This document shows positions 1 to 64,000 of a stretch of DNA of 64,000 bases, piece after piece. This DNA comes from Shewanella polaris (GTDB lineage Bacteria > Pseudomonadota > Gammaproteobacteria > Enterobacterales > Shewanellaceae): positions 2,170,001 through 2,234,000 of the forward strand of contig NZ_CP041036.1 in NCBI RefSeq assembly GCF_006385555.1. The letters run 5' to 3'. Made by a program: the position numbers and the translations under genes. The notes under the pieces are model-generated. The model searched no databases and was not told where the DNA came from. It saw only the letters and a list, made by a program, of their open reading frames with translations. The number at the start of each line of letters is the position of its first letter. The first letter of the stretch is position 1.

Positions 1-435
1 ATCTGTTGTTAATAGTGCGTGGATACTCGACATTTCAGCTTGTGCGACTAAACGTAATTGCTGACCCAATTCTGAATTTAATATATCAACCTCATTAGCC
101 GCTTCCAGTCCCGCTAACTTACTCTCCAGGTCACATAGGTATTGGTAAAGTGATGATAAGCCAGTCGTTCCAGAGCTCCCTTTAAGGGTATGAACCAAGC
201 GTAATAGCTCCTTGATGTTTTTTTGCGAAATCATCAACTCTATATTTTGCAGTTGTGGCTCAAGATTTTTTTCAAAAACCTTTATTAAACGGCGATAAAA
301 TTTTTCATTACCACCAAAAGGTTCCAGTAAACATTCTAAGGTCATATTTTCTAATTCTGAGCTAATATTATTAGCGACCTTGTTGTGAGTTCCGTCAACT
401 TGCTGCTGATTAATAGCCATTTTATTCGCTTTCAT
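1..435 (-). CDS. Hpt-domain phosphotransfer protein, 3' end beyond window
   Basis: The reverse strand is open from the window edge to an ATG at 435, giving 145 codons without a stop. The translation contains VHTLKGSSGT, the signature of a histidine phosphotransfer (Hpt) domain, with the phospho-accepting His at residue 82 from this start. An alternative in-frame ATG lies at 420, and neither start has a strong ribosome binding site. Hpt proteins relay phosphate between histidine kinases and receiver domains in the cytoplasm. The gene is divergent from a receiver protein and a large PAS-rich kinase, so the three may form one phosphorelay (inference). Only the last few residues are probably missing if it is a stand-alone Hpt protein, but a longer protein cannot be excluded. 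Confidence 0.8.
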   Translation of the reverse strand, partial: MKANKMAINQQQVDGTHNKVANNISSELENMTLECLLEPFGGNEKFYRRLIKVFEKNLEPQLQNIELMISQKNIKELLRLVHTLKGSSGTTGLSSLYQYLCDLESKLAGLEAANEVDILNSELGQQLRLVAQAEMSSIHALLTTD

Positions 436-663
436 ATTAAGGGTTCTCGGTAGATGATGGCGTTGTTTATCTACTACAAAAAAGAATAATAGCAGTGACT
501 AAATAGGACGATATTGGATGAACTATAACGATATATTGACGAGATTTATGGCCAGTCAATGTGATTATTCAACAACTTAGTTTGCTACATCAAAAATAAT
601 AATACAATATTAGTTACAAATGTAGCCAAATATGGGTATTAAACCAAATTAACCGGAGTCGGA

Positions 664-1071
664 ATGCCGTTAGATAAAATTTTACATGTAGAAGATGATG
701 AGTCGATTCGAGTGATTGTTGAAATGGCGCTTGTTGATATCTCAGGATTTACGTTAGTTGCTTGTGAGGGCGGAAATGAAGCCATTAACCAAATAGACCA
801 TTTTACGCCTGACTTAATATTATTAGACGCCATGATGCCCGGTATGGATGGTCTTCAAACACTCATTGAGATCCGTAAAAAGCCACATTGCCAACACATT
901 CCGGTGGTTTTTATGACCGCTCGTATTCAACAATCTGAAAAAAAAGAATATTTAGATGCAGGCGCAATAGCCATTATTGAAAAACCGTTTGATGCTATGA
1001 GTCTTGGCGATAGACTTGAGTCTATTTATCAAGCTTACCTAGCGTCCGCAGACATTAACAAACCGGAGTAA
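664..1071 (+). CDS. Single-domain response regulator (CheY-like receiver)
   Basis: The 135-residue protein is a receiver domain and nothing else. The acidic pair Asp11/Asp12, the phospho-acceptor Asp55 (LILLDAMMPG), Thr85 (VVFMTA) and Lys107 (IIEKPFD) are all in place, so it should be phosphorylatable. There is no output domain. The start ATG follows CCGGAG, and the gene ends 3 bases before the start of the histidine kinase gene, so the two are almost certainly cotranscribed. Stand-alone receivers act as phosphate shuttles or bind a partner protein. Here the likely partners are the downstream kinase and the divergent Hpt protein (inference). Which output the relay controls cannot be read from the sequence. 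Confidence 0.92.
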   Translation: MPLDKILHVEDDESIRVIVEMALVDISGFTLVACEGGNEAINQIDHFTPDLILLDAMMPGMDGLQTLIEIRKKPHCQHIPVVFMTARIQQSEKKEYLDAGAIAIIEKPFDAMSLGDRLESIYQAYLASADINKPE

Positions 1072-1074
1072 CCG

Positions 1075-3831
1075 ATGCTAACGCCTGTATTACCTCATTC
1101 CGAGCAAGAAAGACTCATCTCGTTACAAAATACGGGACTGTTAGATACGGATCCAGAGCAGCGCTTTGATCGTTTAACCCATTTGGCTCAACTTTGTATC
1201 GGCACCGACATAGTGCTTATTTCATTAATCGACTCTAACCGCCAATGGTTTAAGTCTAAACAAGGTGTAGAGGTATGCGAGACAAGTAGAGATATCTCAA
1301 TTTGTGGGCATACCATTTTGGGAACAGACATTTTTGAAGTTTCTGATACTCTTCTCGACAGTCGATTTGCAGATAACCCGTTAGTTGTAAACGCGCCTTT
1401 TATTCGATTTTATGCCGGAGTGCCGTTAGTTAATAACGGTGAAAACATCGGCACACTGTGCTTTATTGATAGCCAACCTCGCCAGTTTACAGACAAAGAA
1501 CGACAAATCGTTTTTGAGTTTGCCAAGAGTGTTGAGCAAGAAATTCAAGACAAATTACAAGAACAGGCACACGAGCTATTAGTAGCAAGCGAGGAAATGT
1601 ACAGATCAGTGCTTGAAGGTACGAGGATCGGCACTTGGCAATGGAATATTCAAACTGGTGAATCAAATTGTAACGAACGTTGGGCAGAAGTTATTGGTTA
1701 TACGCTTGCAGAGCTTGAACCCATTACTATAGAAGCCTGGATATCAATGATACATCCAGATGACTTGGCCTATTCAGATACCGCCTTAGATGATCACCTC
1801 AATGGATCAACCCCATTTTATGACGTTAAATGCAGAATGAAGCACAAAGATGGCCATTATGTGTGGGTGCATGATAGAGGCAAAGTTGTTTCATATTCAG
1901 CCGATGGCAAACCACTGATGATGTATGGCACACAGGCCGATATCACCAAAGAAAATAATAACGAGCAAGCATTATTGCAAAGTCGAGATCAGTTTAAAAC
2001 TTTGGTTGCCAATATACCGGGAATGACTTACCGATGTCAGCATGATGAATATTGGACCATGCTGTATATGAGTGAACATATTTATGATCTTTCGGGCTAT
2101 CCTGCCAGCGATTTCATTAATAATGACCAGCGCTATTATGTGAGTATCGTTCATCCTGACGACAGGGCAGAGTTATTTGAAATTATCGAAAAAGCAGTGC
2201 AAAACCACACTAGTTGGGTATTAAATTTCCGTATTTTGCACAAAAATGGATCCGTAGTGTGGGTAGAAGAGCGCGGTGCTGCTGAATATGACAGTACTGG
2301 TGCAGTGCAATACCTTGACGGCTTTATTATGGATGTGAGCAAAGAAAAAAAGCTGCAAGATCAACTCTACAAACTCACACAGCAATTGCCTGGTGTGGTT
2401 TATCAATATCAATCATGGCCAGACGGACGAAGCGCATTTCCTTACGCTAGCGATGCAATAGAAGATATTTATGGTGTAAAACCAGAAGATGTATTAACCG
2501 ACGCTTCTAATGCTTTTACCAGAATATACCCAGAAGATTTAGCTGCTGTAGCGCTGAGTATCGAAGAATCTGCCAAACATCAGACGCTTTGGAAACAAGA
2601 ATATCGTGTTTACCGAGATGACAATACAGTGACGTGGATGTCGGGCAGTGCGACACCAGAGATGATGCCTGATGGCAGTACCTTATGGCATGGGTATATT
2701 CAAGACATTACCCAAACCAAAGAACATTATCTCAAACTCGAAGAACTCAATCACCAGCTCAATGTTGCTCAGCAAAGTTTAGATTTAGCCAGTGAGCAAG
2801 CTCAAATTGGTTATTGGCAAGCATCATTGAAACTGGGAACCTTATGGTGGTCACCCATTATTTATCAAATATTTGGATTAGATGAACAAGATATCGTTCC
2901 AAGTATCACCTTGTTTAAAAGTGCTGTGCATCCTGACGATATCGACAAAGTGGCTAAAAGCGAACAAGAGGCTCGTTTAACTGGTATCCATAATGTGGTG
3001 CATCGCATTATTCGACCGAACGGCGAAGTTCGCTGGGTGCACGAACTAGGGCAGTTAGTTGCCGAAGATAAAAACCCAGATTTAATACTGATAGGCTCAG
3101 TGCAAGACATTACAGACCGAATGAAATTACAACAAGTCAAAGATGAATTTATCTCGACAGTAAGTCATGAACTTCGTACACCCTTAACCTCAATTTATGG
3201 TGCATTAAATTTATTGCAGTCTGGCAAGTTAGTCACGTTACCGGCCAAAGCAGACAAACTAATTGATATTGCGAGCAGCAACTGTAAACAGCTTAGCCGT
3301 TTAATCAATGACTTATTAGATATAGAAAAACTCGCTGCAGGAAAGATGTTGTTTGAAATGAAACGCTTACCTATTGAACCTCTTTTACAAAGAGCGATTA
3401 ATGATCATCAACCCTACGCAGACCTGCATAATATTACGCTAACACTGCAACTGGAAAAGCAAATGGGTGAAGCCTTGCTTTATATTGATGAGCATCGTCT
3501 ATTACAAATCTTGACCAATTTTCTCTCTAACGCGGTTAAGTTTTCACCTAAAGCGGGTAACGTAACCCTGTCTGCCACCCAAATTTATGATGAGATTGAG
3601 ATAGCTGTGCAAGATCAAGGCTCTGGGATCCCAGAAGATTTTAAAGGCAAGATTTTCGAACGATTTTCCCAAGCCGATGCCAGTAGCTCTAAAGCTAAAG
3701 GCGGTACTGGTTTAGGTTTGGCGCTATGTAAAGAGCTGATTGAAGCAATGAATGGCAGTATTGGTTATCGGTCTGAAACAGGCACTGGTTCGCGGTTTTA
3801 TATTCGATTGCCCATATCAGTAGAACAGTAG
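1075..3831 (+). CDS. GAF and multi-PAS sensor histidine kinase
   Basis: This 918-residue kinase has an N-terminal GAF domain (about residues 25-160), then four PAS/PAC units (roughly 170-295, 300-425, 430-550 and 560-690). A HisKA dimerisation domain carries SHELRTP with phospho-His698, and a C-terminal HATPase domain shows the DQGSGIP G1 box and the GGTGLGLAL G2 box. No membrane segments are evident, so it is probably a cytoplasmic sensor. It follows the receiver gene by 3 bases with its own CCGGAG site. PAS domains ending in DIT motifs are typical of sensing intracellular ligands or redox state, but the signal is not predictable here. It ends without its own receiver, which fits phosphate transfer to the upstream single receiver (inference). 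Confidence 0.93.
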   Translation: MLTPVLPHSEQERLISLQNTGLLDTDPEQRFDRLTHLAQLCIGTDIVLISLIDSNRQWFKSKQGVEVCETSRDISICGHTILGTDIFEVSDTLLDSRFADNPLVVNAPFIRFYAGVPLVNNGENIGTLCFIDSQPRQFTDKERQIVFEFAKSVEQEIQDKLQEQAHELLVASEEMYRSVLEGTRIGTWQWNIQTGESNCNERWAEVIGYTLAELEPITIEAWISMIHPDDLAYSDTALDDHLNGSTPFYDVKCRMKHKDGHYVWVHDRGKVVSYSADGKPLMMYGTQADITKENNNEQALLQSRDQFKTLVANIPGMTYRCQHDEYWTMLYMSEHIYDLSGYPASDFINNDQRYYVSIVHPDDRAELFEIIEKAVQNHTSWVLNFRILHKNGSVVWVEERGAAEYDSTGAVQYLDGFIMDVSKEKKLQDQLYKLTQQLPGVVYQYQSWPDGRSAFPYASDAIEDIYGVKPEDVLTDASNAFTRIYPEDLAAVALSIEESAKHQTLWKQEYRVYRDDNTVTWMSGSATPEMMPDGSTLWHGYIQDITQTKEHYLKLEELNHQLNVAQQSLDLASEQAQIGYWQASLKLGTLWWSPIIYQIFGLDEQDIVPSITLFKSAVHPDDIDKVAKSEQEARLTGIHNVVHRIIRPNGEVRWVHELGQLVAEDKNPDLILIGSVQDITDRMKLQQVKDEFISTVSHELRTPLTSIYGALNLLQSGKLVTLPAKADKLIDIASSNCKQLSRLINDLLDIEKLAAGKMLFEMKRLPIEPLLQRAINDHQPYADLHNITLTLQLEKQMGEALLYIDEHRLLQILTNFLSNAVKFSPKAGNVTLSATQIYDEIEIAVQDQGSGIPEDFKGKIFERFSQADASSSKAKGGTGLGLALCKELIEAMNGSIGYRSETGTGSRFYIRLPISVEQ

Positions 3832-3896
3832 AAGTCTGAGATATATCAGAATCGATAATGGTAAGGTAAGCCATTATTTATTACAGGGAAATAAAA

Positions 3897-3926
3897 AACG
3901 AGTTAGCGCATAAACGCTAACTCGTT
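3897..3926. terminator. Bidirectional hairpin terminator
   Basis: A 12-bp perfect inverted repeat (AACGAGTTAGCG and its complement) encloses a 6-base loop CATAAA. On the minus strand it is followed by a run of T, and on the plus strand by TTT only. It lies between the convergent kinase gene (ends 3831) and DUF302 gene (ends 4043) and should serve both, more efficiently the latter. Confidence 0.75.
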
Positions 3927-4042
3927 TGGTCATCATAAGGCAAACCATAATCAGCATCTTTGGTCTTGTTAATTATTTGGTTTTTAACCTTGAATCATTT
4001 ATAACCGATGGTTTAAGCGTAAAGTGCTTTATTAAGCACTGT

Positions 4043-4495
4043 TTACTTGGACGTTGCCGCATTGCTTAACTTACTGAGTACACCTGAGATTTTATTGATC
4101 ACCTTATCGCAGCCTTTAATATTATGACGTTGTTTAATGTATTCCGGATTGTTATACGACAGCCAAACGTTGTTATCAGCATCCTCGCTAATCAAAACCT
4201 TTTGAGGTAAATCAATCGCGACGAGTTGGCTGCACTGCATTAATTGCGTACCAATCTTAGGATTTCCAAAAATGATGACTTCAGTTGGCCTTAATGTTAA
4301 TCCCACACTGGCAGCATTTTTTTGATGATCAATCCGCGTAAAAACCGTAAATCCTTTGTCTTTTATAATCGACTCAAATCTGTCAGCAGTTTCTTTGGCT
4401 GAGTAATGACTTTCAAGAGTGATAAGGCTTTCGACCGCATAAGCTTGAGTAGATGCTATCAAGACAACAAGGGCTAGCGAAATATTTCTAATCAT
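4043..4495 (-). CDS. DUF302 family protein, secreted
   Basis: A 150-residue protein with a clear Sec signal peptide (MIRNISLALVVLIASTQAYA, cleavage after about residue 20). The mature part matches the DUF302 pattern: an amphipathic start (YSAKETADRFESIIKDKGFTVFTRIDH), then the central FGNPKIGTQLMQ and the IDLPQKVLISEDADNNVWLSYNNPEY segment. DUF302 proteins are small alpha/beta proteins of unknown function, often periplasmic. The gene stands alone, downstream of no obvious partner, with its own terminator at 3897. No catalytic residues are known for the family, and function remains unassigned. Confidence 0.85.
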   Translation of the reverse strand: MIRNISLALVVLIASTQAYAVESLITLESHYSAKETADRFESIIKDKGFTVFTRIDHQKNAASVGLTLRPTEVIIFGNPKIGTQLMQCSQLVAIDLPQKVLISEDADNNVWLSYNNPEYIKQRHNIKGCDKVINKISGVLSKLSNAATSK

Positions 4496-4718
4496 AATGG
4501 TTACCTATTGGTTATGTTTGATTAATGATGGCACTTTGACCAAGCTTAATTTGCAAAAACATTTGTCTAATAACTATACACCATGACCCATTAACGGGTT
4601 AACCATTGCTCGTTATCATATTGACCCTTGATAACGTAACTAGCCTGATACTGGAGTGCAGTGAGCGATTAAAATCCATTAATACGTATTGTTGAGTATC
4701 GAATGTTGACCTAAATTA

Positions 4719-5039
4719 TCATTGTGATGCTAATTTTACCGCAGTACCAAAAGCCATTATTTCGGAACAACCATCCATAATTGCACTCGTTGTAAAACGG
4801 ATCCCCACAATCGCATCGGCTCCTTTTTCTGCCGCACTGTCAACTAAGCGTTCAATGGCAACATCTCTGGCTTCATTTAACATTTCTGTATAACCACGGA
4901 TCTCGCCACCCACAATGCTTTTCAGTCCAGCCATGATATCGCGTCCAACGTGTTTTGATTGAACAACATTTCCCGTAACAATACCGACTATATCAATAAT
5001 GTCTCTACCTGGAATCGTTTCTGTAGTGGTATAAATCAT
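4719..5039 (-). CDS. UPF0145/YbjQ family protein
   Basis: A 106-residue protein beginning MIYTTTETIPG, which is the canonical start of the YbjQ/UPF0145 (DUF74) family. A longer reading frame reaches 5063, but the ATG at 5039 is preceded by GGAGG seven bases away, so this start is preferred. The conserved elements GRDIMAGLKSIVGGEIRGYTE, then AEKGADAIVGIRFTTS and a C-terminal AFGTAVKL are present. Members form pentameric rings and have been proposed to bind heavy metals, but no biochemical role is established. The length equals the family norm. The gene stands alone, with non-coding DNA on both sides. Confidence 0.9.
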   Translation of the reverse strand: MIYTTTETIPGRDIIDIVGIVTGNVVQSKHVGRDIMAGLKSIVGGEIRGYTEMLNEARDVAIERLVDSAAEKGADAIVGIRFTTSAIMDGCSEIMAFGTAVKLASQ

Positions 5040-5140
5040 AAATCCTCCATTAAACAAGGGCACTTAATTATCGTACTGCGAACAGACTAAAATGGGAATT
5101 CAATTAGTAGCAATTAACTGGATAGTTTCGTTTATACTTT

Positions 5141-5177
5141 AGCGAGCTATTGTGGTGTATACGATCCACAATTCGCT
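5141..5177. repeat. Inverted repeat with a 3-base bulge
   Basis: AGCGA, a three-base bulge GCT, and ATTGTGG on the left pair with CCACAAT and TCGCT on the right across a 10-base loop. There is no adjacent T run, so it does not look like a simple terminator. It could be an operator or a structured RNA element; nothing in the sequence decides. Confidence 0.5.
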
Positions 5178-5479
5178 GGTGGACGTAAAAGCTTATAAAG
5201 TAAACGAGCAGTATGTTGATAGCTTTTTACTTGATTTACCCATCGTTAGTGTGAATAAATACTCGCGAAAGTGAATGTAAGTTAAAAATTTACTTAGGGT
5301 AATACTTTATTTTTTGCATATTTAGGAATAATCATGCAAATACAGGTTTAAGTTTATTACGCTCGCCTAATCACTACTATTATTAGGGCTTCTGTTTACC
5401 ACAATTATTCCGGACTTATGATGATTGTTATTGATAACGTCAGCGGATCTCTCTCCATGGATTAATAAATTCAATTTTT

Positions 5480-5539
5480 TAAGTTCAATGTTTGCAAGTG
5501 CAATGGTTGTAAGTTCAATGTTTACAAGTGCAGTGGCTG
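5480..5539. repeat. Two 30-bp tandem repeat units
   Basis: Unit one (5480-5509) and unit two (5510-5539) both begin TAAGTTCAATGTTT and differ at three positions. The first four bases TAAG of a third unit follow. The repeat is non-coding and lies about 85 bases upstream of the gene at 5624. Slipped-strand duplication is the simplest origin. Confidence 0.8.
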
Positions 5540-5623
5540 TAAGCAGTCCATTGGTAATCTTGGTGTTGGTCTCTCAGTAAAATGTTAGGCGTTAATCGTA
5601 TCATTAGTCGTTAAGAGGTTTGT

Positions 5624-6520
5624 TTGGCTTCACATCACTCGTTATTAAATCATCAACGTCATTTTGAACGTATAGGGCCAGACTATCGTAATGGCGACTC
5701 GGTAAGCTTTCTCGACATCAAGCATACCTTTGGCCTACAACATATTCGCGTTGGCAAATGGGTCAATCGTGAAGAGTCAGCACTTGCGGCTAATTTGATT
5801 TTTGATTCACTAGCCGATCTTGCCAATATTTTAGCCGTGCCGCCTGAGTTAATAGGTTTACGCGGCAGCTTACGCTTTGCCTTTGGCCATGGCGGCCAAA
5901 AAGGAGTACAAGCTCATTACTCACCAGCATACCGAGAACTGGCATTGGCCAAAAATGCCGGAGCAGGGGCGTTGGCTCACGAATTTTGGCATGCATTCGA
6001 TCATTACATTGCCGACAAAATGTTTATCGACGACAGTTTATTAGACCCATATTTATCCTCCCTGGCGTTAGCAGAACAAAATGCCAATACAAGTCGAGTT
6101 AAAAGCAGTCGTGCTAATTTATTTGCTTGTGCCAGCGACAACTGGCTGGCCGATAAATCCATAGTTGCTCACCCGCTTAATCAACAACTCTCAAAGTTAT
6201 TCCAAGTCACCTTGCTCAATACTAATGGCCAAGAACCTCACGATTATGTTCGCCGCTCCATCGTATTAGATAAACAGCAAGGCTGCCATTACTTTGCCAA
6301 ACCTACTGAAATGATGGCGCGAGCCTTTGAATCCTGCATTGAAATGTATTCACAAGACTATGCAGAAATCTCTAACCCATACTTAGTAAATAGCACTATC
6401 AACTCACCACTTGCTAAACATGGCGCATATCCAGATGCACAGCATTGCCATGAAATATATCAAACCATGATGAAATATTTTGAACCTTTAGGGTTAGCGT
6501 TTGATAAAGAGCAGCGTTAG
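5624..6520 (+). CDS. Zincin-like putative metallopeptidase (CLCA_X / LPD1-like)
   Basis: A 298-residue soluble protein. It contains ALAHEFWHAFDHY (about residues 119-131), a match to the HEXXH zinc-binding motif of zincin metallopeptidases, preceded by a conserved RGSLRFAFGHGGQKGVQAHY segment and followed by a PTEMMARAFESCIE helix with a Glu that could be the third ligand. I recall this pattern from hypothetical proteins named CLCA_X family and from LPD1-type polyvalent-protein domains; this is memory, not a search. The start is a TTG at 5624 with AAGAGG upstream, and no in-frame ATG fits better. No signal peptide is present, so a cytoplasmic protease or peptidase-fold protein is likely. Its substrate is unknown. 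Confidence 0.65.
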   Translation: MASHHSLLNHQRHFERIGPDYRNGDSVSFLDIKHTFGLQHIRVGKWVNREESALAANLIFDSLADLANILAVPPELIGLRGSLRFAFGHGGQKGVQAHYSPAYRELALAKNAGAGALAHEFWHAFDHYIADKMFIDDSLLDPYLSSLALAEQNANTSRVKSSRANLFACASDNWLADKSIVAHPLNQQLSKLFQVTLLNTNGQEPHDYVRRSIVLDKQQGCHYFAKPTEMMARAFESCIEMYSQDYAEISNPYLVNSTINSPLAKHGAYPDAQHCHEIYQTMMKYFEPLGLAFDKEQR

Positions 6521-6687
6521 ATACTGCGAGGTTCCACAGAATGAGTTTAATTGAGGTAAATATGGATGCAGAATAACGGGAACTGCTATTAAGTATCAAA
6601 CGCTTACTGTTATAGTAAGCTGTTATTTTAGATCTACATCCTGCTTTACACTCAGAAGTGTAACCAGCACTGCATAAGGAAGGCTAA

Positions 6688-7344
6688 GTGAGTATTTTAT
6701 TTTATGATGACAAGGCTGATTCCCTTGCAGAGTTATACCTGTCTCTTTCATTTGACGACGTCCATGGGCGTTGGCTTGAACTTCTCGCAGGACTTAATAC
6801 CATTGATAAAATCCACATTCTTGATGTAGGTGCAGGCTCGGGTCGAGATGCGCGCTATTTAGCCCAGTTGACAGGTGTTGATAATCAAAAAGCATTCGTG
6901 GTGGCAGTTGAGCCCGCAGAGCGTTTGGCGCACATTGGTAAACAGACTACCTTGGGGCTCAATGTCATTTGGATTGACGATATGCTTCCAGAACTTATCA
7001 ATGTAAAAGCTTTGCAGCATAAATATCATCTGGTGTTATTGAGTGCTGTGTGGATGCACCTTGAACCCATACAAAGAAACCAAGCGCTGGCAGCCTTGTC
7101 GGCATTAATGGAGGACAATGGATTAATAGTCATCACACTTCGCCATGGGGAATGTAATGACGAGCGATTAATGTATCCCGTCTATGTGGATGAGATTGTT
7201 CGGCTTGCACCGTTATACGATTTGCAGATGGTGAAGATTACCGATAGAGATGAGGATACCTTAGGTCGAAGCGGTGTATGCTGGCAGACCATGGCATTAA
7301 GGAAGACTTTCAGTGAAGATAATGGGCAAGGAAGGAATTTATAA
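6688..7344 (+). CDS. Class I SAM-dependent methyltransferase
   Basis: A 218-residue methyltransferase started by GTG with AAGGAAGG upstream. Motif I of the Rossmann fold is DVGAGSGRDA (residues 46-55), the acidic ribose-binding residue is in VAVEP, and the motif IV region reads YHLVLLSAVWMHL. No (D/N)PP(Y/W) motif of DNA amino-methyltransferases is visible, so it looks more like a small-molecule or protein methyltransferase of the Methyltransf_11/25 type. Its stop codon overlaps the start codon of the downstream HNH endonuclease gene (TAATG), which implies translational coupling and a joint function. What it methylates is not known. Confidence 0.88.
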   Translation: MSILFYDDKADSLAELYLSLSFDDVHGRWLELLAGLNTIDKIHILDVGAGSGRDARYLAQLTGVDNQKAFVVAVEPAERLAHIGKQTTLGLNVIWIDDMLPELINVKALQHKYHLVLLSAVWMHLEPIQRNQALAALSALMEDNGLIVITLRHGECNDERLMYPVYVDEIVRLAPLYDLQMVKITDRDEDTLGRSGVCWQTMALRKTFSEDNGQGRNL

Positions 7345-8393
7345 TGCTTGAACCTATTCAACAAGTTGCCTTTATTAATTATTTACAACGCCTGTTGGTC
7401 GAAGGTGATTTTGTTGCAACTTACAAGTTTGCTTTGTTAAATGCGATTGCCGACATCTGCATAGAACGTCCACTGAGGCTTGATTTAGACCCAGACAGTC
7501 AAGACAAGGTTTATTACACTGAAATCACTGAAAAATTTATCGAACTCTACTGGCAACATGCCTCACCCTTTGGTGAAGTTGATGGTAAAGCGTTTATCCT
7601 GTTACAAAATACCGGTACTCAAGCTGCAATAATCAATCAGATCTACTTATTACAACAACAAGGCGTAACCAGCATAAGTCAATTGAAGCAACATAAAGAT
7701 TGGCAAAAATTACTCAATAAAGCCTTAAAAGTGCTTAAAGAAGGGCCATTATGGCGTTTACAGCTATTGGCCGGTCAGTTGGACTGCTATTACTATTCAC
7801 ATGATAATTCGAAAAATTATATTCAATTACAGCCGGGGATCAGCTTTTGTTTTCGACGTTTTCATGATCTTGTGGTTGGTTTGGTAAGAAACAGCTGGAT
7901 TGATAAAATACGCGCTTATCCACAAAATCAGGAAGTCATAGGTGACAAGGGTAACTTGAGTGACTTTCTGTTTGGCAGTAATCGCCAGTCATTAATACAA
8001 GCTCGACATGTAATGCATGATATTCAGCATGGTTTATGTTTTTACTGTAAAAGGAAAATTCTAAGAACAGGGCAAGTGGATCATTTCATCCCTTGGGCGA
8101 GATACCCAAATGATCTTGCACATAATTTTGTCCTAGCCCATGACAGCTGTAATCGTCAAAAGAGCGCACACCTTGCAGCCCAAAGCCATAAAGATGCATG
8201 GTATGAACAAAATATAGTTAAACATTCTGCACTAATTACAAGCGAATTAAGTCGATATTTTAGAGCGGACTGTCGTCGTTCAGAGGCTATTGCGAGTTGG
8301 GCTTACCAGCAAGGGTCACAAAGTAATGTTTTACTTTGGTTAGAAGGTAAGACATTTGTGCCTTATTTGGGAAGTTCTGCGATCGATTGCTAA
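7344..8393 (+). CDS. HNH endonuclease coupled to a methyltransferase gene
   Basis: A 349-residue protein with a C-terminal HNH nuclease domain. Zinc cysteines CFYC lie at 232-235, the catalytic His is in VDHFIPW (about 246-247), Asn261 and His266 follow, and a second pair of zinc ligands involves Cys269 in DSCNRQK. The first 225 residues match no domain I recognise and may bind the target or a partner. The ATG overlaps the stop of the upstream methyltransferase gene by one base and has AAGGAAGG as its ribosome binding site. A coupled nuclease and methyltransferase recalls restriction-modification or other anti-phage cassettes, but the methyltransferase lacks DNA-methylase motifs, so that reading is inference. 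Confidence 0.85.
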   Translation: MLEPIQQVAFINYLQRLLVEGDFVATYKFALLNAIADICIERPLRLDLDPDSQDKVYYTEITEKFIELYWQHASPFGEVDGKAFILLQNTGTQAAIINQIYLLQQQGVTSISQLKQHKDWQKLLNKALKVLKEGPLWRLQLLAGQLDCYYYSHDNSKNYIQLQPGISFCFRRFHDLVVGLVRNSWIDKIRAYPQNQEVIGDKGNLSDFLFGSNRQSLIQARHVMHDIQHGLCFYCKRKILRTGQVDHFIPWARYPNDLAHNFVLAHDSCNRQKSAHLAAQSHKDAWYEQNIVKHSALITSELSRYFRADCRRSEAIASWAYQQGSQSNVLLWLEGKTFVPYLGSSAIDC

Positions 8394-8440
8394 ATTAATC
8401 GCTTAATCTCTAAAATTGAATATGGTTTTTATCAAAAAAC

Positions 8441-8474
8441 GCCATAAGACAGGAAAAATTCTCGGTCTTATGGT
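8441..8474. terminator. Weak hairpin after the HNH gene
   Basis: GCCATAAGAC pairs with GTCTTATGGT (one G-T pair) across a 14-base loop, between the end of the HNH gene and the convergent amidohydrolase remnant. There is no good T run on either strand, so termination is only plausible. Confidence 0.4.
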
Positions 8475-8505
8475 GTTACTCAATTTTGAAGTTGTGTTTA
8501 CTCAT

Positions 8506-9330
8506 TTACTGCTTGTATACCACGCCGACTTTCATCACAAAGGTGACGTTTTCCATCAAACTTATGTTATCCAACGGATTGCCATAAACAGCGATAATAT
8601 CAGCTAGGAAACCAGCTTTAATTTGGCCTAAGTTATCTTGTTTTATCAAGGTTGCACTATTAATAGTAGCCGCTTGTAATGCTTGCATCGGCATCATGCC
8701 AAAGGTCACCATGCGGGAAAACTGTTTACCGTTATCGCCATGAGGATAAATAGCCGCATCAGATCCAAATACCATCTTAGCACCTGCTTTAACGGCTTTT
8801 CTAAAGCTATCACGCTGTGCTTGCGACATTTGTTTTTCTTTATTGATATTGGCTTCAGGTACCCCGTTAGCGGCGCCAAAGGCGAGGGTATATTCAGTGT
8901 TGTAAATATCGCAAGATAAATAGGTACCAGCTTTTATAGCCATCTTAATCGCTTCATCGTCCATAAAACTACAATGTTCAATGCTATCAATACCGGCGCG
9001 AATTGCATCTTTAATGCCGCTAGGGCAGCGATAACAAGGCCGCGCATATGCGCTTCATCTGCTGCGCGCCAACTTGGGTGCCTTTAGAGAACACTCCGCC
9101 AGTGGCATAGACTTTAATCGCATTGGCGTTGTATTTATTGTTTTCGCGCACTTTAGTGCGTATTTAGGGGCCGTCGGCAACACCTTGATATTTAGCATGG
9201 GTTTCTGGTGCGGGGAAGTTATCATGGCAATGTCCGCCTTAATACCAATGGCATGTCCTACAGCCCAAATGCGTGGTCCAGGAATATCGCCAGCATCTAT
9301 ACCATATTGTGTATCAATTTGTATTAGTAG
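8506..9330 (-). pseudogene. Decayed amidohydrolase (Xaa-Pro dipeptidase-like)
   Basis: The intact frame 8506-8964 encodes the C-terminal third of a metal-dependent amidohydrolase of the imidazolonepropionase/prolidase-like group: a KMVFGSDAAIYPHGDN segment with the conserved metal-ligand Asp, then MTPMQAL-like helices and a C-terminal ADIIAVYGNPLD. Continuing upstream, the match carries on in shifted frames: RAGIDSIEHCSFMDDEAIK, then GTQVGAQQMK and AHMRGL, then YATGGVFSKG and IDAGDIPGPRIWAVGHA. At least three frame changes, an in-frame stop and missing segments separate these pieces, and the N-terminal metal-binding HxH region is absent. Intact relatives are about 430 residues with a signal peptide. 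The gene is therefore a relic rather than a short functional protein. Confidence 0.85.
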
Positions 9331-9686
9331 ATAAAACGAGAGGGTATTTTGATGGTGATGGCCTAAATAATCTTTGAGTATTTGGTATTGTTGTGCAGCT
9401 TTTGCGTAATCCAGTGTTAATCATTTCAAAATATTGATCAATTCGGGTTCTATGTTAATGAAATTTTATTCCTACTTTGAGATTGTTAAGGCTCTTGATA
9501 GCTACCTTAACGTTAGTTGTTTGCAGTAAAGTTATCGGTCGATAGAGAAAGTGAATGTAGTTACCTATTAATATATTAAATGGCAAGCGGATATCTTTAA
9601 CTGTTGCATGGTGTTATTGCTGTTTAACCATGTTGGTGCTGTATTCGTTTGTGTTTGACGTTTATCCATGTAGCCTCTTTTTGCTG
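9331..9686. other. Gap without a recognisable gene
   Basis: No gene is supported in these 356 bases. A minus-strand stretch near 9335-9420 reads protein-like for about 25 codons (LDYAKAAQQYQILKDYLGHHH) just upstream of the amidohydrolase relic, and could be debris from the same or another broken gene. Confidence 0.4.
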
Positions 9687-10277
9687 TTAATAACCCACTT
9701 GTTGGATCACCGCGATTGCCGTTTCATTTCGGCCTTTTTTAGACGGTACCCGATGGCCTGTGTTGGCATTAGTTTTCATGGTTTGAATAAATTGATTCAT
9801 TTGCGGGCCGATGCTGATGTGTATCGGTCGATTTTTCCCGTAATAGTACAGGCGATCAAATTTCAGGTTTTCGCACATCCATTGCGCGACTTGTTGCATA
9901 TCAACACTTTTATCTTCTGTGTTGCTAATGACGGTAAAGTCGCATGCGGCACCTAAACGGTCGCAGATGATTTTTTGATTTTGATTGAGTTCGTGAGAGC
10001 AGTGCTGGTCAAGCTTTGGTGCTATATGTGGATTACGGTTTTTAGCAATTTTTCTGACAAGTTCTGGCGAACAAAAGCCATAGGTTAGCGACAAGGGGCC
10101 AAATTGATCGACAATAGGGTCGAGTATTTGGGTGGCCAGTAAACTGAGGGCGCGCCAAGTGTCAGGCTGTAATGGCAGGTTTTCAATATTATGCTCCAGT
10201 GCTGTTACACCACAATTAATGAGATCTGCATAAGTGAAAAAGCGGCTCGCTTTGCCATTGATATTATAAGTAAACAA
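9687..10277 (-). CDS. M15 peptidase-like hypothetical protein
   Basis: A 196-residue protein starting MFTYNINGKASRFFTY from a TTG codon directly after a stop. The middle and C-terminal parts resemble the hedgehog/DD-peptidase (peptidase M15) fold: APKLDQHCSHE supplies a candidate His ligand, RLGAACDF a candidate Asp ligand and RPIHISIGP a candidate third His. I recall a bacterial hypothetical family with this LTYGFCSPEL...FDRLYYYGKNRPIHIS pattern but no assigned function. There is no signal peptide, which is unusual for a cell wall DD-peptidase, so a cytoplasmic role is likely. The weak start, with an alternative ATG nearby in another frame, raises the possibility that the 5' end is damaged. 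Confidence 0.55.
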   Translation of the reverse strand: MFTYNINGKASRFFTYADLINCGVTALEHNIENLPLQPDTWRALSLLATQILDPIVDQFGPLSLTYGFCSPELVRKIAKNRNPHIAPKLDQHCSHELNQNQKIICDRLGAACDFTVISNTEDKSVDMQQVAQWMCENLKFDRLYYYGKNRPIHISIGPQMNQFIQTMKTNANTGHRVPSKKGRNETAIAVIQQVGY

Positions 10278-10734
10278 TCAAAGTCCATCGTGTACGTCAT
10301 TTGGGACAACAATACCGTGTATTGATATGGCTGACTAGATTGAACAGCAAAAAGTGATGATAAATTAGTGAAATATTGGTTAACCATTAACTAGTGTGAT
10401 TTCTAATTTATGGGGCTTTAGTGACATTTCATAAAACCAAAAATTTAGATTACGGACTTATGTTGTATTTATTGAACTTTTAGTAAACAGATGAGGTTTT
10501 TGAAATAAAATTAAGACATTATTGAGTAATCCCTTTGAATCTGTTCAATTGAGATACTTGACCATCAGATGAATAATAAGAGACTGATTAATTTAGCGAT
10601 TGTTAATATTCTTGATTATCATATTTTGACCAAATGGGCACTTGGGGTGGATAATATTTAACTAGCATAATGTATTAACAAAATGTTACATTATTGTTAT
10701 CTAATAAGGTTTTTGTTGTGAGGGGAGCATGTAA
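10278..10734. other. Intergenic region upstream of the HD-GYP gene
   Basis: This 457-base AT-rich stretch separates the divergent M15-like and HD-GYP genes and contains no supportable gene. It must hold both promoters. A good ribosome binding site (GAGGGGAG) lies just before the ATG at 10735. Confidence 0.55.
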
Positions 10735-11205
10735 ATGAATGATGTTGTTGAATCAAACCATGTGATGAAGATCCCTATCGATAAACTTGTTCTTGGCATG
10801 TTTGTTACAGCAATAGATCGTCAACAAAGCAAAGTAGACATTCTTAATCCGGGTAAAATTAAACACCATGATGCCATCATTAAGCTTAAAAATAGTAATG
10901 TCACCACAGTTTGGGTAGACATTGAGCGCTCATCTGACAATTGTGGTTTATTCAAATCTGATAAACCAAACGATTCGATTAAACCACTAGCTCGTAAAGC
11001 GACTGTCACCCGAGATGCAAGACAGCTTCAAGCTAAAAATTTGCTTGCTGAAGCAAAGGGGCTTATTCAAAAGGTATTAGCCGAAACCTATGAAGGTAAA
11101 GCGTTTGACATTACTCAATTTGATGGCCTTGCCGATAAGATGATTGAGACGGTAATGGACAATGAAGATGCTTTTAAATGCATTTTAGCGTTACGTACTA
11201 AAGAT

Positions 11206-11230
11206 TGTCTAGTCCTAAAATAGGTTGACG
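11206..11230. repeat. IS left inverted repeat
   Basis: Begins TGTCTAGTCCTAAAATAGG and matches the complement of 12483-12507 at 19 of 25 positions. It lies immediately next to the GAT target copy at 11203-11205. Confidence 0.9.
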
Positions 11231-11237
11231 GTTTTTA

Positions 11238-11987
11238 TTAAGCCAGTTGGAACTCCCGACTGGCTTTTTCATGCACTTCGTTTGGGGTTTTCATTCCTAA
11301 ACTAAGGTGCGGTCTTAACTCGTTATAAATCCTAATAGATTCTTTGATGAGTATTGCCAGCTCCTTCATCGTACGACAGCGGTAAAGTAAAAACTCTTGC
11401 TTCAAAATACCATTCACTCGCTCAGCTAACGCATTCTGATAACAATCATACCCATCTGTCATCGATGGCCTTATCGCATTCGCAGCCAATTTATGTTGAT
11501 ATTCTGCTGAGCAGTACTGTATCCCTCTATCTGAATGATGAATGACATCACTGGTTGTCTGACGATTCTTTATCGTCATCTCCAATGCTTTAACAACATC
11601 ACTGGCTTTCATTTCATCACTTAATTCATAACCCATTATTTTTCTTGAATATGCATCTGTGACTAATGATAAATAGTGAGTTCCTTCGTCTGATTTTACG
11701 TAGGTTATGTCACTGACAAATACCTCTTCAACGCTCTTCACCACTCTGTCTTTGAGTAAGTTTGGGTGTTTTCTCAACCAATGGTGGCTATGGGTTGTCT
11801 TGGTGTAATTCTTCCTAGGCTTTACTAACATATTGTGTTGTTTTAAATACTGAAATAGGCCGTCCCTACCTAGCTTTATGCCTTGTTCAAGTAACTGTGG
11901 CTTGATGAGTTGATAAAGCTTACGCGTACCCACTCTGGGCATGAACTGACGCCAATACATAACCATAGTCATCACCGGTTTTAACAT
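11238..11987 (-). CDS. IS3-family transposase OrfB (rve integrase core)
   Basis: The 249-residue frame from the ATG at 11987 holds the integrase catalytic core with the DDE triad: Asp in VSDITYVKSD, Asp in IHHSDRGIQY, and Glu in ALAERVNGILKQE. The same frame is open further upstream to about 12085, adding a helix-turn-helix-like LATASRQFNLSRQAVYQW, so the true product is probably an OrfAB fusion made by a -1 frameshift on the AAAAAG run at 12080-12085. OrfB provides strand cleavage and transfer. The catalytic residues are intact, which suggests the element may still move. Confidence 0.92.
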   Translation of the reverse strand: MLKPVMTMVMYWRQFMPRVGTRKLYQLIKPQLLEQGIKLGRDGLFQYLKQHNMLVKPRKNYTKTTHSHHWLRKHPNLLKDRVVKSVEEVFVSDITYVKSDEGTHYLSLVTDAYSRKIMGYELSDEMKASDVVKALEMTIKNRQTTSDVIHHSDRGIQYCSAEYQHKLAANAIRPSMTDGYDCYQNALAERVNGILKQEFLLYRCRTMKELAILIKESIRIYNELRPHLSLGMKTPNEVHEKASREFQLA

Positions 11988-12070
11988 GTCAGCTCTTGCT
12001 GCTAAGCGCTGCTTCCATTGATAAACAGCTTGTCTTGATAGGTTAAACTGCCGACTCGCTGTCGCTAGCT

Positions 12071-12466
12071 TTACAGTGCCTTTTTCTTTGGCAAGCCAGA
12101 GCGTTCGGCTAAGTACTTTTTTTCTAAATCAATACCGTACTCATTTTTAAGTAACTCGACCATATCGCCATAAATCATATTTTTCATTTCGAGATTGGAG
12201 ACTTGTTTCTCTAATCGTTTGATTTTCTGGGCGGGTGTTTCTGTAGATTTGGACATAGGTGAATGCTCAATCGGCTGGGACCAATCTAATCTACCATGTT
12301 TTCGTAACCATGTTAGGACGGTACTTCTCCCTTGAATGCCATAGTGGTTTTGAGCTTGCTTATACGTTAGCTCGCCTTTTTCTACTTGACTAACAACCGC
12401 TAATTTAAAGCCTAATGTGTAATCTCGTTGAGTACGTTTTATATTGATTGATACTGAAGGTTTCAT
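12071..12466 (-). CDS. IS3-family transposase OrfA (DNA-binding)
   Basis: A 131-residue protein with an N-terminal helix-turn-helix (YTLGFKLAVVSQVEKGELTY, then AQNHYGI and STVLTWLRKHG) and a leucine-zipper-like coiled coil (KIKRLEKQVSNLEMKNMIYG) that is typical of IS3-family OrfA. It recognises the inverted repeats. The start ATG has GGAGA upstream. It ends LPKKKAL, where the A-rich codons form the slippery site for -1 frameshifting into OrfB. Confidence 0.92.
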   Translation of the reverse strand: MKPSVSINIKRTQRDYTLGFKLAVVSQVEKGELTYKQAQNHYGIQGRSTVLTWLRKHGRLDWSQPIEHSPMSKSTETPAQKIKRLEKQVSNLEMKNMIYGDMVELLKNEYGIDLEKKYLAERSGLPKKKAL

Positions 12467-12482
12467 AGATAAGTCTCCAATG

Positions 12483-12507
12483 TGTCAACTTATCTCAGGA
12501 CGGGACA
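12483..12507. repeat. IS right inverted repeat
   Basis: Read on the minus strand it begins TGTCCCGTCCTGAGATAAG, the partner of the left repeat. It is followed by the second GAT target copy at 12508-12510. Confidence 0.9.
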
Positions 12508-13233
12508 GATGCTTACTTGCTAGAACATTCCATTAATGTTGCTTTTTTATTGATTACCTTTGGTCAACATCTAAAACTTGATATTGATGTACTTAGACAG
12601 ATGGCTGTGGGGGGTATTTTGCATGATATCGGTAAAATAAAAGTCGATGATACCATTCTCAATAAACCCAAAAAGCTAACGCCTGAAGAGTTCGAACATA
12701 TGAAATTGCATCAATTTTTTGCAATACAAATAATGGATGACACTAAAGGTTTATCGCAGATGAGCAAAGACGTATGCTTGATGCATCACGAAAAAATTGA
12801 TGGTAACGGTTATCCAAACGGCTTAAAGGGCGATGAAATTCCACTTCATGGGCGCATGAGCTGCATCGTTGATATATTTGATGCTCTGACTGCCGAACGT
12901 TGTTATAAAGAGGCGATGAGTCCTGCTGCTGCATTTAAGGTTTTGATAAGCTTAACCCCATTTCACTTAGATCAATCCTTAGTTTATGAGTTTATCCGCT
13001 GTATCGGTGTATACCCAGTTGGTTCGTTAGTGTTACTTTCTGATCAAAGAGTAGGCATTGTTTGGGAAGCAAAAGACCGTGATGTATTTCACCCTATTGT
13101 AAAGTGCTTTTACTCGCAAAAATATAAACGCTATACCGAAATTGTCATGGTAGATTTATTAAAAACATCGGTGGATATTGAACGAGGTATTACTCCTAGC
13201 AGTTTAGGTATTAATCCCGCACCATTTTATTGA

Positions 13234-13757
13234 TTACTTTGATATTTATAATTAACAATATTGTATCCTTAAAAATTGTATAAGTATTCTGTAAATGTTT
13301 TTAAATCATAATTAGTATTAATTAATTTAATCAGTTAATTATATTATATCGCCACTAATAAATTCTATTCTCAGCTCAAGTCGATAGAACAATAATGACC
13401 TCCGATAATCATATAAAACAGATATTACACGGACTTTACCAGACTGAAATTAATTGGCACAGTGTTGATAAAAGTGCCATGACAGATTCACATATTGTAA
13501 ATATGATAATTGAGTTAAGTAAATACTAGTTGAAAAAATCGAGTATATATTCAGAGTGACCAATGGTTGTTAACATTTGAAAAATGCTCTTAGACAATTT
13601 TGGTTAGGATTTTTTTATTGATAATGAATAGATCGCTTTGGGTATCCAGCGTTTTCATCTAGTCATAAGTCTTATTAGGCGTTGCAGAAGGAGCGGGGTT
13701 GGACGCTAGGGATATCCAACCCATTTAGGTTTAGCATTGATGTTCAAAGGATTTCTG
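13234..13757. other. AT-rich gap, possible remnants only
   Basis: This 524-base stretch has no gene I can support. A 38-codon frame at 13395-13511 (MTSDNHIKQILHG...) lacks a ribosome binding site. An 8-bp hairpin (GGGTTGGA/TCCAACCC at 13696-13722) lies just downstream of the minus-strand HPF-like gene and may help end its transcript, although it has no T run. Confidence 0.5.
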
Positions 13758-14075
13758 TTACCTCTTGGCTCGTTTACCCAACTCAGTGTCTAGCAAATTT
13801 ATCATTTGTTCTGTAGCGAAAGTAATAGCATCGCCAATGGTTTCAGCATGCTCACTGGTTGTAATTGGACGTTCCCCAGCAAGCCTAACTTCAAGTAAAC
13901 AGCGCTTGTCTTTATTACCAGACTTGGCTGAGCTGTTTTCGTCACTTAAATGTACTTCAATACGGGTGATTTGATCACTGAAACGGTTGAGATCGGATTT
14001 CAAACTATCTTCTACATGTTTAGCCAGTGAATCTTGTCCGGATATATTTTTGTCGGTATTTATTTGGATTTGCAT
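13758..14075 (-). CDS. HPF/RaiA-family ribosome-associated protein
   Basis: A 105-residue protein of the ribosome hibernation factor family. The N-terminal MQIQINTDKNISGQDSLAKHV, the IEVHLSDEN strand and the CLLEVRLAGERPITTSEHAETIGDAITFA segment match the beta-alpha-beta-beta-beta-alpha fold that binds the ribosomal A and P sites. It has no long C-terminal domain, so it is of the short type. The start ATG is preceded by CAGGAGA. It differs from typical HPF in having a more acidic SDENSSAKSGNKDK loop, so it may be a divergent paralogue. It stands alone rather than beside rpoN, where the classical hpf lies. Confidence 0.82.
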   Translation of the reverse strand: MQIQINTDKNISGQDSLAKHVEDSLKSDLNRFSDQITRIEVHLSDENSSAKSGNKDKRCLLEVRLAGERPITTSEHAETIGDAITFATEQMINLLDTELGKRAKR

Positions 14076-14581
14076 GACAATGTTCTCCTGTAATTCAGTT
14101 TTATGATAGGCCTATCGTTGGTATTGAGCTTGTGTATGGTTTTAACCGACGACCTCAATTTACACGGTGGTAACCAATTGATATTATAAAACTTTTTATA
14201 ATGCACAAGTTGATTTTGCACATGGTTTAATTCAGTTTATACCTAAGTTTATCATTCAACAAATAAAACTGTATAAATAGTATGCAGATAAAATGTATTA
14301 ATCCATGCAGAAATCGTTAAGTACAACAGAAGAAAAATCTCGTTGAGTTTCATCTCGTGGGATCCCCAACTCTCTTAGATTAGTATGACAAATTTATAGC
14401 GATGCTTGGGAGTTAATAAACCGAGAGATTGACTTTAAAAGGAGTTGCTTAGCGGCTTCTCATATAAGGAATATTGATGAGGGTAAGATATTGCCCGCTG
14501 TGTGAACTTTTAAGTAAATTGATTACTGCCGCGGTATTATTTCGTTGATTAAGCCTAAACACTTGATGATAGTTCAGACTG
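14076..14581. other. Gap with no convincing gene
   Basis: No supportable gene was seen in 506 bases. A 23-codon frame at 14477-14548 (MRVRYCPLCELLSK...) has AAGGA upstream and a CxxC pair, but it is too short to call and is recorded only as a curiosity. Confidence 0.5.
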
Positions 14582-14935
14582 CTACACTAATACTTGGCGG
14601 GTGTTGGCGATGTAGTGATGGATCTGCGCTTCCGTTTTTGTGTCAATCATCACTTCCGGTCGACGGTGCTCAGGGCAAGGCATACGTGGTGTTGTGCCGA
14701 AAACACGACATATCAATGGGCGCTCTTCATAAACCTCGCAACCATTTGGGCCCAAGTATACACAGTTCCACTCTTTTAATGCGGCTTCATGTTGAGCGTT
14801 AGTTTTAAAGGGGAGGCGTGCCATTTCTTCAGAAGATGTCGTTACTGGGCCACAACAATCGTGACAACCTGACTTGCATTCAAATGATGGAATTCGTTCT
14901 CGCAGCAGATCGACTATCTCTATGTTATTTTTCAT
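14582..14935 (-). CDS. YkgJ-family cysteine-cluster protein
   Basis: A 117-residue protein with the CxxxCxxCC cluster (Cys20, Cys24, Cys27, Cys28) near the N-terminus, then CVYLGPNGCEVYEERPLICRVFG, the second conserved part of the YkgJ (CxxCxxCC, UPF0153) family. The eight or so cysteines are expected to chelate zinc or an iron-sulfur cluster. The family's function is not established. The length is normal for its shorter members. The gene is monocistronic and about 140 bases from the U32 gene downstream on the same strand, so cotranscription is possible. Confidence 0.87.
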   Translation of the reverse strand: MKNNIEIVDLLRERIPSFECKSGCHDCCGPVTTSSEEMARLPFKTNAQHEAALKEWNCVYLGPNGCEVYEERPLICRVFGTTPRMPCPEHRRPEVMIDTKTEAQIHHYIANTRQVLV

Positions 14936-15075
14936 TCGTTATTAACTCTTAATGTACATATCACATCGGCTTGAATAAATCGTAGTGTGCTAGTTCAATA
15001 ATGAAAAGCATATCATTATTAAACGTTAATCGATTGAGACATTAAACTCAAAGCAATTAACGTTTACTTAGCAAC

Positions 15076-17316
15076 CTATAAGCCTTGCTGATACTGGGCG
15101 TTAGTTGAGATTGTCACCAGTTGGTTTAACTCTACTTTAGATTCGCTAACGCCTTTAAGTACGTTTTCGAAATGGGTAACTAGCTGAGTTTTATCTATTT
15201 CAGCTTTTGATCCAGACCCAATGTTGGTGAGGTCGATAAAGAACTCATCAAATAAGTGCGATAAATCTTCAACGGCTTCGATGTTTAAGAACTGCTCGTG
15301 GTTATAAATACTTGGGTAACCACCTTTTTGCTTGTCTACCGCAAATGAAATGCCTTTCACATTCGTGATAGTCGTGGCTTTCTCACATTTAAGCATGCAA
15401 CCATCTTCAATACTGGGTTTACTACAACCGACTGTTTGCTGGAAAAAGCATTGTCGGCTAGTCATCATCAAAATGGGATGATAGATGCTATAAAGCAGTT
15501 TGAAGTTTTCTGGTCTGGCGATATTTTTAATTTGATTACGGTTAATTTCGTTCGAAATAAATGCGCCAGCACAATTTAATTGTTCTTGTAATGTAAGCAA
15601 GGCATACGAGTTAGTAGTGTTTAAAAACGGTCCAGCAATCCATTCAATGCCCATTTCATAGGCTTTAAACGCAACGCCAGTATTATTGGTCACGATACGT
15701 TTAGGCTTAACCACTTCTAACACTCTTACCGCTTCGATGTAATCTTTACCAATGAGCACGGCCGGAAACCACGGAATAAGCGTTGGATTACGCAAGAAAA
15801 CATCAATGTACTTGTCATCATTTTTCTTAAAACTTTCTGGCAACTTGAAGTAAATATCAGCGTCGGTAACATCGCACAAGTTGACATCTTTTTCGTCACT
15901 AATAAGCAAAGACAATGTTGGTGTGTCGGTCACTTTAGGATGCTTAGGTAACTTAGGTAAGGTGACTGCGCCTATGTATTCTCTTTGTGTTAGCTGTAAT
16001 AGCAATTGATTTTTAAGCTGAGTTAATTGACTGAACGGTAAGCTTAAATCTGTACCTAAGTTGTCAAAGTTGAATGCTTGTAACAGGTAGCCAGTGCTTT
16101 TTAAGCTTTTAAAGCGTTTCTCAATAGCCGCTTCGTCAACACGAGACTCGGTTGCTTGCGTTAATGTGATTGTTGATTCAATCACAAAATGTTGATCTGG
16201 TGTGGTTACCGTTATCGTCAAAGGTTGATTTACTTGGCCTGCAAATGCGAGGGTTAATTCTGGCTTTGCAATACTAAGATGATTAATCTTTTCTGCTACC
16301 AACTGAACAATGGCATCTTTTTCTGATGACAATGTTTGTTGTGCTTCTTGTATTTGCACCACAGATATTGCGTTACTTTTATCGTTAGCATGTTTAAAGC
16401 TGTTATCGCGTGGGTTATCGATAAACATGTCTTTGGTGAGATTACCCTTTAAAAAAGAGTTGGTAAAATCACGATTAAACACTTTGTGCAAGCTCGAGTC
16501 ATCGGCCAGTAATCTACCTGTGTCGATAAATTGGTCAATCTGTTTGCGCCAAGTGTCTACCACTGTGTGAACGTATTGAGCGCCTTTAATACGCCCTTCA
16601 ATTTTAAGTGAATCAACACCTGCATCAACCAGTTCAGGTAAGTCAAAGTAGGCTGAGTTGTCTTTTAAATTAAGGGGAAACTTGTTACCAGCTGCGGTGA
16701 TTTCATATTCATCACGACATGCTTGGCTGCAGCGGCCACGGTTACCTGAATTGCCGACACTAACAGAACTTGAATAACATTGGCCAGAGAAGGCAATGCA
16801 TAATGCGCCATGAACAAACACTTCGGTAAGCACATCATGATCGTGGGCTAGGGTGGTCAAGCTTTTAATTTCGCCAAGGTTTAGTTCGCGCGACAAGTTG
16901 ACTCGAGTTGCACCAATTTTAGCTAAAAAGGCAATTTGACCTTCGTTATGGGTCGTCAGCTGAGTAGAAGCATGTATCGCTAAACTTGGGAAATGCTTGC
17001 TCACTAAGTTAAATAAACCTAGGTCTTGTACGATTATGCCGTCAATGCCGGTATTCACCAGTTGATTGAGTAACTTGACCAATGTAGGCACTTCGTTTTC
17101 TAGAATAACGATATTCATGGTAAGAAACACTTCACACTGGTATTGATGAGCGAGCGCAATAACACCAATTAAGTCATCGAAGGATAGGTTAGCGGCTCGA
17201 TTGCGGGCGTTGAAGGTATCTAAGCCACAATAAACGGCATTTGCACCGGCAATTATCGCTGCTTTGATCGCATCGACATCTCCACCAGGTGCCAATAATT
17301 CGATTTTTCTATTCAT
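15076..17316 (-). CDS. rlhA: U32 peptidase-family protein, RlhA-like
   Basis: A 746-residue U32 protein. The TIM-barrel start IELLAPGGDVDAIKAAI and AVYCGLDTFNAR, then EVFVHGALCIAFSGQCYSSS and the GNRGRCSQACRDEY cysteine motif, are family hallmarks. SLKIEGRIKGAQYV follows. The C-terminal half includes a further cysteine-containing segment (SRQCFFQQTVGC...CMLKCEK). Among U32 proteins only RlhA (YdcP, about 650 residues), which hydroxylates C2501 of 23S rRNA, is this long; TrhP, UbiU and UbiV are far shorter. The cysteines probably hold an iron-sulfur cluster. The name rests on length and domain layout, so it is probable rather than certain. Confidence 0.72.
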   Translation of the reverse strand: MNRKIELLAPGGDVDAIKAAIIAGANAVYCGLDTFNARNRAANLSFDDLIGVIALAHQYQCEVFLTMNIVILENEVPTLVKLLNQLVNTGIDGIIVQDLGLFNLVSKHFPSLAIHASTQLTTHNEGQIAFLAKIGATRVNLSRELNLGEIKSLTTLAHDHDVLTEVFVHGALCIAFSGQCYSSSVSVGNSGNRGRCSQACRDEYEITAAGNKFPLNLKDNSAYFDLPELVDAGVDSLKIEGRIKGAQYVHTVVDTWRKQIDQFIDTGRLLADDSSLHKVFNRDFTNSFLKGNLTKDMFIDNPRDNSFKHANDKSNAISVVQIQEAQQTLSSEKDAIVQLVAEKINHLSIAKPELTLAFAGQVNQPLTITVTTPDQHFVIESTITLTQATESRVDEAAIEKRFKSLKSTGYLLQAFNFDNLGTDLSLPFSQLTQLKNQLLLQLTQREYIGAVTLPKLPKHPKVTDTPTLSLLISDEKDVNLCDVTDADIYFKLPESFKKNDDKYIDVFLRNPTLIPWFPAVLIGKDYIEAVRVLEVVKPKRIVTNNTGVAFKAYEMGIEWIAGPFLNTTNSYALLTLQEQLNCAGAFISNEINRNQIKNIARPENFKLLYSIYHPILMMTSRQCFFQQTVGCSKPSIEDGCMLKCEKATTITNVKGISFAVDKQKGGYPSIYNHEQFLNIEAVEDLSHLFDEFFIDLTNIGSGSKAEIDKTQLVTHFENVLKGVSESKVELNQLVTISTNAQYQQGL

Positions 17317-18008
17317 GATATTTTCGCTATTTTTATTCGTTAAATATAAATTTTAGGACGCGAGTTTACGTGTATCTGTTGCTGATTACTATTTTATATC
17401 AGCTTAAGTTAATAAACGGTTTGTAAACAATCCCTTGTATTACTCACTGGCTCGCATTGACTTGCAATAAGACGGTTATTTTATCTCATCTAATACCCAA
17501 TCGGCTATCCCTAGCTGAGGTTAACTAAAATACAAATGCGTTTCATTTACTCATCATGGTTAATAAGCGCTATATCAGATAACTATTAAAACCGTTCTGG
17601 CATAAGTGGGCTATGGAAATAGTGAAATTTCAAAGGTACTGAATATGATGATTTTGTTAGGAAGGTATAGCCATCAGAGCGGAGTCTGTATTTTAAAATG
17701 GTACTAGTGAACTGTGTTGCTAAAAATGAGTTGTGAGAACGCAATTTATGCGTTGAGGGTTTATCGCTTGTTTCTGACATTTTAGTGGATGTAGATATTG
17801 TCAGTAGCGGGGCAAATCTAAACATTAAGGTTAATAGTGTTAGTTGTAAAAGTAGCAATGCTGAACGAAAACCTATTAACGATGTGTGGGTATTAATAGG
17901 TTTGCGTCAGCTATAGTCTATGCAAAAGGAACAGAGAACTACCCCTTTTACATCAACTATAATCTCAACTTTTCATTTGTAATCACTACAGATGAAAGAT
18001 TGAATTGA
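17317..18008. other. Long gap with a doubtful minus-strand frame
   Basis: This 692-base stretch has no firm gene. A 90-codon minus-strand frame at 17586-17858 begins with a hydrophobic segment, but it has only a TTG start, no ribosome binding site and no family resemblance. A 10-bp inverted repeat (AAACCTATTA and its complement, 17869-17903) lies at its upstream end. Confidence 0.5.
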
Positions 18009-18887
18009 TTATTTCTCTAGTTTAACAAAATAATCAAAGATTTCAGGAACATTACCGTTACCTAAGCCTGCGTCAAATGCAGCTTGAAGGTTCGCGGAAG
18101 AGCCTTCTGCAATCTTAGATTCTGTACCTAAGTCATCAACCATCTTAAGGAAATAGCCAAGATCTTTGTTGGCATTGGCAATAGAGAAGCCTAAGTCGCT
18201 AACACCGTCAACGGCGTAGTTTTTACAGAACTTCATGAAAGGCGAGTTTGACGGACCAGCTGACATGATGTCGAAAAGTTGCTGACGGTCAACACCTGCA
18301 AGATCTGCTACAGCAAAAGCTTGAGACATAGCACAAACCGTGGTCATACCCATGAAGTTATTGATAAGTTTAGTTGTGTGACCAGCACCAAGAGCACCTA
18401 AATGGAATACATTCTCGCCTTGCTCATCCAATACTGGTTTAACTTTGTTGAAAGTCTCAATATCGCCAGCAGCCATAATGTTAAGTAAACCGTCTTTTGC
18501 ATGAGCAGGTGTACGGCCAAGCGGGGCATCTATCATGCCTGCGCCTTTCTTAGCGAGGTCTGCACCAATCTTACGAGTAGAGGCTGGGATTGATGTACCG
18601 AAATCAATGAGTACCGAACCCTCTTTGATGCCGGCTAAGATACCGTCTTCAGCATAAACAAGCTTTTCTACAACAGCGGAAGTCGTGAGACAAAGCATAA
18701 CTATGTCACTGTTTGCTGCAAGTTCTTTTGCTGAGCTAACGGCTTTAGCGCCGCGAGCAACACAAGTGGCAACAGCGTCTTTGTTAAGATCCATTACATT
18801 TAGCTGGTAACCTCTTTTTTGTAAGTTCTCAACCATATTGCCGCCCATAAGACCAAGGCCGATGAAACCGATGACTGGTTTTGTCAT
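18009..18887 (-). CDS. Beta-hydroxyacid dehydrogenase, DEH reductase-like
   Basis: A 292-residue NAD(P)-dependent dehydrogenase of the 3-hydroxyisobutyrate/tartronate-semialdehyde reductase family. GFIGLGLMGGNM is the dinucleotide-binding glycine loop, IDAPLGRTPAHAKDGLLNIMAAG the substrate-binding signature (usually DAPVSGG in HIBADH), and GHTTKLINNFMG carries the catalytic Lys. The variant LGRTPAHAKDG motif resembles DehR, which reduces 4-deoxy-L-erythro-5-hexoseulose uronate in Vibrio alginate catabolism; that is recalled, not searched. AGGAG precedes the ATG. It shares TACCAAATTGT-type sites with the upstream TonB receptor gene, suggesting a common uronate regulon. Sulfolactaldehyde or tartronate-semialdehyde reductase are alternatives. 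Confidence 0.8.
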   Translation of the reverse strand: MTKPVIGFIGLGLMGGNMVENLQKRGYQLNVMDLNKDAVATCVARGAKAVSSAKELAANSDIVMLCLTTSAVVEKLVYAEDGILAGIKEGSVLIDFGTSIPASTRKIGADLAKKGAGMIDAPLGRTPAHAKDGLLNIMAAGDIETFNKVKPVLDEQGENVFHLGALGAGHTTKLINNFMGMTTVCAMSQAFAVADLAGVDRQQLFDIMSAGPSNSPFMKFCKNYAVDGVSDLGFSIANANKDLGYFLKMVDDLGTESKIAEGSSANLQAAFDAGLGNGNVPEIFDYFVKLEK

Positions 18888-19247
18888 ATTTAACTCCTAA
18901 ATATATTGGTTGTGCTTATCTGAGTAATAAACATCTCTTACTTAATAAATCGGTGAGAGATGTTTTTAATAAATAATCGATTATAAAAATGCAATTAATC
19001 CGCTTAATAACCTGTCTTACAAAATGGTAGTTAATGCATACCAAATTGTCAACCAATTTGATTCTTTTTGACTTACCAAATTGTAATTAGCTTTGCGGGT
19101 AGATGTATTTACTGAAAAACCAATTTTTGTTTATATTCAATTAAAGGGTATTGCCCTTATTGAAAAAGATTAACAATTGTTGAAATTGGCTGCTTGTTAG
19201 AAAAAAAGCCTATCAAGTCGATAGGCTTTCCTAAACGAGTTAATGCA
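18888..19247. promoter_or_regulatory. Promoter region with repeated TACCAAATTGT operators
   Basis: The 11-base TACCAAATTGT occurs twice (19039-19049 and 19074-19084). The first copy is part of an inverted repeat CAAATTG-TCAAC-CAATTTG (19042-19060). Related sites precede the TonB receptor gene at 22264-22289. The half-site TTGGTA/TACCAA is characteristic of GntR-family uronate regulators such as ExuR and UxuR, whose palindrome is close to TTGGTATACCAA. No GntR gene is in the window. Confidence 0.6.
19206..19228 (-). terminator. Terminator of the TonB receptor gene
   Basis: AAGCCTATC pairs with GATAGGCTT across the loop AAGTC, followed on the minus strand by a run of T. It begins 20 bases past the receptor stop and separates it from the dehydrogenase gene, so the two are probably separate transcripts. 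Confidence 0.82.
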
Positions 19248-22238
19248 TTAGAACTTAGCTCGAACACCAAGAGTGTATCGACGATCTGCTTCACTGTAAG
19301 CCCAGATAGAATCAAGCTCGGTAGTGTAGACTATAGGCTCACCGGTTAAGTTAACCGCATTGGCTACCACAGTGAAATTTTCGTTAATATCCCAACTTAC
19401 GGAGAAATCAAATTGGCCTCTGGCTTCACGGTAACTATTACCCACAGTAGGGTCGTAATTATCAGCTAAAGGGTCGTTCTGGTTGAACACGTTGTAACCT
19501 AACGCGCCCACTGTTTGAACACGTTTAGTGCCTTGCTCATATAAATAACGGTCACGCCAGTTATAAGCTAAACGTACCTGAACATCTTCACTTTCCCAAT
19601 ACAATTGAGTGTTAGCGGTATGCTTCGAAATATTCAATAATGTATTGCCATCAGGTTGTTCACTATCAGCAAAAGTATAGTTTGCGTTAACACCTAAACC
19701 TGACCACATGCCTGGTAAAAAGCTAAACTGTTGCTGGTAACCTAATTCTAAACCTCTGACTTCACCGCTACCGCCATTAACATCAGTATCAATTAGAATA
19801 CCGGTGCGACCTGCAGCTTTTTCAGCATCAACATAATCTAAACCTTGATCTTGGGTAGCATTAATAATGTCACCCTGGCTTTGACCTGCGGTGCTAAGTA
19901 AACAAATATTGTCCCATTGAGTCGTGTTTTGACCATTAATGGTGCTTGAATCTGCTAAACAGCTACTGTCAGTTTGTGTGAATGACTTTACGTCTTTGTA
20001 GAAAATAGCCGCAGAAACTATGCCACCATCCCCGAAGTAGTGTTCAACAGAAAGATCATATTGAGTAACACGGTATGGATCTAATTGGTAAGAACCTTGT
20101 GTACCCGTAACCAAAGAGTTATCGATAGAGAGTGCAGGACTTAACTCATCAAAATCAGCTCGGCGCATCACTTTAGCTGCCGCAAAACGCATTAAGGTTT
20201 CTTCTGATAAAGTATAAGTAACATTCAAGCTAGGTAAAAAGTCTGAATAATCATTGCTACCAGTATTCAGTATTTTATTACCATTAACATCTACGGAATC
20301 GACAATGCTAGATTCTAATTCTGTTTCAATATAACGCCCACCAACAACAGCAGTAATGTCATCAAAATCTAGATGAAATTGCGCATATATGGCACTGGTT
20401 TTTTCGTTAATGGTTTTATATGCACTGGTATCTTCAACCATGTTATCGGCTAAACTACCGTTCATTGCATAAGAAGTATCTTTTAGCATCTCTTGAACCA
20501 ATAAATAAGTTGCATCAGCATCTTTCAATTTATCGGCATCGTAAACATTGTATGTAAGTAAATCATTTTGACCTGCAATACCCGTTTGGTCGAATGAGTT
20601 ATCCATATTTATTGTTTTAAAACTATCGCTGATAATCGCGTTATCAATCCAAGTTGGACTGTATAAACCATCAGAGTTTGTTGCTTTTTTATAAGAATCT
20701 TTGAGGGTATTGCCATTAGGCTTAAGATCAAAACGATTTGAACTGTAATCCCTGTCGGTAAAACGTACACCCGCTTTTACTGCAGAAATAAAGTCGACAC
20801 CTACATCGTGGATTTTAAAATCAAATCGCAAGGCTTGCTCTTCATTATCTGTATCTAATGTTTTGTGGAAAAACTCACGAAATACTAAGTTATTAGGGTT
20901 AGTCAACATACCTGTGTCGGCAAAAACATAAGAGGGAATACCACTTCCAGTTGTCATACTTCCTGTACTGGTATGCGTAACAAGATCTAAAGTAGGATCT
21001 GTACGTTCAATTGGGCGTAGATTGAATTCTGATGCGGTTTGACGTTCTTCAGATTTTGATATTGAATATTCAGCTGATATTTCTATATTATCAGTAATAT
21101 TCCATTCTCCACCAATTGCATGTGAAGATGTATCTGATGTGGTGAAGTCACTCCATGTCTTTGGAATAGTAAGGACGCCTTCCAAATCGTAATTGTGTAA
21201 TTCACCATTATTGTCGTAATAAGAGTCGCTTCTAGGAACGACTGAACCACCGACATCAAGAATTGAATAAGCAGCTTGCCCGCCATCTAATTTAGTGGCG
21301 TTCATGTCAATGTATATATTGGCATCTGCATTTGTTGGCGCCCATTGTAGTGATAATCCGTATGCAGTACGCTCGCGTTCTTCTGTTTTTTGCTCTACGG
21401 TACTTTCGGATCTACGAAGATATTTACCGTTAGGACCACCTGATACATCAACAACGCCATCACCGTTTATGTCGATGTTGTCTTGTAAATCAACTTTGTT
21501 AAAATACTCATCTCGGCGTAATTCACGATCTAAGTACGATAGATTAACTGAAGCGCCAAAAGTACCCGCATCGCCTAAATCCCAATTATTACCCATTGCA
21601 GCGCTAAAATTAGGTGCAACGTTTTCAGTTTTATCAGCATATTCACCGTCAAGTGTAATGGCAACTAGGGGCTCTGAAAGTTCAAGAGGGCGTACAGTTT
21701 GCATATTGACTGTGCCACCTAAGGCACCTTCAATCATTTCTGGTGTTGGAGATTTAATCACTTCAACTGTTTTCAAAAAGCTGGAAGGGAAGTCATCTAA
21801 ACTAACACCGCCACGCCCTGGACCTGCAGTAGAGCGGCCATTGAGCAAAATGAGGTTTTCTGATACACCACGAATAGTAACCGATTCACCTACACCAAAA
21901 TCGGATTCAATTGAAACGCCTGTGATACGTTGTAATGCTTCTGCGATGTTGTTATCAGGTAGCTTACCAATATCTTCTGCAACAATAACATCGACGATAC
22001 GTTCGTCAGTACGCTTGAGTAAATTAGCTGCTTTTAAGCTGCCAAATATACCCCTAACTGCAATCACTTCAATTTCACTTGCTTCTACATCTGCTTGTGT
22101 AGCTTTAGTCTGTGCTTCTGTGTCCGCGGCAAAAGTTGGCATACTTAACAAGGCTGTTAATGTTGCTCCAAAAATTGCTATATTGTTGGCTTTGCTTTTA
22201 GGACCATTAAACATAGCGCTTATTTTATTCAGCTTCAT
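19248..22238 (-). CDS. TonB-dependent outer-membrane receptor
   Basis: A 996-residue receptor. The start ATG at 22238 has GGGGAG upstream and gives a signal peptide ending ...LLSMPTFA; a longer frame to 22289 runs into the operator region and is disfavoured. The TonB-box/plug region includes EVIAVRGIFGSLKAANLLKR, then EDIGKLPDNNIAEALQRITGV and VTIRGVSENLILLNGR, and the C-terminal beta-barrel ends in a typical aromatic YTLGVRAKF. The layout matches the TIGR01782 (TonB-Xanth-Caul) group, which often imports oligosaccharides. With the neighbouring DEH-reductase-like gene and uronate-type operators, alginate or pectin oligomers are a reasonable guess (inference). Confidence 0.9.
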   Translation of the reverse strand: MKLNKISAMFNGPKSKANNIAIFGATLTALLSMPTFAADTEAQTKATQADVEASEIEVIAVRGIFGSLKAANLLKRTDERIVDVIVAEDIGKLPDNNIAEALQRITGVSIESDFGVGESVTIRGVSENLILLNGRSTAGPGRGGVSLDDFPSSFLKTVEVIKSPTPEMIEGALGGTVNMQTVRPLELSEPLVAITLDGEYADKTENVAPNFSAAMGNNWDLGDAGTFGASVNLSYLDRELRRDEYFNKVDLQDNIDINGDGVVDVSGGPNGKYLRRSESTVEQKTEERERTAYGLSLQWAPTNADANIYIDMNATKLDGGQAAYSILDVGGSVVPRSDSYYDNNGELHNYDLEGVLTIPKTWSDFTTSDTSSHAIGGEWNITDNIEISAEYSISKSEERQTASEFNLRPIERTDPTLDLVTHTSTGSMTTGSGIPSYVFADTGMLTNPNNLVFREFFHKTLDTDNEEQALRFDFKIHDVGVDFISAVKAGVRFTDRDYSSNRFDLKPNGNTLKDSYKKATNSDGLYSPTWIDNAIISDSFKTINMDNSFDQTGIAGQNDLLTYNVYDADKLKDADATYLLVQEMLKDTSYAMNGSLADNMVEDTSAYKTINEKTSAIYAQFHLDFDDITAVVGGRYIETELESSIVDSVDVNGNKILNTGSNDYSDFLPSLNVTYTLSEETLMRFAAAKVMRRADFDELSPALSIDNSLVTGTQGSYQLDPYRVTQYDLSVEHYFGDGGIVSAAIFYKDVKSFTQTDSSCLADSSTINGQNTTQWDNICLLSTAGQSQGDIINATQDQGLDYVDAEKAAGRTGILIDTDVNGGSGEVRGLELGYQQQFSFLPGMWSGLGVNANYTFADSEQPDGNTLLNISKHTANTQLYWESEDVQVRLAYNWRDRYLYEQGTKRVQTVGALGYNVFNQNDPLADNYDPTVGNSYREARGQFDFSVSWDINENFTVVANAVNLTGEPIVYTTELDSIWAYSEADRRYTLGVRAKF

Positions 22239-22263
22239 AATTCTCCCCAAAGAATTTGTTATT

Positions 22264-22289
22264 TTGGTATGACCTTTTGGTATTACCAA
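22264..22289. promoter_or_regulatory. Tandem TTGGTATNACC operators before the TonB gene
   Basis: Two adjacent 13-base sites, TTGGTATGACCTT (22264-22276) and the perfect palindrome TTGGTATTACCAA (22277-22289), lie 26-51 bases upstream of the receptor ATG, where a bound protein would block transcription. Further half-sites occur at 22353-22382. The palindrome matches the spacing of GntR-type hexuronate repressors. Confidence 0.65.
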
Positions 22290-22701
22290 TTGTTGTTGTT
22301 TTAATCAACAGTAACATTTATATAACACGTTACCAGTAATTGCAATTAATCATTACCAAAAATAACAAATTGTCATACCAAATCTGCGTATTTAAGTTTT
22401 TGTTATTATGAACAGTGTTTATAGCTAGTACTTAAGGGGTATAAAAATAAACGAATTAGCTTATATAGATGTGTTATGACCAATTTATAGATTAACGGTT
22501 TTTTTAACCGTTTCATGATGAAAATCTAGAGTATTGGTTATTTTTTATGAATGATTTTCTTTTACCAAGATGACAAAAGAAGAGCAGCAGGTTGTGTTAG
22601 TGAACAAGTAATACAGCAATGTTTATGAAAGGTAGTTTGATTACCGCTTATTATCCAGAATTTTGATTAACTATTATTGATGATGCGTTAACGAATACAA
22701 A

Positions 22702-22738
22702 AAAGCCTTTATTTGAATAACAAATAAAGGCTTTTTGT
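22702..22738. terminator. Strong bidirectional terminator
   Basis: A 16-bp perfect stem (AAAAAGCCTTTATTTG and its complement) closes a 5-base loop AATAA, flanked by A and T runs. It lies just past the stop of the minus-strand YbiT gene and upstream of the TonB receptor promoter. Confidence 0.88.
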
Positions 22739-22768
22739 TTTACTGGTACTAATTACCAGAGAATGGAT

Positions 22769-24364
22769 TTATGCAGTCAACTTTGGTTGGCTTGCTAGAT
22801 ACTCATCGAAAGTACCGTGGAAGTTGATTAATTTTTTATCTTTAACATCAATAATCCGTGTCGCCAACGATGATACAAATTCACGGTCGTGGCTAACAAA
22901 TATCAAAGTACCTTCATATAATTTTAGCGCTTGGTTTAATGCTTCAATCGCTTCCATATCCATGTGGTTAGTTGGCTCATCCATTACCAGTACGTTAATA
23001 TCCATCATCATTAACTTACCAAATAATAAACGGTTCTTCTCACCACCTGAACAGTTACGCACTTTTTTATTGGCATCGTCATCAGAAAACAACAAACGAC
23101 CTAACATACCACGTACCATTAAATCGTTATGCCTAGGCGTACGCCATAATGACATCCAATCAAATAACGTCATGTCATTATCAAAGTCTGCAGAACTGTC
23201 TTGCGGGCAGTAACCAATTGCAGCATTTTCTGACCATTTAATCCGGCCGTGATTGTGTTGTAGTTGATTCACTAAGCAACGTAATAGCGTGGTTTTACCG
23301 ACGCCGTTTTCCCCAATAATAGCCAGTTTTGAACCTGCATCTAGGATGAGATCGCCGTGTTCAAATAACACTTCATCAAATCCATGTGACAATTCTTCAA
23401 GTACTAATGCCTGGCGATGCAATTTTTTACTTTCTGTAAAGCGGATTGATGGGGTAATACGGCTAGATGATTTCACATCATCTAACTTAATCTTATCCAT
23501 TTTTTTAGCGCGTGAGCTAGCTTGTTTCGCTTTAGATGCGTTGGCACCAAAGCGGTTAACGAAGTCTTGTAGTTCATCAATTTCAGCGCTTTTCTTAGCA
23601 TTACCCGCTAAAAGTTGTTCACGTATTAAGCCTGACTGTTCTAAGAAATATTCGTAGTTACCAGGATATACACGTAATTCACCATAGTCGATATCCGCCA
23701 TGTGGGTACAGACTGAGTTTAAAAAGTGCCTGTCGTGCGAAATGATGATCATGGTGCATTTACGTTTGTTTAGCTCGGTGGCTAACCAACTAATGGTATG
23801 AATATCCAAGTTGTTGGTCGGTTCGTCGAGTAACAAGATATCTGGGTTAGCAAATAAAGCTTGTGCCAATAACACTCGCAATTTCCAACCTGGAGCAACT
23901 TGTTGCATTAAGCCAAAATGGAATGACTCCTCAATACCGGCTTCTAATAAAATTTCACCAGCACGACTTTCTGCGCTGTAGCCATCCATTTCGGCGAACT
24001 GGCTTTCTAAATCGCCTACTCGCATGCCGTCTTCATCGGTCATTTCTGCTTTTGCATAAATGCTGTCACGTTCTTGTTTGACTTTCCACAGTCCTACATC
24101 ACCCATGATCACAGCGTCGACAACGCTATATTGTTCAAACGCGAACTGATCTTGACTAAGTGTACCGACTTTAAAGCCTGGCGTAATCGACACGTTTCCT
24201 GATGTTGGCGCAAGAGCACCACTCAAAATTTTCATAAACGTGGACTTACCACAACCATTTGCGCCGATTAAACCGTAACGGTTACCGTGACCAAATTGAG
24301 CCGAGATATTTTCAAATAATGGCTCTGGGCCAAACTGCATGGTGATATTAGCGGTAGAAATCAA
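22769..24364 (-). CDS. ybiT: ABC-F ATPase YbiT
   Basis: A 531-residue ABC-F protein with two ATPase domains and no membrane segments. The first has Walker [10 protein letters not shown], a degenerate signature ([15 protein letters not shown]) and [11 protein letters not shown]. The second has GENGVGKTT, the signature [13 protein letters not shown] and [10 protein letters not shown]. The first-domain signature VAPGWKLR is a YbiT trademark among the four E. coli ABC-F proteins. ABC-F factors bind the ribosomal E site and adjust peptidyl transfer. An ATG-started frame extends 14 codons farther (to 24406), but the TTG at 24364 has GGAA upstream and gives the E. coli-like start [12 protein letters not shown] and length. 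Confidence 0.93.
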
Positions 24365-25364
24365 AGCAATGTTCCAACTGTGTACTAACTGAATATTTAT
24401 CAACAAAGGGCAAACAAACAGCCGTGTGTAATAAGACAGACGTGAGTATATTAAGTAAATAGGCCGCGGATTATACAGGTTAGCGCTAAGTTGTCGATTT
24501 ATAATCTACTTATTGCTTATATAGCATGCAATGAACTTAATCCAGAGCCCCACAAATGTTGATGTGAGTGAATTGACTCATATTGTGTTGATCGCATCGA
24601 TTAAGATAAAAACGTCTGCCAAATAACTCTAAGTATCAACGATGTTATCGATTTGGCTGTTTAGGCGTAAGGCATAACCACTAGGTTAACCTTGCCTATG
24701 CACCAATGGGAGTTGACTATGATATTGAGATGTTAACTATAAAGTTGATAATTCTACCGTAGCCATTAAGCATAATGTTAAGGGGGCGAGTCGCGGCAAT
24801 GCGTTAGTCAGTTGTTGTCGATTGATGATTTACGCACCTTGATTGATCCCTGAGTCGTCGCACTGAATGACATCATTATAGTTGAAGCATGTCCTAAACA
24901 TGCAGACATAGCAGATCTGCCCATTATCAAGGACAATACACCGATTAGCGCTGTGTCTGACTCAATGGCGTGTGATTAAGGTCGCACAACGGTTTATGGT
25001 TAATTTTAGCAAACCAAAACACAATTATGGCCACAAAAAATGGGTTAACATGTTTATCAACTTCAAGCTGGCGCTCTGTCGGACAGTAGTGCTGAGTATT
25101 TATTAACCGCTTTGCATTGCATCATGACGGCGAAGACTTTTCATTTATAGATTTATTGTGATAGTTGATATCAGTCAAGAGGATAAAAGAGAGCGCAAAA
25201 AAACGCGCTTAATGAATGACTAGCAATACACTAACCAAGGCAAAGCAGGGGTGTTAATCTTGATTTTTTTACGTTATCTGCCAATGTTTCCCGATAACAA
25301 GGCTTGATTTATGATGCAAGGTTAACTGGTCAAGCTAGCTCAATATAGCAATAAGGAACGCGTG
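24365..25364. other. About 1 kb without an intact gene
   Basis: No intact reading frame is present. The middle (about 24800-25000, plus strand) has protein-like pieces such as QLLSIDDLRTLIDP, a stop, then VALNDIIIVEACPKHADIADLP, which suggests a decayed gene that I cannot identify. The last 20 bases hold AAGGAA before the hydratase gene. Confidence 0.45.
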
Positions 25365-26138
25365 ATGGTTCAACCCATTAATATAAACAACATTGCAAAA
25401 CATTTATTTTTACAACGCCAGACAGTTGATCCCATATCTGACTTGGCAACCGCAAATCAGATAGATACCATCGACTTGGCGCTTGGGATTCAATTAGCCA
25501 TGATTGATCTCAATCAGCAGCATGTCACTGGCTGGAAGTGTTTAACCCCTCGCGATAACGGCGATTTGATTGTGGCACCTATTTTAGCCAAGGCCATTAT
25601 TAATCAACCACAATGCCCGATTTTTTCATCGGCGCATCGCGCATTGATTGAGCCAGAAATAGCCTTTGTTGTTGGGCAATCCTTTGCCGCGGATCGCCAC
25701 TATAGTGATGACGAAATAGATCAGCACATAGGTGCCACGCATATGGCGTTAGAATTAATCCAACAGCGATTTAGTAGAGATTATAACGCTTCATTTTTAG
25801 AAAAACTGGCAGATGGACTCAGTAATCAAGGTGTGTATTTAGGCCCTGAAATTGACAAATTCAAGGCCTTTAAGGCCAGCCATATTCACCTTACGGTCAC
25901 TCAAGATGACGCCTCGCGAACCTATGATGGCGCGCATCCCTGCACATTACCGGCATCGCCCTTATATTGGATAGTCAATTTTTTAACCGCGCGAGGGATT
26001 GAAATTAGCGCTGGTCAAGTCATTATTACCGGTTCTTATTGCGGCGTGCTCAAGGTTGATATGAATAAACCCGTGCAGATTAAATATCAGGGTTTAGGCT
26101 CCATGGCGTTATCGTTTACTGAGCTCAGCGCGAACTAA
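25365..26138 (+). CDS. 2-keto-4-pentenoate hydratase-like protein
   Basis: A 257-residue protein of the fumarylacetoacetase/2-oxopent-4-enoate hydratase superfamily (MhpD-like). The conserved GWKCLTPRDNGD region, ALIEPEIAFVVGQ (the metal-ligand glutamates), GATHMALELIQQRFS, LADGLSNQGVYLGP and SPLYWIVNFLTARGIEISAGQVIITGSYCGV follow the family order. These enzymes hydrate 2-oxopent-4-enoate in aromatic meta-cleavage, or decarboxylate oxaloacetate-like acids. No other meta-cleavage gene lies nearby. The ATG at 25365 is preferred over the overlapping GTG at 25362 because AAGGAA is six bases away. Confidence 0.85.
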   Translation: MVQPININNIAKHLFLQRQTVDPISDLATANQIDTIDLALGIQLAMIDLNQQHVTGWKCLTPRDNGDLIVAPILAKAIINQPQCPIFSSAHRALIEPEIAFVVGQSFAADRHYSDDEIDQHIGATHMALELIQQRFSRDYNASFLEKLADGLSNQGVYLGPEIDKFKAFKASHIHLTVTQDDASRTYDGAHPCTLPASPLYWIVNFLTARGIEISAGQVIITGSYCGVLKVDMNKPVQIKYQGLGSMALSFTELSAN

Positions 26139-26309
26139 ATATCACTTTTACTAACATCGATGAGACAGTGCTTTATGTGAAGCCCATCTCTTCTCGCTTG
26201 TGTCAGTAACTGACTATTGATGACGGCACACAGGCTAAGTGTCTCCATTAACACGCCAAAGATTGTTGCTAAGAGCGATTGCAGAATGCTATATTTAACG
26301 CTACAACTT

Positions 26310-26325
26310 GGCCGTCTAGACGTCT
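26310..26325. promoter_or_regulatory. Tandem MetJ boxes
   Basis: A perfect MetJ box AGACGTCT (26318-26325) directly follows a second 8-mer GGCCGTCT that matches at six of eight positions. MetJ binds as dimers on at least two adjacent 8-bp boxes. The site is about 140 bases upstream of the homocysteine methyltransferase gene, so the gene is probably repressed when S-adenosylmethionine is plentiful. Confidence 0.75.
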
Positions 26326-26463
26326 AAATTAAAAGTGTCTATTTAGGGTAATAACAATCATCAATTAATCGAACTATGAAACCTGAACAACAACCCGTTT
26401 GAGATACTTTTATTCTCCTAGGTTCAGGATAGCTAGTGTTTCAAATATGCAGAGGCAAAAGAA

Positions 26464-27366
26464 ATGGATAAGCAGGATTTGTGGATACTTGATGGTGGCA
26501 TGGGACGAGAATTATCAAGAAGAGGCGCGCCATTTTGCCAGCCGGATTGGTCATCACTGGCCTTAATTGAAGCACCACAAACAGTAACCGCTGTGCATCA
26601 GGCTTATGTGGACAGTGGCGCTCGGGTTATTATAACCAATAGCTATGCCTTAGTGCCGTTTCATATTGGTGCAGAGCGCTTTGCGGCTGAAGGTGAAACA
26701 CTGGCCGCGCTTGCGGGAAAGCTAGCGCGCGATGTTGCCGACGAGCAGGAACATTCGGTGTTGGTTGCGGGATCATTGCCGCCATTGTTTGGCTCATATC
26801 GTGCCGATCTGTTCAATGCTGAGAAGGTCAGTGAGCTTGCGACTCCGCTGATCCGGGCAATGGCGCCCAATGTGGATCTGTGGTTAGCCGAAACCATGAG
26901 CCTGATCGCTGAACCGCTCGCCATCAAAGCGCTACTGCCACAAGATGACAAACCATTTTGGGTTGCCTTTACCCTTGAAGATGAAACCACTGCAGGCGAA
27001 CCCAAACTGCGCTCTGGTGAATTAGTTGCCGATGCCATCGAAGCCATGCTGACAGTGAATGTCGATGCCATTTTGTTTAATTGTTGTCAGCCTGAAGTGA
27101 TTGAGGCTGCGCTAAAGGTAGCCTCTGACCGTCTGGATGAGCTTGGGCGAAATGATATCCGATTGGGTGCTTATGCGAATGCTTTTCCGCCTCAAACAAA
27201 AGAGGCGACTGCCAATGAGGGTCTGGACGAGATCCGCAGCGATCTTGGGCCTCTTGATTATCTAACATTGGCAGAGCGCTGGCGTGCCGCGGGTGCATCA
27301 CTCATAGGCGGCTGTTGCGGCATTGGTCCAGAGCATATTGAAGCCCTCACTCAGCGCCTTCGTTAA
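26464..27366 (+). CDS. Homocysteine S-methyltransferase (MmuM-like)
   Basis: A 300-residue protein of the Pfam S-methyl_trans family. The barrel start LDGGMGRELSRRG, the zinc-site Cys in LFNCCQPE and the paired cysteines in GGCCGIGPEHI are all present, so it should transfer a methyl group from S-methylmethionine or a similar donor to homocysteine, making methionine. It is cytoplasmic. A MetJ box lies upstream. Two 60-base blocks of the gene (26821-26940) are 58 percent G+C, compared with about 32 percent in a block of the gene before it, so it may have been acquired from another lineage. It is monocistronic. Confidence 0.9.
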   Translation: MDKQDLWILDGGMGRELSRRGAPFCQPDWSSLALIEAPQTVTAVHQAYVDSGARVIITNSYALVPFHIGAERFAAEGETLAALAGKLARDVADEQEHSVLVAGSLPPLFGSYRADLFNAEKVSELATPLIRAMAPNVDLWLAETMSLIAEPLAIKALLPQDDKPFWVAFTLEDETTAGEPKLRSGELVADAIEAMLTVNVDAILFNCCQPEVIEAALKVASDRLDELGRNDIRLGAYANAFPPQTKEATANEGLDEIRSDLGPLDYLTLAERWRAAGASLIGGCCGIGPEHIEALTQRLR

Positions 27367-27408
27367 GGGGATTGATGAAAGAGAATAAAATCGGTATTTG
27401 ATCTTTAA

Positions 27409-27594
27409 CTGCATTGGTATTTGGCAGCATTACCCAAAACAACTATGGCTGGATTAATGGAACATATGAGAGGAACTTGGCATAAGGACTTTATAAGCAT
27501 AGGTATTGTGGTGCCGGTGCTGGCATCCTATGTGAGCTGGACATTAATTTTGGCAGAGATGCCATTCAGTGAAAATTTAACTCTGGATCGTTAG
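27409..27594 (+). pseudogene. Fragment of a basic amino acid antiporter (ArcD-like)
   Basis: From 27409 the plus strand reads about 61 codons to a stop at 27594. The stretch TMAGLMEHMRGTW followed by FISIGIVVPVLASYVSWTLI and LAEMPFS matches the seventh to ninth transmembrane region of arginine/ornithine or lysine antiporters (APC superfamily, SLSWTLLAAE-type motif). There is no start region or remainder, and an in-frame TAA precedes it, so it is a gene remnant, not a peptide gene. It lies directly downstream of the homocysteine methyltransferase gene and might mark an insertion or deletion point. Confidence 0.75.
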
Positions 27595-27645
27595 TGTTAA
27601 TTGAATTAATTAGTTGGGATAGATAAAAATTAAGTCTTTTAAAAT

Positions 27646-27675
27646 ATGCGATCTGTTATTACAACCAGATCGCAT
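27646..27675 (-). terminator. Terminator of the ethanolamine operon
   Basis: ATGCGATCTG and its exact complement enclose a 10-base loop, with a TATTTT run following on the minus strand. It starts 11 bases past the stop codon of the permease gene, the last gene of the eutBC-permease operon. Confidence 0.8.
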
Positions 27676-27686
27676 TTAAAGATTTA

Positions 27687-29090
27687 TTAGTTTTCCATGA
27701 CCAGCTCAGATTCAGCCGCAGCTAACATAGCAAACTCTTCATCAGCACTTTTTGCTACTAATCTAGATGAACTGTAGCCAAAGTAATAAGCAGCGCCAAT
27801 GACAAATAAGCCCATTGTGAATAAGAATGCCCGAGGGTCAAACGCATACACTCCCGTTAATGCTATTAAAGACAGGATTAATGCAATACCTGATGTTACA
27901 ACACCACCTGGTGTTTTGTATGGACGAACTAATTGAGGTTGTTTTATGCGTAATAATATATGGCTTAGTGCCATTAATGCATAAGACACTGTCGCGCCCA
28001 CGACGGCCATAGCAAGCAATAAATCTCCTTCTCCACTTAACGATGCAATAAAACCGAATATTGCTGGAACGATTAACGCACGAGCAGGGACTTTACGTGA
28101 AGTAGTAATTGACAGTGAACGCGGAATATAACCTGCACGAGATAATGCAAATACTAAACGGCTATAACCATAAATAATGGAGAAAAATGAAGCCACTAGT
28201 CCTGCTAAGCCTAAAATGTTTACCATAGTGGCTAAGGTATGATTACCAGTAACATTTAAAGCATCAACTAATGGTACCGCACTTGCCCCCATCGCTGCAG
28301 CACCGCCTGCACCTGGGACTAAAACTACAACCAAAAGCGCAGTAAACAATAAAAATATCATTGCACCAATAATGCCTTTGGGAACATCTTTGGCCGGATC
28401 TTTTGCTTCTTCTGCCGCTAACGGAACACCTTCAACGGCTAGAAACAACCACATTGCGAAGGGCAGTGCAGCCCAAACTCCGTACCATCCTAATGGTAGA
28501 AATTCACTCGCACCTGCGGCATCAGTAACCGCCACATCATAAAGTCGGGTAGCATCAAAGTTCCCAACAAGCACCACCGCGGTGGCAATAATAGCTAGAA
28601 CAGCTAACCCGCTGATCACCATCATGACTTTTAATGCCTCTCCAACGCCCGCGAGATGAATACCCACAAAGACTAAATAAAATAGTGCATACACCCAAGG
28701 GCCGTTAAATCCCAGCAGCTCCTGTACCGCAGAGCCAATAAAAATAACAATAGCAGCAGGTGCCAGTGCATATTCGATTAACACAGCTAATCCGGTTAAA
28801 TACCCTCCCGCTGGCCCCATGGCTTGGCGAGCAAAACTATAACCACCGCCAGCTGCAGGTATTGCTGCTGACATTTCGGCTAACGACAAGACTAAGGCTA
28901 AATACATGATTGCCATCAATACTGCTGCAATGGCAAATCCTCCCCAGCCCGCTTCGGCTATACCGAAATTCCAACCCGCAAAATCACCAGAAATAACGTA
29001 CGACACGCCTAAACCCGCCAATAAAATCCATCCAGCGGTACCGCTTTTAAGTTGCCTTTTGGCAAGATACTCTTTGTTGTTCTCAGACAT
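27687..29090 (-). CDS. eat: Ethanolamine permease
   Basis: A 467-residue inner-membrane transporter of the APC superfamily with about 12 predicted hydrophobic segments. The start LKSGTAGWILLAGLGVSYVI, then GDFAGWNFGIAEAGWGGF and MSAAIPAAGGGYSFARQAMGP, is typical of the Eat-type ethanolamine permeases. It follows eutBC at a 50-base spacing and supplies their substrate. No microcompartment shell genes are in the window. The protein ends in a short hydrophilic tail. Confidence 0.92.
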   Translation of the reverse strand: MSENNKEYLAKRQLKSGTAGWILLAGLGVSYVISGDFAGWNFGIAEAGWGGFAIAAVLMAIMYLALVLSLAEMSAAIPAAGGGYSFARQAMGPAGGYLTGLAVLIEYALAPAAIVIFIGSAVQELLGFNGPWVYALFYLVFVGIHLAGVGEALKVMMVISGLAVLAIIATAVVLVGNFDATRLYDVAVTDAAGASEFLPLGWYGVWAALPFAMWLFLAVEGVPLAAEEAKDPAKDVPKGIIGAMIFLLFTALLVVVLVPGAGGAAAMGASAVPLVDALNVTGNHTLATMVNILGLAGLVASFFSIIYGYSRLVFALSRAGYIPRSLSITTSRKVPARALIVPAIFGFIASLSGEGDLLLAMAVVGATVSYALMALSHILLRIKQPQLVRPYKTPGGVVTSGIALILSLIALTGVYAFDPRAFLFTMGLFVIGAAYYFGYSSSRLVAKSADEEFAMLAAAESELVMEN

Positions 29091-29139
29091 AATTGTTTCT
29101 CCGGTGGTATTTAAATTTTTATGTTGAATTTATTTGGTG

Positions 29140-30033
29140 TTATTCAGCAATTAAAAAGTTTTGAGTTTGTTGTTGGTGTTCAATCACATCGTCTTGAGTG
29201 CGATCTTTTAAGTTGACTCCTGTGAGTTTGAGATTTTTAGCTTCTGTTAGTAAGTAAATAGCCCGTTTGGCAGCTTCGGCATAGGGTAGTCCCGCTGGAC
29301 GAATGTTTGAAATACAGTTTCGGCAGGCATCATTAAGTCCTGTTTTAGGCGCCCAAGTAAGATATAACCCCAGGCTGTCTGGTGAACTGAGTCCTGGTCG
29401 TTCGCCTATCAGAACCATTACCAATTGAGCGTTTAGTAGCTGGCCAATATCATCACCTATGGCAACACGACCTTGTTCCACTATGGTGATTGGTGCGATA
29501 TGCCATGCAGAGTGCTGCTTATTTAATTGACTTAATAACTCGTTGATAAATGGCTGAGCATTGTTTTGCACTGCTAATGATGACAATCCATCAACCACCA
29601 CTATGGCAAGATCATATTGACTGTCAGTAGCTTTCCCTTGATTGTCCATGTAATTTAATAAGATTTTTCGGCCACTTTCAGCCAGCTTTCTACCAAGATC
29701 TGGCCTTTGTAAATAGCTGATGCGATCATTTGCCTGACTGTTAACTTTTATTGGTGATGTAACATTATTCAGTAATGGAATATTACTTAGCTGATCTGCC
29801 AGTGAATCAATATCTAGTGGAAAACTCACGGCGTCCCGGGCTTGTGCGTGTGATAGTTGGAATGCTAATAATTCGGACGTGGGTAGGCTGATTCCAGCTC
29901 TTCCAAGGCCAATACGCGCATCGGTAAAACGGCGAAGGTCGCTCCATGGATTCGTGACCACATTGCCATTGTGTTTATGTGATTTGAGTGAATCGACTGG
30001 GTAGTGAGTTTTGTTTACACAAGGAGAGCTCAT
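29140..30033 (-). CDS. eutC: Ethanolamine ammonia-lyase small subunit
   Basis: A 297-residue EutC. The signature VNPWSDLRRFTDARIGLGRAG, written here as TNPWSDLRRFTDARIGLGRAG, and the LSHAQARDAV motif that touches cobalamin are present, as are IGERPGLSSPDSLGLYLTW and CISNIRPAGLPYAEAA. The subunit completes the adenosylcobalamin-dependent enzyme that splits ethanolamine into acetaldehyde and ammonia. The true start is the ATG at 30033, overlapping the eutB stop by one base and preceded by AAGGAG; a longer in-frame ORF reaching 30141 only reads over the eutB end. The overlap implies translational coupling with eutB. Confidence 0.95.
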   Translation of the reverse strand: MSSPCVNKTHYPVDSLKSHKHNGNVVTNPWSDLRRFTDARIGLGRAGISLPTSELLAFQLSHAQARDAVSFPLDIDSLADQLSNIPLLNNVTSPIKVNSQANDRISYLQRPDLGRKLAESGRKILLNYMDNQGKATDSQYDLAIVVVDGLSSLAVQNNAQPFINELLSQLNKQHSAWHIAPITIVEQGRVAIGDDIGQLLNAQLVMVLIGERPGLSSPDSLGLYLTWAPKTGLNDACRNCISNIRPAGLPYAEAAKRAIYLLTEAKNLKLTGVNLKDRTQDDVIEHQQQTQNFLIAE

Positions 30034-31436
30034 TAGCGCTCTCCTTGTAGTGCATAGAGTGGTTTGGCAAATTCTTTGGGTAATGTGTTGGACAACACAA
30101 AATCTGACGTGTTTTTCATAATGTTCATTTGGGTTAGCCAATGTTCAAATTCGGGGGCAGGACGAGAGCCCAACACACGACGAACATATAAAGCATCATG
30201 AAAAGAGGTTGTTTGGTAATTCAGCATTATGTCGTCTGAACCGGGTATGCCCATTACAAACGAACAACCAGCAACCCCTAATAAAGTAAGAAGATTATCC
30301 ATATCGTTTTGATCGGCTTCGGCATGGTTGGTGTAACAAACATCACAGCCCATTGGTACACCGAGTAATTTTGCGCAGAAATGATCTTCTAATCCGGCCC
30401 GAGTAATTTCTTTACCATCAAATAAATATTCAGGACCAATAAAGCCAACGACAGTATTCACCAGTAGCGGATTAAATTTTCGGGCAACAGCATAGGCTCT
30501 TGCTTCACAGGTTTGTTGATCTAAACCGTGATGTGCATTGGCTGACAACGAGCTACCTTGGCCAGTTTCAAAATACATTACGTTATTGCCAACAGTGCCA
30601 CGTTTTAGACTTAATGCGGCGTCTTGGGCTTCTGTTAAGGTTTGTAGATTAAATCCAAAGCTGCTGTTTGTCGCTTCGGTGCCGCCAATTGATTGAAACA
30701 CCAAATCAACCGGTGCACCGGCTTCGATACATTCAATGGTGTTTGTGACGTGGGTTAAAACGCAACTTTGTGTTGGTATGTCATATTTTTGGATTACATC
30801 ATCCATTAATTTCATTAATTTAATGGCTTGTGCAACGTTATCGGTCGCGGGGTTAATACCGATAACCGCATCACCATTTCCATACAACAAACCATCAAGC
30901 ATTGATGCGGCAATCCCATTCACATCATCGGTTGGGTGGTTTGGTTGCAAACGGGTCGATAAGTGACCAGGTAGACCTATGGTATTTCTGAATGCGCTGG
31001 TGACATGACATTTTTTAGCCACAAGAATAAGATCTTGATTGCGCATTATTTTGCTAACAGCTGCTGCCATTTCAGGTGTAATGCCCATTTTTACCGTAGC
31101 TAATACCTGAGGTGTTACATAGTCGCTAAGTAACCAGTTACGAAAGTCGCCAACCGTTAAATGGCTAATATATGCAAATGCATTAGTGTCATGTTCGTCT
31201 AAAATTAATCGAGTAACTTCGTCAGTTTCATATGGAATAAGTGCATCATTAAGAAAGGTTTTTAAAGGTACATCTGCGAGTCTCATTTGAGCGACAGCCC
31301 GTTCCTTCGCTGATTGTGCAATTACTCCCGCTAAACGATCACCTGATCGCTGTGGCGTAGCTTTAGCCATTAAATCTGCAAGATCCCGAAATTGATATGT
31401 TTGGCTACCTAACATGTAGCGGTACGATTGACTCAT
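30033..31436 (-). CDS. eutB: Ethanolamine ammonia-lyase large subunit
   Basis: A 467-residue EutB with the TIM-barrel body. Recognisable segments are YETDEVTRLILD, then LGLPGHLSTRLQPNHPTDDVNGIAAS, FQSIGGTEATNSSFGFNL, FETGQGSSLSANAHHGLDQQT and PMGCDVCYTNHAEADQNDMDNLL. With EutC it forms the coenzyme B12-dependent lyase. The ATG at 31436 has GAGGT upstream. The enzyme needs cobalamin, so the cell must make or take up B12. The gene is divergent from the eutR-like regulator, the usual arrangement for local control. Confidence 0.97.
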   Translation of the reverse strand: MSQSYRYMLGSQTYQFRDLADLMAKATPQRSGDRLAGVIAQSAKERAVAQMRLADVPLKTFLNDALIPYETDEVTRLILDEHDTNAFAYISHLTVGDFRNWLLSDYVTPQVLATVKMGITPEMAAAVSKIMRNQDLILVAKKCHVTSAFRNTIGLPGHLSTRLQPNHPTDDVNGIAASMLDGLLYGNGDAVIGINPATDNVAQAIKLMKLMDDVIQKYDIPTQSCVLTHVTNTIECIEAGAPVDLVFQSIGGTEATNSSFGFNLQTLTEAQDAALSLKRGTVGNNVMYFETGQGSSLSANAHHGLDQQTCEARAYAVARKFNPLLVNTVVGFIGPEYLFDGKEITRAGLEDHFCAKLLGVPMGCDVCYTNHAEADQNDMDNLLTLLGVAGCSFVMGIPGSDDIMLNYQTTSFHDALYVRRVLGSRPAPEFEHWLTQMNIMKNTSDFVLSNTLPKEFAKPLYALQGER

Positions 31437-31652
31437 TAATGACCTCGACGTTAACGATTTAATTTTGGTACAGGTTTTGCTGCTGAATCGTTAATCATTT
31501 AATTTTAATAAGTTCAAACCAGCTTAAATCGTACCAAGTGGCTATCAAGTTTTGGCAAAGTCATTTTTTATTATTTATTTCAGCTAGATAAAATGTTTTA
31601 TTTTCAGTGTTGGTGATTGGGTTAGCAGCGTAATATCAAGAGGACGTGACAG

Positions 31653-32600
31653 ATGGAGCACCATATTAATCAGTGCGCACCACAAAAGAGCGTGGTGACA
31701 ACTACCGATATTGATGAACAAGCGCATAATTTAACCCAATGGCAGCAAGTATATGATCAGGTCAGTAATGGCAGTTTTTATGGCTGTATAGAAGGACTTG
31801 ATTATCCTGAGGCGCATCTATTTAAAGAATTTACTCAGCGGGCATTAAGACAGCAATGCAATATCGCGCCTGAATCTATTTGGTTTGGTATTCCGCGTTT
31901 TTCAGATCAAAGTAAAATTAATGGATTACAAGTTGATACTCATCAGTTTATGTGTCGAACCAGTGATTGTGATTTTGAATTAATAACCCCTGAACAGTTT
32001 ACTATTTATGGTTTTGTTATTAATAAACAGACCTTATTCACCATGGCTGATATACAAGGTTTATCACTTCAGAACTTAACTTCGCAAGGTGCTGAACGGA
32101 TCAGTTCAAATCCAATGCGACTTAATCAAACCCGTTTTCTGATTGAATCGCTGATTAACCATAGTGAATCACGGCTACATACCCCGTTACAGCAAGACAT
32201 GTTAAGTACATTAGCGTTGAATTTATTAACACAAGAATCATCAAAACAAACGGTAGCACCTAGCTATCAACATCGATTAGCCGTGGTAGAGAAAATAAAA
32301 GCATTTTTGCACGAAAATCCGCAACAAGCGGTGACAATAACGCAACTTTGTGAGCTTACTTTTGTTAGCCGAAGAACCTTGCAGTATAGTTTTGAGAGTA
32401 TTTTAGGCATTAATCCATTGCGTTTTTTACGTCTTACACGCTTAAATAATGTGAGGAGGGAGCTTAAACAACCTCAGCAAGATATACCCATTTCAGTGAT
32501 AGCAGCCAATTGGGGTTTTTGGCATGCAGGCCAATTTACCAAAGATTACACTCAATTATTTGGTGAAAATCCATCAACCACACTAAAGCGTTATAAGTAA
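31653..32600 (+). CDS. eutR: AraC-family regulator EutR
   Basis: A 315-residue protein with a C-terminal AraC-type double helix-turn-helix (about residues 215-315: TQLCELTFVSRRTLQYSFESILGINPLRFLRLTRLNNVRREL and AANWGFWHAGQFTKDYTQLFGENPSTTLKRYK). The N-terminal sensor half contains WFGIPRFSDQ. The RRTLQYSFESILGI helix is typical of EutR, which activates eut genes when ethanolamine and cobalamin are present. It is divergent from eutB with a 216-base gap that must hold its operator. Confidence 0.88.
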   Translation: MEHHINQCAPQKSVVTTTDIDEQAHNLTQWQQVYDQVSNGSFYGCIEGLDYPEAHLFKEFTQRALRQQCNIAPESIWFGIPRFSDQSKINGLQVDTHQFMCRTSDCDFELITPEQFTIYGFVINKQTLFTMADIQGLSLQNLTSQGAERISSNPMRLNQTRFLIESLINHSESRLHTPLQQDMLSTLALNLLTQESSKQTVAPSYQHRLAVVEKIKAFLHENPQQAVTITQLCELTFVSRRTLQYSFESILGINPLRFLRLTRLNNVRRELKQPQQDIPISVIAANWGFWHAGQFTKDYTQLFGENPSTTLKRYK

Positions 32601-32892
32601 TCCGAAATTGGGTAACAAATAGCGTTTAAACAATGCTTTGCTTTGTTAACCGCGTTGAATGAATTTGTAATAGGCCAGCTATTGAAACGTCAATTTGCTT
32701 TGTTAGTAAAAATAACAAGTTGAATAGCGTTAAATTAAGTTTTGATTTTTATTAATATACTGTCTTTTTTTATCGCTAGTTTAGATTAAATAGGCGTATT
32801 AATTGGGTTAAGGTGATATCTGATTAAACTTCAGCTAATATAAACTTCAGCTAATATCTATATCATCTGATCATTTAAAGTAGAGGCTAATC

Positions 32893-33783
32893 ATGAAAAA
32901 CAAAACTTCCGATGCTATTCCACAACAAGCGTTTGATTGGTATGACTCTTATGCTCATGGTGGTATGGATCGTCGAACATTTATCGGCAAACTTGGATCG
33001 TTGGTTGCGCTCGGTTATTCAATGTCGGTACTGACATCGGCCTTACTGCCTAATTATGCATTAGCCGAACAAGTATCATTTAATGATGCAGATATTAAAG
33101 CGACTTATGCTAATTTTGATTCACCGCTAGGCTACGGAAAAGGTCAAGGGTATTTGGTTGAGCCCACTAATAAATCCGGTCTATTGCCTGTTGTGTTGGT
33201 AGTTCATGAAAACCGTGGTCTTAATCCATACATTAAAGATGTTGCTAGACGTTTAGCTAAAGCAGGTTTTATCGCTTTTGCACCAGATGCCTTATATTCA
33301 TTAGGTGGTTATCCTGGCAATGATGATGAAGGCCGTGAGATGCAAAAGTCGTTAGACAGAAGTAAAATTGAACAAGATTTTGTCGCAGCTGCTAAGTTTT
33401 TAAAAATGCATAAACAAAGTAACGGTAAGCTAGGTACGGTAGGATTTTGTTTCGGCGGGTATATTGTGAATTATCTTGCGGCAGTCGATTCAAATTTGAT
33501 TCAAGCAGGAGTTCCTTTTTATGGCACCCCAGCGGCTAAAGAATTAAGACACAATATTAAGGCACCATTATTGATTCAATTAGCTGAGTTAGATGAAAGA
33601 GTTAACACTACTTGGCCCGAATATGAACAAGATTTAAAAGCCTTTAATGTGCCATATACAATGTACATGTATCCAAAGGCAAATCATGGTTTCCATAATG
33701 ACTCTACAGGCCGTTATGATGAAGCGAACGCAGAGCTGGCATGGCAACGTACGCTTGATTTTTTAAATAAAACACTCAGCTAA
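32893..33783 (+). CDS. Dienelactone hydrolase-family protein, Tat-exported
   Basis: A 296-residue alpha/beta hydrolase. After a twin-arginine signal (MDRRTFIGKL then a hydrophobic stretch ending NYALAEQ) comes the DLH fold with the nucleophile Cys in GTVGFCFGG, Asp in LAELDERVN and His in KANHGFHND. The HENRGLNPYI segment is conserved in bacterial YghX-type proteins. Such enzymes cleave enol-lactones or similar esters; with a Tat signal it would act in the periplasm. It is a single gene with AGAGGC before the ATG, and is convergent with the LysR gene downstream. Confidence 0.88.
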   Translation: MKNKTSDAIPQQAFDWYDSYAHGGMDRRTFIGKLGSLVALGYSMSVLTSALLPNYALAEQVSFNDADIKATYANFDSPLGYGKGQGYLVEPTNKSGLLPVVLVVHENRGLNPYIKDVARRLAKAGFIAFAPDALYSLGGYPGNDDEGREMQKSLDRSKIEQDFVAAAKFLKMHKQSNGKLGTVGFCFGGYIVNYLAAVDSNLIQAGVPFYGTPAAKELRHNIKAPLLIQLAELDERVNTTWPEYEQDLKAFNVPYTMYMYPKANHGFHNDSTGRYDEANAELAWQRTLDFLNKTLS

Positions 33784-33886
33784 ATAACACTAATGTATTT
33801 GCCGGTTCCTATTTAGCAATTTATACCGTTTATAAATCGTTATTTTGGTCAATCTTGCAATTAGGTATAGACGCCATAGTCTGTTG

Positions 33887-34798
33887 TTACGTCATTATTC
33901 TAGTGTTGGTAGCGGCAATAATCATTTTGTTTCTAAGCCATTTGTTGGCAGGTTCTTTGTCGACATTAACGTGCCAGTATAAATGCACGCCAATTTCGGG
34001 CAATTCTACCGGCATAGGATAGATAGCGATATCGAGCATTTGACTGTACATGACGGCGGCGGTTTTTGGTAATGTCAGTAACATATCGTTATTCAAGATG
34101 ACGCGGCAAGCTGATAAAGCATGCTGACAACGTAATGAAATTTTACGGTGCAATCCAATACGTGAAAGCTCGAAATCTTCTAAGCTAGGGCCTGTCGAAC
34201 GCGACGAAACTAAAACGTGTTCTAAACGCAGGTAGGTATCTAAAGCAAGTTCAGTTGTGATAGCGGGATGGTTTTTTCTCGCAACGACAACCAGTTGGTC
34301 TAGTTCTAATTGGGTGTGCATAATGTTATTACTGACGGGGATTAAGGTATCTATTGCCAAATCAATATCACCGCTAGCAAGTTTGTTTTCAAGTTCGCTT
34401 CGTCTAACTCTTTTATTGCTGCGTAAGTTTATTGCCGGAGACTCTAACGACAAACTTTGTTGCAGTATCGGTAAGTAGTAGGGTTCTAAAGAGCCATGTA
34501 AAGATAATGAAAAGCTCTTACGCGAGGTTAATGGTTCAAACTGTCGAGATTGAACTAAACACACTTGTAGTTGATGTAATGCTTCACGGACATCATCAAT
34601 CACATTCTTTGCTACTGGAGTAGGTCTCATTTCATTGCCTTGTCTGATAAACAAAGCATCGTCAAAATGAGTGCGCAATTTGCCTAATGAATGACTCACA
34701 GCAGGTTGTGATAAATTAAGTACAGACGCCGCTTTTGTTATGTTTCCTTCGCAATAAATCGCATCGAATACCACAAATAAATTCAAATCAATTTTCAT
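33887..34798 (-). CDS. LysR-family transcriptional regulator
   Basis: A 303-residue LysR-type regulator. The N-terminal winged helix (LNLFVVFDAIYCEGNITKAASVLNLSQPAVSHSLGKLR) is clear, followed by a periplasmic-binding-fold effector domain. It is divergent from the catabolic operon that begins at 35118, with 319 bases between, and LysR proteins usually regulate the divergently transcribed neighbour. An LTTR-like inverted repeat and a 19-base motif shared with the promoter at 43250 lie in this gap. The inducer would probably be an intermediate of the acyl-CoA pathway (inference). Confidence 0.9.
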   Translation of the reverse strand: MKIDLNLFVVFDAIYCEGNITKAASVLNLSQPAVSHSLGKLRTHFDDALFIRQGNEMRPTPVAKNVIDDVREALHQLQVCLVQSRQFEPLTSRKSFSLSLHGSLEPYYLPILQQSLSLESPAINLRSNKRVRRSELENKLASGDIDLAIDTLIPVSNNIMHTQLELDQLVVVARKNHPAITTELALDTYLRLEHVLVSSRSTGPSLEDFELSRIGLHRKISLRCQHALSACRVILNNDMLLTLPKTAAVMYSQMLDIAIYPMPVELPEIGVHLYWHVNVDKEPANKWLRNKMIIAATNTRIMT

Positions 34799-35117
34799 AC
34801 AGACTCCAGTGATCTCACTGTGTACGTTGAGAACACCTCAACTCTCATCTACTATTTAAAATATAAATAGTAGGATATAAGAACTATTCATTTGTTCAAT
34901 TTAGATGTAGCGATTAGCATAGTCAAGTACATTCGGAACAGTACAAAATTTGTTGAATAAACGCATCTGTTGCGATGAGTAATATCGACGATTGATTTAG
35001 TTAAGCAATCCAATGTTGCTGTTTACCAATCAAAAACTGAAATTAACTTTATTGAAAATTAGCATGTTAATTTGATTCTGTATTGAATCATCATTTTTAT
35101 CCAGTTAGAGGCCCAAT
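34799..35117. promoter_or_regulatory. Divergent LysR/catabolic-operon control region
   Basis: This 319-base gap contains a 10-bp perfect inverted repeat CTACTATTTA-AAATA-TAAATAGTAG (34849-34873), the size and T-N11-A character of a LysR box, and AACTATTCATTTGTTCAAT (34882-34900), which recurs with one change at 43250-43268. Both lie nearer the LysR start, so they may serve autoregulation and activation together. Confidence 0.6.
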
Positions 35118-35852
35118 ATGGCAGCCATTTATTTGATTCGACACGGACAGGCATCTTTTGGAAGTACTGATTACGATCAACTGTCAGATAAAGGTAACCA
35201 GCAAGCAACAATATTAGGCCAGTACTGGCGAGCCAGAGCTTTGCCTAGCAAGTTTTATTGCGGTGATTTATTACGGCATGGGCAAACGTTAACTGCCTTT
35301 GTAAAAGGATACCAAGGTGAGCCAACTCCAATGGTTATCCATTCTGGTTTTAATGAATTCGATCATGTCGATATTTTAAAAAAGTATAACGACCAGTGGA
35401 ACAACTTCGCTGAAATGAGTGAAGAAATTAGTCAACGTAAAGAACCAAACAAAACCCTACAAAAAGAGTTTTCAAAAGCACTCGAACGTTGGGTAACGGC
35501 TGATAAAGATCATGAATACAATGAAAGTTGGCCACAATTTAAGACTCGTTGCATTCGAGCTCTTCGCAATATTATTGAACAAGAATTAGCAAAAAAACGT
35601 GTGATTACCACTGGTGGAAATAACATCAATAAATCAAAAGATATTTTAGTGTTTACCTCCGGTGGGACGATTTCGGCAATTGTGCAACACATTTTACAAT
35701 TGAACGATCAACAAACATTAGCTTTGAATCAACAGGCCAGAAATACCAGTGTCACTAAACTGTTATTTTCAGAAAATATGTTGAGTGTTGATTATTTTAA
35801 TAACTACAGTCACTTAGAACAGGCAGGCGATGACTGGGTAACCTTTAGGTAA
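35118..35852 (+). CDS. Histidine phosphatase-family protein
   Basis: A 244-residue phosphoglycerate mutase-like phosphatase. LIRHGQASFG contains the catalytic RHG, and the second conserved His lies in VFTSGGTIS... (the usual H is replaced by T-G context; a distal GGTI motif is kept). Family members in this setting accompany phosphotransferase and ACAD genes in other bacteria. A plausible role is removal or turnover of a phosphorylated acyl intermediate, or a housekeeping phosphatase. It is the first gene of the LysR-linked operon. The following SDR gene starts 54 bases on. Confidence 0.82.
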   Translation: MAAIYLIRHGQASFGSTDYDQLSDKGNQQATILGQYWRARALPSKFYCGDLLRHGQTLTAFVKGYQGEPTPMVIHSGFNEFDHVDILKKYNDQWNNFAEMSEEISQRKEPNKTLQKEFSKALERWVTADKDHEYNESWPQFKTRCIRALRNIIEQELAKKRVITTGGNNINKSKDILVFTSGGTISAIVQHILQLNDQQTLALNQQARNTSVTKLLFSENMLSVDYFNNYSHLEQAGDDWVTFR

Positions 35853-35905
35853 CGTCGTAGTACGTTAACGTTTTGCACCATAAATCAGCTATAAAAGGAA
35901 ATAAA

Positions 35906-36676
35906 ATGAACAATGGTAATTTATTTGATTTAACAGGGAAGGTTGCATTAGTCACTGGTGCTAGCCGTGGTATTGGCAAAAGTGTTGCTAAAGTATTAGC
36001 TCAGTATGGCGCACATGTCATTGTATCAAGTCGTAAAATTGAAGCTTGTCAAACAGTGGTTGATGAAATAATTAACGCTGGCGGCAGTGCACAAGCCATT
36101 GCCTGTCATATTGGCGAATTGGACCAAATTGATGCCATTTTTGCCGCAATAACCGAACAACATGGAAAGCTTGATATTTTAGTTAATAATGCTGCCGCTA
36201 ATCCCTATTTCGGCCATATTATTGATACCGATTTAACGGCTTTTCAAAAAACAGTCGATGTGAATATTCGTGGGTATTTCTTCATGTCTACCAAGGGTGC
36301 ACAACTAATGAAAGACAGTGGCGGCGGCTCTATTGTCAACGTTGCTTCTGTTAATGGCGTTATTCCGGGTGATTTCCAAGGTATTTATTCCATCACTAAA
36401 GCGGCTGTTATTTCTATGACGAAAGCATTTGCTAAAGAATGTGCCCAATTCAATATTCGTGTTAATGCTTTGCTACCAGGTGGAACCGATACCAAATTTG
36501 CCTCTGCGCTAGTCGATAATCCAGCCATTCTTAAACAAATGATGTACCACGTTCCAATGAAACGCGTTGCTCAGCCAGACGAAATGGCCGGAACGGTATT
36601 GTATTTAGTGTCTAATGCATCCAGCTATACCACGGGTACAGCGATTAATGTCGATGGTGGTTATTTGATTGGTTAA
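35906..36676 (+). CDS. Short-chain dehydrogenase/reductase
   Basis: A 256-residue classical SDR: GASRGIGKS (cofactor loop), NNAA, an active-site Ser in NVASVNGVI, and the YSITK catalytic pair. It ends with a typical INVDGGYLIG. The ATG at 35906 with AAGGAA upstream is chosen over a TTG-started extension at 35873. In the LysR-linked operon it probably oxidises or reduces a hydroxyl/keto group on the catabolic substrate or its CoA ester. The substrate is not predictable from the fold. Confidence 0.9.
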   Translation: MNNGNLFDLTGKVALVTGASRGIGKSVAKVLAQYGAHVIVSSRKIEACQTVVDEIINAGGSAQAIACHIGELDQIDAIFAAITEQHGKLDILVNNAAANPYFGHIIDTDLTAFQKTVDVNIRGYFFMSTKGAQLMKDSGGGSIVNVASVNGVIPGDFQGIYSITKAAVISMTKAFAKECAQFNIRVNALLPGGTDTKFASALVDNPAILKQMMYHVPMKRVAQPDEMAGTVLYLVSNASSYTTGTAINVDGGYLIG

Positions 36677-36744
36677 CCTATTAAAAGGTATGACTCACTA
36701 AATCACTCTCTAAAAGAAGAAGCATTTAAAGCTAGGAATTCGTT

Positions 36745-37869
36745 ATGAATAGCGACAAAAATACCAGTATCGATAAGTTATTTGAACCTTTTATCACCAA
36801 ATCGTTATCTTTGAAAAATAGAACCGTCATGGCGCCGATGACGCGCGCGTTTTCACCTAATTATGTCCCGAATAAGGACGTTGCTGATTATTACCGAAGA
36901 CGAGCCGAAGGTGATGTTGGCCTCATTATCACCGAAGGGACATTTATTTCTCATAAAGCGGCCAATGGATATGAAAATGTACCAGCCATTTATGGTGAAG
37001 CAGCATTAGCTGGTTGGAAGCATGTCGTTGATGAAGTGCATGCCGCAGGTGGTAAAATCGCCCCCCAGCTTTGGCATGTAGGTTCAGTGAGAAAGCCAGG
37101 TATTGGCCCAAATAAAGAAACACCGGCTTATAGTCCATCAGGTTTGTACAAACCTGGCGCTAAAAATGGCGTTGCAATGACTCAAGATGATATCAATGAC
37201 GTAGTTGCCTCTTTTGCTCAAGCTGCATTAGATGCCAAGAATATTGGTTTTGATGCCATTGAAGTACACGGCGCACACGGTTATTTAGTTGATCAGTTTT
37301 TTTGGGAAGGCACTAACCAACGTGACGACCAATACGGTGGTTCACTAGAAAATCGTACTCGTTTTGGCGTTGAAATTGTTAACGCTATTCGCGCTGCCGT
37401 TGGGGATGACTTTACGATTATCTTCCGCTTTTCGCAGTGGAAACAGCAAGACTACAATGCAAAACTTTGCCAAACACCTGAAGAACTAGAGACTTTCTTA
37501 AGCTTATTAAGTCAAGCCGGTGTTGATATTTTCCACGCCAGTACACGGCGTTTTTGGGTGGCAGAATTTGAAGGCTCAGACCTTGGTCTTGCTGGTTGGA
37601 CTAAAAAATTGACAAACAAACCGGTAATAACAGTCGGTAACGTGGGTTTAGATGCTGACTTTATTGGCGAAGGTAATGCTGATTTATCTGGCACGTCTAA
37701 TCCAACCGGCATTGATGAGCTATTAGTGCGATTAAACAATAACGAATTTGATTTGGTCGCTATTGGTCGTGCGTTATTGGTTGATCCACAGTGGGTTAAT
37801 AAAATTAAGCACCAAGCTATCGCGGATATTAAACCGTTTAACAAAAAATCATTAATGTCACTTAGTTAA
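36745..37869 (+). CDS. Old yellow enzyme-family NADH:flavin oxidoreductase
   Basis: A 374-residue FMN-binding TIM-barrel protein. MAPMTRAFSPN, then HVDE, QLWHVGSV, EVHGAHGYLVDQFFW and NRDDQYGGSLENRTRF-like (TNQRDDQYGGSLENRTRF) are family hallmarks. Old yellow enzymes reduce alpha/beta-unsaturated carbonyls with NAD(P)H. Sitting between an SDR and an acyl-CoA dehydrogenase gene, it may reduce an enone or a double bond of the substrate. AGGA lies upstream of the ATG. The C-terminal iron-sulfur half seen in 2,4-dienoyl-CoA reductase is absent. Confidence 0.92.
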   Translation: MNSDKNTSIDKLFEPFITKSLSLKNRTVMAPMTRAFSPNYVPNKDVADYYRRRAEGDVGLIITEGTFISHKAANGYENVPAIYGEAALAGWKHVVDEVHAAGGKIAPQLWHVGSVRKPGIGPNKETPAYSPSGLYKPGAKNGVAMTQDDINDVVASFAQAALDAKNIGFDAIEVHGAHGYLVDQFFWEGTNQRDDQYGGSLENRTRFGVEIVNAIRAAVGDDFTIIFRFSQWKQQDYNAKLCQTPEELETFLSLLSQAGVDIFHASTRRFWVAEFEGSDLGLAGWTKKLTNKPVITVGNVGLDADFIGEGNADLSGTSNPTGIDELLVRLNNNEFDLVAIGRALLVDPQWVNKIKHQAIADIKPFNKKSLMSLS

Positions 37870-37948
37870 GGTTTGCTGATCTGCTTGGGTCTTAATCATA
37901 AATGTTAAGGCTCACACTACACCGTAATGACCGATAGAAGGGTAGAAC

Positions 37949-39166
37949 ATGAATTTTGAATACAGTGAAAAAGTTCAAGCATTAATCAAACGTGTCACCG
38001 ATTTTATGGATTTACATGTGTTTCCGGTTGAAGAAGAAATGCATCGACAAGTTGAGCTTGATCCTTGGTCAACGCCTCCATTAATGGAAGAATTGAAAGC
38101 CAAAGCGAAGGCAGAAGGTTTGTGGAATTTATTCCTTCCTGTTGCGTACGGAAAATACAGTGCTGGATTGACCAATTTAGAATATGCGCCATTGGCTGAA
38201 ATTATGGGCAAAGTGATGTGGGCGTCAGAAGTGTTTAACTGTGCGGCACCGGATACTGGCAACATGGAAGTATTGGCTAAATACGGTAATGAAGCACAGA
38301 AAAAACAATGGTTAGAACCATTGCTTGAAGGCAAAATTCGCTCAGCATTTGCAATGACAGAACCTGAAGTGGCCTCAAGCGATGCCACTAATATTGAACT
38401 AAGCATTGAGCGAGATGGTGATGAGTATGTCATAAACGGCCGCAAATTTTACATTAGTGGCGCGTGCCGTAAGCAATGCGAAATTATGATCGTGATGGGA
38501 AAAACAGACCCAAGCAACAGCAACCGCTATATTCAGCAATCACAAGTACTTGTGCCAATGAACACTCCAGGTGTCACCATGGTTAGACCTATGAAAGTGT
38601 TCGGTTATAACGATGCTCCCGAAGGTCACGCTGAAGTGACATTTACTGATGTCCGAGTACCCGTTGAAAATATTATTTCCGGTGAAGGTAAGGGCTTTGA
38701 AATTGCTCAGGGTCGTCTTGGTCCAGGACGTATTCATCACTGCATGCGCTCTGTAGGTATTGCTCAACGCGCACTAGATTTAATGTGCAAACGAGTGAGT
38801 GAGCGAATCGTATTTGGTCGACCAATGATTAAACAACAATCTGTTCGTGAAGACATTGCCAAGTCGGCATGTCAGATTGAACAAGCACGTTTAATGACCT
38901 TAAAAGCCGCACAGAAGATGGATACTGATGGTAACAAGGCGGCTAAAGACTTAATCGCAATGATTAAAATTGTTGCGCCCAATATGTCGCTTGATGTGAT
39001 AGACCGTGCCATTCAGTGCCATGGTGCTGTAGGGGTGAGTCAAGATACCTTTTTAGCGCATGCATGGGCGGGTCAACGGACATTGCGCTTAGCCGATGGT
39101 CCAGATCAAGTACACATGATGCAACTCGGACGTGATTTAGTGAAAAAAATAGTTACGCAGAACTAG
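37949..39166 (+). CDS. Acyl-CoA dehydrogenase, ACAD10/11-like
   Basis: A 405-residue flavin acyl-CoA dehydrogenase. [17 protein letters not shown] is the FAD-binding motif, and [20 protein letters not shown] and [10 protein letters not shown] are typical of the ACAD10/11-type branch. In that branch the enzyme works with a sugar-kinase-like phosphotransferase (next gene) on 4-hydroxyacyl-CoA: phosphorylation at C4 then elimination. This pairing is established for the levulinate pathway LvaA/LvaC and for human ACAD10/11. AGAAGGG precedes the ATG. Confidence 0.9.
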
Positions 39167-39193
39167 GCTAGGTGAACATTTGAGACCTTTTTA

Positions 39194-39218
39194 GCAGGTT
39201 GAACAATGTTCAACCTGC
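39194..39218. repeat. Perfect 11-bp hairpin between ACAD and APH genes
   Basis: GCAGGTTGAAC pairs with its exact complement across AAT. There is no T run, so it is more likely an mRNA processing or stability element, or an operator, than a terminator. Confidence 0.6.
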
Positions 39219-39281
39219 AACTTAAAAAAGCGATCATTCACTCAGCAACTTAACTCATCAAAACGAAAAGAGTATTGCCAA

Positions 39282-40319
39282 ATGCCAAAAGTATTCTCTA
39301 TTGATAACGTACAGCTTAATGATTATTTAGAACAACACGTTCAAGGCTTTAAAGGGCCAATTACATTAGACAAATTTACCGGTGGTCAATCAAATCCTAC
39401 ATATAAAGTCACCGCAACGTCGGGTGTGTACGTGTTACGTCGCCAACCACCTGGTAAATTATTAAAATCTGCTCATGCTGTCGACCGTGAATATCGGGTA
39501 TTAAATGCGCTAAAAGATACTGATGTACCCGTTGCTAATGTCTATCACTTGTGTGAAGACACCAGCGTAATGGGTTCAATGTTCTATTTAATGGAATATT
39601 GCGATGGCACCGTTTACTGGAGTGCGTCTTTAGCTGAAATTGACACCAATGAACAACGTTCAACCATGTATGACGCCATGAATAAAGTGCTGGTTTCTCT
39701 GCATCGTGTCGATGTTGATGCTGTTGGTTTGTCTGATTACGGAAAAGCGGGCAATTACTTTGAACGTCAACTCGGTCGCTGGACATCACAATACCGCGCT
39801 TCAGAACTGCAAAATATACCCGCAATGAATACGTTAATAACATGGCTTGAAGTTAACTTACCTAAAGATGATGGTCGTGTTTGCTTAGTCCATGGTGATT
39901 TCCGGTTAGACAACATGATGTTTGCCAAAAATTCACCTGTCATTATCGCATTATTGGACTGGGAGCTATCTACACTAGGCCATCCATTTGCCGATTTAGC
40001 TTACCAATGTATGCAATTACGTATGCCTGCAGGCATGGGAAGTATTGACGGTTTAAAAGATATCGATCGCGCCAGTTTAGGCATTCCAACTGAAGAAGAT
40101 TACGTGGCGAAATATTGCCAACGTATGGGAATAGAACGAATTGAAAACTGGGTGTTTTACTTAGCGTTTAGCTTTTTCCGCTTGGCTGCAATTGCTCAAG
40201 GTGTTGCTAAACGTGCTGCAGAAGGTAATGCATCTAATGAACATGCTAATAAAGTTGGCTCGTTCGTTGAACCGCTCGCAAAAATGGCCTTAAAAGTTAT
40301 TGAAACAGAGAATAAATAG
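39282..40319 (+). CDS. Phosphotransferase (APH/choline kinase fold), LvaA-like
   Basis: A 345-residue aminoglycoside phosphotransferase-fold kinase. VHGDFRLDNMMF carries the catalytic Asp206 of the Brenner motif, and LLDWELSTLGHPFADLAYQC holds the metal-binding Asp. The N-terminal QSNPTYKVTA nucleotide loop is also present. Proteins of this exact type, neighbouring an ACAD, phosphorylate the 4-hydroxyl of 4-hydroxyacyl-CoA (LvaA). So this gene with its neighbour forms a two-step module. The start ATG follows AAAAGAG. The family's substrate range is broad, and no experiment on this protein is known to me. Confidence 0.88.
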   Translation: MPKVFSIDNVQLNDYLEQHVQGFKGPITLDKFTGGQSNPTYKVTATSGVYVLRRQPPGKLLKSAHAVDREYRVLNALKDTDVPVANVYHLCEDTSVMGSMFYLMEYCDGTVYWSASLAEIDTNEQRSTMYDAMNKVLVSLHRVDVDAVGLSDYGKAGNYFERQLGRWTSQYRASELQNIPAMNTLITWLEVNLPKDDGRVCLVHGDFRLDNMMFAKNSPVIIALLDWELSTLGHPFADLAYQCMQLRMPAGMGSIDGLKDIDRASLGIPTEEDYVAKYCQRMGIERIENWVFYLAFSFFRLAAIAQGVAKRAAEGNASNEHANKVGSFVEPLAKMALKVIETENK

Positions 40320-40398
40320 CTAACTACGTTAGCAAAACTAATAAACCAAAATTATAACAAAAATATCAACAAGACCATCAATTACAGGAGTTACTCGC

Positions 40399-41160
40399 AT
40401 GGATCCATTATTAGACTTTACTGGCAAAGTAGCCGTTATTACTGGCGCAGCCCAAGGTTTTGGTAAATTACTCGCAGAAGAATTGGCCAAACGCGGTGCT
40501 AAGTTAGTCATCAGTGACATTAACGAAGCTGGAGTACATCAAGTGGCTGATGCTATTGCGGCTACTGGTGCAGAGGTGGTCGCAATGAAATGCGATGTGT
40601 CTAAGAATGAATCCTGTAAAGCCATGATTGATACAGCTGTTGAGCATTTTGGTTGTGTGGATATTGGCGTTAACAATGCCGGCATCGCCCACGAGTTTAT
40701 GCCACTACATCACATTGACGAATCTATCATGGACAGTCAGTTTGCGATTAATGTTAAAGGTGTGCAATTTGGTATGCGTCATCAAATACAGCAAATGCTT
40801 AAGCAAGGCGAGGGTGCCATCCTTAATGTCAGCTCAATGGCAGGTTTAGGTGGGGCTGCGCGAGGTAGTGCTTATTCAATGGCAAAACATGCTGTTATTG
40901 GTTTAACCAAAACCGGTGCAGTGGAATACGGCCGAGAAAATATTCGTATTAATGCAATTTGCCCATTCTTTACCTTAACGCCTATGGTGACAAACTTTGC
41001 TGACGAAGAACAGCAAAAGAAAATGGCCCGTGGCGCGCCAATGAATCGTTTAGGTGAACCAAAAGAAATCGTCGCGGTTATGCTAATGATGTTATCGCCA
41101 AGCAATACCTATATGACAGGACAATGTATTGCCGTTGATGGTGGTGTGTCAGCGTTTTAG
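40399..41160 (+). CDS. Short-chain dehydrogenase/reductase
   Basis: A 253-residue SDR with TGAAQGFGKL (cofactor loop), NNAGIAHE, an active-site Ser in NVSSMAGLGG and the YSMAK catalytic pair. It ends with GQCIAVDGGVSAF. It resembles 3-oxoacyl reductase or 3-hydroxyacyl-CoA dehydrogenase type SDRs. CAGGAG precedes the ATG. A 6-bp hairpin GCTAAC-TAC-GTTAGC lies just before it, after the phosphotransferase gene. It is the third dehydrogenase-type gene of this operon, so it probably handles a separate oxidation step. Confidence 0.9.
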   Translation: MDPLLDFTGKVAVITGAAQGFGKLLAEELAKRGAKLVISDINEAGVHQVADAIAATGAEVVAMKCDVSKNESCKAMIDTAVEHFGCVDIGVNNAGIAHEFMPLHHIDESIMDSQFAINVKGVQFGMRHQIQQMLKQGEGAILNVSSMAGLGGAARGSAYSMAKHAVIGLTKTGAVEYGRENIRINAICPFFTLTPMVTNFADEEQQKKMARGAPMNRLGEPKEIVAVMLMMLSPSNTYMTGQCIAVDGGVSAF

Positions 41161-41220
41161 GCTGCATTTAATTAATCTATTACCATTGGTTTGAGCTTTA
41201 GACGATAAGAAGAGAATATT

Positions 41221-43026
41221 ATGCCTGCAACGTTAATGAATGAACGCGATCTCGAATTTATGCTTTACGAACTGTTTGACAGTGATGCGTTAACTAGCCG
41301 AACACGTTATCAAGATCACGATCGTCAAACCTTTAATGAAGTGGTCAATACCGCAAAAACGATCGCAGAAAAATACTTTCTTCCTATCCGTCAGAAATTG
41401 GATACTCATCAACCTACATTTGATGGTAAAAAAGTGCATATCATCCCAGAACTTAAAACCGCTATTAATGCGGTTAACGAGTCTGGTATTGGTTCTGCAA
41501 CCGCTGATTATGAGCTGGGTGGTATGCAATTACCGCCCATTATTGCCAGTGCAGCGGCATCATTTTTAACTGTCGCTGGCGGTGTGGGCATGGGTTACAA
41601 CATGTTAACCACAGCTAACGCCAACTTGTTACAAGCACATGGAAGTCCAGAACTGATTAACACTTGGGTTAAGCCCATGCGTGAAGGTCGATTTATGGGC
41701 ACCATGGCCATGACAGAACCTGGTAGTGGCTCGGCTTTGGGTGACTTAATTACCAAGGCAGTAAAGTCGGACGACGGTACTTATCGCATCACTGGCAATA
41801 AAATCTATATTTCAGGCGGTGACCATGATTTAAGCGACAACATCGTTCACTTGGTGTTAGCGCGAATTCAAGGTGCCCCTAAAGGTGTGAAAGGTATTTC
41901 GTTATTTGTGGTGCCTAAGTTTTTGCTTAATGAAGATGGTTCCGTTGGAGAAGACAATGAAGTCGCACTCGCTGGGCTTTTTCATAAAATGGGTGGCCGC
42001 GCACAAACCTCAACGGCACTGAGTTTTGGTGAAAAAAATGGCTCGATAGGCTATTTAGTCGGTGAAGAACATTGCGGTTTAAAGTACATGTTCCACATGA
42101 TGAACGAAGCCCGCATTATGGTCGGCACTAGTGGCGCAGTATTGGCAGTAGCCGGTTATCAATATTCAGTCGATTACGCTAAAAATCGTCCCCAGGGTCG
42201 CTTGCCATCGTGTAAAGATCCGCAGTCACCTATGGTGAATATCATTGAGCATGCTGACGTAAAGCGCATGTTGTTAGCGCAAAAATCTTATGCAGAAGGC
42301 GCTATGGCATTAGTCCTGTATGGCACTCAATTAAGTGATGACGAGCGCACCGCAGACACCAGCGAGCAACGTGAATATGCTCATACCTTGTTAGACTTTT
42401 TAACGCCGATTATTAAAACCTGGCCGTCTGAATATGGTCCTAAAGCTAACTCATATGCTATTCAAGTGATGGGCGGACATGGCTACATAAATGAACATCC
42501 AGTTGAGATGTTTTATCGTGATAACCGCTTAAACTCAATACATGAAGGTACTACGGGGATTCAATCGTTAGATTTGATGACCCGAAAAGTACCGATGAAT
42601 AGGATGCAGGGTTATAAAGCCACCTTACACGAAATTGTCAAAACCATTGAACAAGCCAAACAATACGACAGTTTGAATGAATATACCCAGAAACTAAGCG
42701 AAGCTGTAGAGACGTTAAAGGTGACAACAGAAGTTGTGCTAAACGGCATGGCCACTAACAACATCGACTTAGCGCTGGCCAATTCTGTTAAGTATTTAGA
42801 GCTATTTGGTCACGTGATTATTGCGTGGTTATGGCTTAAACAAGGTATTGTCGCCACCAAAGCCTTATCAACAAAAGTACATCAAACTGATGAGTACTTT
42901 TATAAAGGTAAATTACAGGCATTGCAGTATTTTTATCGCTTTGAGTTGCCACAAATTGCAGTTTGGTCATCTATTTTAATTAGCTCAGACAGTACCAGTT
43001 ATGACATGCAAGCAGACTGGTTTTAA
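41221..43026 (+). CDS. Acyl-CoA dehydrogenase, large (FadE-like C-terminal extension)
   Basis: A 601-residue enzyme with the usual ACAD fold plus a C-terminal acetyltransferase-like extension (DUF-type dehydrogenase C-terminal domain), as in FadE5/DmdC-like proteins. MAMTEPGSGSALGDLITKA binds FAD, IYISGGDHDLSDNIVHLVLAR is conserved, and the catalytic Glu is expected in IHEGTTGIQSLDL. It shares its layout with the paralogue at 60799. It should oxidise a medium or long acyl-CoA to the trans-2-enoyl-CoA. AAGAAGAG precedes the ATG. Confidence 0.92.
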   Translation: MPATLMNERDLEFMLYELFDSDALTSRTRYQDHDRQTFNEVVNTAKTIAEKYFLPIRQKLDTHQPTFDGKKVHIIPELKTAINAVNESGIGSATADYELGGMQLPPIIASAAASFLTVAGGVGMGYNMLTTANANLLQAHGSPELINTWVKPMREGRFMGTMAMTEPGSGSALGDLITKAVKSDDGTYRITGNKIYISGGDHDLSDNIVHLVLARIQGAPKGVKGISLFVVPKFLLNEDGSVGEDNEVALAGLFHKMGGRAQTSTALSFGEKNGSIGYLVGEEHCGLKYMFHMMNEARIMVGTSGAVLAVAGYQYSVDYAKNRPQGRLPSCKDPQSPMVNIIEHADVKRMLLAQKSYAEGAMALVLYGTQLSDDERTADTSEQREYAHTLLDFLTPIIKTWPSEYGPKANSYAIQVMGGHGYINEHPVEMFYRDNRLNSIHEGTTGIQSLDLMTRKVPMNRMQGYKATLHEIVKTIEQAKQYDSLNEYTQKLSEAVETLKVTTEVVLNGMATNNIDLALANSVKYLELFGHVIIAWLWLKQGIVATKALSTKVHQTDEYFYKGKLQALQYFYRFELPQIAVWSSILISSDSTSYDMQADWF

Positions 43027-43349
43027 AAAAGGCCCTATGTGCGTTTATGTTGTTTTGAGCTGTGTTTAGCCACTAAGTGACTGTCTCACATGTGTTTAAA
43101 GATAAACATATCCAACTAAATCTATCTTTTTTCTTTTGTTATTAATGCATTATTCATTTATTGGATAATGCATTTTTGTTGTCAGCACACTAAAGTTTCT
43201 ACCTGTTTTAACTCCTGGGCTATTCGTACTGCGAATGTCTTGATATTAAAACTATTCATTTGTTTAATGTTCTCAGCCCAATTAGCATGAGATATCGCTT
43301 ATATTTCATTCATGGACAGTACTTTTAAAGTACAAGAGGAAAGGGAACA
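43027..43349. promoter_or_regulatory. Second-unit promoter region
   Basis: This 323-base gap contains the 19-base motif AACTATTCATTTGTTTAAT (43250-43268), 82-100 bases before the MaoC start and 18 of 19 identical to 34882-34900. ATTCG-TACTG-CGAAT (43222-43236), a possible LysR-type box, lies just upstream. It probably controls the second transcription unit from the same regulator. Confidence 0.58.
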
Positions 43350-43811
43350 ATGCCGACAGTAATAAGTCGTAATGACATCGCAAACTATATTGGCTTCCAA
43401 GCAGAGCCAACAAGTTGGTATCAAATCACTCAAGAACAGATTAATCAGTTTGCAGATTGCACGCTGGATCATCAATTTATTCACGTCGATGAAGAAAAAG
43501 CCAAAGCTACTCCATTTGGTTCCACTATTGCTCATGGTTTCCTATCTCTTTCAATGTTGTCACATTTTGCAGAAGAATTTAGCGTGTTGATTGACGGCTT
43601 TTATATGGGCTTGAATGCTGGTTTCGATAAAGTGAGATTTTTACAACCAGTTACCGTCAATAGCCGCATTAGAGCACACGCCAAAACCCTTTCTATTGAA
43701 GAAAAGAAGCCTGGTCAGTTTCGTTTATCAACTGAAGTGACCATAGAGATCGAAGGCGGAGATACCCCTGCATTAGTTGCAGAGTGGATTTCAGTGCAAA
43801 TGGTTAAGTAA
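43350..43811 (+). CDS. MaoC-like (R)-specific enoyl-CoA hydratase
   Basis: A 153-residue hot-dog-fold hydratase. The catalytic Asp40 and His45 in LDHQFIHVD, and the STIAHGFLSLSML overhang motif, place it with MaoC/PhaJ-type (R)-specific enoyl-CoA hydratases. It adds water to trans-2-enoyl-CoA to give (R)-3-hydroxyacyl-CoA. Next comes an MFE-2-type SDR that oxidises that (R)-isomer, so the pair replaces a FadB-like step. AGAGGAAAGGG is a strong ribosome binding site. The gene opens the second transcription unit. Confidence 0.93.
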   Translation: MPTVISRNDIANYIGFQAEPTSWYQITQEQINQFADCTLDHQFIHVDEEKAKATPFGSTIAHGFLSLSMLSHFAEEFSVLIDGFYMGLNAGFDKVRFLQPVTVNSRIRAHAKTLSIEEKKPGQFRLSTEVTIEIEGGDTPALVAEWISVQMVK

Positions 43812-43905
43812 TCTGAACTCGAGATAACAAACTTTTACACCAAACAATCTACACATGAACGTAAAACAACAATAACAAAGTACATATAAGCGTTAAGGAA
43901 ACATT

Positions 43906-44826
43906 ATGACGATCAGTTTTGCAGGACAAGTAGCCATAGTAACGGGTGCCGGTAATGGTTTAGGCCGCTCACATGCATTGGAATTAGCCAGGCGTGGCGC
44001 CAAAGTCGTGGTAAATGATTTAGGTGGCGCACGCGATGGTAGCGGTGCATCTTCAGCAGCCTCACAAGATGTGGTTGGTTTAATTGAAGAAATGGGCGGT
44101 GAAGCCATTAGTCATGGCGCAAACGTAGCCAACTTTGATGAAGTGCAAGACATGGTGCAACAAACCATGGACAAGTGGGGACGTGTAGACATTTTAATTA
44201 ATAATGCCGGCATATTGCGAGATAAGTCGTTTTCTAAAATGACCTTAGATGACTTTAAGCTAGTGATGGATGTGCACGTGATGGGCTCTGTTCACTGCAC
44301 TAAAGCGGTTTGGGAAATCATGAGGCAGCAAAACTATGGCCGTATTGTGATGACTACTTCGTCAAGTGGCATGTACGGTAATTTTGGTCAGTCTAACTAT
44401 GGCGCCGCCAAAATGGCGGTGCTTGGGTTAATGAACACCTTAGTGCTTGAAGGTGCGAAAAATAATATCCACATCAATGCGCTAGCTCCCACTGCGGGCA
44501 CACGTATGACCGAAGATTTAATGCCTGAAGAAATCGTTAAAGCCTTTGCGCCAGAAGCGGTTACAGCAGGCATGTTGACCTTGTGTGATGAACACGCGCC
44601 AAATCGCTTTATTTTATGTGCTGGGGCAGGCGGTTATTCAAGTGCGAGCATTTTTGAAACCGAAGGCTGTTTTATTCCTAAAGCATCACAAACTCCAGAA
44701 GCCGTTCGAGATAACTGGGCGCAACTCACCGCGCAAGATAATCAAAAAGCGTTGAAGTCTGGCGCCCAACAAGGCGAGAAGTTTGTGATGAAAGCGATGG
44801 CTTTTATGAAGTCGCAACAGCAATAA
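43906..44826 (+). CDS. MFE-2-like SDR, (R)-3-hydroxyacyl-CoA dehydrogenase
   Basis: A 306-residue SDR with TGAGNGLGRSHALELARRGA, VVNDLGGARDGSG, NNAGILRDKSF and the NYGAAK catalytic region. The ARRGAKVVVNDLGG motif and the long C-terminal helix region distinguish the HSD17B4/MFE-2-type (R)-3-hydroxyacyl-CoA dehydrogenases from ordinary SDRs. It should take the product of the MaoC hydratase to the 3-ketoacyl-CoA for the next-gene thiolase. TAAGGAAA precedes the ATG. Confidence 0.9.
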   Translation: MTISFAGQVAIVTGAGNGLGRSHALELARRGAKVVVNDLGGARDGSGASSAASQDVVGLIEEMGGEAISHGANVANFDEVQDMVQQTMDKWGRVDILINNAGILRDKSFSKMTLDDFKLVMDVHVMGSVHCTKAVWEIMRQQNYGRIVMTTSSSGMYGNFGQSNYGAAKMAVLGLMNTLVLEGAKNNIHINALAPTAGTRMTEDLMPEEIVKAFAPEAVTAGMLTLCDEHAPNRFILCAGAGGYSSASIFETEGCFIPKASQTPEAVRDNWAQLTAQDNQKALKSGAQQGEKFVMKAMAFMKSQQQ

Positions 44827-44957
44827 ATCATTTTCATGCAGATTACGTTTGATATTTAATTTGATATTAAGTGAACAACATTACCATTAATACCAAGCTC
44901 AATCTTGCAAACATAATAACTACATGTCTTTGAAGACAGATAAACAAAGGAATTATC

Positions 44958-46139
44958 ATGAGAGAAGCCGTTATTGTATCTGTAGCAAGAACCCCGATCG
45001 GTAAAGCATACCGCGGTGCGTTTAACGATTTATCTGCACCAGCGTTAGCTGCCGTTGCCGTCAACGCAGCAGTTGAACGTGCGGGTATTGACCCTAATGA
45101 CATTGAAGATTGTATTTTTGGCGCAGCGTTAACTCAAGGTAACCAAGGAATGAACTTTGGCCGTCAAGTGGCGATGGCAGCAAATCTGCCTGTGTCAGTG
45201 CCAGGTATGACAGTAGATCGTCAATGTTCATCAGGGTTAATGTCTATTGCTATTGCTGCCAATCATATTGTTTGTGATGGCGCTAAAATATTGGTTGCAG
45301 GCGGTTGCGATTCAATCAGCATGGTACAAAACGATAAAATGAACATGCACCGTGCGGTTGACCCTAGTGTAAAAGCGTATCGTCCCGCTATTTATATGCC
45401 GATGCTAGATACTGCAGAAGTGGTTGCTAATCGATATGATATCTCGCGTGAAGCACAAGATGCCTATGCGTTAACCTCACAACAACGCACTGCTGCTGCA
45501 CAAGTTGCAGGTAAATTTGACGATGAAATTGTACCTGTTACTTGTACCAAACTGGTAATGGATAAAGCAAGCGGTGCTATCAGTAAAGAACAAGTCACTT
45601 TAACAAAAGATGAAGGTAATCGTCCGTCTACCAATATTGAAGGTTTAGCCGGTTTAAAAGCCGTTAAAGATAACGGTTCAATTACCGGTGGTAATGCCTC
45701 TCAACTGTCTGACGGAGCTGCAGCTGTAGTGGTAATGGAACGCGATCTTGCTGAGCAACGCGGTCTTAAGCCATTAGGCGCTTACCGAGGCATGGTGGTT
45801 GCGGGCTGTGAGCCCGATGAAATGGGCATAGGTCCTATCTTTGCTATTCCAAAATTACTTGAACGCCATGGTTTGACTATTGACGACATTGGTTTGTGGG
45901 AAATCAATGAAGCGTTTGCGGTTCAGGTTATTTACTGTGCCGAAAAACTGGGTATTCCATACGATCGTTTGAACGTTGACGGTGGTGCAATCTCTATTGG
46001 TCATCCTTATGGCATGAGCGGTACTCGTATGGTGATGCACGCGTTAATTGAAGGAAAACGACGTGGCGTTAAATATGTGGTGATCAGTATGTGTATTGGT
46101 GGTGGTCAAGGCGCAGCAGGTTTATTTGAAGTGTTGTAA
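44958..46139 (+). CDS. Acetyl-CoA acyltransferase (thiolase)
   Basis: A 393-residue thiolase. The active-site Cys90 is in VDRQCSSGL, NEAFAVQ and GGAISIGHPYGMSG hold the second and third conserved regions, and CIGGGQGAAGLFEVL is the C-terminal Cys motif. It cleaves 3-ketoacyl-CoA with CoA, releasing acetyl-CoA, and closes the beta-oxidation cycle with the two preceding genes. AAAGGA precedes the ATG. It differs from FadA by lying outside a fadBA-like pair. Confidence 0.95.
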   Translation: MREAVIVSVARTPIGKAYRGAFNDLSAPALAAVAVNAAVERAGIDPNDIEDCIFGAALTQGNQGMNFGRQVAMAANLPVSVPGMTVDRQCSSGLMSIAIAANHIVCDGAKILVAGGCDSISMVQNDKMNMHRAVDPSVKAYRPAIYMPMLDTAEVVANRYDISREAQDAYALTSQQRTAAAQVAGKFDDEIVPVTCTKLVMDKASGAISKEQVTLTKDEGNRPSTNIEGLAGLKAVKDNGSITGGNASQLSDGAAAVVVMERDLAEQRGLKPLGAYRGMVVAGCEPDEMGIGPIFAIPKLLERHGLTIDDIGLWEINEAFAVQVIYCAEKLGIPYDRLNVDGGAISIGHPYGMSGTRMVMHALIEGKRRGVKYVVISMCIGGGQGAAGLFEVL

Positions 46140-46188
46140 AACTGTGTGTAGGTTAGGGTGTGCGAGTTGAGAATAAAAATAATAATCA

Positions 46189-46213
46189 CAGCAGCCGGTA
46201 ATGTAGGCTGCTG
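46189..46213 (+). terminator. Weak hairpin between thiolase and ligase genes
   Basis: CAGCAGCC pairs with GGCTGCTG across a 9-base loop, followed by ATAATTTTG. It may attenuate or process the transcript between the two genes, rather than stop it. Confidence 0.4.
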
Positions 46214-46242
46214 ATAATTTTGTAATAATTGGGGATAGTATT

Positions 46243-47907
46243 ATGGAAAGGATTTGGCTAGAAAAGAGTTATCCGCCTGGGGTTGAGTTTGAAATCGATC
46301 CAGATAAATACAACTCATTGGCAGATTTGTTTTTAAAATATACCAAGCTATATGCCGATAATACGGCGTTTATCAACATGGATGTCAGTATTACTTATCA
46401 ACAGCTTGCCCAGCAAGCGACAGACTTTGCAGCCTATTTACAGCAAGACTTAGGTTTAGTTAAAGGCGATAAGTTTGCCATTATGATCCCCAATACACTG
46501 CAATATCCTATCGCATTATTTGGTGCACTTATCGCAGGCTTAACGGTGGTGAATGTTAATCCACTGTATACCCCGCGTGAATTAGAACATCAATTAAAAG
46601 ACTCTGGCACTAAAGCCATTTTAATTTTAGAAAACTTTGCCCATGTATTGCAGGCAGTTATTGATAAAACCGATGTTAAACATGTTATCACCACTGGTGT
46701 GGGTGACCGATTAGGCCTAATTAAAGGCGCATTAGTTAACGGCGCGATTAAGCACGTGAAGAAATTGGTGCCAGCGTTCGATTTACCTAATGCGGTTAAA
46801 TTTAATGACGCCATGGCAAAAGGCAGTAAAAAAACCTTTATACCGGTTGATGTTATCGGTTCTGACTTAGCCTTTTTACAATACACTGGCGGCACTACAG
46901 GCCCTTCAAAAGGTGCCATGCTGACTCACCGTAATATGGTTGCCAACCTTGAGCAGTCCAATGCTGTTACCAAGAACGGTTATGAAATCGGCAAAGAGCT
47001 TATTATTACTGCACTACCGCTTTATCATATTTACGCGTTAACCTCTAATTGCTTAGCCTTCTTACCGTTTGGTGGTACCAACTTATTAATCACCAATCCA
47101 AGAGACATGCCTGCTTTTGTAAAAGAACTGGCTAAATATCGTTTCACTGTGATTACTGGAGTGAACACCTTATTTAACGGCTTATTGAATACGCCAGGGT
47201 TTGATCAACTTGATTTTAGTTCATTAAAAATGGGTTTTGGCGGTGGAATGTCGGTGCAAAGGCCAGTTGCAGAACATTGGGAACGAGTGACTAAAAGCCG
47301 TTTACTTGAAGGCTACGGGTTAACAGAATGTGCGCCCTTAGTGACAATGAGTCCTTATAACCAAAAAAGCTACAATGGCTCGATTGGTTTACCGGCATCA
47401 TCAACCGATATTCGTTTAGTCGGTGCAGATGGCGAAGACGTGGCATTAGGTGAGCCTGGTGAAATGTGGGTTAAAGGCCCACAAGTGATGAAAGGCTATT
47501 ACAATCGCCAAAAAGCCACTGACGAAGTGTTAATCGACGGCTGGTTAGCCACGGGGGACATTGCCACCATGGACGAGAATGGTTTCTTTAAAATTGTTGA
47601 CCGCAAAAAAGACATGATTAACGTGTCTGGTTTTAACGTTTTCCCTAACGAAATTGAAGAAGTAATTGTGTCGCACGAAGGGGTGTTGGAAGCCGCAGCT
47701 GTTGGTGTGTCTTGCGACATTACAGGCGAGCGAGTCAAAGTATATATTGTTCGCAAAGATCCTACATTAACTGAACAGGATATATTTGATCATTGTAATC
47801 AAATGCTCACTAATTATAAACGCCCTAAAGTCATTGAATTTATGAATGAATTGCCTAAAAGCAATGTCGGTAAAGTATTACGTAAAGATCTTCGTAGTAA
47901 AGCCTAA
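46243..47907 (+). CDS. Acyl-CoA ligase, FadD-like
   Basis: A 554-residue AMP-forming ligase. The P-loop YTGGTTGPSKGAM, the GYGLTECAPLV motif, and DGWLATGDIATMDENGFFKIVDRKKDMINVSGFNVFPNEIE are all present, and the catalytic lysine is in SNVGKVLRKDL. It activates a fatty or related acid with ATP and CoA so that the beta-oxidation genes around it can act on it. GGGGATA lies upstream of the ATG. Closely similar to E. coli FadD in layout, but probably specialised given its neighbours. Confidence 0.93.
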   Translation: MERIWLEKSYPPGVEFEIDPDKYNSLADLFLKYTKLYADNTAFINMDVSITYQQLAQQATDFAAYLQQDLGLVKGDKFAIMIPNTLQYPIALFGALIAGLTVVNVNPLYTPRELEHQLKDSGTKAILILENFAHVLQAVIDKTDVKHVITTGVGDRLGLIKGALVNGAIKHVKKLVPAFDLPNAVKFNDAMAKGSKKTFIPVDVIGSDLAFLQYTGGTTGPSKGAMLTHRNMVANLEQSNAVTKNGYEIGKELIITALPLYHIYALTSNCLAFLPFGGTNLLITNPRDMPAFVKELAKYRFTVITGVNTLFNGLLNTPGFDQLDFSSLKMGFGGGMSVQRPVAEHWERVTKSRLLEGYGLTECAPLVTMSPYNQKSYNGSIGLPASSTDIRLVGADGEDVALGEPGEMWVKGPQVMKGYYNRQKATDEVLIDGWLATGDIATMDENGFFKIVDRKKDMINVSGFNVFPNEIEEVIVSHEGVLEAAAVGVSCDITGERVKVYIVRKDPTLTEQDIFDHCNQMLTNYKRPKVIEFMNELPKSNVGKVLRKDLRSKA

Positions 47908-47951
47908 GGTATGTCGACGCTAGTCGTCGACGGTTTAATAATAAGAGTTAT

Positions 47952-49016
47952 ATGTTAGAAATATATGCCGGTAAAACGGCCTTAAAAACGATACAGCAAC
48001 AAGGGTTTACTCCAGAGATATTCAGTTCTTTCCTCGGCGCAAGTGGTGGGCCTAAATGGTTCACCTTACTGGGGTTAGACAAATACCTTTTTGGGGAGTT
48101 TTTTAAAGGCAGACAACAACCTTTAAACCTGATTGGATCAAGTGCCGGCGCCTTTCGCGCCGCGTGCTTTGCTCAAAATGACCCCGTAGCGGCGATAGAA
48201 CGCTTAGCCAAAAATTACAGTGAAACCGTTTATTCGGATGACACTAAACCACAACCAGACGAAATAACAGCCAAAGCAGTTGAATTACTTGATGAGTTAT
48301 TTGGTGACACTGGTGCAGATGAAATTATTAATAACCCAGTCTTTAAAGCCCATTTTATTGTCGCTAAATGCAATGGATTAGTTGCATCAGAAAATAAGTT
48401 GCTGCAAGGGACTGGATTATTCAACAGTTTTATCAGAAATACCATCAGTAGGCCTCTGCTTAACAGTCAGTATGAGCGTTACATTTTTCAACATGGTCAA
48501 AGCGATTTAAGCATTTATGATCCTGACAATATCGCCACAACGTCTATGGCATTGAGCCAACGCAATATTAAAGCGGCGCTATTGGCATCGGGCTCAATTC
48601 CTATCGTGATGCAAGGCATAAAAGACATTGTCGATTGCCCCAAAGGCATGTACCGCGATGGCGGGATTATCGATTACCATTTTGATTTTAATATTCAAAA
48701 TGAAGGCTTAACTCTGTATCCACATTTCAGTTCTACATTAAAGCCTGGTTGGTTTGATAAAAACCTGTCTCGTAAAGCGCGTTTACAACACTACGATAAA
48801 ACCGTGCTTTTATGTCCATCTGCTGAGTTTGTTGCATCACTGCCATTTAATAAAATTCCAGACCGCAGTGATTTTGTCGAAATGAAACCGGCGCAGCGCT
48901 TACAGTACTGGCAACAGGTATTTGTTGAAAGTGAAAAGTTAGCAGAACATTTTAAAAATTTTTATCAACAACAGAATATCGACAGCATTAAACGCATTGA
49001 GCAGTTACTCGCTTAA
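47952..49016 (+). CDS. Patatin-like phospholipase-family protein
   Basis: A 354-residue protein with the patatin catalytic dyad: the nucleophile elbow GSSAG in LIGSSAGAFRA and the DGG motif in YRDGGIIDYHF. An oxyanion-hole-like GASGGPKWF segment lies near the N-terminus. There is no signal peptide. Such enzymes hydrolyse acyl ester bonds of lipids, so here it could release the acids that the adjacent ligase activates (inference). AAGAG precedes the ATG, 45 bases after the ligase gene. Confidence 0.88.
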   Translation: MLEIYAGKTALKTIQQQGFTPEIFSSFLGASGGPKWFTLLGLDKYLFGEFFKGRQQPLNLIGSSAGAFRAACFAQNDPVAAIERLAKNYSETVYSDDTKPQPDEITAKAVELLDELFGDTGADEIINNPVFKAHFIVAKCNGLVASENKLLQGTGLFNSFIRNTISRPLLNSQYERYIFQHGQSDLSIYDPDNIATTSMALSQRNIKAALLASGSIPIVMQGIKDIVDCPKGMYRDGGIIDYHFDFNIQNEGLTLYPHFSSTLKPGWFDKNLSRKARLQHYDKTVLLCPSAEFVASLPFNKIPDRSDFVEMKPAQRLQYWQQVFVESEKLAEHFKNFYQQQNIDSIKRIEQLLA

Positions 49017-49101
49017 TGGCGACAAGATTTCATTTTTTGGTATCAATTAAGCACTTGTCATTAATATTTTGACGATAACTCATTTAAAAAAGGATTTGAA
49101 C

Positions 49102-50100
49102 ATGACCACATATAAAGCCATTAACTTAATCGCACGCCCAGACGCAGGCCCTGTAGGTCCGCAATTATTTGAAGTTGTCCAAAAAGAAATGCCAACAGTG
49201 GCACAAGGGCAGTTTTTGGTAAAACAGAATCATATGTCACTGGATCCTGCGATGTTTGGTTGGATGAGCCCAGACACCGAAAGCTATATTCCTCCGGTTG
49301 AGTTAGGTGATGTGATGCGCAGCTCTGGCATTGGTGAAATTGTCGAAAGTAATCACCCCGATTTTAAAATAGGTGATCGCGTAATGGGCATGATGGGCTG
49401 GCAAGAATACTTTTTAAGTAATGGTGTCGGGTTAAATAAAGTTACCGCGCCATTACCAGACGAAGCTATTTTGTCAGTATTTGCATTGCCGGGCTTAACT
49501 GCAACACAAGGACTTTTCAACGTGGGTAAACCACAAAAAGGGGAAACCATAGTGGTTTCTGGCGCGGCAGGTTCAGTGGGCTCTATTGTGGGCCAATTAG
49601 CCAAAGCAGATGGCCTGAGAGTGATAGGCGTAGTCGGCAGCGATGAAAAAGCAGATTGGATTGTAAACGAGCTTGGTTTTGATGGTGCGGTAAATTACAA
49701 AACCGATGATATAGCAGCAAAGCTTACCGAGCTAACCCCAGATGGCGTAGATGTGTATTTTGAAAATACTGGCGGCCCAATTCAACATCATGTGTTTGCT
49801 AGAATGAATGCCCATGGACGTATTGTGGTGTGCGGCATGATTGCAGATTACCCGAAAGCGGTACCTGATTTAGGCCCTAATTGGATCCAAGTGATTAAAA
49901 AACGCTTAATTATCCAAGGTTTCACCATGCCAGACCATTTCGGTGATGTGCCCGCATTACTTGAAAAATTAACCCCTTATGTGATGAAAGGACAAATTAA
50001 GCATCGTGCCCATGTGTTAAATGGACTTGAGTCCGCAATGACTGGCTTGAATTTATTTTTCACTGGTAAAAACAAAGGCAAGTTAATCGTCAAATTATAA
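49102..50100 (+). CDS. NADP-dependent MDR oxidoreductase
   Basis: A 332-residue medium-chain reductase of the leukotriene B4 dehydrogenase/2-alkenal reductase group. LDPAMFGWMS, GAAGSVGSIVGQLAKADG (cofactor loop), YFENTGGPIQ and FTMPDHFGDV are recognisable. It lacks the catalytic zinc ligands of alcohol dehydrogenases and should reduce conjugated enals or enones. The ATG at 49102 is preferred over an ATG at 49069 because AAGGA is upstream. It is the last gene of the second catabolic unit and could deal with toxic unsaturated by-products. Confidence 0.9.
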   Translation: MTTYKAINLIARPDAGPVGPQLFEVVQKEMPTVAQGQFLVKQNHMSLDPAMFGWMSPDTESYIPPVELGDVMRSSGIGEIVESNHPDFKIGDRVMGMMGWQEYFLSNGVGLNKVTAPLPDEAILSVFALPGLTATQGLFNVGKPQKGETIVVSGAAGSVGSIVGQLAKADGLRVIGVVGSDEKADWIVNELGFDGAVNYKTDDIAAKLTELTPDGVDVYFENTGGPIQHHVFARMNAHGRIVVCGMIADYPKAVPDLGPNWIQVIKKRLIIQGFTMPDHFGDVPALLEKLTPYVMKGQIKHRAHVLNGLESAMTGLNLFFTGKNKGKLIVKL

Positions 50101-50541
50101 CGCCGTTAATTGAAAAGTGCTGGTCTAAAAATGAATCACTAACAGCGGGGGGAATATATCACGCTTTTAGATTAGATCTAATCTGTGTATATAGCGGCCA
50201 TTTAGTTTGTTTAAATGATAAATGAGATGAAAGTTTCGTTAGCATGAATCTTTTTTAGTTTACTTTTAGTAAGTAAGGCATGAATATTCGTCCGTTAACT
50301 GATCGTTATCGAGCCATTGGTTAACGAGTTATGTGAATTCATAGCTACATAGCTAACCACTAAAGTGTTAAACAGTAAGCAATATAAATAAAAATAATAT
50401 TAAAAAAGACTTAAATTGGAGCTTTTGTTGATTAAATGTGATGTGCCATTTTGCGTTAATGGATACATTGCAACGCCAACAAATATTTGGCTGCCGATGT
50501 TAATCAATAGCGATAAAGCAACATAAATAAAAAGGTTGACC
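50101..50541. other. Gap with a perfect 16-bp palindrome
   Basis: No gene is supported in these 441 bases. AGATTAGATCTAATCT at 50169-50184 is a perfect palindrome that may be an operator for the downstream MoxR/VWA unit or a recombination relic. The MoxR gene start is at the end of the stretch. Confidence 0.55.
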
Positions 50542-51375
50542 ATGTTTAAAAGTACAGATAACTACATTGCCTCAAACGAGCTTACTTTAGCGGTAAATGC
50601 CGCCATAGCCTTAGAAAAACCGTTATTAATTAAAGGCGAACCCGGTACTGGTAAAACTCAGTTAGCAGAAGAGTTAGCCCGCTCTTTGAATTGTAAACTG
50701 TATCAATGGCACATTAAGTCAACTACCAAGGCTCAACAAGGCCTTTACGAATATGATGCAGTATCACGCCTACGCGACAGCCAGTTAGGTGATGCTCGTG
50801 TGCATGACATTGGTAACTACATCGTTAAAGGTAAATTGTGGCAGGCGTTTGAAGAAGATCAGAGATCGATTTTATTGATTGATGAAATCGATAAAGCCGA
50901 CATCGAGTTTCCTAACGATTTATTGCAAGAACTCGATAAAATGGAGTTTTATGTGTATGAAACTCAACAGGTTATCAAAGCTAAGCAACGTCCTATTATC
51001 ATCATTACCTCTAACAACGAAAAAGAGCTGCCAGATGCGTTTTTAAGACGCTGTTTTTTCCATTACATTAAGTTTCCTACTAAAGATGAAATGGCAAAAA
51101 TTATAGACGTGCATCATCCTAATGTTAAGCAGGACTTGTTACAGCAAGCATTAGAGGTATTTTTTGATTTACGTGATGTCAATGGGATTAAGAAAAAGCC
51201 TTCAACGTCAGAATTAATCGACTGGCTTAAACTGTTAATATCGGATGATATTTCTCAAGACATTTTGCTGAATAAACAATCAGACATCATTCCTTTGTTT
51301 GGTGCATTGCTTAAGAATGAACAAGACGTTTCATTAATTGAAAAGCTGGCTTTCATGAGCCGCAGAAACAGGTAG
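50542..51375 (+). CDS. MoxR-type AAA+ ATPase
   Basis: A 277-residue AAA+ ATPase. Walker A is GEPGTGKTQ, Walker B is ILLIDEIDKAD, and a sensor Asn is in IITSNNEKELPDAFLRRCFFHYI. MoxR proteins work with a VWA-domain partner, here the next gene, as a chaperone that assembles or inserts metal cofactors into enzymes. The ATG at 50542 is chosen over a TTG 6 bases earlier because AAAGG lies just upstream. It ends 6 bases before the VWA gene start. The client enzyme is unknown; none of the known partner oxidoreductases is adjacent. Confidence 0.92.
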   Translation: MFKSTDNYIASNELTLAVNAAIALEKPLLIKGEPGTGKTQLAEELARSLNCKLYQWHIKSTTKAQQGLYEYDAVSRLRDSQLGDARVHDIGNYIVKGKLWQAFEEDQRSILLIDEIDKADIEFPNDLLQELDKMEFYVYETQQVIKAKQRPIIIITSNNEKELPDAFLRRCFFHYIKFPTKDEMAKIIDVHHPNVKQDLLQQALEVFFDLRDVNGIKKKPSTSELIDWLKLLISDDISQDILLNKQSDIIPLFGALLKNEQDVSLIEKLAFMSRRNR

Positions 51376-51381
51376 TGCATT

Positions 51382-52554
51382 GTGTTTATTGATTTTTTTC
51401 TGACCCTAAAAAAGCACAAAGTGCCTTGTAGCTTACGTGAGCTACTCGACTTGATTGCGTTATTAAAAGCTGGGGTTGTGTTTGCTGATGTCGAAGAGTT
51501 TTATAACCTTGCCAAAATTGTCATGGTTAAAGATGAAATCCACTATGACAAATACGACAACGCTTTTGCTGAGTATTTTAAAGGCATCGAAAGTATTGAT
51601 ATTTTCGATAAAATTCTACCTGAAGATTGGCTACGAAAGGAGTTTGAGAAGCACCTTTCTCAAGAAGAAAAAGACAAGCTTAAATCTTTAGGCGGGCTTG
51701 AAGAATTAATGAAGGCGTTAAAAGAACGTCTAGAAGAACAGAAAAAACGCCATGCTGGCGGTAACAAGTGGGTTGGCACTGGTGGCACTTCGCCCTTTGG
51801 AGCTTATGGCTATAACCCTGAAGGGATTAGAGTCGGCCAAGATAAAAACCGTAACAACAGTGCCGTGAAAGTGTGGGATAAGCGCGAGTTTAAAAACTTC
51901 GACCAAGACCGTGAACTCGGAACTAGAAACATTAAATTAGCGCTTAAAAAACTTAGAAAATTTGCCCGCACAGGGGCCAGTGAAAAACTTGATATCAATA
52001 AAACGATCCGTTCCACTGCACAAAATGGCGGCATGCTAGATGTGCACATGGAACCCGAACGTCACAACGCCGTTAAAGTGTTGATGTTTTTCGATATCGG
52101 TGGCTCTATGGATGATTATATTCATACATGTGAAGAGCTTTTTTCTGCCGCACACAGCGAGTTTAAGCATTTAAAATTTTTTTACTTCCATAACTGCGTG
52201 TATGACAAACTCTGGCAAGACAATAACCGCCGCTTTGATAACATGATTGATTTAGAAGAAGTCATCAGAACATTTGGCGCAGATTACAAAGTCATTTTTG
52301 TCGGTGATGCGACCATGGGGCCTTACGAGATTATCGCCAAAGGCGGTAGTGTTGAGCATTGGAATGAAAAGCCCGGCATTGAATACATGAATCAATTATT
52401 AGGTCATTTCAATAAAGTTGCCTGGCTTAATCCACAACCAGAAAGTCGATGGCCAATACATCATTCTATTTCCATTGTTCAGCAGTTAGTTAACAATAAA
52501 ATGTATCCGTTAACCGTTGACGGCATAGGCCGCGCGATTAAAGATTTAAGTTAA
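51382..52554 (+). CDS. VWA-domain protein, partner of MoxR ATPase
   Basis: A 390-residue protein started by GTG, with a helical N-terminal half, a charged coiled-coil-like KEFEKHLSQEEKDKLKSL segment and a C-terminal von Willebrand factor A domain. The metal-ion site is DIGGSMDDYI rather than the usual DXSXS, so the first serine is Gly; that DIGGS form is common in this COG3825-like family (recalled). It begins 6 bases after the MoxR gene ends, so the two act together. The pair is a client-protein chaperone module with no visible client here. Confidence 0.9.
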   Translation: MFIDFFLTLKKHKVPCSLRELLDLIALLKAGVVFADVEEFYNLAKIVMVKDEIHYDKYDNAFAEYFKGIESIDIFDKILPEDWLRKEFEKHLSQEEKDKLKSLGGLEELMKALKERLEEQKKRHAGGNKWVGTGGTSPFGAYGYNPEGIRVGQDKNRNNSAVKVWDKREFKNFDQDRELGTRNIKLALKKLRKFARTGASEKLDINKTIRSTAQNGGMLDVHMEPERHNAVKVLMFFDIGGSMDDYIHTCEELFSAAHSEFKHLKFFYFHNCVYDKLWQDNNRRFDNMIDLEEVIRTFGADYKVIFVGDATMGPYEIIAKGGSVEHWNEKPGIEYMNQLLGHFNKVAWLNPQPESRWPIHHSISIVQQLVNNKMYPLTVDGIGRAIKDLS

Positions 52555-52696
52555 TAACAGCTCGTTTCATTAAGAACTGATCCCGTGACGTAAATACTCA
52601 CAGGATTCAGTGCAGGCAAGCCATGCGGTTTATATAACTTGAAGTTAGTTTGCACAGATAATATTGATAGAAAACATAATAAGGAAGGGAAGTAAT

Positions 52697-53605
52697 ATGG
52701 AATTTTTACGCACCGACGACAGTTGTTTCGCCAATTTACCTGATTTCAATTTTGCTGCGAATTACTTAACTGTTGATGACACTGAAAGTGGTGAACTGAG
52801 AGTTCATTATCTTGATGAAGGCCCTAAGGATGCCGCACCAATATTGGTATTGCATGGTGAGCCAACGTGGAGCTTTTTGTATCGCAAAATGATCCCAATT
52901 CTTGTTAAAGCTGGTCATCGTGTTATCGCTCCTGATCTTATTGGTTTTGGCCGTTCAGATAAACCGACAAAACGTAACGATTATACCTATCAACGTCATG
53001 TTGATTGGATAAAGTCATTAATGCTGCAACTTAATCTCACCGACATTACCTTGGTTTGCCAAGATTGGGGCGGATTAATTGGGTTACGTTTAGCTGCTGA
53101 AGAAAGTCAGCGATTTGCACGAATAGTTTGTGCTAATACCATGTTGCCTACAGGTGACCATGAACCCGGTGAAGCGTTTCAAAAGTGGCGTCAGTTTTCA
53201 CAAGACGTTGAAATATTCCCAACCGGTAACTTAATTAATAGTGCTTGTGTATCGACATTAACTGCGGAAGTTATTGCCGCTTACGATGCGCCGTTTCCGG
53301 ATGAGAGTTACAAAGAAGGGGCGCGTCAATTTCCGTTATTAGTGCCAATAACGCCGGACGATCCTGCTGCAGATAAAAACCGCGCTGCATGGAAAGTATT
53401 GAGCCAGTGGCAAAAACCATTTTTAACGGCTTTTAGCGATTCAGACCCGATTACTGCCGGTGGTGATGCGTTGATGCAAAAGCTCATTCCTGGTACAAAA
53501 GGGCAAAAGCACACCACTATCGTTGCTGCCGGACATTTTTTGCAAGAGGATAAAGGTGAATTGTTAGCTGATGTTGTAGTACAATTTATTGCAGATAACC
53601 GCTAA
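52697..53605 (+). CDS. Haloalkane dehalogenase-like alpha/beta hydrolase
   Basis: A 302-residue protein (from the ATG at 52697, which has GGAAGGG upstream; a TTG extension to 52664 is disfavoured). Asp123 in VCQDWGGLIG is the nucleophile, Trp124 the halide-stabilising residue, HGEPTWSF the oxyanion region, IAPDLIGFGRSDKP the cap approach, and the catalytic His is in AAGHFLQED. This combination is typical of HLD-I haloalkane dehalogenases, which release halide from chlorinated or brominated alkanes. A DhlA/DmbA-like role is likely, but epoxide hydrolase or ester hydrolase activity in the same fold is possible. It is a single gene with its own terminator. Confidence 0.82.
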   Translation: MEFLRTDDSCFANLPDFNFAANYLTVDDTESGELRVHYLDEGPKDAAPILVLHGEPTWSFLYRKMIPILVKAGHRVIAPDLIGFGRSDKPTKRNDYTYQRHVDWIKSLMLQLNLTDITLVCQDWGGLIGLRLAAEESQRFARIVCANTMLPTGDHEPGEAFQKWRQFSQDVEIFPTGNLINSACVSTLTAEVIAAYDAPFPDESYKEGARQFPLLVPITPDDPAADKNRAAWKVLSQWQKPFLTAFSDSDPITAGGDALMQKLIPGTKGQKHTTIVAAGHFLQEDKGELLADVVVQFIADNR

Positions 53606-53615
53606 ATTTTATACA

Positions 53616-53646
53616 AAAAAGAGCAACCAATATGGTTGCTCTTTTT
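53616..53646. terminator. Strong bidirectional terminator
   Basis: A 14-bp perfect stem (AAAAAGAGCAACCA and its complement) with a 3-base loop ATA and T/A runs on both sides. It lies between the convergent haloalkane dehalogenase gene and the frameshifted FAD oxidoreductase gene. Confidence 0.9.
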
Positions 53647-53687
53647 GTTTAACTGATAAGTTGAACAGGTTTCAAAACGACAAAAAA

Positions 53688-55309
53688 CTAGTTGTTGGTC
53701 ATTTCTTTAATCATGTCTAAAGCAACGGCTTCGGCAATACTGATGCCGTCGATACCAGCCGATAAAATTCCACCAGCATAACCAGCGCCTTCACCTGCAG
53801 GGTATAAACCTTTGGTGTTAATACTTTGGTAAATCCGGACCACGTTTAATTTGTACTGGTGATGATGTACGGGTTTCAACGCCGGTTAACATGGCATCTT
53901 TACTATCAAAACCACGAATTTTCTTACCAAAAGCAGGTATGGCCTCACGGATTGCATCAATGGCAAACTCCGGTAACGCATCGCTTAAATCGGTCATTTT
54001 CACATTAGGCTTGTAAGATGGCTCAACGTTTTTCAAACGGTTTGCCATTACCAGCGGCTAAAAAGTCGCCGACCATTTGTGCTGGTGCATCGTAATTGCT
54101 GCCACCCATAACATAGGCATTGCGCTCCAATTTACGTTGCAGCGCGATACCTTGCAGTGGATCGTTGTCAAAATCACTTGGATCAATCCCAACCACAATG
54201 GCACTGTTGGCATTTCGCTCACTTCGTGAGTATTGGCTCATACCATTGGTCACTACTGCATGTTCTTCTGATGTTGCTGCCACCACCACACCACCAGGGC
54301 ACATACAAAAGCTGTAAACACTGCGACCACTTTTACAATGATGGACTAACTTATAATCTGCAGCACCTAACATTGGGTGACCAGCGTTAATGCCAAAACG
54401 ATCTTTATCGATCATCTCTTGTTTGTGTTCAATACGAAAGCCAATCGAAAACGATTGTGCCTGCATATACACACCTTTATCATGCAACATTTGGAAAGTA
54501 TCACGGGCACTGTGACCAATTGCAGCAATAATATGTTTAGAATGCAGCACTTCGCCATTTCTAAGGGTGACACCTATAACTTGGCGATCGCTAATATTGA
54601 TTTCGTCAACCCGAGTTTCAAAGCGAATTTCACCGCCTAAACGGATGATTTCGCGGCGCATTTTTTCTACCATAGTGACCAATTTAAAGGTACCTATGTG
54701 AGGCTTACTTACATAAATAATTTCTGCTGGTGCGCCAGCGGCCACAAATTCTTGTTTTACTTTCAGGCCTTTAAATCCTGGATCTTTTACTTGGCTGTAT
54801 AACTTTCCATCGGAGAATGTACCAGCGCCACCTTCGCCAAATTGTACATTTGATTCAGTGTCTAACTCACTGGTACGCCAAAAGCGGAAGGTATCTTTAG
54901 CGCGTTCGTGGACTGATTTACCACGCTCTAAAATAATCGGATTAAAACCCATTTGTGCCAGAATAAGTCCAACAAATAAGCCACATGGTCCCATGCCAAT
55001 GACCAATGGACGTTCAGTTAACCCTTCTGGTGCCGTAGCAACATACTTATAATCAGTATCTGGGGAAACGCGGATATTTTGATCGTCAGCAAGCGATGTC
55101 AATAATGCTGCTTCATCAACATTGGTTAATGTCACATCTAATGTATAAATTAACCAAATTAAATTCTTTTTACGGGCATCGTAGCCACGCTTAAACACAT
55201 GTATATCAACCAGCTGATCCGCTGAGATAGAGAGCCTTTGCAAAACGAGTTCTTGCAGCGCATCTTCATTATGGTCGAGAGGCAATTTTACTTGGTTTAA
55301 ACGGATCAT
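53688..55309 (-). pseudogene. FAD-dependent oxidoreductase gene with two frameshifts
   Basis: Three adjacent minus-strand frames together make one NAD(P)/FAD-dependent oxidoreductase of the COG2509 type (normal length about 535). The first (54023-55309) has PLVIGMGPCGLFVGLILAQMG, ERGKSVHERAKDTFRFW and FGEGGAGTFSDGKLYSQ; the second (53818-54048) continues with PSYKPNVKMTDLSDALPEF and MLTGVETRTSSPVQIKRG; the third (53688-53879) finishes with INTKGLYPAGEGAGYAGGILSAGIDG. One extra base near 54040 and one extra T near 53838 break the frame twice. Deleting each restores a continuous protein. This is either a real double-hit pseudogene or two sequencing errors. Confidence 0.92.
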
Positions 55310-55689
55310 GATTTACCTAAAAAGAGACTTAAAAAACAGCGCGTAGTTTACGTGATTTAACCTTAAAATGAAATTACCTATTGATGTCATATGCCATACA
55401 GTCAGGTTCTATTAACGATAAAGATAAAATTACGTTCGTGGTTGAGTATGTTGGTCTTCGTGGTATTTCGTCTACAGTATTGATTTAGTGCTAAATGGCA
55501 ACTTAGCTGATGGCTAATTCTCTTTGATCCGTAACTTTTACAGTGATAAATGCTATCGCATTATCAGGGGAAACAAGTTATGTTATTTCATTTGTAAAAT
55601 TAACAGCTTAGTTGCTAAGGTGTTTTTTAGTAATCTGTTTAGATAATGTGTTTTGATATTTGTCGTGGACTGAGTTGAAGGGATTAACA
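55310..55689. other. Divergent gap with no gene
   Basis: The 380 bases between the FAD oxidoreductase gene and the GDSL hydrolase gene hold their divergent promoters only. No repeat or reading frame of interest was seen. Confidence 0.5.
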
Positions 55690-56472
55690 ATGTTACATCA
55701 GGGAATAACAATCATGCTGGCCCCAGTATTACTATTACAAGGGCTTAAGGTTCGCCGTACCACGCCAAAACTGCCTGAACCTGAAGGGGAAAGAATAGGG
55801 AAAACTGGACCTAATCCTACCTTGAGTTTGTTGATTTTAGGCGATTCAGCCGCAGCAGGCGTTGGAGTGTCAAACCAACAACACGCGCTGTTAGGGCAGG
55901 TTGTTGAGCAATTAAGCCCGCAACTTGAGCTCAGTTATGCTTTATTTGCCAAAACTGGTTCTACGACATCGACCACGTTACACGCCTTACATGAACACAT
56001 TAATACCGAACACCCGATCCTCGGGCAAAAGCATTACGATGTTATTGTGACATCACTCGGTGTGAATGATATTACCTCATCAGTGAGCTGCGAAAAGTGG
56101 TTACAGCAGCAAAAAGAGTTATTTGAACTCATAGCAAAACAATATCAACCAAAATTGATTTTAGTCACGGCTTTACCACCTCTGGGTTTATTTCCTGCAT
56201 TACCCCATCCACTTCGTTGGAGTTTAGGCCAGCGCGCAAATCAATTTAATCGTCAATTACAACAACTGCTCATTAAGTTGAATCAACAAGTCGATTTACC
56301 CACAGATTTCAGATTAATTAAATTACCACTGGAAAACCCACAACCCGACATCACTATGCTGGAGTTTATGCGCCAAGTGATGGCTACCGATGGGTTTCAT
56401 CCAGGTGCACCAATCTATTCAGCGTGGGCTAATTTGGTTGTTGAGCAGATCCAGGATAAAGAATCTGCATAG
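55690..56472 (+). CDS. SGNH/GDSL hydrolase
   Basis: A 260-residue esterase-fold protein. Block I is LILGDSAAAGVGV (catalytic Ser), the GVND block III Asn is in TSLGVNDITSS, and the C-terminal DGFHPG carries the catalytic Asp and His. The N-terminal ITIMLAPVLLLQGLKV is a short hydrophobic anchor or signal. The ATG at 55690 has AAGGG upstream and is chosen over the TTG at 55660. It hydrolyses ester bonds, possibly of lipids or acetylated sugars. It is convergent with the next gene, with only a 5-base gap. Confidence 0.88.
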   Translation: MLHQGITIMLAPVLLLQGLKVRRTTPKLPEPEGERIGKTGPNPTLSLLILGDSAAAGVGVSNQQHALLGQVVEQLSPQLELSYALFAKTGSTTSTTLHALHEHINTEHPILGQKHYDVIVTSLGVNDITSSVSCEKWLQQQKELFELIAKQYQPKLILVTALPPLGLFPALPHPLRWSLGQRANQFNRQLQQLLIKLNQQVDLPTDFRLIKLPLENPQPDITMLEFMRQVMATDGFHPGAPIYSAWANLVVEQIQDKESA

Positions 56473-56477
56473 AACAC

Positions 56478-57581
56478 TTACTGTTTTTTGTAACTGATCC
56501 GATAAATCGCATTGGCAAAGTCATCAGAAATAAGGATAGAACCATCTGCCAGTGTCACAACATCGACAGGGCGGCCCCAACTGTCTTCTCCTTCAAGCCA
56601 CCCTGTAGCAAACGGCTTATAGTCAATCACTTTATTCCCCTCAAGTGCCACTTGCATAATACGATAACCCACTTTGTTAGTGCGATTCCACGAGCCGTGT
56701 TGGGCAATTAGGATTGATTGTTTGAAAGCAGCAGGGAATTGATTACCTTGGTAAAACTCCATGCCTAATGCAGCAACATGTGCACCCAAAGTTAATACGG
56801 GAGGTGTGTTAAGTTTGGCGATTTTTGGGTTAGTAAAATCTGGGTCGGCAATATCTGTGTTATGAATATAAGGAAAACCAAAGTGTTGACCTGTTTTGCT
56901 AACACGATTAAGTTCATCATCGGGTAAATCATCGCCCATCAAGTCGCGGCCATTATCAGTAAACCATAACTCACCTGTTTGCGGATGGAAATCAAACCCG
57001 ACACTGTTGCGTACACCTTGGGCCACAATAGTGGTTTGCTTAGTCTCAAGGTTTAATTGCAAAATACTGGCAAAGGGCAGTTGGCTTTCACACACATTAC
57101 AAGGCGCTCCAACCGGAATATATAAGTTTCCATCTGGGCCAAATGAGATAAATTTCCAACCGTGATGAGACTTATTGGGAAGTTTGTCATAAACCAATTC
57201 GGGTTTAGGAATAATGGGTAATGATGTCTCAATAGCTGGGTAACGCCAGATTTTATCCACTTCAGCGACATATAGGCTGCCGTTATGGTAAGCAAGTCCG
57301 GATGGCATAAACAAATCTGTCGCAATAACAATTTTTTTATCGGCTTTAAAGTCATTATCACTGTCTATAAGCGCATAAACATTGCCTGCTTTACGACTAC
57401 CTACAAAAACAGTTCCGTTTTCACCAAGGGCCATCTGGCGCGCATTATCTACATTCTCGGCATATACATCAATGGTAAATCCTGCAGGTAATTGAATTTT
57501 ATCCAGTGGCAATGCATGTGTTGAATATGAGACACCTAAAGTCAGGCTTAAGGTAGCTAACAAACTGATTGGTTTAATCAT
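56478..57581 (-). CDS. Secreted sorbosone/PQQ sugar dehydrogenase-like protein
   Basis: A 367-residue periplasmic protein with a signal peptide (MIKPISLLATLSLTLGVSYSTHA). The six-bladed beta-propeller pattern DNARQMALGENGTVFVGSR, DLFMPSGLAYHNGSLYVAE, NKSHHGWKFISFGPDGNLYI and VGFDFHPQTGELWFTDNGRD matches the soluble glucose/sorbosone dehydrogenase family. Whether PQQ is bound cannot be told; some members have no known activity. CNVCESQLP supplies a Cys pair. The gene is monocistronic. Confidence 0.87.
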   Translation of the reverse strand: MIKPISLLATLSLTLGVSYSTHALPLDKIQLPAGFTIDVYAENVDNARQMALGENGTVFVGSRKAGNVYALIDSDNDFKADKKIVIATDLFMPSGLAYHNGSLYVAEVDKIWRYPAIETSLPIIPKPELVYDKLPNKSHHGWKFISFGPDGNLYIPVGAPCNVCESQLPFASILQLNLETKQTTIVAQGVRNSVGFDFHPQTGELWFTDNGRDLMGDDLPDDELNRVSKTGQHFGFPYIHNTDIADPDFTNPKIAKLNTPPVLTLGAHVAALGMEFYQGNQFPAAFKQSILIAQHGSWNRTNKVGYRIMQVALEGNKVIDYKPFATGWLEGEDSWGRPVDVVTLADGSILISDDFANAIYRISYKKQ

Positions 57582-57639
57582 ATTGGTGCCTCTTATGTAG
57601 ATTAATTTTAGATATTATTGACGAGTACTAAGGTAATTA

Positions 57640-58425
57640 TTACCAGTCCTTAATGATATGTTTAACCATATTGGCGGTGTTTTCCGGTTGCTCTAGTGGA
57701 AACATATGTCCACCTTTTGGAAGCGTCATTAACTCAATGTCGTTTAGTTTGGCAAACCGAATAAAGTGCTTAATTGGGAATATCTTAGTATTTTCACCGT
57801 ATATCAGTTTAGCGGGTACCGTTAACTTGTTTTTATATTGTGTTAAATTCGTCGGTAAATGCCTAAATATGTCAGCTTCTACAGCGGGTGAGAAACTCAG
57901 CTCTAAACGCTTATTTCGCTGTACTACGCTCGATGATACATAGTCTTGTAAGCAGCGAGAATCGAAATTTTTAAACAAAGTTTTCTGTGAAAAATAATCA
58001 ACCAAGTTAGTGCTTTCTGGCCAGTGATCCTGACGTGTTTTGGCTTTACCCGCTGGCGAAAGCTTATCAATGTAAGGTGTACGTTTAATAAAGCTCAACA
58101 GATGTGAAAATGCCCCGGTGACAACTGGCGGATCTAACATCACTAAGCCCCGAAAAAGCTCGGGATGTTGGCAGGCTGCAATAAACGAAATAACGCCACC
58201 AAATGAATGCCCTACGCAAATCACCTTTTCATCTTGCTTCTTAATAAATTCAACAAGTTCTGTGACTAAGTGTTGCCAGTTACTGTGTATTGGGTACAGA
58301 GCATTATGGCCAAACTGATTATGGGCAACAGTACGAAAGTCATTATCAAATTCTTGTAGAAACGTTTTATAGCTACCGGCGGGGAAGCCATTGGCATGCA
58401 CGAGGTTGATCAATGGTTTAGTCAT
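57640..58425 (-). CDS. Alpha/beta hydrolase
   Basis: A 261-residue alpha/beta hydrolase. The nucleophile elbow is VGHSFGG, the oxyanion region is VHANGFPAGSY, and the C-terminal His is in LPKGGHMFPLEQPE. It lacks a signal peptide, so it acts in the cytoplasm. Family members range from esterases to C-C hydrolases, and this one has no distinguishing cap motif. It lies between the sugar-dehydrogenase-like gene and the crotonase pair on the same strand, possibly as its own transcript. Confidence 0.85.
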   Translation of the reverse strand: MTKPLINLVHANGFPAGSYKTFLQEFDNDFRTVAHNQFGHNALYPIHSNWQHLVTELVEFIKKQDEKVICVGHSFGGVISFIAACQHPELFRGLVMLDPPVVTGAFSHLLSFIKRTPYIDKLSPAGKAKTRQDHWPESTNLVDYFSQKTLFKNFDSRCLQDYVSSSVVQRNKRLELSFSPAVEADIFRHLPTNLTQYKNKLTVPAKLIYGENTKIFPIKHFIRFAKLNDIELMTLPKGGHMFPLEQPENTANMVKHIIKDW

Positions 58426-58527
58426 AGTATCTCTAAAGGCTAAGCACTACTTGCTGTTAAATTAATTCACTCAACAATCTCGTTGAGTGAGTTTTTTATC
58501 AACAAATAGCGCTGTAATGTCCAATGC

Positions 58528-59382
58528 TTAGAATATTTTTAAAGGATCGATTTGGGTTAACTCTTCAAATTCTGGCGCACGATTTTGCGCTTTAGCTTTG
58601 AAGATTTCCATCATGTCGTTTTGTGGTTGGAACATGCCGCTTTGCCATACCGACATGTATTTCAAGCTATCTTCGACACTATGATCTCGGGCATAGTTGA
58701 TCATCTCTTTACAACCGGTAACGGCTAAAGGCGAGCGGGCAGCAATCTCTGCAGCAATATCTAATACAGCGGTGAGCATTGATGCTTGGTCTTCATACAC
58801 GTGATTAACTAATCCGGCATCTTTGGCTTCTGTTGCAGGCATTCTTCGACCTGTGTAGGCCAATTCTTTGGCTAATCCAATTGAAATCAATTTAGGTAAA
58901 CGCTGTAAGGTACCCACGTCAGCAGTCATGCCGAGTTTGGTTTCTTCAATACTGAAAAAAGCATCTCTGGTGCAATAGCGACAATCAGCCGCGGTGACCA
59001 TATCAACCGCGCCACCAATACAGCCACCTTGAATAGCCATGAGTATAGGCATACGTGCAGTTTCAAGCACATTGAAGCAATCTTGTAACTTGAGGACTAA
59101 ACGGCGTAATTGGTCGTGTTTCCGGCCTAATTCAATATTGTCGTCACCATTATTTGCACTGAATACAGCTAAGTCCATACCGGCACTAAAATGCTTACCC
59201 GTAGAGGAGATGACAATGGCGCGAGCAGCGGATTGATTATTGATTTCCTGTATAACGCTTGGAAACTCATGCCAAAAATCGACGTTCATTGAATTTAATG
59301 CATCGGGTCTATTAAGAATGATGTGGGCGACTTTATCGTTAATGTCGACTGTGAGCGTTTGGTAGGTCTTTTGCGATATCAT
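58528..59382 (-). CDS. Crotonase family, ECH1-like dienoyl-CoA isomerase
   Basis: A 284-residue crotonase. The oxyanion-hole HFSAGMDL, the GGCIGGAVDMVTAADCRYC helix and SIEETKLGMTADVGTLQRLPK match the delta3,5-delta2,4-dienoyl-CoA isomerase (ECH1) branch, which has the Asp in TADVG as a catalytic residue. It should shift double bonds in unsaturated acyl-CoA. AAGGA lies inside the end of the preceding crotonase gene, whose stop is 10 bases upstream, so the pair is cotranscribed. Confidence 0.88.
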   Translation of the reverse strand: MISQKTYQTLTVDINDKVAHIILNRPDALNSMNVDFWHEFPSVIQEINNQSAARAIVISSTGKHFSAGMDLAVFSANNGDDNIELGRKHDQLRRLVLKLQDCFNVLETARMPILMAIQGGCIGGAVDMVTAADCRYCTRDAFFSIEETKLGMTADVGTLQRLPKLISIGLAKELAYTGRRMPATEAKDAGLVNHVYEDQASMLTAVLDIAAEIAARSPLAVTGCKEMINYARDHSVEDSLKYMSVWQSGMFQPQNDMMEIFKAKAQNRAPEFEELTQIDPLKIF

Positions 59383-59392
59383 ATTTATATCC

Positions 59393-60085
59393 TTATAAAT
59401 TCAATGTAATAAGCTTATCTTGCTCTATTGCTGCATCCAAAGAGGCGAGAATGGCCTGACGTTCTTTTAATTTGGTTCCTAAATGCGCCGGCATATTTAA
59501 GGTTTGCATGTGTTTAGCAACAGCATGGGCAGTATCCATGAGTTGATCGGGCGCAACCACTTGATCAAGAAATCCAGCTAATACAGCTTGTTCTGGCGCA
59601 AATAACTCTGCATTGATGACAGCGCGGGACAGATAATTTTGTGGAATACGATTTCGCGCAATTTCAATGCCAGCCTGATGCATTGTCATGCCTATTGCGA
59701 CTTCGTTAAGACCGATCTTAAATGGCCCCGTGCTGCCAATACGATAATCACAGCTGAGTAGCAAAAATGCACCTTTGGCGATGGCATGGCCTGAACAGGC
59801 ACCTATAATTGGGGTCGGGAATGCAAGCATTCTGCGGGCTAACGTTGAGCCTGCTGTGACTAATGCAATTGCGGCTTCAGCGCTTTGTTTCATTGTTTTA
59901 AGATCGTAGCCACCAGATAAAATGCCTGGCTGGCCCGTTATTATCACCACCGCATTTTGTTGTTCTGCGTGGTCTAATGCACTGTTAATTTGGCCGATGA
60001 CTTCCGGCGATATTGCGTTAACTTTACCATTATTCAAGGTAATAACGTGCACATTGTTTTCGATTGTTACGGTGATAAGTTCCAT
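59393..60085 (-). CDS. Crotonase-family protein, enoyl-CoA hydratase-like
   Basis: A 230-residue crotonase, shorter than average. The oxyanion segment GILSGGYDLK is typical, but the second catalytic Glu pair seen in classical enoyl-CoA hydratase is not clear (ACSGHAIAKGAFLLLSCDYRIG, then GPFKIGLNEVAIGM carries one Glu). It may be a hydratase or an isomerase-like member with altered chemistry. It precedes the ECH1-like gene. GGC before the ATG is a modest ribosome binding site (AAAGGCAAACA). A separate 32-codon remnant lies upstream. Confidence 0.82.
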   Translation of the reverse strand: MELITVTIENNVHVITLNNGKVNAISPEVIGQINSALDHAEQQNAVVIITGQPGILSGGYDLKTMKQSAEAAIALVTAGSTLARRMLAFPTPIIGACSGHAIAKGAFLLLSCDYRIGSTGPFKIGLNEVAIGMTMHQAGIEIARNRIPQNYLSRAVINAELFAPEQAVLAGFLDQVVAPDQLMDTAHAVAKHMQTLNMPAHLGTKLKERQAILASLDAAIEQDKLITLNL

Positions 60086-60798
60086 TGTTTGCCTTTTATT
60101 ATTCTAATAAACAGTGCTAATTTAGCGTTGTTCTGTACCATTATCTACTCGAGTTTTAATAACTAATTCATACAGGGTGGCTTCTTCAGATGAAGCATAA
60201 CGACCACCATAAACTTGAATGGACTGTGTATGCCAGCAGTTTCAATCGTATCTCTATCTGAACCGGACTAATCCTTATTGAACTGCCTTGTTAATATATT
60301 GATTTACTGTGCAAATGTATGACGCATAGCGTTCTTGTTTGTAATCTAAAAATAAGTTTTTACCACTTATAGTGAACTATTAACCGCCAAATCATGCTAG
60401 GTGGTGTTTTAAAATCAAACAAATCAATTGTTTTAATAAGTAACTATTCATATAAGGAATAATAGGAGTAAAAATATTGTTTTGTATCATTAAGGTTCGC
60501 TATAAGAAGCAATATTACGTAATTCTTATTATTTTAGCTGTGGCTAATGTTATATATAAGCATCGACATAGGCCCAATTATGCTTTATAAAAGATCATTC
60601 AAACAAGTGTATGATTCAAACGGATGTGTGAATTTGGCTGCTGTATAAGTAAAATGAATGTGTATCTATAATTAATATGCATTTGGATAATACTAGCCGT
60701 TCCCTTAGCATGAGAGTTAACCGTAATTATGCGTTTGAACAAATATAACAAAAAGACTCTTAACCCTTTATTCTAGATATTATTTTTGGAGAGCAACA
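60086..60798. other. Gap with gene remnant and PsrA-like sites
   Basis: No intact gene is present in 713 bases. On the minus strand, 60122-60220 is open for about 32 codons and reads IQVYGGRYASSEEATLYELV, which looks like the decayed end of a gene. PsrA-like inverted repeats lie at 60597-60633 upstream of the next plus-strand gene. Confidence 0.5.
60597..60633. promoter_or_regulatory. Tandem PsrA-like operators
   Basis: ATTCAAAC-GGAT-GTGTGAAT (60614-60633) is a palindrome with one mismatch, and ATTCAAAC-AAGT-GTATGATT (60597-60616) is a weaker one. The arms fit the ATTCAAAC...GTTTGAAT pattern of PsrA, a TetR repressor of fatty acid oxidation genes in Shewanella and Pseudomonas. The site lies about 165-200 bases before the FadE-like gene it would control. 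Confidence 0.58.
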
Positions 60799-62595
60799 AT
60801 GCCGGAATACAAAACCCCTATTCGTGATATTAAATTTGTTATGCAAGAGCTACTTGATTGCGAAACTCACTATCAACATTTAGGTTACCAAGACGCAAGC
60901 CTTGATATGGTTGATGCAATTATTGGTGAGGCCGCAAAATTAACAGAAGAGGTCGTTGCTCCCTTAAACCAAATCGGCGATCAACAAGGCTGTACTTGGA
61001 AAGACGGTGTAGTCACTACTCCAGACGGATTTAAAGAAGCATATGCCCAATATGTTGAAGGCGGATGGCCAACGCTATCTCAGTCTGAAGAATTTGGTGG
61101 TCAAGGTTTACCACATTCTCTCAACATCAGCATCGCAGAGATGTTTTCTAGTGCAAACCATAGTTTTGCAATGTACCCAGGATTAAGTCATGGCGCATTG
61201 GCTACAATAGAAGCCCATGGTACAGACGCTCAAAAACAACAGTTTATGCCAAACCTTGTAGAAGGTAAGTGGACCGGAACAATGTGCTTAACAGAGCCGC
61301 ATTGTGGTACAGATTTAGGCATGCTGCGCACGAAGGCAGAGCTTAATGATGATGGCAGTTATTCGTTAACCGGCACTAAAATCTTTATCTCAGCAGGTGA
61401 GCATGATCTGTCAGATAACATTGTTCATATCGTTATTGCCCGCGTACCCGGTGCACCAGAAGGTAATAAAGGCATTTCATTATTTATCGTGCCTAAGTTT
61501 AACGTTAATGATGATGGCACAATTTCAGACAGAAATGGCGTAAGTTGTGGTTCAATTGAACATAAAATGGGTATTAATGGTAATGCCACTTGTGTGATCA
61601 ATTTTGATGGTGCTAAAGGACATTTGATTGGCGAACTTAATCGAGGCCTAAAATGCATGTTCACCTTCATGAATGCAGCCCGAATAGGTGTTGCCAGTGA
61701 AGGTGTTGCCGCTGCAGAAGCATCATTTCAAGGTGCATTAGCTTACGCGAAAGACCGTTTACAAATGCGTTCAATCAGCGGGGTTAAAAACCCTAACGGC
61801 CCTGCGGATCCGATTATTGTCCATCCAGATGTGCGTAGAATGTTGTTAACCCAAAAGTCTATTGCTGAAGGTGGACGTGCGTTAATTTCATATTTAGCTC
61901 AGCTGGTTGATATTGGCCATGCTGAAAAAGATGCAGCAGTTAAAGCTGATGCGGAAACAAAATTAGCGTTATTAACGCCGATAGCAAAAGCCTTTCTTAC
62001 TGAATTAGGTTTTGAATGTACTAGTCATGGTGTACAAATTTTCGGTGGACATGGCTTTATCAAAGAGTGGGGCATGGAACAGTTAATGCGCGATACTAAA
62101 ATTAGTTGCCTATATGAAGGCACTACCGGTATTCAAGCATTAGATTTATTGGCTCGCAAAATTATTGGTACTCAAGGCGAAGTGTTAAAGCCTTTCTCTA
62201 AAGACGTTACTGTATTCTGCCAACAAAATATAGAAAACCCTGCAATGGCAGAGTTTATTAAACCCATTATGGCTTATGCAAAAGAGTGGCATGAACTGAC
62301 CGTACTTATCGGTGGTAAAGCGATGAAGAACCCTGATGAAATTGGTGGTGCATCTGTTGACTACCTCATGTATGCAGGTTACGTAACGTTAGCATTCTTC
62401 TGGGCCAAAATGGCTAAGGTGGCTCAAGATAAACTTGCAGCCGGCACAACAGAAACGGCGTTCTATGAAGCTAAAATCAAAACAGCACAATTTTATATGC
62501 AACGTATGTTACCAAGAGCTAAAGGCCACGCAGCTTGTATTCAAAATGGTGTAGATTCTATGATGGCACTTAGCAGCGATGATTTTGCCTTTTAA
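60799..62595 (+). CDS. Acyl-CoA dehydrogenase, FadE-like
   Basis: A 598-residue acyl-CoA dehydrogenase. MCLTEPHCGTDLGMLRTKA binds FAD, IFISAGEHDLSDNIVHIVIAR is conserved, and the catalytic Glu is expected in LYEGTTGIQALDLLARK. It is a paralogue of the protein at 41221 with the same length and C-terminal extension, typical of the FadE5/DmdC-like large enzymes. A strong TTGGAGAG precedes the ATG. With the PsrA-like sites upstream it is a likely general fatty acid beta-oxidation enzyme. A hairpin terminator follows at 62693. Confidence 0.94.
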   Translation: MPEYKTPIRDIKFVMQELLDCETHYQHLGYQDASLDMVDAIIGEAAKLTEEVVAPLNQIGDQQGCTWKDGVVTTPDGFKEAYAQYVEGGWPTLSQSEEFGGQGLPHSLNISIAEMFSSANHSFAMYPGLSHGALATIEAHGTDAQKQQFMPNLVEGKWTGTMCLTEPHCGTDLGMLRTKAELNDDGSYSLTGTKIFISAGEHDLSDNIVHIVIARVPGAPEGNKGISLFIVPKFNVNDDGTISDRNGVSCGSIEHKMGINGNATCVINFDGAKGHLIGELNRGLKCMFTFMNAARIGVASEGVAAAEASFQGALAYAKDRLQMRSISGVKNPNGPADPIIVHPDVRRMLLTQKSIAEGGRALISYLAQLVDIGHAEKDAAVKADAETKLALLTPIAKAFLTELGFECTSHGVQIFGGHGFIKEWGMEQLMRDTKISCLYEGTTGIQALDLLARKIIGTQGEVLKPFSKDVTVFCQQNIENPAMAEFIKPIMAYAKEWHELTVLIGGKAMKNPDEIGGASVDYLMYAGYVTLAFFWAKMAKVAQDKLAAGTTETAFYEAKIKTAQFYMQRMLPRAKGHAACIQNGVDSMMALSSDDFAF

Positions 62596-62692
62596 TTAGA
62601 GTGTTACAACTCAGATAGAATGGCTGGTATGTTGATTTTGTTTGATAGCCCGCAAAGCAACTAGTTGTTAAGTCGATGGTTAATTTCAGAAT

Positions 62693-62725
62693 AAAAAACC
62701 GTAACCTTATGTGTTGCGGTTTTTT
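62693..62725 (+). terminator. Terminator of the FadE-like gene
   Basis: AAAAAACCGTAAC pairs with GTTGCGGTTTTTT (one G-T pair) across a 7-base loop and is followed by a T run. It lies about 100 bases past the stop. Confidence 0.85.
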
Positions 62726-62749
62726 TATTTGTCCAACCAAGGCAATTAA

Positions 62750-62801
62750 AAAGCTCCTTCTTGTTACTAACGTTTCCGTTTCAGTAACAAGAAGGAGCTT
62801 T
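62750..62801. repeat. Perfect 19-bp inverted repeat with 14-base loop
   Basis: AAAGCTCCTTCTTGTTACT is followed by AACGTTTCCGTTTC and then the exact complement of the first arm. The hairpin lies between the FadE terminator and the minus-strand TOBE gene. Such a long perfect stem exceeds what termination needs, so it may be a mobile palindromic element or a regulatory RNA. Confidence 0.75.
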
Positions 62802-62904
62802 CTTTGAATCAACAGATCTGAGAAAACAAAAAATATTTAAAGAATTTCATTAACAGATGAAATTATAAATAATATAACGTTGCCTACCCAGTTAACAACT
62901 CTGT

Positions 62905-63117
62905 CTAGCCATCAATTCCAAGCATCACATTTGATGCTTTTACGATTGCATATGCAGTTGAACCCACTTTTAAATTAAGAGATTTAACGGCTTCGTTGGT
63001 AATAATAGAAGCGATCTGCTCACCACCTGATAATTCAATCATAATTTCTGAATTAACGGCGCCAGCTTGGATCGTTTTAACAGTCCCTTTCAATTGGTTT
63101 CTAGCACTTATTTTCAT
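62905..63117 (-). CDS. TOBE-domain molybdopterin-binding protein (Mop)
   Basis: A 70-residue Mop/TOBE protein: MKISARNQLKGTVKTIQAG and VNSEIMIELSGGEQIASIITNEAVKSLNLKVG, then YAIVKASNVMLGIDG, the standard single TOBE-domain sequence. It binds molybdate or tungstate in the cytoplasm as a hexamer and buffers the metal. The ATG at 63117 has GGAGAAAG upstream; an in-frame ATG at 63129 is less well placed. It stands alone; no mod transporter genes are in the window. Confidence 0.92.
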   Translation of the reverse strand: MKISARNQLKGTVKTIQAGAVNSEIMIELSGGEQIASIITNEAVKSLNLKVGSTAYAIVKASNVMLGIDG

Positions 63118-63447
63118 GTCTTTCTCCATTTTTTGGCCTATTACTCACAGACCTAACATTAATAAAATATAAAATCCATTGTAGCGGTATTAGTTTAAAA
63201 AACAGCTCATCTAAAACAGAAAACCAAGCTTGATCACATAAATTAGTGATGTAGCTTTAAATTTCTTCTCTCGTATTGGAAATTTAACAGTAGTAATCCC
63301 TAAAATCTACTAATCGAGCTAATCGAGCTTCAGGGGGAGAAGATCAATTACTCAGTTGATTATTTTAGACAGTGTCACATCGGACTTGAATTCGGGTATA
63401 GTAATTACTTCATCATTATTTTGTAATAAGAGAAAGGGATTAAGTCG
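63118..63447. other. Divergent promoter gap
   Basis: These 330 bases separate the Mop gene and the DUF885 gene. A short direct repeat CTAATCGAG occurs twice back to back (63310-63327). No gene is supported. Confidence 0.5.
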
Positions 63448-64000
63448 ATGTCAGCTAAAATATTCACTTCCGTGATTCCACTACTTGCTTTACTTCCGTT
63501 AACATCATCAGCAAGTTCTTGGGTTGATGTCAGTAATCAATACACCAACAAACAAATACAAATTGCCAGTCAGTTTCAACCAGAAATGGCCAGTTCTATT
63601 GGGATAACAGAAGTTGATACTCAGTGCAGTAACATTACCGCAGCACAAAATAAGAAATTTATCGCTTCGCTGAAATCCAGTAAAAAAAGGTTACAACAGG
63701 CTCTTAAAACAGAAACATTAATGCCTGTACGTCAAGACCTTAATATTATTATCGATGATATTGATCAAGCCATCGCGACTGATTATTTAGATAATAAATA
63801 CATGTTACCTTGGGTTGATGTACCTTTAATTATATTTAGTGGTGTATCGGCATTATTAGATGAACAAATGCCAAATGCTCGAAAGCAGGCAGCTATGGCA
63901 CGCCTTGCTTGTTATGTAGGTAAAGCAGGGCAACCAGCACTCACCGAACAAGCCAAAAATTTATTTGAAACAGCCCTAACCAATAAAAACTTAATCGGCC
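63448..64000 (+). CDS. DUF885-family secreted protein, 3' end beyond window
   Basis: The ATG at 63448 follows AGAAAGGGA and the frame is open to the window edge, giving 184 codons. A signal peptide (MSAKIFTSVIPLLALLPLTSSASS) precedes a helical region (WVDVSNQYTNKQIQIASQFQP, then LMPVRQDLNIIIDDIDQAI) that fits DUF885 proteins, predicted zinc peptidase-like and often lipoproteins or periplasmic. The catalytic HEXXH region would lie beyond the window, so assignment is by N-terminal resemblance only. Confidence 0.7.
   Translation, partial: MSAKIFTSVIPLLALLPLTSSASSWVDVSNQYTNKQIQIASQFQPEMASSIGITEVDTQCSNITAAQNKKFIASLKSSKKRLQQALKTETLMPVRQDLNIIIDDIDQAIATDYLDNKYMLPWVDVPLIIFSGVSALLDEQMPNARKQAAMARLACYVGKAGQPALTEQAKNLFETALTNKNLIG

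Follow-up and report, generated by a model that had tools for sequence, protein, structure and literature searches.

Two adjoining genes of Shewanella polaris, the first for a methyltransferase and the second for a predicted HNH nuclease, raise the question of whether they form a unit and, if so, what kind of system that unit represents. They lie near the start of the window, by which we mean the whole 64,000-nucleotide stretch analysed here (NZ_CP041036.1, positions 2,170,001 to 2,234,000). The first-pass annotation, made from the sequence alone, had reported a one-base overlap of the two genes within TAATG, and both open reading frames were found exactly as described. The features of the locus are as follows.

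6676..6683, + strand: putative ribosome-binding-like stretch AAGGAAGG, 5' of the methyltransferase gene (purine-rich, by eye)
6688..7344, + strand: open reading frame for a class I SAM-dependent methyltransferase (MTase), 218 aa, GTG start, subtype 'MTase A'
6823..6849, + strand: SAM-binding motif I, DVGAGSGRD, residues 46-54 of the MTase (from the alignment of 19 Shewanella MTases)
7328..7337, + strand: putative ribosome-binding-like stretch AAGGAAGGAA, 5' of the HNH gene and within the end of the MTase gene (purine-rich, by eye)
7342..7346, + strand: TAATG stop/start overlap of one base (TAA 7342-7344, ATG 7344-7346)
7344..8393, + strand: open reading frame for a predicted HNH nuclease, 349 aa (Pfam HNH_4 and HNH; AlphaFold2 model pLDDT 91.9, pTM 0.90)
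7344..7973, + strand: N-terminal domain of the HNH protein, residues 1-210, with an ATYKFALL...ELYW signature (conserved residues in the alignment)
7983..8330, + strand: HNH nuclease domain, residues 214-329, with catalytic-type D246-H247, N261 and N270
8438..8477, + strand: hairpin 3' of the HNH gene, 13-nt arms, 92% complementary, 14-nt loop; inverted repeat, possible terminator

The hairpin sits between the HNH gene and a convergent amidohydrolase fragment, and the base composition of the pair (GC 0.41) is no different from that of its flanks. Only a 152-aa open frame of the amidohydrolase remnant is seen downstream (8506-8964), the region being alignable over 845-854 bases in three relatives. 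Beyond it, the frame 9687-10277 encodes 196 aa that match no Pfam family; among the loci compared, a homologue was found in L003 alone, where it closely follows the pair. Further on, an IS3-like element with an rve integrase core (~11238-12466, ~2.8 kb downstream of the pair) interrupts an HD-domain gene (10735-13233), splitting it into a DUF3391 part (10735-11223) and an HD part (12517-13233). The nearby IS and pseudogenes noted earlier are therefore real but distinct from the pair, the IS being an insertion of its own. Its use as a sign of mobility for the pair is not supported: a search for target duplications around the two genes revealed none above 7 bases, and the repeats there are short, imperfect, inverted and chance-like.

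The HNH protein scored above the cut-offs for Pfam HNH_4 and HNH, and an alignment of 63 sequences, that of the window among them, shows no variation at D246, H247, N261, N270, C232, C235 or C269, which upholds the initial description of a full HNH site. In the N-terminal domain, T26, Y27, K28, Y69 and W70 are likewise invariant across the 63 sequences. Pfam and NCBIfam scans of 58 members returned HNH families, an S24 tail in some and scattered weak matches, with no library family for residues 1-210; Foldseek searches of the protein against PDB and BFVD recovered almost only HNH proteins, a result that decides for neither a new nor a known N-terminal fold. The earlier remark that some 225 N-terminal residues match nothing known therefore stands for the libraries searched, but the region is common to two other HNH lineages. 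In profile comparisons, a third HNH lineage (L055, L212, L213 and L217) matched the window protein at 99%, and its N-terminal part alone did so at 90% (E 1e-6). The HNH half of a family of fused MTase-HNH proteins matched window residues 23-281 with a probability of 97% (E 5e-11), its N-terminal part alone giving a weak 28% (E 6e-4), where the fused-family profile was built from 30 of 120 listed proteins and an unrelated control gave 0.2%. N-terminal sharing is thus clear with the third lineage and weaker with the fused family. Family scans detected no known modified-base-binding domain in the N-terminus. A suspected likeness to the phosphorothioate-binding domain (SBD) gained no support from PF13391, NF045808, inspection of motifs or the 58-member scans, and an ABC-3C CTD7 assignment, prompted by a weak Pfam match in 4 of the 58 members, was dropped because CTD7 proteins look unrelated by eye.

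Some relatives carry a further domain. Among the best 120 of 2517 HNH relatives (E up to 0.001; some of these, as of the 1795 fused-query matches described below, may share one domain only), 25 are longer than 470 residues, and the C-terminal stretches of long relatives align as a LexA/UmuD-like S24 domain in which the Cys-Gly and the serine are kept. In our reading, the complete S24 domains have an arginine at the position expected for the catalytic lysine, so self-cleavage of the HNH-S24 relatives is uncertain.

Pfam gave the MTase 11 matches, four of them to generic methyltransferase families at scores above the cut-offs and none to a DNA-methylase family. DNA methyltransferases carry the catalytic motif [DNS]PP[YFW] or PC; both forms are absent by eye from the translation, and neither Pfam nor Foldseek revealed a target-recognition domain. 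Residues D46, G48, A49, G50, G52, R53 and D54 are invariant in the 19 aligned Shewanella MTases, the window's included, so that, as judged by alignment, the pair combines an HNH site of conserved type with a SAM-binding motif. The AlphaFold2 model (pLDDT 90.9) found its best Foldseek match in cg3271 (3h2b), with further matches to UbiG, TehB and Trm9, and the nearest folds are those of small-molecule, protein or tRNA methyltransferases. The claim that the enzyme lacks DNA-methylase motifs is accordingly corroborated by both family and fold. An identity with mad2 of the MADS system was considered and rejected as generic methyltransferase similarity: the match covers positions 292-449 of the 492 in the profile (E 3.5e-11), and the same model matches a type I methyltransferase far better (E 1.5e-54). 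PADLOC recognised no other mad genes among ten window neighbours, and the pair is hence not a MADS system, which comprises mad2 together with other mad genes.

The association of the two genes extends well beyond the window. A match to the HNH protein was found in 24 of the 145 genomes searched (the window's included); 19 matches are full length, all in Shewanella, and the MTase gene lies directly upstream in all 19 of these loci. Searching Shewanella with the MTase gave 39 matches in 35 of 97 genomes, of which 30 were read and nine left out: 22 adjoin an HNH gene, six are fused to an HNH part (two of them interrupted) and two have no HNH within ~1.5 kb. MTase and HNH distances correlate at r 0.83 (171 pairs from 19 loci), a value reached in none of 2000 permutations, of which shared ancestry alone would explain some. 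A fused MTase-HNH query from an order-level relative yielded 1795 matches (E up to 0.001) among 7998 candidates scored, and by our own count both MTase and HNH_4 domains are present in 118 of the best 120; the organisms among the matches listed are mostly marine gammaproteobacteria. The HNH family itself is rare, occurring in 3 of 398 and 2 of 185 genomes with the window's own counted each time. From these comparisons the coupling is not chance, and the two genes constitute a real unit, as the first-pass annotation had proposed: MTase and HNH are adjacent or fused in 28 of the 30 Shewanella MTase loci, and a fused family exists. A metabolic methyltransferase standing beside an HNH gene by accident, the alternative named at the outset, is not what the recurrent pairing and fusion indicate.

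Outside Shewanella, the partner of the nuclease is exchangeable. We read 34 loci (21 genome matches, 7 of 15 plasmid matches, 3 on viral contigs and 3 from genome samples), a set that includes L023, where the MTase lies beyond the sequence examined, and L013, which was not classified. An intact MTase lies directly upstream in 20 of the 34, 19 being of a second subtype, B, and one (L066) of subtype A, while L019 is an MTase-HNH fusion. In six loci a HIT-family protein takes the place of the MTase (L012, L014, L030, L060, L062 and L202), the HNH frame of L030 being itself broken. The MTase is separated from the HNH gene by other genes in L022 and L056, where it lies two to four genes away, the sequence examined in L022 covering the MTase end only. 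Beside an open HNH frame, the MTase is broken by a frameshift or stop in L058, L061 and L065, the last being a metagenome-derived viral contig in which sequencing error is possible. The third HNH lineage has the opposite order, with the HNH gene first, the MTase after it and the reading frames overlapping.

The MTases also recur with an unrelated nuclease. In an independent sample, subtype B was found in 9 of 398 genomes: four adjoin an HNH gene, three adjoin or are fused to a PLD-helicase, one adjoins a helicase-S24 protein and one is alone. Those beside HNH genes accompany the window's family (L068/L203) or the third lineage (L212, L213 and L217). In L215 and L216, the MTase adjoins a PLD-helicase-S24 protein with overlapping open frames; L163 (3744-7604) encodes a single 1286-aa MTase-PLD-helicase-S24-DUF3427 frame; in L214 the helicase-S24 protein has no visible nuclease part; and in L218 the MTase stands alone. 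PLD parts were judged by BLAST alignment to a helicase with a Pfam-recognised PLD domain. MTase A, too, adjoins a PLD-helicase-S24-DUF3427 protein. Among 11 DUF3427 helicases from 200 genomes, two are accompanied by MTase A or B (L162 and L163), one lies 10 bases from the end of an MTase-HNH fusion (L161), and one has its start overlapped by a protein with a Nudix box recognised by eye (L165, 2935-3378), a third kind of small-enzyme partner; no MTase, HNH or Nudix partner was seen in seven of the 11 loci, L168 being cut at a contig end. On a Pseudoalteromonas plasmid, an HNH gene converges on a DUF3427 helicase 12 bases away, which PADLOC labels a type IV methyl-directed enzyme. The S24 domains of L215, L216, L162 and L163 and those of the HNH-S24 relatives (e.g. 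P0092) align as one kind, in which Cys-Gly and Ser are retained and, in our reading, Arg occupies the position expected for Lys.

The genomic context of the pair differs between genera. In 9 of 12 Acinetobacter loci, a defence-type gene lies within ~3 kb of the pair by individual PADLOC scans, this and the following being raw, uncontrolled counts; L023 was left out as near-identical to L022, and 98 neighbouring ORFs of at least 150 aa were scanned together. These neighbours comprise restriction systems of type IIG (L016), type I (L017, L026, L031 and L032) and type III (L021), a DrmMII-like or type II methyltransferase (L024), bSEFIR (L025) and a UvrD-type helicase resembling those of retrons and Gabija (L027), while L020, L022 and L028 gave no defence match for the one or two proteins tested singly. 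By annotation, four of the seven plasmid loci carry defence genes, namely McrBC with a type I subunit (L058), a CRISPR I-F variant (L059), BREX (L061) and a type IV-like helicase (L056), and the other three have no recognised defence gene. Within Shewanella, a defence system was located in 2 of 10 named loci, Druantia type III in L007 and McrBC in L010. Of the 90 ORFs flanking these loci, 62 were scanned; 27 more share a cluster with a scanned ORF, which leaves L003:10736-11188 as the only one unrepresented. Further PADLOC matches in this set, among those listed (25 of 36 families), include PDC-S04, PD-T4-6, mad3 and mad6, with no locus assigned. The neighbours in most Shewanella loci resemble ordinary chromosomal genes, which counts against a defence reading, and the ten window neighbours gave no PADLOC match except one weak, generic match to a histidine kinase. 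The expectation that the pair falls in defence islands is thus realised for its relatives in other genera, which sit among defence genes, but not around the window itself; an exclusively housekeeping context, which would have spoken against the idea, is equally not what emerged. Taken across genomes, co-occurrence, fusion, partner exchange and, in other genera, proximity to defence genes are established features of this gene pair.

The pair is also patchily present. Its site in the window is empty in three of the six relatives compared (L145, L146 and L149). There the CLCA_X and amidohydrolase genes keep their order, and the gap separating the aligned segments is 226-519 bases where the window has 2.0 kb; in the remaining three relatives, alignment is confined to the upstream flank. 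CLCA_X, the gene upstream of the pair, is common in Shewanella, occurring in 83 of 97 genomes. Among 50,697 phage records, none matched the HNH protein. It is encoded, though, on three predicted viral contigs, and the family may therefore itself ride on prophages. LexA-type boxes, none of them perfect, occur upstream in 6 of 33 loci, where shuffled sequences predict 2.5, a frequency slightly above chance at most. A gene for SRAP, an SOS peptidase, near L062 and L063 was considered as a component and rejected, both sequences matching no other locus compared.

How, then, does the pair relate to known systems? The HNH domain (residues 214-329) shows a modest structural match to the modification-dependent HNH enzymes EcoKMcrA and TagI, whereas no counterpart of the N-terminal domain turned up among library families or structures; to our knowledge, neither enzyme has an MTase partner. 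The HNH domain also bears a weak similarity to Septu PtuB and retron HNH effectors, but the PtuB score is 15.6 against a cut-off of 150, no ATPase gene of the Septu kind lies directly beside the pair, and PADLOC assigned none of ten window neighbours to Septu or retrons, placing the pair in neither group. Unlike Cas9, the window protein matched HNH families only and no RuvC-like family in Pfam. The pair likewise falls outside restriction-modification types I-III, which combine a DNA methyltransferase motif with site recognition. A closer thread leads to the SauUSI-like type IV enzymes, which consist of a PLD nuclease, an SF2 helicase and DUF3427: some pair or fuse with MTase A or B, some share the S24 kind with HNH relatives, and in two loci a mere 10-12 bases separate the DUF3427 helicase from an HNH gene like the window's. 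Their nuclease fold is, however, unrelated, and the window protein, for which only HNH families match and no PLD, helicase or DUF3427 family in Pfam, is not a SauUSI family member. SauUSI itself, in the excerpted text of PMC3874153, cleaves m5C and hm5C DNA and acts as a single polypeptide. Type IV systems are recognised by a domain that binds modified DNA (SRA, EVE, SBD and similar). We do not class the pair among them because its pairing departs from the definition, as given in the excerpted text of PMC12707154, and its recognition of modified DNA is putative. Finally, type II Thoeris includes ThsC, a HIT-family protein hypothesised in the consulted part of PMC8565338 to be a nucleotide-signal enzyme in defence; the likeness lies in the HIT partner of relatives of the pair, not in the window.

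The interpretation we prefer, with a probability of about one half, is that the pair is a small restriction-type, type IV-like defence cassette with an exchangeable accessory enzyme. The HNH protein would be the effector that cuts invading DNA, and its N-terminal 210 residues would recognise the target, which by analogy with type IV restriction is most likely DNA with a foreign or modified feature; this domain is probably the target-sensing or the partner-binding part of the protein. The MTase, a predicted non-DNA methylase, may license or tune the nuclease, with either the nuclease or a small molecule resembling a nucleotide as its substrate, a choice that we favour because a HIT protein can take its place and a Nudix protein lies beside one DUF3427 helicase. 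Licensing or tuning, rather than restraint, is tentatively suggested because three loci combine a broken MTase with an intact HNH gene; given the open HNH frames there, the MTase would not be needed to keep the nuclease harmless. A bolder extension, in which the exchangeable MTase, HIT or Nudix enzyme produces or eliminates a nucleotide-type signal by which two unrelated kinds of cutter are gated, HNH nucleases with a new N-terminal sensor domain and PLD-helicase type IV enzymes, amounting to an unrecognised class of signal-gated restriction, strikes us as rather doubtful.

Several other explanations draw on the same observations. The pair was initially suspected to be an uncharacterised defence, toxin-antitoxin or nucleic-acid-processing system, and while the defence-type option is supported, a strict toxin-antitoxin module is weakened by loci whose HNH gene is intact although the MTase is broken. 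Such a module, in which HNH would be a toxin that damages DNA, kept inactive through binding or methylation by an MTase synthesised before it, accords with a partner gene that comes first and overlaps or lies close, with the fused forms, with the near-constant pairing and with three MTases that have no nuclease nearby (two in Shewanella, one elsewhere), as for a lone antitoxin. The open HNH frames of L058, L061 and L065, few as they are, the position of the MTase in L022 and L056, at two to four genes' distance from an intact HNH gene, and the leading position of the HNH gene in the third lineage make it unlikely. Those broken-MTase loci also weigh on the idea that the nuclease attacks DNA with abnormal bases while its partner, be it MTase, HIT or Nudix, clears away the corresponding abnormal nucleotide, or renders it harmless, and so keeps it out of host DNA. 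Nucleotide conjugates are the substrates of HIT and Nudix enzymes, and the HIT replacements in 6 of 34 non-Shewanella loci and the Nudix-box protein overlapping the helicase of L165 fit this scheme, yet the Nudix case is single and the MTase has no assigned substrate; we regard such pool cleaning as distinctly unlikely.

A pair that repairs or processes nucleic acids, has no part in defence and has spread by gene exchange would suit the ordinary chromosomal neighbours in the window and most Shewanella loci and the LexA/UmuD-like S24 domain of some relatives. Patchy presence with empty sites, the many unrelated defence systems nearby in other genera and the near-chance frequency of LexA-type boxes render it decidedly improbable. 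Classical restriction-modification, with the MTase methylating host DNA and the HNH protein cutting unmethylated DNA, would agree with a paired, overlapping and fused methyltransferase and nuclease and with the restriction-modification systems nearby in other genera. We reject it as very improbable because the MTase lacks a DNA-methylase motif, and with it any such Pfam family or visible target-recognition domain, and because it can be replaced by a HIT protein; we know of no HIT protein that modifies DNA.

If the type IV-like cassette is the correct reading, a small non-DNA methyltransferase, found repeatedly in the company of two unrelated cutters and replaceable by a HIT protein, would constitute an added layer of control on restriction. 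It would also supply a prediction for many proteins that bear no more than the label 'HNH endonuclease' or 'class I SAM-dependent methyltransferase', and it makes short experiments possible, on the substrate of the MTase and on cutting by the HNH protein with or without the MTase. No description of an MTase-HNH pair was found in the open-licence literature, a scope within which its absence from print is not established.

Two further observations concern the neighbours of the pair in Acinetobacter. In L022 and L023 (380-7944 in each), two large genes of 1191 and 1327 aa adjoin the HNH gene; in L022 they separate it from the MTase end, and the copies there gave no PADLOC match. The genes that follow resemble, by eye, the BREX order of L061, and the large genes could be an unnamed defence system. 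Separately, a 337-aa cysteine-containing protein, whose L031 copy had no PADLOC match, is encoded beside the pair in L020 (8996-10018), L031 (8998-10011) and L032 (8484-9497) and likewise, as a relative with 31% identity, in the Shewanella locus L039 (738-1307).
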